Assembly: GCA_009761415.1 (NCBI GenBank)
Contig: QUOL01000009.1
Location: forward strand, 496,001 to 560,000
Direction of reading: 5' to 3'
Length of the DNA stretch: 64,000 bases
DNA from: Sarcomyxa edulis
Taxonomy: Eukaryota > Basidiomycota > Agaricomycetes > Agaricales > Mycenaceae
In this document: positions 1 through 64,000 of the stretch, one piece after another
How the letters are laid out: every line of letters starts with the position of its first letter
How positions within the stretch are numbered: position 1 is the stretch's first letter
Made by a program: the position numbers and the translations under genes
Notes under the pieces: generated by a model
Told to the model about the DNA's origin: nothing
Database searches by the model: none
The model's input: the letters and a program-made list of their open reading frames with translations, nothing else

Positions 1-1700
1 AACTCTCTTGTTCCCAAAGTCGAACGCTGTGTATGTGTTCTGGAGGAAAACGTCGCCCATGATCCAGCCAACTGTGATTCAAGACGGATCAGCAACGCGT
101 GGAGAATGGAAAAGGTGGTAGACGAACTTCCGGCGATGTTTGAACCAATTAGGCCTCCAACGCACTGGTTTGAGGCAGAATTGAGTCTGCCGAGGTTGAA
201 AGACGAGAGGGATACGGGGAAGGTTTTTCCACCGAAAGTGAAGGAGAGTTTGGGGTCTGTGTTGCAAGGGACTATAAAGAAGTCGTCAGTACACGTGCTG
301 GGAGATGGTTAGGGATAGCATACAGGTGAAGTACCCTTCACCGATGGTGCTTGCGGCACTCAAGGCTCCTGGGATGGAGGCGTAGATCTTGGCAACAGAT
401 ACAGGTGTACCAATGATCTGTTTTGTGGATTAGCACGAACGCGACTTGATGGAGTCTTGATACGTACGAGAGTCGTGCCAGTATCAATGATGGACGATGT
501 GCTTCCTAGAATTGATTTGCCGTTTGCACTCGCTTTATCAAAGTTGACTCTCCAGTAGCCCTTAATGAAGGTATTGAATTAGCGATCACAATAAGGATAG
601 GAATGAGCGATGCGAACACAAACATACCTCCTGTGTGACAGGTGCGTAAGAGAAAGCTCCCTTGTACAAGGTCGAATGTACACCTCCGACGTATAGTTCA
701 GAGCCGGAGGTCGCGAGCTTGAAGGCAAATACAGGCGAGGTGGTCTTCTTAGCGGTGACAAGAGACTGGAAAAGCGGACTAGCGCCGTAATTAGAGATGG
801 ACTGGAAGCCCATCCCGAGAAGACCATCGGGTGGGAAGCGTGATTTAGCAAAACCGGAAGAGTACTGAGAAGCTGCACCAAGGGTCTGGCCTTTGGCCTA
901 TGAGGAGAAAGAATCAGAAGAGATGCTTGAGTTTCGGGATAGGCACTTACGCTAAGTCCGGAGATCGAGACGACGTCCGTGTATTGGTTTCCAGAAACCG
1001 TGGATCCATCTCCGTACATCAGAGAAAAACTCTTTCCTAGAGCTTTGGAGGTCGACGAGTTTGTGGGCTTGTACTTGGTATGACCAGTGCAGTAACTATT
1101 GGTGCAGCTTGGACCAGGTAGGAAAAGATCGCTGCTACCTGTGTCAAAGTCGACTGGATACCGAATGAGCTATATGGATTCTCCCTTAGCGAAGACTCGG
1201 ACGTACCATAGTATTTGACCGCAGGAGTTCCGACGGAGATCGCGCCTTGCCAGAGAGCTTGACCATCGTCAGTAAGAGCGTTGGCGGCGACAGCACGGCC
1301 ATGATTGCGTGCTACGATTTCCGCTGCGGCCATCTGGACAGCCTGAGCACCGGGATGGACGAGACCGGTATGTTTCTCGTAATTCCTAGTACCTCGGGCC
1401 ATCTTACTTCAAACGTACAACGAGTGGCGTTAGATTTGAGTGGCGTGCCATGTATAACAAATGTGATGCTTACGCAGTGGTGTACTCCACCTGCCTCTTG
1501 AGGGCATTGAGATCAACACAACCATCCAACTTTGTTAGGGTAGCCCGTTTGCTGATAGAAATACTGGTGCCATTATCGACGTCAAAATCAAAAGAAGATT
1601 GGTCTCCTGTGGGTCGTTTGGGAGTCGGGCCAAATCCGTAGGGTGCAGCGACAGTGAAGATGGGGAGGACAGCGATTACGGTAGCGAGGGTGAAATGCAT
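1..1700 (-). CDS. Secreted aspartic protease, polyporopepsin-like (copy 1, 3' end cut by window)
   Basis: Pepsin-family (A1) endopeptidase, expected to be secreted and active at acid pH. Translation starts at 1700 with a hydrophobic signal peptide (MHFTLATVIAVLPIFTVAAP), followed by a propeptide and an exon reading MARGTRNYEKHTG. The first catalytic motif DTGSSD lies near 1130-1150, followed by the flap YGDGSTVSG near 1000-1020. The second catalytic motif IIDTGTTLV lies near 475-500. The gene has several short introns; exon 1 ends in a GC|GTAAGC donor. At the window edge the frame reads GDVFLQNTYTAFDFGNKRV, so by comparison with its neighbour only a few C-terminal codons lie outside. It is a tandem paralogue of the gene at 2246-3899 on the same strand, with matching exon structure. 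A TATA-like CATATAAG sits about 150 nt upstream of the ATG (1852-1857). Family assignment is firm; the substrate is unknown. Confidence 0.88.
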
Positions 1701-2245
1701 CCAATAGAGGGATTAATTAAATACGGAACGAGTGAAAGTGATGGATTAGAGGTTATTAGTGGTGTACAAGGAAGGATTAGAGAGGGCGTAAGACTCGATG
1801 GGGAAAGTCGAACGAAGATATGATGCCTCTTCATCTGTGGCAAAGCTCCGCTTATATGGGACACGGAAATACAGTGCGGCGAAAGTTGCTACCAAGCGAT
1901 AGCTCGTTGAGGTCTTCCGTGGTTTTCATGGAGTGGTGTGAGACGCGGCGATCAAATCAATACCAAGGTACGAGGGGCTCGAGGATGTCAGGGGTCGAAG
2001 TTCTCGCTGAAGGGTCGATTTTGTGGGGATATAGGGTTAACAAAATTTCAAATCGGAACGCGATCGAGATTGTGTGAATTTGTCCACCTTGGTAAGTGTA
2101 AAACTACAAGTCTGCTATGAGGGAAAGTGAGCACATATGTGGGAGCTCGTACATTATACATCAGTCGTACCTAAGGGGTTCTCGGAGAGAGAATATTCGA
2201 GCGGGAGAGGGGAGTCTCTAAAATACAATGCTCTATCATGGCTAC

Positions 2246-3899
2246 CTAGGCCAACGTTGCAAACCCAACCCTCTTGTTCCCGTAATCGAATACGGTGTAT
2301 GTATTCTGCAAGAAAACATCTCCGACGATCCATCCGACTGTGGTGAACGAGTGAGATCGGTTTAAAATGATAGAAAACATAATGCACGTACTATTCCCGA
2401 TATCAGCGCCAACAAGTCCACCTACACATGTTGAAGAGCCAGCTTCAGTCGTTCCAATGTTGAGAGAGTCGGTGGACACGTTGAATTCGGTGCCACCAAA
2501 GGTAATGCTGATGGTAGGGATAGAGTCGCACGGGACTAAGGGCAAAATCATTGCCATGAGCGTTCTGTTGTGGATGAGAGGAAAGGATGAGGATAAGACA
2601 TACATGTATAGTAGCCTTCACCGACGGTATCCGCAGCGCTTTCTGCGCCTGAGATGGCAGCGTATATTTCCGCAACATCAGAAGGCACACCGATCAGCTA
2701 AAGCGGAAGAATTCAGATTTGGTGAACAAGCTGTAGCAAAGAAGAGGGGAGAAACGTACGAGAGTGGTTCCTGTGTCAATTATGGAGGATGTGGTCCCGA
2801 GTACTTGCGCGCCCTGCGCGCTGACTGCGTCCATGTCCACTTGCCAGTAGCCCTGTAGAATCGCGACGATGAGTGCAAAACGAGATGACCATTGGATGTT
2901 CTCTTACCTCTTCAGTAACGTCCGCATAAGAAATATCACCGGTGTACTGTGTCGTATCCACGCCTCCGAGGTAAAGAGAAGAACCATCGCTCTCAGTGAG
3001 TTTGAATGCGAATACCGAATCGGTGGTGACACCGTCCGCAACGAGTGTTTGAAAGAGGGGATTAGCGTCGTAGTCGGAGATGGACTTGAATGCCATGCCC
3101 ATGAGACCATCAGGGGAGAATGAAGACAGAGCGAAGCCGCTGGAATATGTAGAAGCGGCGCCGAGTGTTTGCGTATCAGCCTGTAAGTGACGTTGTGAGT
3201 GAGAAATGGACAGGGATAAGGGGAAGGTGACATACAGTTAGTCCAGCTATTGTTACAGTGTCGGTGTATTGGTCTCCAGAAACCGTTGACCCATCGCCAT
3301 AACTAAGGCTGAAGGTCTTCCCGACAGATTTCGAGGTAGATGAATTAGCGGGAATGTACTGTGTGTGACCTGAACAATTATCGTCTGTACAGTCCGGTCC
3401 CGGGAGGAATAGATCGCTGCTTCCCGTGTCAAAATCGACTGCGCAGGTGTTATGAGGTGTTCGAGATTCAGAGAAAGGAAGTAGACACGTACTGGTGTAT
3501 TCTACTGCGGGTGTACCGATGGAAATCGTTCCTTGCCAGAGCTGACCACTACCCTCGTCAGTAAGCGAGTCTGCGCCTGTGGCGCGCTTCGTGAGGGCGA
3601 TTTTCTCGGCAGCGTCGGCACCAGAATGTCGTTGACCAGTATTCTTCTCGTAGTTAGTGATACCACGCGTTAATTTGCTGAGATACAAGGTCAGATGATG
3701 CACGATGAAGTGAAGAAAGTGAATGAACGCACGCAGTGGTAATCGCTAGATGTCTCTTGAGAGCCGCTAGATCGACAGATCCGTCGGATTTAGTGAGGCT
3801 CGAACGTTTGGTTAGCGGGATGGTCGTGCCATGTGGATAGGGTGCAGCGATTGTGAGCAGAGGGATAACAGCGAGGACAGTAGCGAGTGTGAAGCGCAT
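2246..3899 (-). CDS. Secreted aspartic protease, polyporopepsin-like (copy 2, complete)
   Basis: Complete A1 aspartic protease gene with a signal peptide at 3899 (MRFTLATVLAVIPLLTIAAP). The propeptide continues across the first intron into KLTRGITNYEKNTG. The first catalytic motif DTGSSD is near 3430 and the flap YGDGSTVSGDQYTDTV is near 3280-3300. A block MGMAFKSISDYDANPLFQTL (near 3045-3102) and the second catalytic motif IIDTGTTLV (near 2755-2785) follow. The C-terminus is GDVFLQNTYTVFDYGNKRVGFATLA with the stop at 2246-2248. Domain order and size fit a secreted enzyme of about 400 residues with a mature part of about 330. It lies about 0.5 kb upstream of copy 1 in the direction of transcription and is clearly a tandem duplicate of it. 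Role: extracellular protein degradation, inferred from the family. Confidence 0.92.
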
Positions 3900-5252
3900 G
3901 CTAGACTGAACTATATAGTCTAAGTTACGGAGTCAAAAGAAAGGTTGAAGTGTTTCGTATAAGCTGACTGAAGTGAAATTAAAGGTAGAAGGGGTGATAG
4001 AAGATGAAAGCTGGATAGCGTGTTGAGAGGAAGATGAGACTTTTTGTACGCACCGGCATATTAAATTGCCCCTGGAAGAAAATCGGCGCAGCATCTAGCT
4101 CTGGATCCTCGTTACGATATTTTTGTTACGGTTGCGGTCTTCCGAGGGGGGGCATAGCCTATGAACTGCGGGTGCGAATAAGTACAGGAGGTGACCGGGT
4201 CACGTTTGGCTTTGTTGTCCAAAAGACTTGAACCTTCTGTGGCAGTGCCACTCCCACGGTCCAGGGCCCCCAGAGTTCAGGCCAACATGTACAGAGCTCT
4301 CTCTGGCTTTCGTAGTCATCGGGACTAAGCTGGAGGTATAGACATCGACGTAAACCACGGGAAGGCTGCATTTCTGCTTCCTGTGATAACAATCGACGGT
4401 GCGAGGAACGGGGAACTGCGCGAATCCAAGGAAGCATCCTGGAACCAATCTTGAGAATATTAATCGCAAGCGATCTCAAAGCAGATCAACATATTGCAAG
4501 CTGTCCCCCCGGTCAGCAAGTAAGCCTTTGTAAAATTAGAGTTATATGGACTCAACGTACCTATCTAAAGCTGTAGCTAGACTCTGATATCGGATAGGCA
4601 TTGTATTGGACACGCAATGTCAGGTATAAATGGATAAGGACATGATGACATAGCGTTATCACCAAACGCGATCCCTGCACAGTTTGGCGGAAGATATGAG
4701 AACTCAATGGAGAACGAGAAGGAACTACGCACTTGCATCGACGTCAAAGGACGCTATCATTGTCATAAACCAATCACTACGACTGGAGAAACTCGATGAT
4801 ACTATCGGGAAGGTTGATAGAGACGACAGTCTGGTGTCACATCCAGGTCAAGTTCTCCAATCATCTGAAATAAGCCTTGTACAATGGGAGCTGAGACAGC
4901 CATGGTATTCTTCAAGCTTCAAGCCTCGAGGCAGATGATAATAACTGAGAAAGGGAGACATTACATGACGAACGCGGCGAAAGACAGAAAGGCTTGCCGC
5001 GGTCACCCAAAAAGACGGCCGCGGCAAAGGGCATCCCTATTTACTATCCTCTTTCCGACACTCTCACCAACAATTCATATCTCGTCTGAGCCTGACAAGA
5101 AGAACCCTATATTCTTGGAGCAGTCCTTACATGTTGCGATAAGCAGACACTATTATCTCTTATCTTTTCCCATTCAAACTCAAAGTGCGTGGCGAGACAT
5201 ACAAAAAAGCGTGCATTTGACTAAATGTCCGTCATCCTCTCCCATTTTCATT
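3900..5252. other. Intergenic, no gene recognised
   Basis: This stretch separates the divergent protease and EOS1-type genes. Short open frames exist on the minus strand at 4159-4479, but they show no recognisable motif and no convincing splice pattern. The frame of the EOS1-type gene is open upstream to 4884. The peptide it would add is rich in mixed residues with no homology signal, so this is treated as 5' UTR and promoter. Confidence 0.4.
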
Positions 5253-6838
5253 ATGTCGGTTTCTTCGGTCAACGAGCAGGTTCAGAGACGAAGTATTCAT
5301 TCTGTACCCCAATTTCCAGGAAGCAGTACCGATACTAGCCGAACTGCGGACGAAACAGTCCATGCTCGTACAACGCAGTCTAACAACACGCATTCTTCAA
5401 GGCCCAAAAGTCAACATCATCATACTACTGACAATCAATCGGTAGTACGAAATCGCACTCGTGCGCGATCCTCGTCCACCGACGCGATATCGGGTTTTCC
5501 AAAAGACTTTCTGTTCACTCCAGCTTCACCACCTCTCGCAGTTTTACCTCGTTCGCCCCAGAAATCGAACTCCTCCCCGTTTCTTCATTCCAACCCAAAT
5601 CACTCACTCAGCCTCATCAGAAACCCAACAATATCTGACATGCGCTCCGATAGTGATGAGGAGGAAAACGTCTTATATACCCGAACTTCATGGTACGGTC
5701 AAAAGTTATCCACCCCAAACGGACGCATAAAACAGAAGCAAACTAGTATTAATGGGTCTGCTGACAGCCTCAAACCCACCTCGACTCCCAGCTTGCGAAC
5801 GCGTCTGCTTGGGTCAGTTTCCTTCACCGGAATATCTGGACGAGGTAGCGGTTCGTCGCGAAACAAATCAAAAATGATATCCACTACCCCAGGAAGACCA
5901 GGAGCTGGGGAAACGGAGACCGAAGCGGATGAGCCTGTGAGTACAGTTCAATTTAGCCTCCCATCCATCGGAATCCATTGCCATCTTTGTCGTACAATAG
6001 TCCGATCGTGATGTACTGAACTGTTCCCTTTCCAGCCCCGACATCTTCCAACTTCCCGTATCATCCACTCCTCTGGGCCCTTGATACCTCCTAATACCCT
6101 CCAGGCCCGTCTCACGCCCCTGCTCTTCGAGTTCTCCCGGCTTCTCTCGATTGTCCCTGCTATTTTCGGCACCCTTTATAATCTGTATCATATTTTTTAT
6201 CCACCGGATGCAAGTCACCCTGCTACTGAAGGAGGAGGAAGAAGACCACCGGAACGCGTCGATTATTTCGTATCAGCTCTTTGGGTGGGTTCATCTTCAT
6301 ATTCTATCAGTATCTAATCCAGACTCATCTTTTTTTCCAGGCTATATTAACTGGGTTTCAATGTCTCCGATTAACGACCGGGCTTCTGACGCGATGGCGT
6401 CTCTACTACCCACCATTATCAACCCTCATCCGCTTGCTCGCGCTGCAAGGTATATGTTGGCCTGCGACGCACCTGACGTTGAAGATATTGGAGCACGAGA
6501 AGAGACCTGTCATCGTTTGGGCGGTCATTGCGACGACGACGAGTGTTAGTAGGAGTGTACAGATTTGGGTGACGAGTAATCTGTGGTGGGAGATGCGGGA
6601 TGGTGCTGGCGGTGGCGGGGTTGGCGTTGGAAATGGGACCGGATTGAGTGATGAGGATAGAGCGAAGAGAGCTAAGGAACATAGTCCTGGGTATTGGAAG
6701 AGATGGGGCGGGGGTAAGTGGGGTGGGAGACGGTGGGATTGGAAAGAAGTCGTGTTGAAGTGCGTGCTGCCTGTCGGAGTGGTGTACTTTGTCATGGCGT
6801 GGGCTGAGGCGCTGAGGAGAGAATGGTCCGGGTGCTGA
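5253..6838 (+). CDS. EOS1-type N-glycosylation membrane protein
   Basis: Three exons (5253-5936, 6036-6284, 6341-6838) join in frame with GT-AG introns and give 476 residues. The first half is a disordered Ser/Thr/Pro-rich tail (MSVSSVNEQVQRRS onward). The second half is a conserved multi-pass membrane region. It begins PRHLPTSRIIHSSGPLIPP and continues through RLTPLLFEFSRLLSIVPAIF and AILTGFQCLRLTTGLLTRWR to VSRSVQIWVTSNLWW, with a last hydrophobic segment near the C-terminus (VLKCVLPVGVVYFVMAWAEA). I recognise this pattern as the fungal EOS1 family, an ER membrane protein needed for normal N-glycosylation and oxidative-stress tolerance in yeast. The start at 5253 is preferred over an in-frame ATG at 4884 because the extra 123 residues look non-coding. 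The Gly-rich loop near residues 395-410 is variable. Confidence 0.75.
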
Positions 6839-7989
6839 CAGTATAGTGAGCATTTCATTTTACCTTTATGTGGATCGCCTTGATCATTGGGGGACTCAGA
6901 TTATAGATGATCTCTTTTTTCGTTGTTATCCATATCCTAGTGTGGTTATTTTCTGTCCACTTTGGTTCTCGGGAATGAAGGGTGCGTTAGCATAGCGTTC
7001 ATTCAAGGCCGGCCCGTCGGAACTTTTGTGTGCCACCCTTCCAGAAGGCCAATTTGAATTACATAGACGCTTTCTCCGCGCTTCCCTCCCTTCTGCGAGC
7101 GCAGGCCATTGGCACAGCTTTGCAGATGTAGTCAAACAGCGGGGCATAGACTGTCGCGGCTGCTTACTCCAACTTTTGTCGCAGACTCGGAGATATATCG
7201 ATAAGCATCATGGAAACCCACTTCAATTTAACTGAGGTCAGTAGTTTCTGTGCGGTTTGTTTTGCATTAATCTGATTGTTAACTTTCAATAGCGTATGGT
7301 GGCCCGAGCATTATGCCACTCACCGCAAAAACGTTTTGACAGCCCAGTCATCGTTTGCATTGAACTCAGGTCTGGCCGGAATGGCTCTTGATCAGATCAC
7401 GATTCTTTTCCGTTCAAACGTCGCTCCATGACTTAGCCACCGACATCAAAAGTGTGGAAACTGACAAACGTACCAGGTTTCCATCTTACCATACCGCACT
7501 TCAGTGCGGTCAGAACTCATTTTTCATGGCGGGCGGCGCGCAAGGCGCTATCGCATGGAGCTTCGGGCAAGTGCAACATGTTCAGACATAATTGTCATCT
7601 TGTTCTTCTGATGTATGTGACACCAGATGATTACAAAGGCGTCGGAGGCTAATGATAGCACGGCTACTAAGCTGACTCTCTGATTTTCTTTAGAACTTTT
7701 ACGAGATGGATTAACCGCGCAAGAGAATGTGTTGTAGGCCGTTTACATCATAAACTCGTCTATTGCCTCTACTTTTCATCTTCTTTCTCGGAGGAGAACT
7801 CTTCAACCTACCCCGACAAAAGTCGATCTCACATGTACGCACGCATTTATGGGAACTGCCTCGGCGAGGATCAACCGCATCATACCCGGCGTTTTGAGGT
7901 AGTACAACCTCAATGATTCCCTAAGCTATGTATAAAGCTAGGAATCTTCTAATCCTTGAAGGCATTCTTCCTCTCTTCCAGAATCTGTA
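6839..7989. other. Intergenic, no gene recognised
   Basis: No open frame here shows family motifs or splice-linked continuity. The 3' part holds the promoter of the first DUF6534-type gene, with a TATA box at 7931-7937. Its sequence around 7830-7890 resembles the region upstream of the second copy around 10250-10320 (shared CGCACG, ACYGCCTC and CATCAT blocks), so the duplication that made the family probably included promoter DNA. Confidence 0.4.
7931..7937 (+). promoter_or_regulatory. TATA box of DUF6534-type gene 1
   Basis: TATAAAG lies 53 nt before the ATG at 7990. The two paralogues have the same element at nearly the same distance (TATATAAA at 10365 and TATAAAG at 16139), which supports a real promoter element rather than chance. 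Confidence 0.55.
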
Positions 7990-9491
7990 ATGGCCACGAC
8001 TTTGGATCCACACGCAACCATCGGGGCTATAGAGATCAGTGCTTTCATCTCTGTTTTCTTTTTTGGCGTTGTGACTGTTCAAGTCTATCTCTACTATCGC
8101 CAGTTCCCCAACGACAACAAGTTTCTCAAAGCCGTGGTGAGACGTCTTTCCCGTGTCATCGTCGTTAATGTCAATCTCATCTGACGTGCCGATTAGGTTG
8201 GATTTATCTGGTAAGCCCTAGAATTGGAATGACTCAAACGTCACATCGATACTTCGGTCTCTTAGGGTCTTCAATTTGGGACTCGTCTCCTGTATAGCCT
8301 CTGGGACTTATATGGCTACGATATCGTTCTTTGGAAATTCCGAGAAACTCATCGGGACTCCCAACAGTCTAAACGCCAGCCTTATAATCGGTGCATTTAT
8401 CGACGCTGTTGTCCAGGTACGCATAGTCTCGTTGTTGTTCTGTTGATAAAACACGCTTATCGAGGGTATCTATCAGTCGATTTATATTTACCGCATGTAT
8501 AAAGTCTCGCGCAAGCTAGTGGTCCCAATTTTGTGTTGGATCATCTTGGGAGCTCTATTCGTCTGTGCACTGATCGTTGGTGGTGCCACATTTTCCGCGA
8601 CTTCCGTGCAAGCTTATCAAGCGCGATATCGAGTACTTCTCACAAGCATCTTCACTGGTGCTGCCACCCTTGATCTGATAATCCTTGTCTCGCTTTGCTA
8701 TGATTTGAGGCAGCAGCGTCGCAAGGCCCTTGACAGGTTCGCATATGACAGCTTCTTTTATTGTTTCTATGCTAACGAGTGATCTAGGACGATGAAAGTA
8801 GTGGATCTGTTGATCATGTGGACCATACGTGAGATATCCATGTATTTTCTATTTTTGTGAAAACACCAACAGGGCATTACAGAAACCGCTCTTATCACCA
8901 GGTAGATATGTCAATATCCTTCCACGCCGGACGTGACTCTAACGCGCCACTTTTGCCAAGTATTGCGGCTGTTGTGACCATGATATGCGTGAGCATGCCT
9001 TCGTCTTCGTGTGGCGCAATCACTTGCTCTAATTTCACCTTATCTCAGTTTTTGTCCATGCGAGATAATTGTAAGTCATAATCTGACTTGACGAGGGATC
9101 CCAGATATAACAATTTGCGAAGATGCTTGGATAGCCATTTTCATGACCATGCCTAGCTGTGAGCAACATTTATCATATCGTTCCATCCTCACTCATACCT
9201 CGTGCTGTTCCGCAGTGTTCTCGAATTCTCTTCTCGCTTTGTAAGGACAATTTTTCTCTGAATCTTCTTGATTTTCTGATTGCGAACAGGCTCAACGGGA
9301 GAGCGGAACTTCGCAATATTATGGGACGAGATTCCGTGTTTGAAATGTCCATCGTTTCGGGGACTCTCGAATTCCGTGACGAGCAGGCGAGTTCCGAGAA
9401 ATCTCTCTTTGTCGGTTATGCTGAAATTGATACTTAGCCAACAACCACACGTCACGTCTCGATCGAGGTACGACAAAACAAGGAGGTTTAG
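7990..9491 (+). CDS. Seven-helix membrane protein, DUF6534-type (copy 1; C-terminus disturbed)
   Basis: Begins MATTLDPHATIGAIEISAF. The first helix and loop (FFGVVTVQVYLYYRQFPND) are typical of Agaricomycete DUF6534 proteins, predicted plasma-membrane proteins of unknown function. Exons continue through GFIW, the SGTYMATISFFGN block, YRMYKVSRKLVVPILCW and TIFTGAATLDL-like helices. A 19-nt exon lies at 8883-8901, and the family end block reads LFSNSLLALLNGRAEL. Intron positions match copies 2 and 3. The last intron (9387-9436) has a GC donor (CAG|GCGAGT) where the paralogues have GT. After it the frame aligned to the paralogues (VSIEVRQNKEV) stops at 9489-9491, although sequence homologous to the paralogues' last exon persists to a stop at 9628-9630. 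The C-terminal tail is therefore frameshifted or re-spliced; the membrane part appears intact. Confidence 0.72.
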
Positions 9492-9630
9492 ATTCTTCCT
9501 CTCACACGCCTAAGAATGTAAGCACCGTCAACCTCCATCCTACGGTTGGCCTCATCATGGGTTTTACTGGCAGCACTCTGATCTCAAGGTGGCAGCAACG
9601 ATTGATATGGAGTCTGGAGGGTCTTCGTGA

Positions 9631-10421
9631 TACAGAAATCAGAATCATTGCACCTTCCTTTCCCGTGTTGCCTGTCTCTGAAAAATGCAAGTGGCCGATT
9701 TCTATCAAACCATTCCATTGCATTGTAGATGTCAGGGACATTGAATCATTGTATCAATAGCCAAGTTCATCTCTTCTCAAAGTCACTGATCAGCCCGGAA
9801 CTACTTCGTTGATTTTGCATCTCGAACCTAGGTGAGTCGACTCGTCACTTTTGTGTCGCATGTAATCGACCACTTAATTCCGAAAGATGTCAGCCTTTGG
9901 CGACCAGAGTGTCAGTATACCAGTAACCAAAGAGCTCGCAAGACTTCAGGATTCTATTAGTCATCGATGGGCTCAAGTTTTGAGTTGGGTTTGACTGAGG
10001 ATCTGGTTCGCTGGCTCTTTTCAAGCGATGATGGCCCTTGATCAGACTCACTCCGCAATAGACGCGTACTTATCCAGTAGCCTCTTTATCTCCTCGATCT
10101 AACGCCCCGAGCGATTCTTCGCCAATAGCGTCACCAATTGTGTAGACTTATGTGCGCCTTTTCCTTGCTATCTCTGCCTCGATGTCTTTGCTCACAAAAC
10201 TCTTCCCAAATATTCTTGTTCTTCTTCGTAAGAACTGGCAATTCTTAACATACGCACGTTGAGATGGTTCACCATTCTGAAGGACCGCCTCATCGATGAT
10301 CAATCACATCATGATTTTATCAAGTTCGATGTTTTGGGACAAGAGCAACCGTAACCTGTCATCATATATAAATCTAGTCAGCTTCAAAAGCATCGAGACC
10401 ACTCACTCCCCAGGCTATTAG
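9631..10421. other. Intergenic between DUF6534-type copies 1 and 2
   Basis: No gene recognised. It holds the 3' end of copy 1 and the promoter of copy 2, including TATATAAA at 10365-10372. Confidence 0.4.
10365..10372 (+). promoter_or_regulatory. TATA box of DUF6534-type gene 2
   Basis: TATATAAA lies 50 nt before the ATG at 10422, the same spacing as in the paralogue at 7990. Confidence 0.55.
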
Positions 10422-12094
10422 ATGGCCACTCTAGTTTTCGACCCACAGCCGACTCTCGGAGCGCTAGAGATTGGGGCTTTCATCTCCATCCTATTGTTCG
10501 GCATCGCGACTGTTCAAGTCTATCTCTACTTTCGCCATTTTCCTGATGATCCTAGAATGCTTAAGGCCGTCGTGAGTGTCTTCATCTAAGTCTTCATTCA
10601 CAATGCTCATTTTGCCGGCAGGTTGGGTTTATCTGGTAAATTCGGATTGCTGGAACTGTTGTTCAGCCTTATTCGATGACGTTTGCTTTTTCAGGTGCTG
10701 TGAGCTGGGGCATGCCTGCTGCATAACCTCAGGAACATATATGATGACGATATCGTACTATGGAAACCCCGAAAAGCTCATCAAGACTCCGAACAACCTT
10801 AATGCCGCTATTGTATTCGCTGCATTCGTTGATCCTTTAGTCCAGGTGTGCAGTCACCGGGATGGCAGTCTTGTCATCGAGATATTTCACTTACCAATAA
10901 TTGCAAGTCTGTCTACGCTTACCGCATGTATAAACTCTCGCAGAAGCTGCTGATCCCAATCATGTGCTGGGTCATTGCAATTGCTCTGCTTGTCGGCTCC
11001 CTAGTCATCGCTGTCGACACATTCTCCATGACGTCTGTGCAATCTTTCGACGCTCAACATCGAGCTTTCGTCTCCGCTATATTCACCGGTGGGGCTGTCC
11101 TGGACGTGATAACACTTGTCTCGATTTGTTATCATCTCAGTCAGCAGCGTCGTAAATTTCGCAACAGGTCAGCAGTCCTACAAGGTCTTCTTCGTGGTTT
11201 TAGTTTGACAAGTTTCGCAGGACTGTCAAGGTACTAGATCTAATGATTACATGGACCATACGTGAGTACAAACATGCCATCTAGTTCTAGTTCTGAGCCG
11301 ATCTAACACGATCCCGAAGAAACTGGCCTCGTTACAAGGTCAGTGGATTTGTAAATTCTGTCGTCTGATTAATCTGACACGGTATGCCATCATGAAGTCT
11401 CGCGGCTGTGGTGACGACCATCTGCGTGAGACCCTCATATATTATCTGTGGCGTCTACCATTCTGACTCTCCTTCAGTTCTTAACCATGAAAGAGAACTG
11501 TAGGCGAGAACTTACTCGATCCTCGAGCAAAGTCAAACATAATGATCTCATAGATGCCTGGATCGCTATATTCATCGACATGACGGGCTGTACGTAATTT
11601 TCGAATTATCTGAAGACCATGCATTTGACCTTGTACTCAAGTGTTTTCGAACTCACTCCTGGCCTTGTAAGGATGAGGTTGTCTGCCTTACTCTGTCAGT
11701 TTCTTACTTTTGACAGACTTAACGGAAGAACGGAGCTCAGCAAAATCATGACGAAAAACCCTGTCACCTCGATTTCCTCTGGAAATGTCGAAATCCGGCA
11801 TGGGGTGAGCCGCCATACACGTTCTCCATTAGAGAGTTAAAAATCATATTTAGTCTGCGTCTGTACCTCATATATCGATTGAAATGCGTCAGAACAAGGA
11901 GGAGGTCTCAGATTTCTCAGCGTCAGACCCTCCGAGTCCGAGTCAGATACCTCAAGACGTAAGTAACCTGTAACCTTCCTTCTATTGACCTTGCTCTGAA
12001 CAGTTTCCAGGATCCTGATTTCAAGGTTCAAACAACCCTTGATATTGAGAGTCTTCGTGACTCCAAGATGAACTCTCGTGTTACCTTCCGCTGA
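10422..12094 (+). CDS. Seven-helix membrane protein, DUF6534-type (copy 2)
   Basis: Starts MATLVFDPQPTLGALEIGAF and continues IATVQVYLYFRHFPDD. A W codon is split by intron 2, followed by CCELGHACCITSGTYMMTIS, then YRMYKLSQKLLIPIMCWVIA and FVSAIFTGGAVLDVITLVSI. Microexons include a 19-nt exon at 11320-11338. The family signature LFSNSLLALLNGRTELSKIM follows. The cytoplasmic tail reads SIEMRQNKEEVSDFS and ends FKVQTTLDIESLRDSKM...FR with the stop at 12092-12094. About eleven introns of around 50-60 nt share position and phase with copies 1 and 3. No signal peptide is visible; the protein is expected in a membrane. Function is unknown in the family. This copy serves as the reference for judging the C-terminal damage in copy 1. 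Confidence 0.78.
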
Positions 12095-12515
12095 CGAGGC
12101 CAGGCACCCAAAAGCTCTCGGAACTCCTCCAGATCTTGTCCCATAAATGATACTGTCTAGTCTATGTACATTTCCATCTCTATCTCATGTCTATACATCT
12201 ATCTTCTCCTCGTCGCAGAAAATTACCTTGAATACCAATGATAAGTAACTTGGAAGATTCCATAGGTTTTCCGCACTGCATTTATGTTTGCTCCCGTAAT
12301 ATTACCTGCAACTCGATTACAAATAAACGCCTGACTGTTGATGGCCCCCAGAACGCTCCTGAGGAAGATTTCAACTGTGGGACACAAGGGTTGTAGTCAG
12401 TGCAAGAGTCAGTGGCAGGTTTTGTTACTGTGGCAGTGTATCAATGCTTGGCTACAGCCTTATAATCTTGCAAGCAGCCTAAAAATAGAGTGGAAAATTT
12501 GACACGATACCGATA
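12095..12515. other. Intergenic, 3' flank of DUF6534-type copy 2
   Basis: No gene seen. The stretch leads directly to the MITE at 12516. Confidence 0.4.
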
Positions 12516-12540
12516 CAGTAGACTTGCTCATAATGCATAC
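12516..12540 (+). repeat. Left terminal inverted repeat of MITE
   Basis: It is the exact reverse complement of 12921-12945 and is preceded by the TA target duplication. Confidence 0.9.
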
Positions 12541-12920
12541 GGTCATGTTGCATAAATCTCATAGTGCATAAGGTTTTGCATGGAACCACGTTGGGACGCA
12601 GGTAAAATCTTGCAAAATGCATAACGCATAATGCATAGGTCTCTGGTGGCCGGTTTTGGCGGGATATGCATTATGAGAAGGCATGTTGGCTAGTTTTGAG
12701 CACATATTAGTGGTACATATTTGACATTCTTTCACAAAAACTAGACCAAAGAAGCCCATATATGCAGCCAATTGATGCATCAGGACTTATTTCGTAGTAA
12801 TGCTACCTGATGCGTCCACTATGTCACGCCCTAGCCGGGAGTAACACGGTGTCACTTGGATGTGACACATACCCTGTTGCATAAACCCCATAATGCATAG
12901 CCTCGGGGGGTGTCCGGAGC

Positions 12921-12945
12921 GTATGCATTATGAGCAAGTCTACTG
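12921..12945 (-). repeat. Right terminal inverted repeat of MITE
   Basis: It is the exact reverse complement of 12516-12540 and is followed by TA. Confidence 0.9.
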
Positions 12946-13051
12946 TACCTGGCACCATCTTCACTGTGGGCCTTACAGAGTTACATCCTTTGGGTTTTCA
13001 CTGCTGCGACATCTACTCAATTCATAACTGCAAAACTACTCTCCTCCCATG

Positions 13052-13287
13052 TGTAATGGTCAGGCTAATGCCGGTCCATTACACCCAGCTCGTTACTCCG
13101 ATAGTCACGCTAGTCACACCTTATCTGATCGCCACCTGTACACTTTCTTTTCTCTTTGTCTAATCAACGCCAGTAATTGGCATCTCTCAGTATCGAGGAT
13201 CCTACCTAAGTTCTCTCTGACTTCGTCGCTAGTCTGTCACGCCAGACTCTTCCTTCCTCTTCCAGCCTCGGTGCCTTGCCCGTTACA
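13052..13287 (+). repeat. 5' LTR of non-autonomous element
   Basis: 236 bp, TG...CA ended, identical to 15015-15250. The first 8 bases (TGTAATGG) recur inverted 24 bases in (CCATTACA), giving a short hairpin at the LTR edge. Confidence 0.92.
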
Positions 13288-15014
13288 GTTTGATTAGACC
13301 ATCAAACATCTCGACGGAGTCAAGCTCATTTTCGCTCTATCGCTTTCGTGTCTCATCTCTTTTCCCTCATGACTCACTCTCTGGCTGCCATCCAACACTG
13401 TGGTAGCTTATCTAAACCTCTGGCCTTCGATCTACACCATCCTACGTCATTCCATCGCTCTAGATGCTTTTTTGGACATCTCCAAAGCCATTGGAGATTG
13501 GTTCTGAGCTTTTGAGCTCCGTGGGGAGTTTTTGTGTGCTTTTGTGCACTCCTAGTTCGTCTTCCTTTTCTTATCGACCCCCTCATCCCTTTTCGTCGAT
13601 CCCTACACTCGTTCCCCGGTGTAAACCCCTCCTTCATCATCCGAAGTCGAGGTCTCCATTCTACTCCCACTCCGACCCATTTTCTTGGGAACCCCTCACT
13701 TCCTTCAGTTGAGGTCGCCTCATTTTCCCCCTATCCGCTGTTTTGGGATCTCGCCCTCTCTCCCCAGCTCCTACTTCACCTTTCCCCTCAATTCTCGAAT
13801 TCTTCCTTCCCTCCCCCGCTTCCCTCACCAATATCTCCTCTCTTGTATTGCCCACCCACCCATTCCCTTAAAACTATATTCCCACACCACCAACTCCCCA
13901 GTCCTAATCTCAATCACCCTCCCATTCAATTTCTCGTCAATTCATCCATTCACCTAATGCCTCACTACTTTACCCACCCTCCCACCCTTAACGTCTTCAG
14001 CTAAAAGGGGGATAGACAGGTAGAGGTCGTGGAGGTCCAGTGAAGGTGAATGGAAGGAGGGAGAGGACTGGAAGGACGGTCCCAAGTGGAATCATCTCCT
14101 CGGGTGGAGCAGAGTTCCGTAGGACGGAGCAAACTCGAGATGGACCTCAGTCCTTTCGGATTGAAGCGGAGGCAAGATACGAACGGACGTCAGTCCTCTA
14201 GCCGTCTCGATGACGCTGTGTCGCATCGAGGTCGTCCTTCGAAATTCGCGCTCGAAGCGGAATTTTAACGTTTTTTTCACATCATTTTAGCGCAGGCTCA
14301 TTCATTCATACTTCGACATCTCCTCCTCTATTCCCTCACTCTCACCCTCATCTTACTCGCTTGGACATGGCTCCGGTCACGTTTCCCTTCCTCACCAACT
14401 CTACTCTCACTCTCGAACCTCCGATCTCGGATCTCTCTATCACTCTCTCGTCGCTTCGCGTCTCGACAACCTCTCAACTAGGGCATAGGCTCCGGTCTTC
14501 CCCACCTCTCTTGATTACGCTCAAGACTTTACCCCACTCAGTACGACGGTACTTACTTTTATTGGTCATGAGCAGAGATTTACGCTCTCCGTGCGCCTTC
14601 CTTTACTCCTCGACGCCACTACTCACTCTGCCTGCGGGCCCCACTCTACATTCGACTTTCACGTCATCGACTCTCGTGTCACCCAACTCACTTCCTTGAC
14701 CCTCGTGTCATCTTGATTCTCGGTTTTCATACCACCTCCAACTCTCACGTCACTCTATGCCTTCCCTCTCTCCTCATCACTCCTCTGAACTTGATGTTCC
14801 ATCTCTCTCTCTTCTGTACTCTATCACCTCTCTCCCTCTACCTCTCTTGCTTTTCCTCTTTCACTTACCTACTCTGAACTTGATGTTACTCTCAGCTCTA
14901 CCCTTACTTGAACCTCTACCAGCTATTGGTCATTTTTTTTCTTCTTTCCTTCCCTTTACTCTATTCTCCTTTTCACCTACACCTTGATGGTACATGACCT
15001 AAAAAGGGGGATAC

Positions 15015-15250
15015 TGTAATGGTCAGGCTAATGCCGGTCCATTACACCCAGCTCGTTACTCCGATAGTCACGCTAGTCACACCTTATCTGATCGCCACCT
15101 GTACACTTTCTTTTCTCTTTGTCTAATCAACGCCAGTAATTGGCATCTCTCAGTATCGAGGATCCTACCTAAGTTCTCTCTGACTTCGTCGCTAGTCTGT
15201 CACGCCAGACTCTTCCTTCCTCTTCCAGCCTCGGTGCCTTGCCCGTTACA
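15015..15250 (+). repeat. 3' LTR of non-autonomous element
   Basis: Identical in sequence to the 5' LTR, preceded by a polypurine tract and followed by the target duplication CCATG. Confidence 0.92.
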
Positions 15251-16201
15251 CCATGATCTGTTCCTTGTCATCTCTTTCAGATCAGATGAAATGGGAAGTC
15301 CAGATCGAACTTAGACTGTTACGGCGCAGGTCAAAGGAGGAAACAGACGAAGGTGCTGCTGCAATGAGCATACCTTCCCATCATGTGGATCAGCCTCGTT
15401 GGGTTGCGTCGTCCCTCCAACTATGATCCTCAATATTGATTCGTGATCGTGCGTTCCGACCATAACGGCGTGATCCCTTCCGCTTGGATTCAGCATCTGG
15501 AATCCGGTGATCTGTCTTTTCAGACTTCTCTATGTGACTCGTTTACTAACACCGGTGCATGTTTTGACTTCAGAATTGATGCGAGTCTTTGAAGAGTCAC
15601 GGCAGAAGAGAACATTTTCGGCTGAAAGCTCTGTAATCCGCTGCTCTCGGCTCCTCGATGCGATGACAATACGGCTCGGATCGCTTCTGCTATGAGCTTG
15701 GTATTTCTCTTTCTCAGGAGTATCATCATTGCTTCTCGGTCAATCGATCTTGATGTGATCATAGTACTCTGGGGAAACTCGGATATTTCCGCTGTCTGAG
15801 TTGCGTTCTCTATCTTTGCATGCAGCATATTGACTGTCGAGGTCCCTTCCACTGCCGTTCCTCTCACCAGGATACCTCGGTCGAATTGGTTGCGAGTGCA
15901 ATATGTGGAACTTCTGCTTCTTCAACGCCTGCCGGCTACCTCGAGTTACCGAAATATTCGGGAGACGCTCATCGGAGTCAATTCCGCTCCGAGGAATCGG
16001 ACTAGAAGAAACTCGAATCCTTGCAGTGCCACAATGCTACAGCTCATGTCCAGACGGCTTTCAAAAAATTGTCCTATCCAGGCATCGCCTTCTCGATGAT
16101 TGTACCTCAGTTACAGAAGGGAGTCATGGTTCGTAGCCTATAAAGCCAATGACCGATGAACATTTCTGAAGTCGTTTCCTATCGACGCCGACGAATTCGT
16201 A
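15251..16201. other. Intergenic, no confident gene
   Basis: Open frames on the minus strand at 15311-15496 and 15520-15925 look mildly coding in composition, but I recognise no family and found no clean splice chain. They may be a decayed gene. The promoter of DUF6534-type copy 3 lies at the end. Confidence 0.35.
16139..16145 (+). promoter_or_regulatory. TATA box of DUF6534-type gene 3
   Basis: TATAAAG lies 57 nt before the ATG at 16202, matching the spacing in the two paralogues. Confidence 0.55.
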
Positions 16202-17868
16202 ATGTCAACTGCAGCTTTCGACCCGCATCCTACTCTCGGGGCTCTAGAGATTGGAGCCTTCATCTCCATTTTGTTGTTCGGCATCTTAACTGTTCAGGTC
16301 TATCTATACTATCGCCATTTTCTCAACGATCACGCTGTGCTCAAAGCTGTGGCAAGTATTTACAGCCGTCACCCAAGATATATGTTCCTGATTTATATTC
16401 ATCGATCAGGTTGGATTCATCTGGTAAATTTGAGTTTTGAGACTTTTACACTTCCAAGACTGACTCAGATCGACGTTTCGAGGGTTTGCGAGCTCGGCCA
16501 TGCTTTGTGTATAACCTCAGGCACTTATAAGGCGACGATATCGTTCTACGGACATCCCGAGAAGCTCGTCAGGATACCCGACAACATCAATGCTGCTATC
16601 ATATTTGGTGCATTCATTGATCCTGTAGTTCAGGTATGGTTGTATCAACATGTCGTAGAACCGATTTACTTACACCATCAGCTCGCTAGTCCGTTTTCAT
16701 TTTCCGCATCTATAAACTCTCACATAAGCTTGGGATCCCGATCTTGTGTTGGACCATCGCGACGGCTCTGCTTGTCGGTGGCCTAGTGATCAGCGTCGCC
16801 GCATTTGCTACCCCATCTGTGAAAACCTTCGAAGCACAGTACGGAGATGTTCTAGCTGTCATTCTCACTGGTGGCGCCATCCTCGATATTATCATCGTTG
16901 TGTCGCTCTGTTATCACCTGGTGAAGCAGCGTCGTAATTCTTTCATCAGGTTCGCGTCACATATAATTCTCTCGTACCTCTCATCTCACGAGTTTGTTAG
17001 AACCGTAAGAGTTCTGGATATCTTGGTTGTATGGACTATACGTGAGATATCTCTTTGGTTTTTTTTCTGTACGGATGAGTGGCTAATAAGATTCCGTAGA
17101 AACCGGCCTTCTCACTAGGTAAATAGTGGTTCTCTTGATTCTTTGATGTTTCTAATTTTGTGTCCTGCAAAAGCGTCGCTGCCGTGGCAAGTACGATATG
17201 CGTGAGCCTCTCGTCGTAGCTTCCTGTGTCTACAACTTTTGACTTTACTTATCTGATTCAGTTTTTCACCATGAAACAAAACTGTAAGCGATGCTCGTGA
17301 TCTGGTTCACAAGACGATAAAAATTTACTGGCTGTGACAAGATGCTTGGATGGCTATTTTTATGGATATGACTGGCTGTAAGTAGAGGCTCGATTCCAAG
17401 ATGTTCACTGTCATTGAATCGCTATTTTTATTCAGTGTTCTCAAACTCTCTCTTGGCTCTGTGGGAATTCCAGCGCTTCGAACATCCTCCGTCTTCTTCT
17501 GTTTATTCATGTCTTGCAGGCTCAATGGAAGAACGGAACTCTGTAATATCATGAATCAAGATCCACACACTAGTGACATATATTTCCCTGGAGGTCTGGA
17601 AAGTTCTCATCACCAAGTAAGCCTTGAAATTAGGCAATCCTACTCATGCCGATTGACGCCTTGGGACATCTAGTCCACTATTCAGCAATTGTCGATCGAT
17701 ATCCACCGAGGACAAGATTTGGACGTTACAAATATATCTAACGGTCAATCTGAGAATGTAGGTGGTCTGCCATCTTCTAACCTCTGAACTTAGTCTAAAA
17801 TGTATTTGCAGGACTCCAAGACTCCGACGATCGACGAGGCCTTCAAGGTCTTCTTGAATCAAAAGTAG
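16202..17868 (+). CDS. Seven-helix membrane protein, DUF6534-type (copy 3)
   Basis: Starts MSTAAFDPHPTLGALEIGAF and continues ILTVQVYLYYRHFLND. Then come GFIW, the VCELGHALCITSGTYKATIS block, the helices ALLVGGLVISVAAF and VILTGGAILDIIIVVSLCYH, and a 19-nt exon at 17100-17118. The family end block is LFSNSLLALLNGRTELCNIM. The tail reads QQLSIDIHRGQDLDV and ends DSKTPTIDEAFKVFLNQK with the stop at 17866-17868. Exon phases match copies 1 and 2 throughout, and its last-intron donor is canonical (CAA|GTAAGC). Predicted membrane protein of unknown role. It is separated from copy 2 by two mobile elements, so the array was probably tighter before they inserted. Confidence 0.77.
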
Positions 17869-18139
17869 ACGCGTCTCTATCTCGAGTTACATTTAATTCT
17901 TGGTGATCAACGTGCTATCTCTTGAACAACCCTAGGACTTATAGACATTGGCTTATCACACCTGTATCAGTATCGTGTGTATGTGTACGCAAGAAACGAA
18001 GCCTAATTGATGATTACTTCCGCGTCCTATGTCTCTATATTCTGGCACTCGATATTGACAAGCGACAGCGATCCCTAATATGAGTATTCTGGTATAAAAT
18101 TATTCGGAGATAACATAGAAATATATGTAGTCAAGAGCG

Positions 18140-21100
18140 TCAGAGACACCAACCGACAGCCGTCCCAAGATCCCGAACCCCTCGGCTCTCTGAGAGTTCC
18201 AATGCGAATGCCAGACATTCCCGTTCTCTATCCTTACGGCCCTGGAGACCGTAGGCCTTGGCCAAGAAATACCATGCTTCGGGTACATCCCAACCAACGC
18301 CCTTCGTTAGGTATGCCAACATACCTGCCGCGAGGTCGACATTATGGAAGTCAGATTCGACACTGGGTTTTTCCCGAGAAGCGGTAGAAGAAAGAGAGAT
18401 ATAGAGTCGACACAAGTGAATCGTGGCAGAAACATCATCGGGTGATATGAAAAGCGCCTTGTGGAAGGTGTCTATCGCCTGATGGTTGTGACCGAGGGCT
18501 GCGTGATATAGGCCGAGCTGTAGAATAGGTGAACATGGTCAGTTATGAAGCGACTTCAAACAACACAAGTATTTACCTGAACCCAAACAGCAGGATTACT
18601 ATCATCTTTGACTTCTGCTTCCTGTATCGCCCCTTTAGCCTGTTCGATTTTACCTAACCGTCGGAAAGTGGCAGCAGACATCAACCATAGATCACTCAGA
18701 AGTCGATTTTCTTTCAGCGTTCGGCTATTTCTTTTCACGGGCTGTTGAATCTTGGGAATATCTGGAGGTGGAGGAGGTGGCGATTCGCTGGGAGATGCAT
18801 CAGCGGGAGGTACAAGGGAGCTGAGGCGTCTACGAGAGTGTATTGACGAAGCTTGATACGAGGTCGGTCGAAGAATTGCATGGAAGTCTATATGATACAA
18901 CATTAGCGAGAAGCAGTGGGATTTTACAGTCATTTAATACCTGGAGTAGAGTTGGAGCGACGTAGACTTCCGTTTCGAACGACTCCATTGCCTATCTTTT
19001 TCGAGATGGTGGTGATCCTGACTTGACTTTTATGTACGCGGTTTTTCAGCATCTGTTGGACCTTCTTCGATTTTGACGCGTCTCGATCTATTGAGTATGA
19101 CCGTTTAACTTTCAGACGGTTCTCATCTGCGAACAGATCTTCTGATCGAGCGTTGTCGACGGAAAATTGTCGAGATCTATCATCTGGTGTGGCAGGAGAG
19201 ACCGTTATCGGAATAGAGTGTGATGGTTCTGCAGTCAAAGATGCCGCTGCTGTATCAGCTCCAGGCTCTTTAACGCTCGAGCTTCCCTTCTCCTGGCTAA
19301 TTGGGGGAGACAGGGCGAGTTCTGACGGTGCCTTGATCTCAGTCGAAGGTCTACCTTCCATCGACAGCGCAGCTAGATGTGAAATGTGATTAGGTCGAGT
19401 ATATCTGCCCGTGAAGAACTATAGACTCACATTGAGCTGCAGACATTCCCCTCTTCTCAGCGATCCAGCTGAACACCTCGACCCATTTGTCCCCAGCTCC
19501 TTCCGCTCCTTCCACGTATTCCGTCAAGACGACTTGTGTCATTCTCAGCTGAAGGGCGTGTTCGAAGACTTCCTGACAGGATGGCAGAGGATGATCGGGA
19601 ACAGGGCCGAGCAGGTCTTCTGCTGGCGGGACGTCTGTGGCGTCATTAGAGATCAAGTAGACAGGCGATAGAGCTTTTTGTGAAAAGGGTTCCGATTTAA
19701 TCTTGACTTCCTGGTGGTTACCGTTGCTGTTCGGGAGACCGTCTATAGCATGCCCGTTTACGACCTGCCCCTTTTCCTCCGCTGCACCAAAGTCTCTCAC
19801 CTGGACATCATTATCGGCTGGCAAAGCTGGGCGTGCTACTGTTGCAGTAGAGTTGTCCGGCTTCTCAGTATCCTGACTTTCATCAGGGTCCGCGGAGGAC
19901 GAGTCTTCGCCGATCGCCGAGCCCTGCTCAAGTATTTCCTCAGCCGCTTTCCACTTCTCAGTCATCGTCAGTAAGAGTCCTAAGAGGTGCCAGTATCGGA
20001 CTTCCTCGGGCTCGGCCTCTACGGCTAGACCAGCGTTCACGATTGCTTGCTCAAGATCTCGCGAAGGTCCGGCTCGTGCAAACGAGAGAGCGAGATGATA
20101 GTATCCAGAGGAGGTTGGGAATGTTTCGACCGAGCGAAGAAATAGGGAATGTGCATGAGACAGCCGGCTGGGACGCGTCAGCGGGTCTTGCTCTAAGTCA
20201 ACAAATTCATAATTATGATTATCATCAGTAGCGGGTCAAAAGATGGACATCTTTGAATGACTTACTCACCTTTGAGACCCATAACGGAGCTCCAGACTGC
20301 CTCAGCTAATTCGACTCTAGCAACCAAGCTCTTGTCATTCATGTCCAGACGCGTCTTCGCCTTTTCGATCAACACCCCGGCTTCCTTCGCATCCTCAATA
20401 TCGACCAGTCCAGGAGAAGTCGACGCCAATTTGCAAAGCATCCTAGCACCTTTAGCGAGTGTTTCTACCCAATGCAGATTGCTGTCAGTATCGGCTCCAA
20501 CGCCTGCATCACTTGCTTGCCATGCCTTCTCAACTACTTGGACGTATAAGCGCAATGTGCGCTTGGCGAGGTCAGTGTCACCTGATACATGTAAAAGACG
20601 CGTCATGTGGCGCAGGATACGGTAAGAGTTGAACGTGAGACGAGTAGCCCACCACAAGACCTGTAGAGAAATCGTCAGCATTTACAAGACAAGAAGTAGT
20701 TGCACGAACAGTCATCAACATACGTCAATAACCCAGCCAGCATGGTCACCGACTGCGCCACTAGCCTCCCAGACCGCAACACATAGGTCGACAAAGTCTT
20801 CTACCTTTGTGTTCCTTTCACCGGCTCGAGGAAAATGAGTGCTGACGGTGAGAATCGCACGATACTCGTGCACAACTGAACGAGCCGTATGGAGCCACGC
20901 AGGCGGTTTTACATCTCCCCGCGAAGCAGAAGTAATAACGACTGGCGATGGTGAGGATCGGCCACGTAGAATAAGAGCACGGAGGTATAATACGGATATC
21001 GTAGAACGGTGCTGCGTTCTGAATGTTGCAGGCCAATATGAGCTGCATGTTGTGTAGTGTTCGAACCAGGTCCAGATAGAATTTTGGGAAGAAGAATCGT

Positions 21101-22173
21101 GGATGTTGCTTGTGCGCGCCGAGAGGACTATACCACGCCAGATTAGTCTTTCTACCCATCTCCATAACTCGCGAAATTGGGTGAATGACGTGAATTCGAG
21201 TTTCCCTGCTACCGACGTGGACGCTCCTCCGTAGATGGACGCGATATCTGATTCGATTGTTCGTAGGAGGGGTATCCCTTCTTGATAAGCCAATAGGGCT
21301 ATCTGAGGGTCATCGCGAGACAGCTTCTCATGGGCCATACCTGACCAGCCATTTAGCGCGACTGGGAGACGGGTTCCGTAGTGAGAGCTGAGTTCACTCA
21401 CCCTTCAAACATATACTCCGAAAGGATTCAGTCATAGCCCATGATCTCCCGTCACTGATCTCTGCAATTGAAACCGAGTCTGAGAGAAAACTGCCGACAC
21501 TGGATGACGAGGATGCCTCCGCACCTGGCACTTGAAGGGACAGATTGTTAGAACGCGTCGACGCAGGTACTGGTATGTGATTCTTTATGTTGGACGTTAC
21601 TGGGACCTTGGCAAGATGAGACAGGCACTCGGAAGGGTTCCGCAGAGCGTAGGCGTAGTATGCCAACGCAAAGCTCAGACTCTACGGAAAGTCGTCAGGA
21701 AATTGTTTAAACACTGCCAATACCCTCAAGAAAGACAATACACGTACATCGGAATTGGAAGACTCCATAGACTTCAATACATCGTATCCCGCAGCAGCTT
21801 CGTCAATTCGCTCTTGTGGTAACGCACACTCGTCCCCCAGATCCAGAGGGAATTCTACACCCTTTCTAGCATCATCTTGATCTCCGTCTTCAGACTTTGA
21901 AGCGAGAAGCAAAGCCAACGCATGGGTCTGTGATGCGACCTCGGTGACGTCTTGAAATCCCCTACAATGCTTGTTAAACTTGCGGAATAATTCCGACCAA
22001 GATAAAGCTGTTCCGTTTGGTGCTTTTGCCGGAAATGGTGAGGTCCATTGACCTGCCGTTAATGCTGCTCTGAGTTGTGTCCAGTAGTACTTGTCTTTGG
22101 GATTTCCTGAGTGCATGTGCCGTGATGTGGTTGTCTCAATGTCGAAGGCCTCGGCAATGACCGAAACGAGCAT
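18140..22173 (-). CDS. YPP1: YPP1/TTC7-type TPR protein, adaptor of the PI4-kinase complex
   Basis: Large multi-exon gene of about 1,200 residues. Near the N-terminus it reads YYWTQLRAALTAGQW and SWSELFRKFNKHCRGF, which I recognise as the start of Ypp1/TTC7 proteins. Helical repeat exons follow, for example LSFALAYYAYALRNPSECLS, AYQEGIPLLRTIESD and a TPR-rich C-terminal half (HLLGLLLTMTEKWKAAEEIL; ending PEAWYFLAKAYGLQGRKDRE). A disordered Ser-rich insert (about 18930-19360) sits between TPR blocks. Yeast Ypp1 joins Efr3 and the PI4-kinase Stt4 at the plasma membrane for PI4P synthesis. The ATG at 22173 is the first in frame; a second, at residue 20, is possible. The gene is divergent from DPH2 with only 46 bp between start codons. 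The stop is at 18140-18142. Confidence 0.82.
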
Positions 22174-22219
22174 CGATTTTCACAAGTCCTCGATCACATT
22201 CTCTTCGACTTCCCTCGCA

Positions 22220-24305
22220 ATGGCATCTGAAAATACTGCTTTTTCTACCGCTGGCGAGGACGCAATAAGTCGAACGATCGATGTGCAGCTCGATACAACC
22301 GCAGACCAGCTCTCAGCCCAAGAATTCGAAGGTTTCTATGAGATCGAAAGAGTTGTGGAAGAGATAGTAAAGGGAGATTTCAAACGAGTAAGCTAGCCAA
22401 TAAAAAATTACTTATTCGACAACTTACATTTCTGCAGATAGCCCTTCAATTCCCTGACGAACTGCTTCACGAATCGGTGCCCATCTACCGTGCGCTCAAG
22501 TCCAAGATTGGAAGTTCTCAAGAACTCTATGTGCTCGCAGACACTTCTTATGGCAGGCAGGCGATCCGTGCTTCCAACACAGGACTTTTGGCCTGACTTC
22601 CTGCCTATTATTTCGCTTTTGAATCGACAACCTGAAGTTGTTGCGTCGATGAGGTCGCTGCACAACATATCGATGCCGACGCCGTGATCCATTTCGGTTA
22701 TGCATGTCTGAGTCAGTGAGTTCTGGTTTTCTACTCCGGTACCTTGCTCGATTCTGAATGGAATTGTAGACCCTCTCGTTTACCCGTAATCTATGTTTTT
22801 GGCCAGAAAAGCGTGGATGTCGACGATTGTGTCGCTCAGTTTATGGAAGCATCCGGCAATGCCGCTGCCTCATCTTCAACTTTAGACGCGAACCGTCCAA
22901 AGACGGTCTTACTTAGACATGACGTTGCGTATACACATCAAGCTGGTGAGTCTGTCTGTTCTTATATACTCGCATTTCCAGACTCTTATGTTACCAGAGG
23001 CAATTGCTGCCAAGCTCAAAGAAGCGGTCGAACCGTCAAAATCGAACGTACTATACTCCAAAGTACCCACTCGCCTTGAGCCATTGGCTTCGACGTCAAA
23101 GGCAGAGCCAGTGGCACTACAGAACGCGGAATCGACAGGCGTTCCTGACTCGACAGTGGAAGACTGTACAATCCTTTATGTCGGTGAGGAGAGTATGGGA
23201 CTCACTAATCTGCTCATGACACATTCATCTTGCGACGTAAGTTCCACTTTCTCATTCGACTCTACCTGCCTTATCGAAATTCTCCCCAATAGGTGTATTC
23301 ATACGATCCTAAAACGAAAAAAGTGCAGCTACAGTCATTACGAACGAACAGGCTACTTATGAGAAGGTATGTCGCAGTACAGAAGGCGAAAGACGCCGAC
23401 GTGTTTGGAATTCTCGTTGGCACGCTAGGAGTTGGTCCGTATAACTCTATATCCACCGAGTTTTCTTCCAGCTCATCAGTTTATAGCCTCATATCTGCCG
23501 CTTATCTCTCATATTCGATCCCTGCTTTCGCGATCACACAAGAAAAGCTATACTATCAGCGTCGGGAAACTCAATCCTTCGAAACTCGCAAATTTTATGG
23601 AAATTGAATGTTTTGTCTTAGTGGCATGCCCCGAGAATAGTCTCATAGACGCCAAGGTCCTCTCTTGTCTCTTACGGACTTTACGGCAGATGCTGACAAC
23701 GAAATATAGGATTTCTTAAGACCGATCGTCACGCCGTACGAACTTGAAGTGGCTTTGCGGGCCGAGCAGAGTTGGACGGGACGCTATGTTCTTGATTTCG
23801 AGAAGCTACTATCGGAACCATCTCAAGAGAATGACCTTGGTATGTATAGTGCTCACATCGTCCCCTCGGCTAAATTGACTCAATGTCCTTTTCTCTAGAC
23901 GAACCTACAGAAGAGGAAGACCCCGATCAACCAGTATTTTCGTTGATTACAGGAACCTACCGACACGCCAAACGATATGGAGGTAAGTATTGCGTTCCAA
24001 TATACCCTTCATTCGTGACTGAAGCCGTTTCTTCAGATTCAAGTGAAGCGATTGACGATACAAGCTCTGCTGCATTAGTCTTGAGAAATCAAGACGGAAC
24101 TGTTGCAAAATTAGCGGACAGTGCCGCCGGTGAGTATCTATCTTATCACCTCTCTTCTGATCTGATATGGTACGCAGGTGAGTTCTTACAGTCGCGGTCT
24201 TACCGCGGGTTGGAATCACGGATTGGTGAGGATGCACCGAGTGTTTTGGAGCAAGGACGGAGTGGAATTGCTAGAGGATACCAGGATGACCACCGAGAGT
24301 CGTAG
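22220..24305 (+). CDS. DPH2: DPH2, diphthamide biosynthesis iron-sulfur subunit
   Basis: Starts MASENTAFSTAGEDAISRTI, then FYEIERVVEEIVKGDFKR, then IALQFPDELLHESVPIY and LADTSYG. The conserved Cys block CCVDEVAAQHIDADAVIHFG follows, then PSRLPVIYVFGQK. Later exons read ILYVGEESMGLTNLLMTH, FGILVGTLGV, LNPSKLANFMEIECFVLVAC and PIVTPYELEVALR, ending SRSYRGLESR...GYQDDHRES. Dph2 pairs with Dph1 to transfer the 3-amino-3-carboxypropyl group from SAM to histidine of elongation factor 2, in the cytosol. Joining DTSYG to CCVDE in frame needs an intron at 22557-22637 with a GC donor (GGCAG|GC) and AG acceptor, giving YGSCCVDEV. About nine introns in all. TOM70 follows 155 bp downstream. Confidence 0.9.
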
Positions 24306-24459
24306 AAACCAATAAAATGAAATCCTTTTGAACTCTCCCTTGTACGTGTGGACGGCACGCGCCGGCTGCTGACGTCCTTGTGACCTTGTCACGGTTATTT
24401 CGCGTTTTCAATTTTCTGTTGAGCCCGTTCACAGCCGTGTGGTCTCCACAAAAACTACA

Positions 24460-26942
24460 ATGGCCACTTCAGAGTCCACTTTGGCAGCAAGCACTACTTT
24501 CGTTGACCGTGTTCAGGGCTTTGTTTCTGAAAACAAGCGTGCGTTACTCATCGGAACTGCTGCTGCTGCCATCGCCATCGGGGGCGCCGCCTACTATGCT
24601 TCGACGTCAAGAACGACGGCAAGAGGGTCGGGCGATCCTGAGAAGGGAGAGAAGAAGTCCAAGGACGGCAAAAAGAAATCCTCCAAAGGGTCTAAGAAGA
24701 GGAAGACTGTGAAAGACCCAGATGGTCCGATATTGGAGGAGAGGGAACGGCCTGTCCAGCCTGAGGTTGCAGATGCGCCTGGTAAGTTGTATCGACAGTC
24801 GTAATTGAGGTCTAAAAACCTATCATATACTAATCTTTTGCATGACCAGACGAGGATCATCTGTCAGAGGAACAAATCGCGTCTATGCCTGATGAGGTCA
24901 GTGCATTGCATAACGGTCTAGCCGGGTGTCAAAGCCTATTCATTCTATCTTAAATCTATCTCGATATCCTAGGAAAGGACCCAAATCGCAAGTTCCTTGA
25001 AAGCAAAAGGCAATCATGCTTACCAGGCGAAGAAATTCGACGTGGCAGCTACTTACTACACGCAAGCAATTCTAGTTTCACCAAGGCCGGAACCTGTATT
25101 TTATAGCAATCGAGCTGCTTGTGCGCATCAATCTCACCATCTTGTCTAACTTCACGTTAATCTTGAGTTGATCTAGGCTACATGAACATGAAACCTCCCC
25201 AACACGAACTCGTAGTTTCTGATTGTGACGCTGCCCTCCAACTCGATTCCAACTATGTCAAAGCTGTGAACCGACGTGGGATGGCTCTCGAAGGTCTGGG
25301 AAGGTATGAAGAGGCTCTACGCGGTACGCAGACAGTCCGAATACACAACGCAGATCTGTACCTAGATTGTGAACAGATTATACGGCTGCCACTATCCTGG
25401 ACAAGTTCCAAAACGAATCAGCTGCTCAATCTGTCGAGCGTATTCTCAAGAAAATTTCCACTTCAAAAGCTACAGAGATCCTCCGTGTACGTTTCTCCGT
25501 CCTAGATCATTCCATTTCCGTTAATCTCTTGGCCTTACAGACTCGAGAACCTCGACTGCCATCATATACCTTTGTCTCTGCTTATTTTGCGGCCTTCCGT
25601 CCACGTACGCGTTTCTCTGTTTCAAATGTCTCTCTTATTAAACTAATGTTCTGTTCATCAGGGCCGCACCCTACCCTCCCCGAGAACCCATCCACGGGAG
25701 ATCAGACCCTTGACCTAGCTTTAGATGCTTTGGATGCATCAGATTACGCGCATGCAGTCACATTGATCAACGAGGCAGTCGACCAAGGAATCTCGTGGGA
25801 CGTAGGCAAAGCAGAGGCGCTCAACCTCAGAGGAACCTTCAAGTGCGTTCTGCATACGCCATCTTTCCTATCCATGTAATAACGGCCGCATAGATTCCTC
25901 ACTGGCGACGTCGAAGGTGCCAAAGCTGATCTTCTCGAGTCCATCAATCTCGTTCCCTCGTTCACCCAGAGTTTGGTGAAGATTGCTAGTGTGCATATGG
26001 AGCAAGGGGATCCTAAGACTGCGTTCGAGTGCTTTGAGGACGCCATCAAGTATAACCCCAATGATCCTGACATCTATTACCACCGTGGCCAAGGTTCGTC
26101 CCTCGTAGCTATATCTAATTCTTGTCTCACGATATACTCCACTCTATAGTTCTATTCATCATGAACGAATTTGCTCAAGCCGCAGGAAATTATACCAAGT
26201 CGAGCGAGTTAGATGACCAATTCGTCTTCAGTCACATCCAATTGGCCGTCGCACAATACAAGTCTGGTAACGTTGCGAACAGTATGGCGACCTTCCGTAG
26301 GACACTCAAAGCATTCCCTCAACGAAGCGAGCCTCAGAATTACTAGTGAGTGATTGTGATAGCGAAATCGTACTTCTACCGGTGTTGATGCTCGGTCTCG
26401 TATCTCAAGTGGTGAGCTGTTATTGGATCAGCAAAGATTTGAAGATGCTATCGAAAAGTTCGAGCGCGCCATCGAACTCGAAAAGCTAAAGTAAGTTATT
26501 GCGTCTTCCACTGAAATATTTACAAACTCAAACATGTTCTACTCAGGTCACCAGCAAATGTTTTGCCCCTGGTCAACAAAGGCTTAGCACTGTACCAATG
26601 GAAACAAGACATCGGTGCCGCTGAACGGTGTTGCAACGAAGCCCTTCGACTTGACCCAGAATGCGAAGCTGCGGTTGCAACGTTGGCGCAGTTGTGCTTA
26701 CAGCAAACCAAGATCGACCGCGCTGTAGAAATGTTTGCAAGACAAGGCGAACTTGCGAGAAGCGAGCCTGAGCTGATCAACGCATTGACTTACCAATATG
26801 TGCGTTATTTCCCCCTCTTCTCTCTCGAAACAAAATCTGAATCTCATGCATCATGCAGGCTACTCAGGCGCAGATAGAGTTCCTCAAGAACTATCCAGAT
26901 ATGGCTGCACAGATCAACCAGATCGCTCGTGGAATGGTATAA
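24460..26942 (+). CDS. TOM70: TOM70, mitochondrial import receptor
   Basis: Outer-membrane receptor that takes preproteins from Hsp70/Hsp90 to the TOM pore. A single N-terminal transmembrane anchor (ALLIGTAAAAIAIGGAAYYA, about residues 27-46) is followed by a Lys/Ser-rich linker (GEKKSKDGKKKSSKGSKKRK). TPR motifs come next: AKGNHAYQAKKFDVAATYYTQ, YVKAVNRRGMALEGLGRYEE, EALNLRGTFKFLTGDVEGAK, IYYHRGQVLFIMNEFAQAA and LVNKGLALYQWKQDIGAAER. The C-terminus is AQIEFLKNYPDMAAQINQIA with the stop at 26940-26942. Domain order and length (about 600 residues) fit the fungal family. About ten short introns. Start at 24460 fits the anchor position. Confidence 0.92.
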
Positions 26943-27371
26943 TCGTAGGATAGGGGGAGCTCATACCGGGGGATGATGTTACCGGTCCCGGATAATATGT
27001 TTTCTTTGTATACCTTTGTCCTGGACCTCCCAAAATTTCGCTTGACGTCGCATTCTTCGTTTATCTAGGCTTAGCTATGCTCTAATCTTATATTCAAGTA
27101 TATTCAGCTTTTCATCGTCCTCAGAGGACCACTCACGGCGCTCGGCGCTCAGGTTTGAACGCGTGGCTTCATCAGCACAGCTTCACTATGATTTTTTTCC
27201 GTTCTAGCTGCCATGCATCGGCGTGGCGCAAAATATCTTGACTGATAGCTTGTGATAGACCGGCAACATACTTCTGGGTTCCATCTCTCTCCCCAACCCC
27301 AACATGATGGAACATATAACCTGTGATTGAAACAGGGATATACCTCAAAGACTTACCTCTCTTTCTGAACG
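26943..27371. other. Intergenic, nothing recognised
   Basis: 3' flank of TOM70 and 5' flank of the following hydrolase gene. No motif or repeat stands out. Confidence 0.4.
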
Positions 27372-28797
27372 ATGGAACAGCATACGTTCGTCATTCCTCC
27401 CTCTTCGGTTACTCCATTTCGCGTGGAAGTCCTTCAATATATCCCAGAACGCTCGTACAGCGATGGTCTGACACTTCTGTTCACTCATGCTATGAATGTG
27501 CATAAGGAGACATATCATGTCGTGGTGACCCATTTGCTGGGCAATGAAACTGTATCTGGACTGAAAATCAAGGACGTTTGGTGTATTGGTGAGCGATAAG
27601 CCTCTCAATCATCATCTTTTGACTCACACTGATCCGCATGTACGTCAAGATAACCCGAATCAAGGTAGAAGTGCCGTTATTAACGAGGACTTGTTGACTT
27701 CACCTGCGTACATTGAAAGTTGTGAGTGGCTTACGACGCCGTGCGAATACTGATCTTGCTGAATACATTGCATTCAATTACAGGGTCAGCCTCTGAGTAT
27801 GCCAAAGCAACATGGTCTTTCTTGCTTGCGACACCAACTCACGGCGTAGATTTTCGATCCCGTAAATTGGTTGGGATATCGCATTCTGCTGGCTCGACAG
27901 GATTGTGAGTGGCACTGCTCGTGTGATAGACTGTATTCTGACAGATAAATTAGTATACTTCTTCATGGCCTACTAACATCCTCCGAAAGCCAACTCAAAT
28001 TCCAAGGTTTCGTATTTCTGGACCCGGCCATCATGCCTGCTACTAGCGACTCCAAGTACATGCGCGAGCTATTCCGTAAGGGATCTTTGGGTAAGAGGGA
28101 TGCCTGGCCTAGTCGTGCTGCAGCATACGACGATCTTCGATCGAACCCTGCCTACAAGGGGTGGAATCCTGATACCTTGAAGTCATTTGTGGTATGTGTC
28201 TATTATCTGTACTTGATACTCAATTCTCCATCTTTTTTCTTCGTATGCGAATACTAGGAGAACGCTTTGCGTCCTGATCCTCGCGGTCCACCGGGTTCCA
28301 TCACTTGGGCGTGTTCCAGGACACAAGAAGCAGTGGGTGGCATTCAACCCTCATGCATCAGTCGGATCTTCTGATGGCTCGATTCAAAAAGGCATTTTAT
28401 CGCTCTGAAGATGTTGTGACGCCGACGGCGGATATATTTTTACAATTGACCCGCGACAGTACTGTCCCCATTCATCTCATTCTATGTCGCGAAGACGAAT
28501 ATAGGTATGCACGTTATTCCTCTTCTGGTGTCGATATTCGCTCATTCCTTACATCGGTTCAGAGGCAAGACCAAGGAGATGAGAAATTGGCAGATTGGAC
28601 ATATCAATAAAATGGCCGAGGGAAGTCTACAATATGTGGAAACGCGTGGCCATATGGTGCGTACATCCTAGACATCTTTCCTGGAGGTCTCCCCTTGATG
28701 ATTCTACCACCAGTTCCCTCAGATAGAACCCGAACTAACCGCCAAAGCTATCGGAAACGCACTTGGGAAAATCGACACTCGATTACACAAACTGTAG
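27372..28797 (+). CDS. Alpha/beta hydrolase, function unknown
   Basis: Starts MEQHTFVIPPSSVTPFRVEV. The oxyanion-side strand is LTLLFTHAMNVHKETYHVVV. The nucleophile elbow is VGISHSAGSTG with Ser in a G-x-S-x-S-x-G setting. The cap region reads FVFLDPAIMPATS and YDDLRSNPAYKGWNP. A late strand VPIHLILCREDEYRGKTK supplies a candidate acid, and the catalytic His is expected in VETRGHM. The C-terminus is PELTAKAIGNALGKIDTRLH. An apparent frame change near 28330 is resolved by a 59-nt GT-AG intron at 28333-28391, joining TWACSRTQEA to AFYRSEDVV. Proteins of this type in fungi are often labelled 'toxin biosynthesis protein' by similarity only; no such role can be claimed here. It sits alone between TOM70 and a ZIP transporter on the same strand. 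Confidence 0.78.
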
Positions 28798-29521
28798 ACG
28801 ATTATACAGAGAATACACTTCTATCTCTACACTGCTACCGACCGAGTGTCAAGTTCCTGGCCGCACAGTTACTAGTATTCTGCCCACCATCATGTAAGTT
28901 AACACATCAATATCATTGGCCGCGCCTAGATCGTCCGGAACCCTCGTTATCGCGTAAATCTAGAACGACGATGAGTGTTGCACATCTTGAGCTAAACCAT
29001 CACTAATTTATGCCATGTTCATATCATGGATGGCACAAAAAGCTCTCTCGGTGCATTCTTCTCTGCTTGAACCTTTCATCCTCACGGTCCGGTACGCTTC
29101 TTTTGTAGGACCTCTTCACTTCAAGGCACGGTCCACCTGGAGCATATTGAAAAAGGGGTCGGGATAGACTTGTCCCTCAGAACTCGGGCTAGAGCTTCTG
29201 AAGTTGCTCGTCTGGCTTCAATGTCTTTGGCAGTATTTGCCATGTACCTCTGTCTGTATCCGCACGTTCGGTAGCTGATTGTTGAGGACTGCGTCAGTAT
29301 ACTCTAAACGTCGAGACTATAAAATTAGTACCGCAATGGTCTCTTGAAGCTTGAAATGTAACAGCCAAGTATTGATTGGCTATTAGTGTGACAACGTGAC
29401 GCCGACCGATGCAGTCCTCACTGGCTCAAATTGAAGCTGCCATGGCCGTCTTCAAGGTTCACTTATATCTATATCCCTGTTCTCTCATTCCTCCTATATC
29501 TTCATCTCCAAAATAACACAA
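28798..29521. other. Intergenic plus possible 5' exon of the ZIP gene
   Basis: No independent gene seen. In-frame ATGs at 29409 and 29442 (good context GCCATGG) are followed by a GT donor at 29456, but joining that exon to the acceptor at about 29540 breaks the frame. Their status is open. Confidence 0.35.
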
Positions 29522-31549
29522 ATGCGTTCTTTCATAGTGTATCCCCTAGACTCGGAGCCAGATGCACCTGCGACGACCAGCCCAAAACTGGGCGTCATGT
29601 CTGTCATCTTCTTGGTATCTTTATTCGGTATGTTTATCCCTTTATCTGATATCTACTTATCAATAACTTACCCCACACCGTCCAGCCGTTTCGTTTCCCA
29701 GTCTCTCCAAATTGACCAGGTTCTTGCGCATCCCCCACATTGTATTTTTCATGGGGAAACACTTCGGTACAGGCGTAATCCTTTCCACCGCATTCTGCCA
29801 TCTGCTTCCGGACTCATTCGAGTCCCTCCATGATCCTCGTGTAAAAGAACGCTGGGGAATCGGCCGATATACTGGGTTGATCATGTACGCAGAACTTGCA
29901 CACCAGTCGCTTGTCGTCCTCCTAATCTTTGCTTCTTACACAGATTATCATCCCTGTTATCTATATTCCTCGTAGAATGTAAGTCTCTCATCCCCAGACC
30001 TCTCTTTACTCTACTTCTAACCCCACGCATCAAGACGTCTCGACTGCGTACGTCGACCGTCTTCAAGCAGACCCATCTGCTCCTCCATCTCGTGACCCAT
30101 CACCAGCACCTTCATCACGTACCCCTTTACTCTACACATCGCCACCGCCACCGCCTAATCCAACACAAGATAGACACGCACCAGTAGCATCCACGTCTTC
30201 CTCCACCATCTCCTACTCCACCGATCTTCCAACAATATCTGAACGCACGCCTCTTATACTACACCAACCCCAGTTGCAATTCGAGGACTCTCAACCCCAA
30301 CCAATACACGAACAGGATCAAGTACCGCCGCACCAAATACATCCACCACCTTCACCAACATGTCACCGTTCCAAATCCTTCTCCCATTTCCCTTCCCCTC
30401 CCACGCACGCCCATTCTCATTGTCACTCCGATGCAGATGCATGTATATTCGAAGGTCATCACCGGCACGAAGATCGTCCTTTGACGTGTAGTCGGGAGTC
30501 CATGCTCTCTGTCATATCATTGTACGATGGGGCGGCGGAGAATCCGAAACCAAACGAGCGGGATATGGACGACCACAGGATTAAGAACAACACTAAAGCT
30601 AACACTAATCATACTAATACCCATTCGCATCACTCGCATAGTCATGAGACCAGTCACGGCCACGAGCATGCTCATATCCATGGGTACTATTTTGGCGGAG
30701 AAGAGCGAGATGTAGAAGCTGGAGATGAGGATGATAATGAGGATGAGGATGGGCACACGGCACCTAGGGTCGGTAGAAGGAGACAAGTGGTCGGGATCCT
30801 TGTACGTCCCTCTTCCTTCCCATTCTTGACTCTGACTCGAATCTAATATATATACAAGGTCCTCCAAATGGGCATAATGATACACTCGTTCGTTATCGGC
30901 CTAACTCTGGCTATAACGTCTGGCTCAGATTTCAGTACGCATTGTGAACCTATCTTCCTCCATACATGTCCTAATTCTACGCCTGCTATTCATCAGCAAC
31001 GCTAGTAACAGCCATCCTATTCCACCAGCTTTTCGAGGGTCTATCCCTCGGGATCCGAATAGCGTCTCTACCTGCTCCAAAAGTATCACCTGTCGAAGTC
31101 GAAGTATCGGGACCCGTCGATGGCCTCCCATCGGCACTCCCTGCGACAAAGCCTGATACAGGTGCTTCCTCCAATCACCCGCCATTCCTCAAAGTAACGC
31201 TGTCGATCCTGTTCGCTGTGACAACGCCTGTGGGGATGTTCATTGGGTTTTTTGCATTCGCACGGGGGTCTCCTGATATCGGTAGGTTTTTCGTATTTTT
31301 TCTCTTTCACCCCACCTTCCAACATGCTGACACCCCTTCCTTCCCCCCTCCCTGCCAGCCGAAATGAAATTTACCCAAGGCTTGATGTCAGCCGTATCAG
31401 CCGGCATGCTGATATACGCTGCATGCGTCGAGATGCTCGCTGGCGATTTCGTGATGGATCCGCATCTGTGGCGGAGTGGAATCTGGAGGCAGGCGTTGGC
31501 GTTGGGGAGTTTGTTTGCTGGGACTGCTGCGATGGCGATTATTGACTGA
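29522..31549 (+). CDS. ZIP-family zinc/iron transporter
   Basis: Helix 1 reads TSPKLGVMSVIFLVSLFAVS. Then come LRIPHIVFFMGKHFGTGVIL and STAFCHLLPDSFESL, with the conserved His of ZIP helix 2. A very long cytosolic loop (about 30030-30800) is rich in Pro, Ser and especially His (HSHHSHSHETSHGHEHAHIHG), a likely metal-sensing or binding loop. The diagnostic helices 4 and 5 follow: MGIMIHSFVIGLTLAITSG and LFHQLFEGLSLGIRIA, with HSxxxG and HQxxEG metal-site motifs. Helix 6 is VTTPVGMFIGFFAFARG. The last helices (LMSAVSAGMLIYAACVEML) end at 31549. It moves Zn2+ (perhaps Fe2+) into the cytosol, by family. Exon joins after GLIM, SLF and VGIL were checked in frame. The N-terminal start is uncertain (29522 or an upstream exon). 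Confidence 0.9.
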
Positions 31550-32860
31550 TTTGTGATTTAGTAGTGCGAGGTTGGGTATATCAGAGGGAGTAGAATTTGA
31601 ACTTGAATATGTAATTATTTACTGTAATCCGTTGATGGTTGGGCAGGCAGGTAGCAATAAAATATAGGATTAGGGCTCGGAGAACGAGTCGTTAGAATTG
31701 GATTGTCATTCTTCGTTGACTGGTTCTGAGGATCTATGTGCATGCTACTCTGGGTGGTGTAATCGTTCGACCCTAGATACCTATGTCTGTCTCCATCCCG
31801 AAGCCCAATCCACATTCAATAGAACAGTCTTTCTCGCAGTTGATTCCGATTGATCAGTGACCATAAAAAGCTGAATAGATGTACTCTAGCAGAAGAGTGG
31901 GATATGACTGGGGTGCCGAATATGGGATGCACAGGCTCCGAAGGAGTCGAGACAGCAAAACCCCCAGTAGAGCAGTGTGCAGACTCGAAGTCTGTACATG
32001 CAACAACAGCGGAATTGCCCTCAAAGACCTTCCAAGTCTGTGTCCAGATGTGCCCACCCTGAGTCCAGCGCAGTGCTTTTGTATGGAGAGACAATATGTT
32101 CGAGGAGAGCATTATGAGAATACTTATCATCAGCTGTAACTTGATCATCAAGACTTGAATAGAATGCTACTGGAAGGACGGCAGATGTAAGCCACCAAGG
32201 ATGGGGACGAACAACAATGAGGCTCTGTGCGACAGCGATCTACGTTGTCTGGACTGAGTGGACGCCGTCCGGCCAAATTGATTAGGCCAGATATCAGAGG
32301 AGGAATTCGAGGACGATTAGGATCAGAGATATATCCCGGTCACTGGCAGGCGGGTGGTGTTGAAAAAAAGCAACGCTCATGTAGCAAGATGTGCACCCAC
32401 AAGATAGATCCAAAAGAACAAGCGTGATCGTCTAGTGCGCGACCTCCTTGAAGTCAAGGGAATTCACGCTGGCCGGGTCAACAACTGCGTTTCGTGGAGA
32501 AGCTGCCTTGTCTTTGCGTACCGAGACCCAGGGAACGTTCCGTACTGTAAGTATAAGGGAATTTGTTTTGGGCTATATGCGCACGCAAGGTCGGCAACGA
32601 GATGGAGTGCGTCAACATCCATTCAAACGGTCGCAGAAGGCCCTAGGCTGATATCAAGCAGGAATTTGATGAACATGGAGGTATCGTCCTGCTAGGTCGT
32701 GTTATCGATATGGATCCAGATGGAGCCTGATATACAGTAGATGTAACGAATCCGATGTATGAGAAATTTCGAGCTGATTTGGACTAAAGCTACCTGAGCC
32801 TGGCATCGAGGTTTATAAGAAAGAAGATATGGACCTACTGGAGGTCCCAAAGCTCCTTCC
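31550..32860. other. Intergenic, no confident gene
   Basis: A minus-strand frame at 31816-32151 begins with a hydrophobic run but has no family motif. Plus-strand frames at 32435-32700 overlap one another without a clear winner. Nothing here can be supported as a gene; the 3' end is the promoter of the esterase gene. Confidence 0.35.
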
Positions 32861-33978
32861 ATGGATATCATAGCAAAGTTGGAGAGTAGAGAGATTTACA
32901 GCGTTTTGGTTCCGAGTAAGATGCTTTTTCTGACTCCGACAACTTTCGCGCTGACTATCGATTCGTTCTGTATCCTTTCATGTTGACCACAACCAGCTAT
33001 CGATGCATTCGTTCCTTTACTGAAGGAAAATCAGGCTCGTATAGTGGACATCCCGAAGAGAACATTCGAGTATGGTGATACAGATAGACATCGAGTACGC
33101 CTCGATTTTTCTCTTGGAGAAGTTCAATTCTAGTACCAATGCTTTTTATGACTTCATAGTTGGATATCTATTATCCTCTAGAGACTCCACCGAACAACGC
33201 GAAGACACCCATTCTCGTCTTTGTTTACGGAGGAGGGTTTTCTTCTGGAGCTCGAAACCTCCCTGGGACTTCAGACCTCTGTTATGCTTGTCTAGGTGCA
33301 TTTTTCGCTCATCGCGGATACATCACTGTCATCCCCGACTATCGTCTCGTTCCAGACGTCATATTCCCAGCGCCAGCTGAAGATATACGCGATGCGTTGA
33401 ATTGGGTCGACCGTAACCCCCAGAATCTCGGCAGTAATCCTGACATGGACTCGTTCTTCATATTGGGTCATTCAGCGGGTGTCACACTCATCTTGACAGT
33501 CCTACTTCATCCCGACTTGCTGCCTTATACAGCTCCTCTGCGATCCAAGATCAAGGGTCTTATCTTGAGTTGCGGAGGGTATCATTTCCACCCTCCTGGG
33601 TTGACTGGTACTGCGAAGGAAGCGGCCCTGAAATATTTTGGCAGCGAGGAGCAGATGATGCAGAATGAGCCACTTGCTCTTCTTGAGAAGGCACCGGTAC
33701 CGATTGTGTCAGGCCTTCCGAGGATCTTGATGGTGGAAGCGGAGAATGATCAGGATTCGGTCAAGGTTATTGGGGCAGATTTCAAAGAGGCTTTGGATGC
33801 TCGGTATTTCAAGCAGTTGACCAAGTTTATCGCGGCAGGTCATAACCACATCAGCCCGAACTTGGCTTTGTCTACGGGACAAGGAGACGAGTGGGGAAAA
33901 GCGAGTGTATCATGGATGAAGACGGCCTTGAAAACTGGTGCGGGTGGTGATCCAGATGTTCAGATGGTCAATTCTTAA
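32861..33978 (+). CDS. Alpha/beta hydrolase, BD-FAE/carboxylesterase-like
   Basis: Three exons. Exon 1 starts at 32861 (MDIIAKLESREIYSVLVP). Exon 2 reads IDAFVPLLKENQARIVDIPK and ends DTDRHR before a GTACGC donor. Exon 3 starts at 33160 with LDIYYPLETPPNN. The oxyanion motif is VFVYGGGFSSG (Tyr where most relatives have His). Then come YRLVPDVIFPAPAEDIRDAL, the nucleophile elbow ILGHSAGVTLI, a late acid strand ILMVEAENDQDSV and the His strand AAGHNHISPN. The order and spacing match single-domain BD-FAE or hormone-sensitive-lipase-like esterases of about 320 residues. No signal peptide is visible, so it is probably intracellular and acts on small esters. The stop is at 33976-33978. Confidence 0.83.
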
Positions 33979-34230
33979 GATTTCCGTGCCGATCTCGCAC
34001 ATTTTGATGATTGCCTTGTGTAAGATGCAGGTCTACGTATATGTCTTCCAAAGTTCCATGCTCTACTGAAGACTGAAGACTTGCTGGCCCCGTGACTTCG
34101 AGTGACATCCCAAAAAGGCAATAACAAAAGTGCGTGATCAGCGTGTTTCAACGCGTCGCGGCGGTACTCATCTTTCTGCTGAACCCGCCCATACTAATAC
34201 TGCTTATTATCACAATCTCCAGTCGGATTC

Positions 34231-37200
34231 ATGCCTTTCAAACGCTCTAACAACAACTCGCGTAACAATTCACGATCCCCTGTTCCCCCTCCTGGCTTTT
34301 CTGCTCCTCGGCCTTTTCTTCCCCCTTCTCACTATGCCGCTGCTGGAGGGCTCGATTATTTCCCGCGAACAGCCCCACAGGAAACAAAATCTCAACCAGA
34401 GTCTGTCCCGCCGCAGCCTTCTGCTGTATATAAGCACACCACCGACAGCAAGAAGCACAATCGAAACTCTCTAGTCCCTATATCATATCCTCCCGAATTC
34501 TCAGATACTTCGTCGTTCGAAATTGTACCCGCCGAAGATGCTGTATCGAGTACCCTCAGCAGCAATCGCTCTTCTCACGACTCACGAGGGAAACGACAAA
34601 GCCACATGCAGAGTGTACCTCTCTTGGAGACTCAACTGCTCCCTTCCCTACGCGATACCATTGACAGGATGACTAGACCACCCTCTCAGTGTCTATACAA
34701 TCCTCCCTCGTCTGGCCCTGCTCACCCTGCTCTACAAAATCAACGCGGGCGTTCACCGTCCCCCTCCGTCTCTTCGGTCACTTCCACAGCGACTTATACT
34801 TCCGTCCTCGCTCCATCCTCGCGTCATCCCAAATCTGCACCGTCGACTCCCAGACCAAGCCCTATGACAAGGCAAGGTGCCTTGATGCCAACTGAGTCTT
34901 CGAGTTCCAAAACAAAGCCGAAATCAGCATTGAAGTCCGCCTTGCGAGCTCCGACCCCCAAATTATCTTCAGGGAAGAGCGCTGGTACGGACTCACCCTC
35001 GTTTTCTCCCGGAGCCTCATTACGGTCGGTGCGCAGTATATTGGGGAGGAAGGCATCGACAACATCTACACTCAAAGATAATCGGAAGGGAGCAGACGTA
35101 GTGACTTCATCCGGCAATACAACCGCCAAGGTATGTTCGTGTGAAATCCTTGAAGCATTCTCTTTTTCTCAAACATGAATCTAGAATCACAAACAGGATC
35201 GCTCTATACCTACACCGACTACCCAAAATGGTCGAGCTCGATCTCGTACGGATCCTGGCGCACCTCCCAACGCTCCGACTACCTCACGTTCCGCCCAACC
35301 TACCACTCCCCAACCACATTCCAACAACAACCAAAAGTTCGTTTCCAGCCTCCCACGCCGGACAGATTTCAGCAGAAAGCCGTCTCAATCGGACGACTCG
35401 GATATCGAGTACAAATACGACATGATGAACGGCCGAGGAGCAAGGAAATTGATTGTGACCAACGCTGAGATACGGGTTTCGTCCAGCTCTGAAAGCGAGG
35501 CTGAGGCTTTGACACCGGATAGAAATACGAGGTTGCCGATGTTATCAGATCGTTGGGCTCAAAGTCCGACTCGTCAGTCTGGAAACTCGAAGGAACGACA
35601 GCAACATCAGAAACAACCTGTTATAGGATTGGGGATGAGATTCGAAGGGACTAGACGTCCAAGGGAGGAGGAATCCGAAGACAATATCCGTATGCGCCGG
35701 AAAGACGAACGATCGTACACGGATGATCATAACTCTAGAGGATACTCGACACCTGTAGAACGTGCTGGGCACCCGACTTATCAGACGAGTGAGCACCTGA
35801 ACGACGACCATAGGAAACGGAGTGCAGCGTTGATGGGGATTGTAAACGACTTGGACCTGGAGCAAGGATTTGAACCGAGACCGGAAGATCGGGAGATGGG
35901 AGGCAACTTCCAGAATGAATTCGTGCCAGATGAAATCGGGATGGCTTATGGAAACCATATCATGGATCTTGAATACGACGAAGCCAGCGTGTATGGTTCC
36001 GAGTCTGAAGAAGAGCCAAATCAGCAGTTCGACGACTGGAGAGAACAAGATAGAGAAGAACATTCCAGACCTCGAAGTGTTCAGAGAACACCCATGCCTA
36101 CGTTAGTGGTCTCGATGGAAGATGATCGTTGCGGTGGACGCCGTTCAAGTCAAGTTTCGCCTGACCCTCGATTATCAGCCAATTTCTCATCTCCAAAATT
36201 ACGCTCCACACCAACTCTCACTTCTCCTCGATCAGATCACAGACGACCCGCTGGTGAGATTGACGAGAGGAATAAGGGAAGAAAGTCGCCATCCAGATCT
36301 CCGGTCATTCGTCAGACTGATCCTCCATCTGTGCCTCCCGTTCTTCAGAGACATTCGGTCTATATTTCGCCTTCGAGTCCCGATCGAACTCCTCTATCAA
36401 AACCACAATCTGAGTTCTCTCCGACACATGATTCTGATCGTTTCGATAGGTGGGCAGAACAAGGTCAAGACTTCACTAGAGAGCAAGATCGGCCTGATTA
36501 CGAGGGCATCCGTATAGTGCAAAATTCGTACGCGGCCGCAGCTCGAGATCGACAAGCATTTGGGATTCCTCCGTCAGAATCCGAGGAAGTCCATAGACAG
36601 GCGCAACGCCTTTCACATGCGGGAAGCGAGATGTCTTCTGTAGGAGAGGACACAATGTGGCAGGACGACTGTGACGAGCTCAGTGTGGGAGCAGAAGCGT
36701 TGTTCAGGAAAATCAGTGGGGGTCAGGCCAAAGAGAACAATCGAAGAAGTTGTCATGGGTCGGGGGATGATTCTCTGCAATCTAATCCTGACGAGGAGTC
36801 ATTGTATCCGCGCCGTCGTAGTTTCCACGAATCTCGATCTAGGACGCAATTCTCCGAGAACAATCGTGCCTCGTCGGTCTACGACAATACGTTGCCTCAG
36901 CATACCCACCAGACAAAAGAGTATGTCCCTGATCAGCTATCTGAGGCGAAGACTTGGCGATCGGACCTTCCTTCCGCTGCATACGCTGCATTGCTAGGAC
37001 GGCACGGTGAAGCTGAGATGCAAAGGCAAGAAGTCATCTGGCAGCTTTGTGAGACGGAGGAGACATTCGTAAATCGTCTAAACACCGTACTTCGCCTTTT
37101 CATCATTCCTCTCCGTGTACAGAACAGTAAGACCTGGATCTCTGGGGTTCCTACCGAGGTGGCACGATTTTTCGACTGGCTTGAAGACATCGCGAATCTT

Positions 37201-38768
37201 CATAGTCAAATTTTGTCTGTATTACAGACCACTCGAGCTGGACAATACCCGGTTGTAGAGCGTATAGCAGAATCTCTGCGACCTTTTGTTCCTAGACTTG
37301 AGGTCTATCAGCCTTATTTGGTCAGGCTCGTGGACGTCGCTAGTACGATCGGTCGGCTAATGCAGGATAGCGAGAGTGATTTTGGGGCTTTCGTGCAGAT
37401 ACAGGAGAGTACACAGGATTGTGAGGGTTGGAACTTGGAACGATATCTTGTTGAGCCCGTGAATAGGTTGGCTAGATATCCAGATTTGATTCGAGTAAGT
37501 CCGCCTTATCTTTATCTATCATCATCACAAACTGATCAGAATTGGGTCTAGCAACTACATGATTTGACACCAAGAGATCATCCTGACTACTTGTCGACCT
37601 TTTCTCTGCTTCATTCCACTGACACTGTCATTCGAATCATGACCGAGGTCAAAATCAGGGAGGATGAATACGACTTAATCAAGGACATCGTAACTCGACT
37701 AAAAGGATTGCCGCCTACAGCCCAACTTGCCAGACGAGAGCGAAGGTTACTTGCTCAAGGCACGCTCAATCTTGTGGAATCAAAGGTCGGGACTCGCGAA
37801 CATTCTCGGAGAGACAATCTTTCTGTTCCAACGTCGCAAACAGACGATCACAACGCTTCCAAGCGAACGAGTAGACTTGTAGAGGCAATCAACGAATGGG
37901 ATGTCCGTCGGGCTCGATCTGGATCCGTCAAATCGGTAGCGTCGAGTGGAACCGGTGTTTCATTTCGGTCATACGAGACTGGAACCTCTACCTCTCCATA
38001 TCAACCCCCTTTGCCTTCGTCCGGATATTTTGCGTCTCGCTCCCCTCATCAATCTCAGAACAAGTACTCGCCTCTACACAATGGCCAGATGCTTGATTCG
38101 GGCCCACTCCAACTCCAGGTATTCGTCTTTACAGATTTGATCCTTCTCGCAACCCCCATCTCAAAACGCAAGAGTAACGAGAGACACGATTGGTGTCTAT
38201 TGGATAAGATTGGTATGGCCAGGATACTCGGTTTTCGCGAATCCTCTGAAGATTCGACAGAAAGTGGGTGCTCAACAAATCATCTCGTGACAAACGCTGA
38301 TATCTTGTTCTAGGTTCACAATCCGTTATTCTGGATCTCCTCCCTATAGACGTCAAAGACATGGAACCTGGTGTCATACCGGAGACTTCCTCAGTCACTA
38401 CCATGTCCTTGGCCTTTCCGACAATCGACGCTAACCAGAGCAAGCGGCAAATGTGGCTTTCAGCGTTGCAGCAGTGCTATCAATTCACCTTACGATCACT
38501 ATCTTTTCCATCCCATTCTGGTGCCTATGTTGTCTACAGTCCTAATCTTGACCTCGAATCCGATACTCAACAATCTGTCTTATCAATATTGGCTTCTGGA
38601 CTTCCTCTACCGAAAAGCCCCTCTGTCCAGATGGACGATGTGCGTTATGGCCATGCCAGCGACGCGCGAGGACAAGAAAGAGAGGAACGTGGATGGTGGT
38701 CACTCCGTTTTCAACAAGTCCTCCGCGAAGTTCAGCGGCAAGAGAAACCGTTTTCACCTCGCTCGTAG
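34231..38768 (+). CDS. Dbl-family Rho guanine nucleotide exchange factor
   Basis: About 1,450 residues. The first 900 are disordered and Ser/Pro/Arg-rich (from MPFKRSNNNSRNNSRSPVPP through RSDHRRPAGEIDERNKGRKS). A DH domain follows from about 37010: RQEVIWQLCETEETFVNRLN, then FDWLEDIANLHSQIL, AFVQIQESTQDCEGWNLERY and the signature LVEPVNRLARYPDLIRQL. It continues after an intron at about 37495-37551 with STFSLLHSTDTVIRIMTEV. A PH-like module reads LQLQVFVFTDLILLATPISK ... DWCLLDKIGMARILG and, past a 49-nt intron (38264-38312), SVILDLLPIDV...MWLSALQQCYQ. It activates a Rho/Cdc42 GTPase at the cortex; which one cannot be told. Exon 1 to 2 joins NTTAK to DRSIPTPTTQNGRARSRTD. It converges with the transporter gene, 161 bp apart. 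Confidence 0.85.
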
Positions 38769-38929
38769 TGAGATTGGAATGGCCCCTGTTCTAATTCGTG
38801 TATTGTGTCTAATGTTGTTCCATGCGTATATAATGATAATGTCCCATCATGTGTGATATATAACACTTCTTGTCTATGTCTAAATGCAGTGCGTCGTGAT
38901 ACATTTTGTCAGATCGTGTTTGAGGTGGT

Positions 38930-41900
38930 TCATTGTCTCGTTGCTAATGCAGCAAGCAAAATATCGTAGTCGATTTTGGCCGCTGCAGAGACATGAGCTC
39001 AGGCTGGAAATCAACAGTGTATCCACGTACCCTTGAGTACCAGCTGTACAAATGTTCTGGCCAAGAGGGGCTCCTCCGTTTCCATTAGTCGTAAATTATC
39101 TATACTGAGTTTCCATATAACAGCAGCGTGTTCTACAACAGCCGTTGCGTTGCGTGGCAATCCCGACAAGGCAGAAAGTTCGCCTGCAAGAGTTCCGGGT
39201 ACCATAGATTCGTCGATATTTTTTGTTGAGCCTTCGAATTCATAGGACGCTCTCAGAACGCCAGATTCGATGATGTAGAGTCCGTCAGCGGGGTCATCTT
39301 GCTTCCAGACCACGTAGCCTGCAGGTACTGAGATGCGCTCGAGATAGGAGACGAGCGGCCTAAATAGATCCACATCAACGTCCCCGTAAGACGAAAATGC
39401 CTTCACGAGGGTATTGTATGGTTCAGCGGCATCTCCAGATTCCAAATGTGGTGGGATATCTGATGATTGACACATAATTGACACTGCAATATCTGCATGG
39501 GTATAAGACGGAAGCTCACTAATTGCAAAATTGCGATATCCAACATCGTGTAAGTGTACCCATCTGGGTGACGTCGAAAGCGACGATGACAGGGGGATGT
39601 CTACGTCTTGACGCCCAGGTAGTACTGTATGAAGCCGCGCGTAAGTACGATGCAGCGGCAAAGAGCTGGGAGTCATTCTCACCTAGAGGGATCGTCTCAG
39701 ACTTCTGCAACCTGAACCATGCTCGCAAGTACGCATTCTCGGTCCCTATAAAAAACGAATCAATAGAACCAAGGGATATGTATTAGAATCTCATAGGAAT
39801 CGACTTACACTCTAGAGCATCATTGAACGTGGAGAACAGTTCGACTCCTTCAGACCCAAGGACGTCCACGCTCTGGAGGGCCCTCCCTATAGGCGTATCG
39901 GCCTCGAATCCACAAAACACCAACGTGACATATTTTGCACAGAGGAGCCGCTGTATGCGTACGAATGCTTCGGCCGATGACATGTCCACACCTGCCACAA
40001 GAGAAAGATCGAGGACCAAGAAACGAACGGGATTTCTCTGCCATGATGGGCCTTCGATGATGTTCCGGATAGCCTCTTCTACGTATGCAATGGTTCCAAA
40101 GAACAGATAGCCTAGTAGGTACGGGTGTCAACTTCGAGAGCGAGAACAGTAAGGGCGAAAAAATTCCACCTTGTAATCTCAAGATAGTAGTCTGTTTTGA
40201 GACCTCGCGGATATAAGCCCTTTGCGAACTCGGCCGACGAACGGTCGACATAGCCGTCTCGCCTGTATGCAGGGCACGGATACTTCGACGTTGCGAGTTT
40301 TGGACTACGAAGAAGAAACCTGTGCAGAAGATACAGTCTGAATGACGATTCATCATCAACGGACGAATAGAATGAAACTCACATGTAGCAATGATACCGA
40401 AAACCACTCCAATGACGAAGTCCCAAACGGTCATACACACCATGATGCTTATGATGGTGATATACTCCGTCCTATATGCAAAAAAAAAACATTTAGGACC
40501 GAACCAAATGATGTCGTTCAATGGTTTCATTTACCTGCTGACACGATACCTAGTATCCCAAAGAGCTTCCTTGACGAGATCAATCCCTAGTACAAATATA
40601 AGTGCTCCCACGACCATGACAGCTGGAAAGGATAGTCAGCCTAGCCCTTCAGCGTGAAATATCTCTAGATGTACATACGGATATATGCAATGGGACCCGT
40701 CCCTATCAATAACAATACAACATTGGCTATTCCCAACATGGATCCAGCAATCCGAGTAACACCACCAACACGATAGAAACTAGGTCTGAAATCAGCAAGG
40801 AAGACATTACATGCATGGTCTTCACATACAGCAGGGTATTGACATATACGAGGTAGTTTGGGCTATCAAATAAGACAATGAATGAGAAACGAGAACGAGG
40901 TTGTCAAGGGGACAGCATACATACACGGTACCACAAAGCCCCGCTAGAACATTAGAGTAGCCGTGGGCGACCAATTCTTTGTTCGTGTCGACATCTTCAT
41001 TCAGTGACACCGCTGTATTAGGGAGGAAATGTGCACTCATTAGACCCAAATCAGAGGGAGACAAAAAGCACGTACACAGAGCCGGAACATTCAAAGGTGG
41101 GTGCAATATATTGAAAAACAACCTAAATCACGTTCAAGATTTGTCAATTCTGGAACCACAACAACTAAAGAGAAACAGATCATACAAGGCAAATTGAGTC
41201 GGCAGAGTCGACCACAGAGGCCCAAATCTGATGGCTCCAACATCTGCACGATCGCCGCCGTGATTGTATCAGTATGAAGGAACTGTGTAAAGATAGTAGT
41301 GACGCACCATAATACGAATAAAACGTATACCACGACTCTTCCTCGCCACTAGAGCCCATATCGAACAACCAACCTTTCGCCCTTAGATCGCCCAGATTCA
41401 ACTGTGCAGCAGCCACCACGATGTAAAATATGAGGGGTATAATGAGGAAATCTGGGAAGTGAAGTCATGAGCCGTATGATCGAGACAAAAAAGGGTCCAC
41501 AAGTCCACGACCCCCCAACTCAAAGAAAAAAAGAAAACATAGAGAAGAACTCACATAAAGGAAAAATAAGCTGATGATGATATTTCTGCGTAATAAGACG
41601 CAGTATAACAGCCAAAGCTAATGGAAGGACCCATAATATTAGATTATGGGGGTCCAGAAACATAAATTTGAACGTATTCCATGTCGGTGTGAAGTCGTCG
41701 TCGTCGATGCGCATGCTTACTGCTAGGCTACAGAAGGGTATGAAGGGGAGAAGAGGGAATTGAGTGGATAGAACGCGCTGTGAGGTGAGGAGATCTTTAC
41801 CCAGTTTCGATGAGAAAGGCGCCAACGCCTCCGATACAGCTTATTGAAGTAACGTGAATTTCGCGTCAGTTATTGAAACCAAAGACCCAAGAACAAGAAC

Positions 41901-44754
41901 GCCACACACCCAACTAAAATATGTCTGGGGAAAAATCCAATAATTACGCCTAGCTTCAAGGCTCCCAATAAGAAGAAACATAGACCTATCCGTCGTCAAC
42001 AAAGATGACTCCAAAACAAACAAAACTACTTATGTATGGATGAGGACAAACCTGTGAGCACGGACGAAAACGCATATGCAACGAGAGTAGTAGCGATGAT
42101 CTCCCGCGGGTGATCTTCGCCGATTTCGCGGGCTATCGAGTTGGCTAGAATATGAAAGAATGGCTAGGGGGCGAGGAGTGAGTTTGGAGGGTTGGATCAC
42201 GCGATAGGACGGGTGCGTGTGTAGAAGGAAGGAAGGAAGAAAGGCAAAACATACCACCACTTCAATCATCATACTCCCATTCGCACCCGCGAATCCACTC
42301 CCTCCGAATGTGTAGATGAATTGGGATATAATTGCTCTGTGGTTGGGTAGATTCACGCGTCAGTCGCCGTTACGGTTATCATTACCATTGTTGGGGACAG
42401 AAACAGGGACAGAAACGGATGGAGGAGCAGGTTATTGGGGATATGACCAGTTAAGGATGATGGTGGGGATGCGATCCAGGAGATGTACGATGGGGAAAAG
42501 AAGAATGAGGAGGAGAAAGAAACGACGCACGTAACGAAAAACATGGAAACTCCCATAGGTCCCAGATTCGAAAAGACACCAGCAGCCGGGAATATGATCA
42601 TTCCATCTAGATATTTTTGGGTAGATTAGATGGGAGGTGGGGGAGGAGGTCAGTCAGTCAGGATCGAAGAAATACATATTACGCATCCGTCACGAAGATA
42701 AAACCAATGACAAAAGATAATGAACAAGAAACAGAGTGCCAACGCACACCAAAAAAGGAAAAACAACACGAGTAATAATTGTGGAAACACTCACAACTAA
42801 CACCATCCAATATATTCAACAAACTCCCCAACAACACCGCTGGGAGGGACGTCACAGCCGTTTTGGCTATGGGCGCGAATTCTGGGACGTGGAGAGCTGA
42901 AAGTAATGGAATATTGCGTAGACGCGTTGAAAAGGAAGATGGAGGTAGGGATAGGGAGAGACGGGTTAGGAATGATTTCGTAGTTGTGTGTTTAGGAGGA
43001 GCAGGTGTCGCGTTCCCGTTCCCGTTCCCAAGATGTCGCTGTTGTAGAAGTGGCGTACGCTCCGAATCTACATCTACATCTGCGTCTGGGTCTTGGTACG
43101 GATCCACGTCGTCTGTCATCGGGATGGGCGTGGGTAGATGGTGTAAGGTTGGAGATGGATGGCTGGGATGCTGATCGGTGATCTTCATCGTCCCTGATAT
43201 CGTCGACGCTGTATCCGCATCTCCGTCATCCCCGTCTCCATCTATGTCCGTTCCCATATCCGTGTCCGTGTTCGTGTAGAGGGAGTTAGCAGCAGATCCC
43301 GAACCAGAAACAGAGTCATGCGTAGAAACACCCGTAGTCGTAGTCGCAGTCGCAGTCGTAGGCCTCGAAAGAAGTAGTGAAAGACCTGATGGGTTCAGTG
43401 GGAGGGGACGTGGCGGACGGGGGGTGTTCGTTCCTGAGTCGTTGGTCGAGTGAGAGATTGGGGACGAGACTAAATTGGAGTCCGGATTTGAGGTGGTTTC
43501 TGGGACATACGCGGAAATGGAGTCGGTGGTAGTGAAATCGGACGTTGTGGTTGTGGTGGATGCGGATAGGTCGATGTCTTCGATGTTCAGTGAGGGGCCT
43601 AGGGAGGGTGAGGGGGATGGGGATAATGAGGGAGTTTGTGATCGTGCATCTGTGTTTGAGGTGTGTGGATGTGGATGTGGATGTGGAGTGGGGAATATGA
43701 AAGAGTCGTGTGGCGTCTGCGTCTGCGCGTGGGTAGGCGGCGACACCACACTCGTATTCCCATTCCCATTCATTCTCGGAGACGACGCAAACGCCTGCAA
43801 AGACGCAGGTATAGGCGGGGAGAATAAGATGTTAGAGAGCTGCATAGTTGCTAGACGGATACTATCTTGGGAATGGGGGATGACGACGGGGAGGGAGCCT
43901 GGGACTGTGAAGCGGGGGTGGGAGGCAGAGGAGGGGAGATAGGAGGAGGAATGTTGGTGTGGTTGGGGGTAGGGGTGGGGTTGGTGTAGGCTTTGCGTGG
44001 GATTGAGATTGGTATTGGGATTTTGATTATAATTGAAAGAGGGAAGAATTCGAAGGTTAGTTGGGTCGAATGCATTGAAGATGGATGAATATGGAAGGAT
44101 GGTTATGGAAGGACGGATCAGAAGAGGGAACGAAGGGGTTCGGAAAGGCGAGACCGACAGGACACGACAGGCGAAAACAAGATCATGGGAGGAAAGTAGG
44201 ACGGGAGAAAAGGCAATGAATTGGAAGGTGTGAGAAGGAAGCGACAAGGTGAAAGATGAGGCGACAGTTGGGTCAGATGGGTTCACGAACGAATAGAGTA
44301 AGAGAAGGGGTGTTATGGTTATGAGGTGAACATCAGGTCAGATGGGGTGATCACCCGCTAACGTATAAAAACTATGAACGTTTTTGAGACTGTCCCCGTG
44401 CGTGTGTGTGCGGGGGGTGAATACCCTTTTTTTCTGTATGTATGTAGAGAAAGGCGGGGTATGGACTTACCCTGATCTACGTAACGCACTCGGAGATCCA
44501 CTGCTCGCAATGCTCCTGGACCTGGATAGGCTGAGGTAGCCTGCGATTGGATTGTTGGGACGATGATCATTGTGAGCTTCATTGCTGCTGTCGGCATGTG
44601 AGAGAGAGATTGGTATAGCGAGTCCACTTGAACTCGCAGGGATAGTGTCCTGGTCAATGTTATCGGGGCCCTCCGGTTGAGTGCTGCCAGTGCCAGTGCT
44701 AGGACGCGTAACGCCTTGCGGTTGAGTGAAGTAGGACATCCTGGCCACAGTCAC
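38930..44754 (-). CDS. SulP-type transporter with STAS and cyclic-nucleotide-binding-like domains (Vsb1/YGR125W family)
   Basis: Multi-exon gene. Exon 1 (44471-44754) reads [20 protein letters not shown] and ends [20 protein letters not shown]. After a long, unresolved first intron, a Ser/Thr/Pro-rich tail reaches [12 protein letters not shown]. The membrane domain then begins [19 protein letters not shown], and continues [58 protein letters not shown] and further helices to about 40300. The STAS domain is near 39790-40110 ([37 protein letters not shown]). A cNMP-binding-like fold is near 39030-39400 ([40 protein letters not shown]). The end is [18 protein letters not shown] after a 48-nt intron (38983-39030). 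The yeast homologue Vsb1 is a vacuolar basic-amino-acid transporter. Similarity to sulfate permeases is structural, so the substrate is uncertain. Confidence 0.83.
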
Positions 44755-44971
44755 TGCAGTGCTACTAGTAGCCTGGATAGCCTAGTGGGCTAGTGCTAGT
44801 AGGGGAGGAGGAGGAGAAGGGCTGCCAGTAAGAGATAGACGATAACATCCACCGACCACGTGAGATTAGGATCGACGCAGGCAAAATTCATATCAGGTAC
44901 AGTCACATCAAGTCACACCGTCACTTCCTACTCACACTCAACCTCGAACTTGAAGCTCATTAATTGCAGCC

Positions 44972-47834
<2,863 letters not shown>

Positions 47835-49240
47835 TCCTAGAGGGATAGGGTGGAGGTGGTGGGAGGGGGTAATGATTTACTAACGAAGAATTTACGATGA
47901 CTGCCCGTGGTTACATTATCTTTTTCCTTTTCCTTTTCCTTTCCCCTCCCCTTTTCCTTGCTCTCATATATTTCAGGTATCCCTTATGCAACTTGCAATC
48001 TTTGTATTTATTGTATACACAGCATTTATCATAGATTCAGATTCAGATTCAGACTTATGTGGGCTGTCCCGAAGCTTTTGCTTTCCTAAATTCTGAGTGG
48101 CATCGGGCCCGGGCTTATACAATTGTACTCTGCACGTGCTTCCTCCGTGTCTGTCTGACTCTGTCACGGACTCACGGTCGCATTTGCAACGTCAACGCGT
48201 TCACGTTTACTAACTTCTCCGAGTCCAACACTGCATCGGACTTTTCTTCTTGCGTTATATCAGTACTGTCCCCCGGATCCGACCACTGTGCTCGTCGATC
48301 ACTGGCCATGATATCGATGGAATATGTCACGGAGTTTTCATATGCATCCTCCGAGACTGAGTCTTTCGTACGTTTTTCCCGGCCTTAAATGTGACATGTC
48401 GACCTCTAGGCTCTGGGCTCTGTGTTGTGGGTCTTTCCATCGGATTCCGAGTCCACTTGCGGGTCCTGTATAGCTTTTGCTCCGCGATGATGCCTGCTAT
48501 GTTCTGAGCCAGTAGGCCGTCACGATTCACTGGCAACAACTTGAACTTGAACTTGTTTGAAGCTTGAAGCATAAAGCGCTATCTGTCTTACTTGCCATGA
48601 TTTTCACGGGGGTAACGAGAGGGAACGAGCAAGGACACCCTATCTCGAGCATCTCTGGCGACTCAGATCCCTTATAATCCGGGAAGATACTAAGGCTGGA
48701 GCTCTTTTCTTGTGACTCGGTTCTTTCAGAACTTCATGCCACCACCACTGCTACTAACTACTGCCTTCTCCGGCATTGTCTGAACCCGGTTAGGAATTGA
48801 GAATCACAACCGCTGACTGAGGTGAGTACTTCATTTGTCTCCTTGCACATGCATTGATATTTGTACTGACCGTTCTACCAGTACTCCGAAAGGTCGATAG
48901 ATCATCGCCGATCCAATCTCTCCGAGACCAGCACATGTTGTCCTCAACCTCGACATAAGTAGATGACATCTGCAATGGAAGCTAATACTGATAGGCCTAG
49001 ATCGACGAACGATCAATGAAGGCCAATCAGTTACATTCCACCTGCCAAATCATCAATCTACGTACCCACAAAAGACATCTGGTGTAGGTAAAGTCACTCT
49101 CTCTTATCTGCTTCTTGATTCCGATTCCGAGTCACCGCCGTTGATTTTTACTATATAATCCAGCTTTCAGAGGTAGACAAAGCCAACATCCTCATTCTAC
49201 TGCCTCTCCTCACAACTAGCAACCATTACTTGTCCTCGCC
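47835..49240. other. Intergenic, no gene recognised
   Basis: It contains simple repeats, such as pyrimidine runs near 47918-47960 and a tandem AGATTC hexamer near 48028-48052, and no supported reading frame. Its end holds the lipase promoter. Confidence 0.4.
49152..49158 (+). promoter_or_regulatory. TATA box of the interrupted lipase gene
   Basis: TATATAA lies 83 nt before the ATG at 49241, which is itself in strong context (GCCATGG). Confidence 0.5.
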
Positions 49241-49342
49241 ATGGCTGAGATTCCTCGAATACCTCCTGACGGCTCATTCGAGCTGAATCTGCGCACGCGC
49301 CATCTTGAACAGCTTCGTCAAGTGCAAATTCCAGAGACTCGC

Positions 49343-49852
49343 TGGGACCGTAACGCGATCGAGTGTTGGTCCGAGCAGAGCGAACGACTGTTCGACGACA
49401 GCTGGAAGTGAGCGAGCGCTGAGGTGTGAAGACCTCGAGCCGACCAGGCGAGCAGTCGGGAACCTAAAACAAAAAGAAAAGAGAAGAGAGAAGGAAGGGG
49501 AGAGTCGCGTTCAGGCAACCCGTGAACACGTAGACTCTCTCCTCTGTCCAGGCAACCCGTGGACAGCCCTTCTCCGGTCTGGGGATGCCGTCAGTATCGG
49601 CGTCCTCCTCGACGCTTACCTTGAGTCGCGCAGAGCGTAGAGGCGCTGAATGTAGCGCGTCACGCTGTAGCCCGAGAGGGAAGTGAGAGGGAAAAGAAGA
49701 GATGATTATTCAGCGCCAGCTCGGCGCGTAACTAGTGACGTGACTACGTGACTATGGTACAAGCCGACTCGGGTTGAACCGAATCGGGCCAGATCGTAAC
49801 TACTATCCTAATGCTAATGTTTCTTACTGGAATATGATGCATGTGCGTCCCA
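49343..49852 (-). repeat. 3' LTR of gypsy element
   Basis: 510 bp, identical to 60950-61459. It contains a 10-bp inverted repeat (GGCGCTGAAT at 49642, its complement at 49708) and two same-loop hairpins (49509-49527, 49544-49566). Confidence 0.95.
49509..49566 (-). other. Two same-loop hairpins in 3' LTR
   Basis: On the + strand, stem GTTCA/TGAAC (49509-49527) and stem CTGTCCA/TGGACAG (49544-49566) both enclose the 9-nt loop GGCAACCCG. Confidence 0.75.
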
Positions 49853-49860
49853 AAGCCCCC

Positions 49861-52704
49861 CTACGATCTGTGCTCGATCGGTGAGAATGGTTCGGGAATG
49901 TGAATGTCCGCTAAGGCCGTCTTGTCCCAGACTGTGGAGTAAGCGTTCACCAGCCGAACGTGTGCGTCCTGCCAGTCTCGTTGGGTAGGAATGAATTCGG
50001 GGGCATGACCGTGCCGATTATCGCTACGCAAGTACTGACGCCATTTCCCTGGAGTGAGGAGCTCGAACGTACCATCCTGGCAAGACTCCCAGACGTCGTT
50101 CATAATACGATGAATAGTTTTGTTCATCTCCCCCGACCAATGCCTCGAGTGTTTACGCAGTATGGCCGCCGAGGGGAAGAGCGAGGCGTCGACATCCGCG
50201 CTGGTCTTACTCCCTACGAAACCCAGTAAGATCTTGACTTCGTTATCCGACAGTACGTCGTGCCGATGACGAAGTCCCGTTGCCGCATCGATAAAGCCTT
50301 TCTGGTGTAAAGTGGACTGAACCGAAGGGCCCGACATTGCCCGCCCTACGATCTCGTCCCCCTTCAACTTCCTAGCTATCCATGCAACTGGTCCTCCTTG
50401 GAAGATCGCCGCTCTGGCATGAGGTCGATTCAAGATTTCTCGAGCACGGACAAAATACTGGTTCAAGAACTCCTGTCCGCCCTGACCCCAAACCAACGGA
50501 GGCTCCTTGAAATCAACGTCGTAGTACACGGAGGCAGCCAAATCATCCGCACTGGGGGCCGCGGGACAGAATACGTCCAAACGACTCTGGGGCACTGCCA
50601 CTTCAAATGCAATTCCATGTTCGATGGCCATGCTAAGGACCTGCTGGACATCGCGCATGCTAGACAGCGTGTTAGCCCAGTACCGCATCCGAACCTCACT
50701 GCTGAGATCCTTGAGATAAAGAACGCCCCACTTGATGTAGAGTGGGTCCCACATGAGATTAGAGGGCAACTCCGCTAAGTTCTCTGGAAAGGTGAATTTC
50801 GCCGCCCAACGACCGAATTCGTCAATAAAGTCCCTGAGCGGCTGAGGCTCTATATCCACAAAAGAGGGACCAGGCTCGTTAGGGAGAGAAATCCTGTCGC
50901 TTAATCTGGTCGGTTGGGTCATAGCTGTAACCCATTCTGAGGCGCGGCCTCGGTCGTCATCGTCATCTTCCACTAGAGGCGCTACTGACGACTGCCTGGA
51001 CAAAGAAGTGCTGGATGCGTAGCGGGCATCGTTTCGGTAATAGCTTCGAGCGGCGGGTTTGCTGGAGCTGCGCTCAAGGTCCGTCCTGAAATCGCGCTCA
51101 TAGTGACTGTAGCGGCCCGATTCCTGCTGACGACGCCTTTCGTTCCTGTATTCCGATCCTGTCGAACTGTACTCCCTGCGCTTCTGCGATCGTCGACGTT
51201 GATTGAGTATAGTTGGACGCTGGGGGGACGGGGAACGGCGGGGAGAATGGGAGATTGGGTTGACGACCCTCGGTAGCTTGGTCGAGGATGATGCCGATGA
51301 ACTTAACCTGGCTGACGCTTCCTTAGCGGACTTCAAAGCCTCCGCAGAAAACGACGCCAAGGATTGAGTCGTGATGCTCGAAATAGGGAGGTACGCATTC
51401 ACAGGGATCAAGCACCCAGGGTTAGGCGTATAGCCCGCTTTGTAGACTTCACGTATGGTGTCGATTTCTTCGTGATCGTAACTCGGGTAACTGTCGGATG
51501 AGTCCGACATCGAGTCCGCTGAGTCCACGACCATTGCCGATGGTGACGCCCCCGGCCTTGCGCGAGGGAGAGGACGATAGCGCCAATAGATGATGTAACT
51601 GTCGCTGCCGTCCCTAATGATAGCCCTGTAATAGCGTTTTGCGTACCGTTGCCGAAGGTCCTGAGTAGGAACTAGCCTCAATTTCCAGTTAAGAAAGTCT
51701 TTTATATAGGCCCTCGTTTTCTTCCCTATCCCTTTGACAGTTTTCTCCGGTTCGGGTTCGAATCCCGCCAAACCATCCTGCAAATAGGCATCATAATCGG
51801 CTATGTGAGGGAAACAAGTGCTCTGGTCCGGGATGTCCACAAGGCTAATCGATCTAGGCTTAGAAGGGTCGTCTGGGTTAAAGGCAAGCTTATCGTACGC
51901 TTGGAGAAACGCTGGAGAGAGTCGCGTAAAACGGGGATTAGTGGCCTCGACTATCGTCCAAGGGTAGAAGACTGGGACATCAGCTGCCACTAGGAGGGGT
52001 AAGTTCATCTCCTGCCAGTCGCGGTTGATGTCTAAGAGTATGCCCCTGCGCTTTCGACCCATGGGAGAGAAGCGATTCACTTTATCGATGATGTCGCGCG
52101 GAAGATGCGCTCCCCAGTTGGTATTGGATTCACACCACCAACCCAAAAATCCAAGCCCGTCTAACATAGATCGCCTAGCGTCCGCAGCGACCGTCTCGAT
52201 TTCCCATGTCGAGGTATGTACGTCAAAGAGCCGGTCGAAAGAGAAATGGTTGGGAATGGGAGCGGACGTCGGATAATTAGACTTGTCCCTAATAACTCGG
52301 CAACATTCGTGGACTTCTAGTATGTCCGCGCGAGCCTTCCTGATCCAAGGGTCTGGGATTCGGAAACCCTTTGCCGTAGGTTCATCGACTTCCATTGGTC
52401 CCACTGATACGTTGAACTGATGATACCATGGGGTGTCGGGGTCAGCCCAATCGAGAGGAATCCACGCGCGCCAGTGATGGATCCGGAAGTACCAATCCGG
52501 TTCCAAAACCCACTCTATGCCTAGTAGCGTACCCAAAGGTCCCGTATCGCGAACGCGTTCGAGTAGATCCTTGACTGTCCAGGCATCGAGAGGAACGTGC
52601 TGACTATTTTGGGGGTGAGCGTTGAGCAGGACCCAAGTAACGCCTCCCAGCTCCTGAATCTGAGAGTGGGTGGTCGAGGTTCGGCTGAAGTAAATGTATT
52701 CCAT
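49861..52704 (-). CDS. Retroelement ORF2 of unknown function, in the env position
   Basis: A single open frame downstream of pol in the same orientation. The first ATG is at 52704 (MEYIYFSRTSTTHSQIQELG), giving 947 residues; the frame itself is open up to 52836. The N-terminal 400 residues are Trp-rich and look folded (YFRIHHWRAWIPLDWADPDT; MLDGLGFLGWWCESNTNWG). A central region of about 150 residues is disordered and basic, with RS-like runs (SHSPRRSPSPQRP; RRSQKRREYSSTGSEYRNER) and an acidic patch EDDDDDRG. The C-terminal 350 residues look folded again (FGRWAAKFTFPENLAELPSN; GPVAWIARKLKGDEI). No signal peptide, transmembrane segment or furin-like site is visible, so it is not a typical envelope. 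The stop overlaps the polypurine tract. I do not recognise a domain. RNA binding is only a guess from the basic region. Confidence 0.8.
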   Translation of the reverse strand: MEYIYFSRTSTTHSQIQELGGVTWVLLNAHPQNSQHVPLDAWTVKDLLERVRDTGPLGTLLGIEWVLEPDWYFRIHHWRAWIPLDWADPDTPWYHQFNVSVGPMEVDEPTAKGFRIPDPWIRKARADILEVHECCRVIRDKSNYPTSAPIPNHFSFDRLFDVHTSTWEIETVAADARRSMLDGLGFLGWWCESNTNWGAHLPRDIIDKVNRFSPMGRKRRGILLDINRDWQEMNLPLLVAADVPVFYPWTIVEATNPRFTRLSPAFLQAYDKLAFNPDDPSKPRSISLVDIPDQSTCFPHIADYDAYLQDGLAGFEPEPEKTVKGIGKKTRAYIKDFLNWKLRLVPTQDLRQRYAKRYYRAIIRDGSDSYIIYWRYRPLPRARPGASPSAMVVDSADSMSDSSDSYPSYDHEEIDTIREVYKAGYTPNPGCLIPVNAYLPISSITTQSLASFSAEALKSAKEASARLSSSASSSTKLPRVVNPISHSPRRSPSPQRPTILNQRRRSQKRREYSSTGSEYRNERRRQQESGRYSHYERDFRTDLERSSSKPAARSYYRNDARYASSTSLSRQSSVAPLVEDDDDDRGRASEWVTAMTQPTRLSDRISLPNEPGPSFVDIEPQPLRDFIDEFGRWAAKFTFPENLAELPSNLMWDPLYIKWGVLYLKDLSSEVRMRYWANTLSSMRDVQQVLSMAIEHGIAFEVAVPQSRLDVFCPAAPSADDLAASVYYDVDFKEPPLVWGQGGQEFLNQYFVRAREILNRPHARAAIFQGGPVAWIARKLKGDEIVGRAMSGPSVQSTLHQKGFIDAATGLRHRHDVLSDNEVKILLGFVGSKTSADVDASLFPSAAILRKHSRHWSGEMNKTIHRIMNDVWESCQDGTFELLTPGKWRQYLRSDNRHGHAPEFIPTQRDWQDAHVRLVNAYSTVWDKTALADIHIPEPFSPIEHRS

Positions 52705-52720
52705 GATGCGATGCGTGTCA

Positions 52721-52779
52721 GAAGGCAACCCTTTCCAACACTGATCGTTGACTTGCGCACTCGACAGGCAACCCGTGTC
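52721..52779 (-). other. Two same-loop hairpins before ORF2 ATG
   Basis: Stem GACA/TGTC with loop GGCAACCCG (52763-52779), and a weaker stem GAA/TTC with loop GGCAACCCT (52721-52735). They lie 17-75 nt upstream of the first ORF2 ATG in the direction of transcription. Confidence 0.65.
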
Positions 52780-52880
52780 TCGTACGCAAATCTTGGGTGG
52801 GAGTAGGAGAGGCTGGGAGAAAGCCTTTACGGCCAATTAGCTGAATTTTAAAGTCGACTCGGAAGTATCCGGTCGAAGGA

Positions 52881-52892
52881 GGATATATATAA
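52881..52892 (-). promoter_or_regulatory. Candidate internal TATA box for ORF2
   Basis: The 115-bp gap between gag-pol and ORF2 contains TTATATATATCC on the minus strand, about 180 nt before the first ORF2 ATG. AG acceptor-like sites (TTTCTCCCAG at 52813) lie between. Either an internal promoter or splicing could deliver ORF2 mRNA. Confidence 0.35.
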
Positions 52893-52951
52893 CATAAGTC
52901 CCCGTGAACGTAAGTACATATACTGCAAAATGTGCAAGTCCTGTGCGGAAT

Positions 52952-55900
52952 CTATACCTGGTGCTCGTCTCTGTATTTTCTCAAGAAAATGGACGAGTTC
53001 TTCATGTCCTTGACAGTCTTCCATTCGTCGAACTGAGGTCCGTACCCTTCCCATCGCACCAGGAATTGAATCTGTCGGTTCTTTCCTACATATCTGTGTC
53101 CAACGATCTTATCGATAGGAAATTCCTCCTTGGCAGGTCGATGGATGCGAGTCTCGGGTAAAACCTGCCTCGGTTCGAATTCGTCCGGCGAGGGTTTGTA
53201 CTTTTTGAGATGTTCGAAGTTGAAAATTGGCAGTCCCGGATATTGGTCGCTCATACGTAGCCTGAAAACCTTCGGGTTTATACGCTCCACCACCTCAAAT
53301 GGTCCGATCCACCTCTGAGTTAGTTTAGCACCGTCCCCCTTGGATTCAACCCATTCCAGCGAGTGCGGGTTGACTAAGACCATGTCTCCGACTTTGAAAT
53401 CCGGCACTTCTCGGCGCCCTTTATTGTATGATCGCACCCTTTTCTCCTGGGACCTGGCGATGGCCAAACGCGCATTATCCCTGTTGATTTGGAGCTGTTC
53501 CAAGAAGGTCTGAACGTCTTCGCCGGTTCTTCCTCGGACGATGTCGCGCTGATTCTTAGGGGCTATATAGTCCGATGGGCTTCTCGGGTGGAAGCCGTAC
53601 AGCAAGAAGTAAGGCGTGGTGCCCGTAGAAAAGTGCACGTTGTTATTGTAAGCGTATTCCAAAAGATGAATCCACTCGGCCCATGTGTCTTTCTGGAGCC
53701 CTACGTACGCTCTCAGCATAGTCTCGAGCTGCCTGTTGACGACCTCGGTTTGTCCGTCGTGTTGTGGGTGATGGGACGACGAGAGAGCCATCTTGGTTTT
53801 GAGCGCGGTTGCGACTGCTATCCAGAATTGAGATGTCCAGCGCGGGTCCCGATCTGTTATTATGCTATCCGGGAGACCGAAGCGCGTGGCCACGTTCTTG
53901 GTGAAGAGTGCTGCAAAGCCTTTCGTGTCCAGTCCTGTCGTTGTGGGGATGAACTGTGCATGTTTCGTTAGACGGTCAACAACGACGTAGATGGCGTTGA
54001 ACCCGTCAGACCACGGCAGATTCACTATAAAGTCCATGGAGATGGAGTCGTATGGCCGGGACGGAATTGGATTAGGTATAAGGAATCCGTACTTGTTGAA
54101 GTTTGAAAACTTTGTCTTTTGGCATACGTCGCATGAGTTGCAAAATCTCATTATATCCGATTTCATCTTTTTCCAGTAGAATTTCTGAGTCAACTTCTGC
54201 CACAGCTTTTCCGGGCTCGCATGAGCAGATTCGAACGGCGATTCATGGGTTTCCTTGAGTAAGAAAGCTCGTATGGAGTCGGGGACGCACAAACGAGGCT
54301 GGTAGTCAGCGTCCCTGAAGTATAACAGGCCTCGGTCGTCCTTGAAAAAGCGAGCTCCTGGTTTCCAGTTTTCTGGTGAGGAGTTCGGATCTTCCCATCT
54401 TGGCGCGAAGAACGGGTCCTTCCGGTATCCTTGCACTAACTTTTCCAGGAATTCCGGGCTTATGAAGATGTTGAGTGACGGTTGAACTGGGACGTTGAGT
54501 GCACCCCAGTATTCCTGTGGAGTGGGAGCTTCGTGTAGTTCCTCTCCCTCCTCGCTTTCCGAAAATTGCTCCGGTTGTGGTCTCTGGCTCGTGACGAAAT
54601 CCTCCTCGTAGCTCGCCCCCCCATCATCAGGAGAAGGTGCTTCTTCCTGCTTGGACATGCTTCTGGTGATTGCCCATACCGAACGTTGCCCTTGCAGACA
54701 GTCTCGAAGATCCCAGCTAACGTAGGTGGCCCTCTTCGCTGGAACCGAAGCATAGGCTCGCTCTTGGGCTTCCACCAATGAGTTGTCCGGTTCCAGCGCT
54801 CGTTCCGCGTCTCTAACGGGTGATATATGCGAAGGGGGATCCCTAGGGAGGCGGGATAGCGGATCCACATTAGAGTGTACCCTACCCTCCCGGTGAACTA
54901 TTTCCAATCCTGGGAATGCTGCAAAGACCGTACCCCATGCTGCCAGGCGTCGGTTCGTGTTTTCATAGGTTCTCGCCCACTGCAAGGCCGAATGATCGGT
55001 CACCAGGATAATACGCTCGCCTTCTATGAAGGGGAGAAATTTGACTAGCCCTTCTTTAGCGGCAAGCGCCTCCCTTTCTGTAGTAGTGTAGCGTCGTTCC
55101 GCTCCCTTGAATGTGCGAGACCAATAGGCTATAACCCTTTCGACATGAACGATCGTTGAATCCAAGTCCGTCCCCCAGACGTCAGTCGACGGGCTATCCA
55201 CTATCTTGCTAGTAAGGGTCACCGTTAACTTGGGCACCGGCTGACCTGCTTCGTAAAGCTTGCGCAGTCGTTCGTAGACCTTTGTATCCTTAAGATCGCG
55301 CACGGCTATAGGTTGCACCTGCTGGAGAGCACAACCGAGGGCCTCGTCCGAAGCGTCCGAGTAGAGACGATAAGGGGATCCTTCTATGGGGTGACCCAGT
55401 ACTGGAGCAGATCGCAAGGCGTCTTTAGCGCTGCGGAATGCAAACTCGGCGTCCGTATCCCATTCCCACTTATTGCCCTTCTTTAGTAACGCGAAAAGAG
55501 GAGTGCATATGTCGGCGTAGTACGGGATAAAGGACGAAAAATACACCACCATGCCCAGGAAAGTTTGCAGCTGCGATAGCTTCGTCGGCCGTTCAAGCTC
55601 CAAAATGGCTCGAACTTTCTCCCAATGCGTAGACAAGCCTAGCCTTGACACTTTATGGCCCAGTAACAGGATGGAGGAATAGAAAAGATGGCATTTGCTC
55701 GGGGAGAGTGTGATTCCCGACTTCTCGATAGCCTCCAAGACCTTGTCCAAGTGTTCAATATGTTCTTCGTAGGTCTTCGAATATATAACGATGTCGTCTA
55801 TGTAGACGAGACAAAAGATCCACAGGTAGGGCGCTAAGACCGATTGCATAACCCTTTGGAATATAGAGGGTCCGTTCCGCAGACCAAATGGCATCCGGAG

Positions 55901-58900
55901 AAATTGAAATAATCCTCGGTGGGTTCGGAATGCCGTCTTCTCAACGTCTTCGCGGGACATTTCCAGTTGAGTGAATCCAGAAAGAGCGTCCAGCGATGAC
56001 AAGACCTGCGCCCCCGAAAGCGAGGAAAGTATTTCTGATTGACGGGGAATGGGGAACTCATCCGGTATGGTCACCGAATTGAGTTTGCGATAATCCACAC
56101 AAAAACGAGGTTTCCCGTTCCTATACGCTATAACAACTGGGGCGCTCCATGGGCTCACGGACGGTTCTATGACTCCCTGCTCGAACCACTGATTCAATTG
56201 CTCGTCTATGACCGCTCGTTTCGCCGGGGAAGTGCCATACATAGGGACTGAAATTGGAACCTGACCGTCGACTGTACGAATATGAACCTTAGCGGGGTGA
56301 TGACCGAGCCTTCCATCGAATCCAAACGCTCCAATGCGCTTACGCAGCATTGCCCATGCTCTGTCCTTGAGGTGATCCGGAAGGGAACCTACGTCCATAA
56401 GTTCTTCCAATTGGTCCGATGGATACACGGTGGGATCGGCCATCTCCGCGGTTTTGGGTCCAAAGTTCTCCTGTTCTTCGGAGGATGGTGGCGGTTCGGG
56501 TGGAGGGGATGGAAGGGGGTGTTCCGGAGAGGATTCAGGCTCCTGTGGGGTTCCGTCTGAATTAGTTTGGGTCGCTGCTTTGATGATGGCCGCCGCGGTC
56601 GCTGCGAATTTCCGCATGTCTTCCAAATGATGAATATCACGAGGCTTGTCCAAAAAATCCTCTGGGTCCCTCAGAATACCTATCGGGTCCCCTTTCCGGA
56701 TGTATCTTGGTCGTGTGGACGGGTTAGAGACAGGAATCCACGGCTTATCCGCCGATATGAGGACATTAGGTACGACAAAGAAAGATGATGGCGACGCTGA
56801 AGTTGAAAGAATGTTCTTCTCCACCAGCCAATCTTTCTGAACTCCGAAGTCGGCCATGACTTCGATTGGCTTACACTCGTGTGGGCGTAATCTGTAGTCG
56901 TGAGCCGCGCGAGCTGTGCGGCCCATCTCCTCTGTGTAGCGCCGCTTTCTTTGCCGCTTCGCTTTGTTCCTAGAATGCTGCTTTGCCTTAACAAAGTTTG
57001 CTTGCGCCAAAGCACTCTGCCTCATACGATGAAAGTCCGTGGTAGGAGCGGCATCAGTAGCTTGAACGGCGTGAGGTGTTCCGCTAAAATGAATGAATTT
57101 GCCTTTCTCCACGCTCCTGGAAGTCGTCAGTTCGTAATTCAGATGGTAGTCTTCCCCTAGAAGAATAGGAACAGTCATATTTGGAACAACGTAGGCCTCG
57201 GCTTCCGTCTGAATGATCTTGCCTTCCGTGGTGGTCATCAATATTGGGAGACGAACAAATCCCCTCAACGAGACGTCCTTGTCCGTGAGTTGCCATAGCT
57301 TCATCCGAAGGCCCTGTTGTAAGGTGGGTGGGGATTTCAACTGTCGATATGTATCTTCCGACAGAAGCGTAACGTCCGCTCCCGAGTCAAATCGTAAGTC
57401 CACTACGGCGTCGAGCGCGCTTCCTATGCGCCCCGGAGCGCTTAGAACTGAAACGCCGACAGCCGACAATCCTGGGGGTGTGACGCGCCTTCTTCTAAGA
57501 TGAATAATTTCTTCCGCGCGTAGTGATGGCGGAGGCTGCCCTGGTTCAGGCGGAAGTTTTGCTTCTGACTGTCCGCTCGAAGAGTAGAACGTTTCTTTGA
57601 CTGGCACCTCCTGCTCGGGCATTTGGCTCCTCCGTCCTGGCTCTTCAATCTCCGGAATCTCGTCTTGCTCCAAAATTCCCGACTTTGCTTTGGGTTTATT
57701 CCTTTCCTTTGCCACGTCCTCGTCCTCTATTTCTTCTATTCGAACACTCCGAGCTACATCGGGCTTACGTCCTGGCGGTACTAACTGGTGAGTCCGCGCC
57801 GCCTTTAAATGGACCGCCGAGTCAAAATCCTGAGGCAACGGAGCCGATAGTTGGGGGATTGCGGCTGCCCTTTGATTCCGCAATACGAGGTATGCATTCG
57901 AGTATACCACTTCAGGATCCTCTTCGTCTGGAGATGAGGACGAGAAGTTCGATCTCTTGGGCTGTCGAGAAAGGTAAGTGTCCCAGTCCGGACATTCCCT
58001 GTCCCAATGATTGTTGCTACCGCAAACCTTACAAGGGGACGGGGGTAAGCGGTTCATCTTTGTCGTTACGTGGTCATTCTTCTCAAATGGGTAGCCCCCC
58101 GGAGGTGGTGGTCTCTTGCGTTTGCTCATGACTTGGAAGGCTTCACGAAGAACCGCGTCTTCATTTCCTCCTAAGAGGAGGTCGTCCGAATTTTCCTCTG
58201 GAGCTTCGTCTTGGACTTCCTCGACTTGAGTGAGATTTGCTCTACGAGGTAGGAACTGGCGCTGGCGAGTTCGGTCTGAGGTGAGCGCGTTGGTCGAAAG
58301 ACCCAGACGCCTCATGGTAGACAACAGGTTCTCTTCTGTGACAACTCGGGCTACTGACTCCCGAGCCGCGTATACTAGCGTTTGGGCATTCATAGTCACT
58401 CTGGAGTATAAAGTTGTGGTATCCTTGATGCTGTCAATTCCTAGAGTTGCCCCCCAGGAAAGAGGAGCTCGAAGCATGACAAGGTAGACTTCCAAAGGCC
58501 CTCCTTCATCCCCATTCGCGAGCATTCTAGTATACATGACTCTTCGAATAATAAACTTCTGCGGGGATTCTTTATCATGACCCTGTTGTCGGAATGACTG
58601 TTGTCCATATTCCGTCTGCATCCGCAAGAGCCAGGTTTTTCCAAGATAGTCATCCTTGAGAACTCGGAGGTAGTTCATGTAGTTTTTCCTCATGAACGCC
58701 TGCCGCGCTGGGTCGAGCATGTCGAACCATTCCTGTACATCGGAGCCTTCCTTAAGATTAGAAGCTAGCCAAAATCCAAGTGCTTCCGGGAGATGGCCTC
58801 CGAGCGACGCCATCTTCTGAACTCTCCAGAAGTATGATATGGCGGTATCGTGACTGCCATCCCAGGAGGGTAAATCCTCGCGTTTGAGTTCCGCTTTGAC

Positions 58901-60868
58901 CGTCGGAACAGCCGTTCCATACGGGTATTGAGTCGATACCCCCGCTGTGGCCTTGGAATTGTAAGGATTCGGTGGGGATCGTCGACCGCCTCGGCTTCCT
59001 TCACCATTCCCGCCGTTGTCGTCACCCCCGCCTCCTCCACCACCCCCTCCACGCCCCCCATTGCTGGAGCTACTAGAGCTACTGCTACTAGATGGGTGTT
59101 TGGATGGTGGTTTACGGTGATCATTCAGCGGCCATTCTTGAGGATCTTCGTCCGACGAGTCCTCCGAACGATTTTTATGGGAGACGCTAGCGTAGCCGTA
59201 GGGACCGTCCCCACGAATGTCTTTTGATATGAACGTTCCTAACGGTTTTAGCTTAGGTTGTGAAAACTCTTCCCCGCTCCGAGTCTTGGAAGATGGGAAT
59301 GGGGTAGCCATTCCTCTAAGCGGCACCGAGTTATGAAGTCCCGGGGGGGAAACGTAAGCCCTCGGATGCTGATCCAGATCATCGAGGAACGCTGTCGCCG
59401 ATTTGAAAGGCGTGGGGTCACCTATAGAACTGTAGTCCTTTTGGTAACGGGCTTCTTCGTTACTCGGGCGAGACGTTCCTGCCGGAAGAGGGTTGTCCTT
59501 AGCTTGGGGAAGAGAACGATCGACGCTAGGGGAAGTGTCGTGTTCACTCGATGGAAGATGGATACTGGCCGGGTCTATGGAAACTTTTCGTTTCCCTTTG
59601 TCCGGTCGGTCTTTAGTAACGTGAGAGTCGTCTTCAGGAAGTTGAAATCCCGGCCCTGCTCCGTAACTTGTCCGGGGAGGAATCATCCGTTCTATCCGTT
59701 GCCCTCTAGCGTCATACGTCACAGTGACTGGACGAGGTTCCGGTTGACGATCAGGGAAGGATCGCAGGAGTGGAGAAGATACTAGAACGACGTCCTCCAG
59801 GGGTTGACCCCGGGACAGCTTGGTTTGCGTGCCAGGTAAAAAGAGCTCGCTATGACGAGGGACTTCCGTGACTAACTTATACAGGCGTTCCCTGTTTGAA
59901 AGGTCCTCGTTAAACGAAGCGTAAATCTCCGGGTTGGTCGAAGCCGGGGAAAGGATTCTTTCACTCGTCTTGAATTCTGCGTCATATTTCTCGAAGAACC
60001 TCTGTCCTACCGCTATTCGAGCTCTGAGAGCTGCCCAAGCCGTGGAAATCTCCGCAAGAGTCCCACATCCATTAAGGGTAGAGTGCAAGAATCCCAATGG
60101 GTCGACTTGAAAGGACGACTCCCTGTCCACTAGAGCCGACGCTTTGTCCAAGACCTCCTGTAAGCCTTTTAAGGTAGCCGTCAGCATAGTCGCAAAAGGC
60201 TCGTTAACCGCGAATCGCGGTTTACTGCTGAGGGTAGAAATTCCTCGATCAAGGACATCTGTGATTTCGAGTTTCGTCTTTCCTGACAAGAGAGTTGCTA
60301 AGTAGAAGGTAGACCCGTAAGGCGCTGATACGTCGTTGTATAATAAACGCAACTCCGCCATTTTAGACATAGCGTAGCCGCCCTCCTCCATCTTCTTCTG
60401 CAGTACCAATGCGTCCGGTAACTGCCTGAGGTTCTCAATAATGGGCTCAAATTCCGCGTCTTCTACTGTTTGGGGAACTTCGGGGGGAGGACGTGACAAG
60501 GTTTCCTCGCTTTGAGTCTTGGCTGGGACCCGTTGAGCGCTGGCACTGGACCCCTTCCCTTTGAGAGGCGGTACAGAGGAACTGGGGACTCGCGAGCGAG
60601 GGGGTATTGACGTGTGGAGTTTAATCTTCAATTCCTCCGAAGTCTTAGGAGTTAGCGATTGTTTTGACGGAAGAGGAGGGTTGCGAGATAAGACTCTCCC
60701 CCTCTGACTTTGACCTTGCGAGCTGATTGCTCTATTTCTCGAGCCCGGTCTAGACTGCGATTCGAATTCCGGGGTGCTTGGAGAAGGAGACCAAGATGGT
60801 ACATCCGAGTCTTCTAATTGGTTGCGAGACGAGGATGACGACCTTGGGAATAGTGCTTCCGACGTCAT
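52952..60868 (-). CDS. Gag-Pol polyprotein of gypsy chromovirus
   Basis: One uninterrupted frame of 2,638 codons from the ATG at 60868 (MTSEALFPRSSSSS); the frame is open further upstream into the LTR. In order: a disordered N-terminal region; a gag core (REDLPSWDGSHDTAISYFWR); a CCHC zinc knuckle CKVCGSNNHWDREC near residue 950; an aspartic protease FDSGADVTLL near 1163; reverse transcriptase with YIDDIVIYS near 1690; RNase H (YSDASDEALG, TTEREALAAKEG, VTDHSALQWA); and an integrase zinc region ending CNSCDVCQ. The integrase DDE core follows (SMDFIVNLPW near 2280, IITDRDPRW, HPQHDGQTEVVNRQ). A C-terminal chromodomain (IDKIVGHRYVGKNRQIQFLV, RWEGYGPQFDEWK) probably guides insertion through chromatin. 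Gag and Pol are fused with no frameshift or stop between them. All visible catalytic residues are present. Confidence 0.95.
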   Translation of the reverse strand: MTSEALFPRSSSSSRNQLEDSDVPSWSPSPSTPEFESQSRPGSRNRAISSQGQSQRGRVLSRNPPLPSKQSLTPKTSEELKIKLHTSIPPRSRVPSSSVPPLKGKGSSASAQRVPAKTQSEETLSRPPPEVPQTVEDAEFEPIIENLRQLPDALVLQKKMEEGGYAMSKMAELRLLYNDVSAPYGSTFYLATLLSGKTKLEITDVLDRGISTLSSKPRFAVNEPFATMLTATLKGLQEVLDKASALVDRESSFQVDPLGFLHSTLNGCGTLAEISTAWAALRARIAVGQRFFEKYDAEFKTSERILSPASTNPEIYASFNEDLSNRERLYKLVTEVPRHSELFLPGTQTKLSRGQPLEDVVLVSSPLLRSFPDRQPEPRPVTVTYDARGQRIERMIPPRTSYGAGPGFQLPEDDSHVTKDRPDKGKRKVSIDPASIHLPSSEHDTSPSVDRSLPQAKDNPLPAGTSRPSNEEARYQKDYSSIGDPTPFKSATAFLDDLDQHPRAYVSPPGLHNSVPLRGMATPFPSSKTRSGEEFSQPKLKPLGTFISKDIRGDGPYGYASVSHKNRSEDSSDEDPQEWPLNDHRKPPSKHPSSSSSSSSSSNGGRGGGGGGGGGDDNGGNGEGSRGGRRSPPNPYNSKATAGVSTQYPYGTAVPTVKAELKREDLPSWDGSHDTAISYFWRVQKMASLGGHLPEALGFWLASNLKEGSDVQEWFDMLDPARQAFMRKNYMNYLRVLKDDYLGKTWLLRMQTEYGQQSFRQQGHDKESPQKFIIRRVMYTRMLANGDEGGPLEVYLVMLRAPLSWGATLGIDSIKDTTTLYSRVTMNAQTLVYAARESVARVVTEENLLSTMRRLGLSTNALTSDRTRQRQFLPRRANLTQVEEVQDEAPEENSDDLLLGGNEDAVLREAFQVMSKRKRPPPPGGYPFEKNDHVTTKMNRLPPSPCKVCGSNNHWDRECPDWDTYLSRQPKRSNFSSSSPDEEDPEVVYSNAYLVLRNQRAAAIPQLSAPLPQDFDSAVHLKAARTHQLVPPGRKPDVARSVRIEEIEDEDVAKERNKPKAKSGILEQDEIPEIEEPGRRSQMPEQEVPVKETFYSSSGQSEAKLPPEPGQPPPSLRAEEIIHLRRRRVTPPGLSAVGVSVLSAPGRIGSALDAVVDLRFDSGADVTLLSEDTYRQLKSPPTLQQGLRMKLWQLTDKDVSLRGFVRLPILMTTTEGKIIQTEAEAYVVPNMTVPILLGEDYHLNYELTTSRSVEKGKFIHFSGTPHAVQATDAAPTTDFHRMRQSALAQANFVKAKQHSRNKAKRQRKRRYTEEMGRTARAAHDYRLRPHECKPIEVMADFGVQKDWLVEKNILSTSASPSSFFVVPNVLISADKPWIPVSNPSTRPRYIRKGDPIGILRDPEDFLDKPRDIHHLEDMRKFAATAAAIIKAATQTNSDGTPQEPESSPEHPLPSPPPEPPPSSEEQENFGPKTAEMADPTVYPSDQLEELMDVGSLPDHLKDRAWAMLRKRIGAFGFDGRLGHHPAKVHIRTVDGQVPISVPMYGTSPAKRAVIDEQLNQWFEQGVIEPSVSPWSAPVVIAYRNGKPRFCVDYRKLNSVTIPDEFPIPRQSEILSSLSGAQVLSSLDALSGFTQLEMSREDVEKTAFRTHRGLFQFLRMPFGLRNGPSIFQRVMQSVLAPYLWIFCLVYIDDIVIYSKTYEEHIEHLDKVLEAIEKSGITLSPSKCHLFYSSILLLGHKVSRLGLSTHWEKVRAILELERPTKLSQLQTFLGMVVYFSSFIPYYADICTPLFALLKKGNKWEWDTDAEFAFRSAKDALRSAPVLGHPIEGSPYRLYSDASDEALGCALQQVQPIAVRDLKDTKVYERLRKLYEAGQPVPKLTVTLTSKIVDSPSTDVWGTDLDSTIVHVERVIAYWSRTFKGAERRYTTTEREALAAKEGLVKFLPFIEGERIILVTDHSALQWARTYENTNRRLAAWGTVFAAFPGLEIVHREGRVHSNVDPLSRLPRDPPSHISPVRDAERALEPDNSLVEAQERAYASVPAKRATYVSWDLRDCLQGQRSVWAITRSMSKQEEAPSPDDGGASYEEDFVTSQRPQPEQFSESEEGEELHEAPTPQEYWGALNVPVQPSLNIFISPEFLEKLVQGYRKDPFFAPRWEDPNSSPENWKPGARFFKDDRGLLYFRDADYQPRLCVPDSIRAFLLKETHESPFESAHASPEKLWQKLTQKFYWKKMKSDIMRFCNSCDVCQKTKFSNFNKYGFLIPNPIPSRPYDSISMDFIVNLPWSDGFNAIYVVVDRLTKHAQFIPTTTGLDTKGFAALFTKNVATRFGLPDSIITDRDPRWTSQFWIAVATALKTKMALSSSHHPQHDGQTEVVNRQLETMLRAYVGLQKDTWAEWIHLLEYAYNNNVHFSTGTTPYFLLYGFHPRSPSDYIAPKNQRDIVRGRTGEDVQTFLEQLQINRDNARLAIARSQEKRVRSYNKGRREVPDFKVGDMVLVNPHSLEWVESKGDGAKLTQRWIGPFEVVERINPKVFRLRMSDQYPGLPIFNFEHLKKYKPSPDEFEPRQVLPETRIHRPAKEEFPIDKIVGHRYVGKNRQIQFLVRWEGYGPQFDEWKTVKDMKNSSIFLRKYRDEHQV

Positions 60869-60949
60869 AGGATCGGAGCTCGCGCTGGGGCGAGGACTAT
60901 CCGACTCACTCTCCAGGTTGATGACAGCCGTCCCCTGCTTGTCCACCTT

Positions 60950-61459
60950 TGGGACCGTAACGCGATCGAGTGTTGGTCCGAGCAGAGCGAACGACTGTTC
61001 GACGACAGCTGGAAGTGAGCGAGCGCTGAGGTGTGAAGACCTCGAGCCGACCAGGCGAGCAGTCGGGAACCTAAAACAAAAAGAAAAGAGAAGAGAGAAG
61101 GAAGGGGAGAGTCGCGTTCAGGCAACCCGTGAACACGTAGACTCTCTCCTCTGTCCAGGCAACCCGTGGACAGCCCTTCTCCGGTCTGGGGATGCCGTCA
61201 GTATCGGCGTCCTCCTCGACGCTTACCTTGAGTCGCGCAGAGCGTAGAGGCGCTGAATGTAGCGCGTCACGCTGTAGCCCGAGAGGGAAGTGAGAGGGAA
61301 AAGAAGAGATGATTATTCAGCGCCAGCTCGGCGCGTAACTAGTGACGTGACTACGTGACTATGGTACAAGCCGACTCGGGTTGAACCGAATCGGGCCAGA
61401 TCGTAACTACTATCCTAATGCTAATGTTTCTTACTGGAATATGATGCATGTGCGTCCCA
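60950..61459 (-). repeat. 5' LTR of gypsy element
   Basis: 510 bp, same features as the other LTR. On the minus strand it contains a good splice donor (CAAG|GTAAGC at 61226) and a pyrimidine-tract acceptor (TTTTAG at 61071). These define a candidate 156-nt leader intron. Confidence 0.93.
61116..61173 (-). other. Two same-loop hairpins in 5' LTR
   Basis: Identical to the pair in the other LTR (61116-61134 and 61151-61173). They lie inside the candidate leader intron, upstream of gag-pol. Confidence 0.75.
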
Positions 61460-63365
61460 CTCGCACCCCTGGTCATCCACCCTGGCGCTCGCCGCCTAAT
61501 GCTCCCTCGCCTTATGAACAGCTTGTAGAGTGGTCGAAGCAAGCCCACTCTCAAATTCAAGCTGCTGTTGCAAAGCGTTAGTCTTATTTTCTCAGACTGC
61601 CTTCATGATATCACAGTGCTGATTGATTTCATTATTCCGTAGAGGCTGTTAGCCCGTGAGCGCGATGGAATTCTTCGACTTTTGAATAGCATCACTGATG
61701 TCAGTATGCCATAGGAGTGCCATCAACTGGGACATTGAGGTCCTCACATTACTCGAAAGCGCCGCCGTGTATCTCCGGTACAAAATCTCTTTTTTCCCGC
61801 GTCTTGACAGATGAAGGTAGTACCCGCATTTCAAAATCCAGAGACACCGACAAAGTGTTCGAAGCTGTACTCGAAGCCCGAAAGGGGACCAAGGCCAGCG
61901 ATGAGCGTGCTCTGCAGCTCCTCAAGGACTCGCAGGCTGATATCAAGAAGATCGTGAGTTGCTCATTGTTTCTTCCGTCAGCGGGATTTTGAACAGTTAT
62001 GCATGTACTGGTAAGGCTTCTCTATGGGGTCTCGACTTTGAGGTCATTTGCGGTTTGTCTTCCTGTTGTGTTAGTTCTAGCGCGATTCTGACGTATCCAT
62101 ATGTCATTAGACCTTCTCAAGGTCTGTTTGGACTGATTCTTTCTTCTTGCTTTACAGAGGCTGATTTCTCGTTGATAGTATCATCCCGACGGACTACCCT
62201 TCCTGAATGGCCCATTTGCCGGCGTCTTTTTCTCAAAGGACGCGAAAAGGCCATTTTTGGGTCTAGCCTTCAAGGTAGGTTTCTTGCTTCTCCACTGAGC
62301 CACTTCCTGACTCCGATCATACGTTCGAAAAATATTCAGGGAACAAACGTGAGAGATTGGAGGGAGGTCTTGAAAGACCTCAAATTTGCCATGATGATGG
62401 CCGTCGGGAAAATTCTTTGGAGTTCTCCGATTCATCGAGGGTTCTACCAGACGATGTTCCGCAAGTTCACCATTATAAACGTTATTCCGCTCAGTGCGTT
62501 GGGCTCATACGCCGCACCACATCCTTTTGTTACTAAAATGAAAGAACAGATTATATCAAGTTTATGATTGATGACTTCCTACAGACATACCCTGTCCCTA
62601 CGGGTGTCGCAATCTACCTCCACTCTACCGTCAGTCCCCGATTATCTATCCAGCGTAGTTTGTCATTACTGATACGTTCACGGTTAGGGGCATTCACTTG
62701 GAGGCGCGTACGCCTCCTTGTGTTTCGCTGAGCTCATGCGCCTTTATAACGATCTCCCCGCCATGCCCAGGGAGGCTTCTGAATACGATGAGGACGGTGG
62801 ACTTGCTCTCTTTTTTTCCTCTCTCAAGAACCGTCAATTCTTCTTGCGTGATCTCTATACATTCGGATGCCCAAGGCTGGGCGGAGTAATGGAAGGGAAA
62901 GACTGGGCGTCTCAGTACAAAATGGCTTTGGACAACCATACGGGCCAGTCGTGGCGAGTGGTCAACAAGTTCGATCCAATCACTGCCGTTCCACCCGTCG
63001 TTCCCTTAGTCAGTACTTGGAACCACGTCGACACTGGATATCAAATCAGCGACACAGGCCGTCCTGAAATTCTTCCATCGGAGGTTGGCACACGGCCGGG
63101 AATCAGCATCAAACCTTGGAACTTCCCCTATCATTGTGAGATCAAAAACTGGCTGTGTGAGATTGGCGACGGGTTTAGAAAGAACTGACTACCCATTCTC
63201 TTGTCAGCCACAGCGAAGTACTTCCAGAACCTCTACAACGCATCCGTTGCCGGACTTGATGGCGGCGAAAAGATGCGGATCACAGTTGATTGGGTCGAGG
63301 AGGTTCCTCCTGAAGCGACCTGGGGTGAAATGGAGGCTGAGGCTCAGGCGTTATTGGCTGAGTGA

Positions 63366-64000
63366 TAAACAGTGGCTGGAGGTTGAAATAATGAAGCTCG
63401 CTAAAGATTATCGTGGTCAAGAGCCGATGTGTGTATGTAACCTGTACAATTTTACGCAAGATCGATTTAGTACTAGTCTACCTTCGTAACGGTATAGTTG
63501 CTCGGTGTTGATTACATTCCGAGTCTCTCCTGAGAGTGAGATTGAAGCACGATGGACGGCAAACAAGTTCGCTGCAACACGCCAAAGATCTAAATTTCCA
63601 AACAAAAAGGTGTGCGCGGTGAACACCCGTGTATGCAGTTGGTCGAGATAAGATTAATGGCTCGCGTGAGGTCCTCGGTAGCTATATAACGTTGTGTGAA
63701 GTCGAGTTTTGATTCTTGGAGAGTCTGGCATATGCTCCTTGATATGTCGCATTCAACAGATCGTCGTGCCAGTACATCGGCCTCAGATAAAAATGTTTGT
63801 GCACCGTCGCTTCCTCGACTCGGAGTCTATTGAATGAACCTAAACATCAGCTTGAACAGCAGCATTCCCTTCCACCTCCTCCTTCCGAATCTTCCCCGCA
63901 CGAGGACTCGGACGAAGGGTACTATAATCCTTACCAAGACTCTTATACCACCTCCTCACCACAAACGCCGGCCAAAGCAATCTCGCTCTGACACCCATCT
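63366..64000. other. 3' flank of lipase; possible start of another gene at the edge
   Basis: A plus-strand frame near 63800-63991 reads LLNEPKHQLEQQHSLPPPPS and SPHEDSDEGYYNPYQDSYTT, composition typical of a disordered fungal N-terminus. No family is recognisable and the exon border is unclear; it may be the first exon of a gene continuing past the window. Confidence 0.3.

Follow-up and report, generated by a model that had tools for sequence, protein, structure and literature searches.

A Predicted Tandem Pair of Bulged Tetraloop Hairpins in Both Leaders of a Fungal Ty3/gypsy Retrotransposon

The Element and Its Two Genes

The minus strand of the window, a 64,000-nt stretch of Sarcomyxa edulis DNA, carries a Ty3/gypsy chromovirus retrotransposon with two genes, gag-pol and ORF2 (Table 1). 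Reverse transcriptase, RNase H, integrase, and chromodomain follow one another in gag-pol in the order typical of Ty3/gypsy chromoviruses, as evidenced by Pfam matches to RVT_1 (1.7e-32), RT_RNaseH (8.6e-19), Integrase_H2C2 (3.4e-16), and Chromo (1.1e-6); the rve match, at 31.2 bits, falls slightly under its cut-off of 32.6. The LTRs are present as well, and the target-site duplication GCGAG is found on both flanks.

Stop to stop, the gag-pol frame reaches 61117, and its first in-frame ATG is at 60868. The start codon is probably CUG: all 5/5 leaders read show an apparent CUG start, and the sequence separating it from the LTR hairpins contains no ATG. The putative primer-binding site GGTGGACAA is likewise found in 5/5 leaders read. 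For the second gene, the ORF2 ATG is the first ATG downstream of the hairpin pair in 13/13 uninterrupted elements, and in none of the 13 does an earlier ATG occur in the stretch that begins 72 nt upstream of ORF2 hairpin A; C40b, with an insertion between its hairpins and ORF2, was left out of this count. Extra in-frame ATGs lie far upstream in C2a.

The ORF2 protein had no match in Pfam, and 12 aligned members gave only two weak single-member matches (E 0.18 and 0.41). Its predicted structure has a mean pLDDT of 62.8; a fold search against the PDB returned 29 matches at E<=10 and none at E<=0.001, and a sequence search of the PDB gave no relative at E<=1. Outside this genome, at least two related proteins were found among ~8,000 candidates sharing most words, and none was confirmed in viral contigs. 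The downstream proteins of two elements of another lineage (L045 and L047) lack profile similarity to ORF2 in their first 285-372 residues.

Table 1. Features of the element (positions in the window)
Feature	Position	Strand	Remarks
5' LTR	60950..61459	-	510 nt, TGGGAC...GTCCCA; identical to 3' LTR; TSD GCGAG
Intron-like GTAAGC...CTGAC...CAG	61186..61226	-	41 nt; a short way upstream of LTR hairpins; candidate only
LTR double-hairpin region, 5' LTR copy	61087..61197	-	Predicted three-way junction; MFE -51.5, z -3.8
LTR hairpin A, 5' LTR	61150..61174	-	Core 61158-61165; model R2 26.7 bits (identical 3' LTR copy in training set)
LTR hairpin B, 5' LTR	61113..61137	-	Core 61121-61128; model R2 25.0 bits (identical 3' LTR copy in training set)
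Putative primer-binding site AAGGTGGACAA	60939..60949	-	Immediately 3' of 5' LTR
gag-pol	52952..60916	-	From predicted CUG start at 60916
ORF2-leader double-hairpin region	52690..52806	-	MFE -43.1, z -3.8
ORF2-leader hairpin A	52759..52783	-	Core 52767-52774; GACA/TGTC stem, 4 bp; missed by R2 at E<=1
ORF2-leader hairpin B	52716..52740	-	Core 52724-52731; 9-bp stem including two G-U; missed by R2 at E<=1
ORF2	49861..52704	-	947 aa, ATG at 52704; no Pfam match, no fold match
LTR double-hairpin region, 3' LTR copy	49480..49590	-	Sequence same as 5' copy
LTR hairpin A, 3' LTR	49543..49567	-	8-mer copy and model R2
LTR hairpin B, 3' LTR	49506..49530	-	8-mer copy and model R2
3' LTR	49343..49852	-	510 nt, identical to 5' LTR

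A Repeated Loop with Changing Stems

The first-pass annotation of this DNA had noted six copies of one 8-mer, all within the element. Both observations hold: GGGTTGCC (transcribed strand) lies at 49514, 49551, 52724, 52767, 61121, and 61158, and no copy was found elsewhere in the window. Six copies of one 8-mer were reached in 0/100 shuffles. Only four count as independent because the LTRs are identical, and all four form loops closed by at least 4 bp, three of them by at least 5 bp. When the 11.6-kb stretch, taken with a single LTR, was dinucleotide-shuffled 500 times, no 8-mer had four stem-closed copies; the maximum was three, in 3 shuffles. The stems CTGTCCA/TGGACAG, GTTCA/TGAAC, and GACA/TGTC are as annotated, but the one described as a weaker GAA/TTC is really a stem of 9 bp, GTGTTGGAA/TTCTGACAC, two of which are G-U pairs. 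The literal 8-mer is ordinary genome-wide (540 copies in 35.6 Mb versus 651 for the reversed control), a frequency at which about 0.09 copies are expected on the element's sense strand.

The exact 8-mer proved unsuitable as the conserved unit: it is absent from all relatives' hairpin sites, though present at a few other places in the loci compared. The motif was therefore generalised to a variable stem, a single bulged 5' nucleotide, 2-3 bp, and a four-base loop, the bulge lying 3 bp away from the loop in some relatives. The selected unit is the stem plus bulge plus GG-NNNN-CC rather than the exact 8-mer. MS2-type operators have a stem, a single-base 5' bulge, two pairs, and a four-base loop, and two motifs of this geometry occur in each region here. 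In the predicted fold of the 5' LTR region both cores form, with 12 pairs enclosing the two. The ORF2-leader fold contains two bulged tetraloop motifs, a number reached in 0/300 shuffles.

Conservation and Covariation across Related Elements

The comparison set comprised this element and 13 relatives from the same genome, every relative picked by ORF2 homology. C34b, with the same leader sites as C2b, was left out of all hairpin counts; C10 was left out of alignment A4 and C39 out of the pol tree. Hairpin sites were partly chosen by eye for GG-NNNN-CC and a stem, which makes the shuffle tests less than completely blind.

Loss of the hairpins from relatives that keep the ORFs would have spoken against the annotation, and the opposite was found. 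Two LTR and two ORF2-leader sites occur in 14/14 distinct elements with compensating stems, the first ORF2 sites of C10 and C1b being degenerate. Paired sites are 37-42 nt apart in 14/14 LTRs and 43-46 nt apart in 13/14 ORF2 leaders (62 in C10). In unconstrained folds, 54/56 cores form hairpins (LTR 28/28, ORF2 26/28), and in 14/14 LTRs the two cores lie together inside 9-16 pairs. Two copies of the exact bulged motif form in the folds of 13/14 LTRs but of only 9/14 ORF2 leaders, C1b having none at either place; fold z-scores are near zero for the ORF2 leaders of C3, C2a, and C1a.

The predicted stem covariation is present at both places, with scores of 0.505 for the LTR set (shuffled 0.232, 0/500) and 0.617 for the ORF2 set (shuffled 0.224, 0/500); slid partners give at most 0.223. 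Two of the pair-count measures are weak: pairs changed on both sides (18/500 shuffles for LTR, 175/500 for ORF2) and the number of further pair types in the LTR set (82/500). G-U was counted 31 times and A-C 5 times, an excess that favours an RNA over a DNA reading. The second-last core base departs from C six times, five of them to U, which still pairs. Covariation, folds, and G-U tolerance across the 14 elements thus bear out the idea that a constant loop with compensating stems marks a selected RNA structure. They support the view that the bulged tetraloop hairpins, set in tandem as a pair, make up a single cis-acting RNA element that stands in the gag-pol leader (inside both LTRs) and again in the ORF2 leader.

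Model searches link the two places. Model R2, trained on LTR hairpins, recovers 18/28 held-out ORF2-leader hairpins at E<=1, with 1 of 33 matches off-target in 168.5 kb; this element's own two ORF2-leader hairpins were not recovered at that threshold. R2 had no match in nine loci from other gypsy lineages, in none of which an ORF2 was detected (the LTRs of four lay outside the search). The density of generic bulged hairpins in other lineages rises above shuffles only in the L045 intergenic region (4/200) and not in the other five regions. A two-hairpin model, R1, was too specific: in the window it matched both LTR copies and a single chance site (E 1.6) but missed the ORF2 leader. No Rfam family matched (10 sources, 43,955 bases), the one chance-level match (E 0.93) falling far under its gathering score, and a literature search found no description of such a hairpin pair.

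What Reads the Hairpin Pair

Loop variants include GUUG, AUUG, ACUG, and AUAU. Loops agree between the LTR and ORF2 sites inside one element and differ among elements of the same host: agreement within elements is 128/160 against a permutation mean of 80.5, a value reached by 0/50,000 permutations. This pattern indirectly suggests an element-encoded partner, which the first-pass annotation had named as a possibility. It points to the pair as a genuine RNA tag whose reader is a molecule of the element itself, probably a protein. In our proposal, both 5' leaders share this tag, and Gag or the ORF2 protein would bind it in the service of packaging, export, or translation.

At about even odds, the pair is a packaging and translation operator bound by an element-encoded RNA-binding protein, most likely Gag. 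The pair would tag genomic RNA for entry into particles and decide whether the downstream ORF is translated or gives way to assembly. The phage MS2 operator at the start of the replicase gene would be the model for this, although the protein here would be unrelated.

A second, clearly less probable reader is the ORF2 protein itself, which might act as a Rev- or CERV-like regulator: by binding the pair it would export or protect unspliced RNA, and it would also control the mRNA that encodes it. In that case ORF2 would be expressed from a spliced or separately started RNA. Consistent with this role, an Arg-rich linker was seen by eye in ORF2 of this element and several relatives, although it looks weak in C1a, C34a, C11b, and C39. 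An intron-like signal lies 61-76 nt upstream of the LTR pair in 5/14 elements, but the strict pattern is absent from the other 9/14. The R2-negative loci of other lineages also fit, as does the CERV precedent of Cer1 (see below). The link between ORF2 and hairpins is, however, partly by construction, because the relatives were chosen by ORF2, and ORF2 has no fold match.

Less probable again, the pair may be a translation element through which a host factor or the ribosome aids initiation at the gag-pol CUG and the ORF2 AUG. Hairpin pairs do lie upstream of both starts, and the apparent CUG start in all five leaders read and the ATG-free approaches to both genes suit such a role. A single host factor should prefer a single loop, yet loops vary between elements of the same genome and agree within each, and LTR hairpin A lies 194-249 nt upstream of the CUG.

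DNA-level control is common in LTRs, and the location of copies there would suit palindromes acting as DNA, for example as integrase or transcription factor binding sites; with G-U tolerated over A-C and the one-nucleotide bulge and strand-asymmetric core conserved, this reading was set aside as very improbable. RNA dimerisation or loop-loop pairing was set aside as equally improbable: some loops (AUAU) are palindromic, but GUUG, AUUG, and ACUG lack self-complementarity, and this element's sense strand contains no reverse complement of the 8-mer.

Relation to Known Systems

The MS2-type coat-protein operator (TR stem-loop) resembles the present hairpins in stem, 5' bulge, two pairs, and four-base loop. 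It differs in that here two tandem hairpins, with other bulge and loop bases, stand at two places in a eukaryotic retrotransposon, and ORF2 has no fold match.

Retroviral Rev is an extra protein acting on unspliced RNA. In the worm element Cer1, CERV is made from spliced mRNA and is required for gRNA export, according to PMC10309623. Both share with the present element an extra protein besides gag-pol, ORF2 being only a candidate for such a role. In Ty1/Ty3, a cis-acting leader RNA is likewise thought to be read by Gag; passages of PMC4974528 state that the Gag sites "are not precisely defined" and that splicing "has not been detected," and contain no duplicated hairpin pair of the present kind. 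Fungal chromodomain Gypsy elements share the chromodomain integrase; PMC2864245 describes a fused Gag-Pol as common and mentions, in the legend to a figure, an additional ORF whose function is unknown; the word "hairpin" is absent from the main text of this paper.

The present analysis offers a compact RNA element defined by covariation over 14 related elements, where Gag sites in Ty1/Ty3 lack precise definition in the passages of PMC4974528, and the natural loop variants are ready specificity controls. A bolder scheme, which we hold only tentatively and consider rather unlikely, is that each element family has its own protein-RNA code: ORF2 (or Gag) would recognise the pair of bulged tetraloop hairpins on each of the two transcripts and so coordinate export and packaging with its own translation. 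Loop and protein would co-evolve, and one genome would hold several specific operator-protein pairs. Other gypsy lineages of this fungus may have hairpins of the same bulged shape but different sequence. Should a protein partner be found, the hairpin pair would amount to an operator-like switch in retrotransposons of eukaryotes and would supply distinct RNA-protein pairs.

Element and relatives

The minus strand of the window carries one Ty3/gypsy chromovirus; its gag-pol forms a single frame encoding RT, RNase H, integrase and a chromodomain. A host protein encoded in the window has its best matches at 85% identity; its relatives of named origin are agaricomycetes, among them Pleurotus, Marasmius and Schizophyllum (32-44%), which places the host in the basidiomycetes. 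The product of its ORF2 had no match in a Pfam search. A word-limited search of a 5.8-billion protein set returned just two ORF2 relatives outside this genome, both tagged PF28437; the PF28437 model itself did not match ORF2 in the Pfam search. No full LTR copy was found elsewhere in the genome (521-nt LTR query, 35.6 Mb). Three other genomic places (L003, L004 and L005) match the LTR end over about 72 nt (80-81%), and no sense-strand hairpin of the kind described below was found at these loci.

Features of the window element
Feature	Position	Strand	Remarks
LTRs	49343-49852 and 60950-61459	minus	510 nt each, identical; TSD GCGAG
ORF2	49861-52704	minus	947 aa
Primer-binding core	60939-60949	minus	putative; conserved GGTGGACAA
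gag-pol putative CUG start	60914-60916	minus	strong context, about 30 nt after primer-binding site

Searching the genome with ORF2 gave 24 matches in 15 elements; C34b was left out as a repeat of C2b, leaving 14 distinct elements, the window element included, in which ORF2 is present by construction. Nine aligned full-length relatives are 30-33% identical to ORF2 of the window element. Over the last 399 residues of gag-pol, identity is 61-65% in relatives matched over nearly the whole length, and C39 matches in two pieces (75% and 57%).

Paired hairpins at two sites

The six copies of the 8-mer GGGTTGCC reported by the first-pass annotation are all present, with no others in the window. Counting one LTR, there are four copies, every one closed by at least 4 bp, whereas stem-closed copies of any 8-mer reached at most three in 500 dinucleotide shuffles. 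The word is an ordinary one genome-wide (540 copies versus 651 for the reversed word), so it is concentration and structure that count, not rarity.

The expectation that related elements share the loop held for its architecture and not for its letters. Each relative has two LTR sites and two ORF2-leader sites with a GG-NNNN-CC core (two pairs and a four-base loop) or a near variant, and literal GGGTTGCC occurs at those sites in none of the 13. GG, also a selection criterion, is present in 56 of 56 cores; the final C is kept in 54 and the preceding C in 50, with five of the six departures being U, which retains pairing. One 5'-side nucleotide is unpaired, adjoining GG or one position further out. 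Spacing is 37-42 nt between LTR sites in 14 of 14 elements and 43-46 nt between ORF2-leader sites in 13 of 14 (62 in C10).

Predicted stem covariation is borne out across the 14 elements, with pair-count scores of 0.505 for the LTR and 0.617 for ORF2 (28 rows each; 0 of 500 shuffles in each case). Of 336 cells at six stem positions, 285 are paired, compared with a mean of 227 and a maximum of 249 in 5000 arm shuffles; slid partners pair at 42-51%. Coarser counts discriminate unevenly: pairs changed on both sides were equalled by 18 of 500 shuffles for the LTR and 175 for ORF2; for further pair types the counts are 82 (LTR) and 0 (ORF2). The bulge-adjacent pair is open in 11 of 28 LTR rows and 7 of 28 ORF2 rows; for the outermost pair the numbers are 17 and 8. 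One-step cells comprise 31 G-U versus 5 A-C, which favors RNA. RNAalifold placed both LTR hairpins without guidance, and 11 of 16 pairs show a double-sided change in at least one sequence; for 13 ORF2 leaders the figure is 12 of 17.

Single-sequence folds form the core at 28 of 28 LTR sites, where 9-16 pairs enclose both cores in all 14 LTRs, and at 26 of 28 ORF2 sites, the exceptions being the first hairpins of C10 and C1b. Under a stricter definition, which requires a single-nucleotide bulge on the 5' side, two motifs are present in the folds of 13 of 14 LTRs; of the 14 ORF2 folds, nine have two and four have one, and C1b has none at either place. Two such motifs occurred in 0-2 of 300 shuffled sequences. 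Fold z-scores range from -1.9 to -6.1 for LTRs and from -0.5 to -3.8 for ORF2 leaders, being unremarkable in the leaders of C3, C2a and C1a.

A single-hairpin covariance model trained solely on the 28 LTR hairpins was used to search 24 sources (168.5 kb). At E<=1 it returned 33 matches: 14 LTR copies, 18 of the 28 ORF2-leader hairpins (E 0.0004-0.45) and one off target (E 0.77). At this threshold the model missed both ORF2-leader hairpins of the window element, and no match came from nine loci belonging to other gypsy lineages (L044, L046-L048, L050-L053 and L056). Repeated 5'-bulged hairpins of other sequences, such as GACC-U-GCAC...GUGC-GGUC, precede the downstream ORF in other lineages (L045, L046 and L047, intergenic), and L063 has bulged hairpins in the gag leader, repeated in early gag. 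Among the regions of other lineages examined, only L045 is enriched for bulged hairpins over shuffles.

Start codons and splice-like signals

In all five leaders examined (the window element, L065, L066, L067 and L068), an in-frame gag-pol CUG in (A/G)NNCUGG context lies 29-31 nt past GGTGGACAA, which is followed by ATCC in the other four, and no ATG intervenes between the LTR hairpins and this CUG. The first in-frame ATG comes 48 nt past the CUG in the window element and 366-465 nt past it in the others. Residues from CUG to ATG look similar by eye in C17 and C2b, and each leader has additional in-frame near-cognate codons. Judged from these sequences, gag-pol likely starts at the CUG. Downstream, the first ATG after the ORF2 hairpin pair is that of ORF2 in 13 of 13 uninterrupted elements. 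In C40b (L037, L012), another repeat separates the hairpins from ORF2, and L062 contains a stretch of that repeat's sequence.

Directly 5' of the LTR hairpins, five of 14 elements (the window element, C2a, C40b, C17 and C2b) carry a GT-branch-AG pattern 39-52 nt long; such patterns arose in 1 to 16 of 300 shuffles of those five. The strict pattern was not found in the other nine, and splicing is at best a putative general mechanism for the element family.

Loop agreement and a candidate partner

Many elements have a loop of their own that serves in the LTR and before ORF2 alike, despite one common host. GUUG occurs four times in the window element, AUUG twelve times across C11a, C17 and C2b, and ACUG eight times across C2a and C40b; C11b and C3 have mixed loops. 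Among ten elements, each representing one clade and selected with a pol tree as guide, LTR-ORF2 loop agreement was 128 of 160 versus a permuted mean of 80.5, and a second set of representatives gave 127 versus 81.9 (0 of 50,000 permutations each). Copying between sites does not readily explain this agreement, because the stems differ among an element's four hairpins.

A literature search that covered few subscription papers, and included PMC2864245, PMC4974528, PMC4751978 and PMC10309623, found no published description of these hairpins. Their shape fits that of the MS2 operator, and we claim this likeness of shape, not MS2-type membership. We propose by analogy that the hairpin pair may work like that operator. 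The simplest reading of the loop agreement is that an element-encoded partner would read the hairpin loops; that this reader would be a protein, and which protein, is something we infer.
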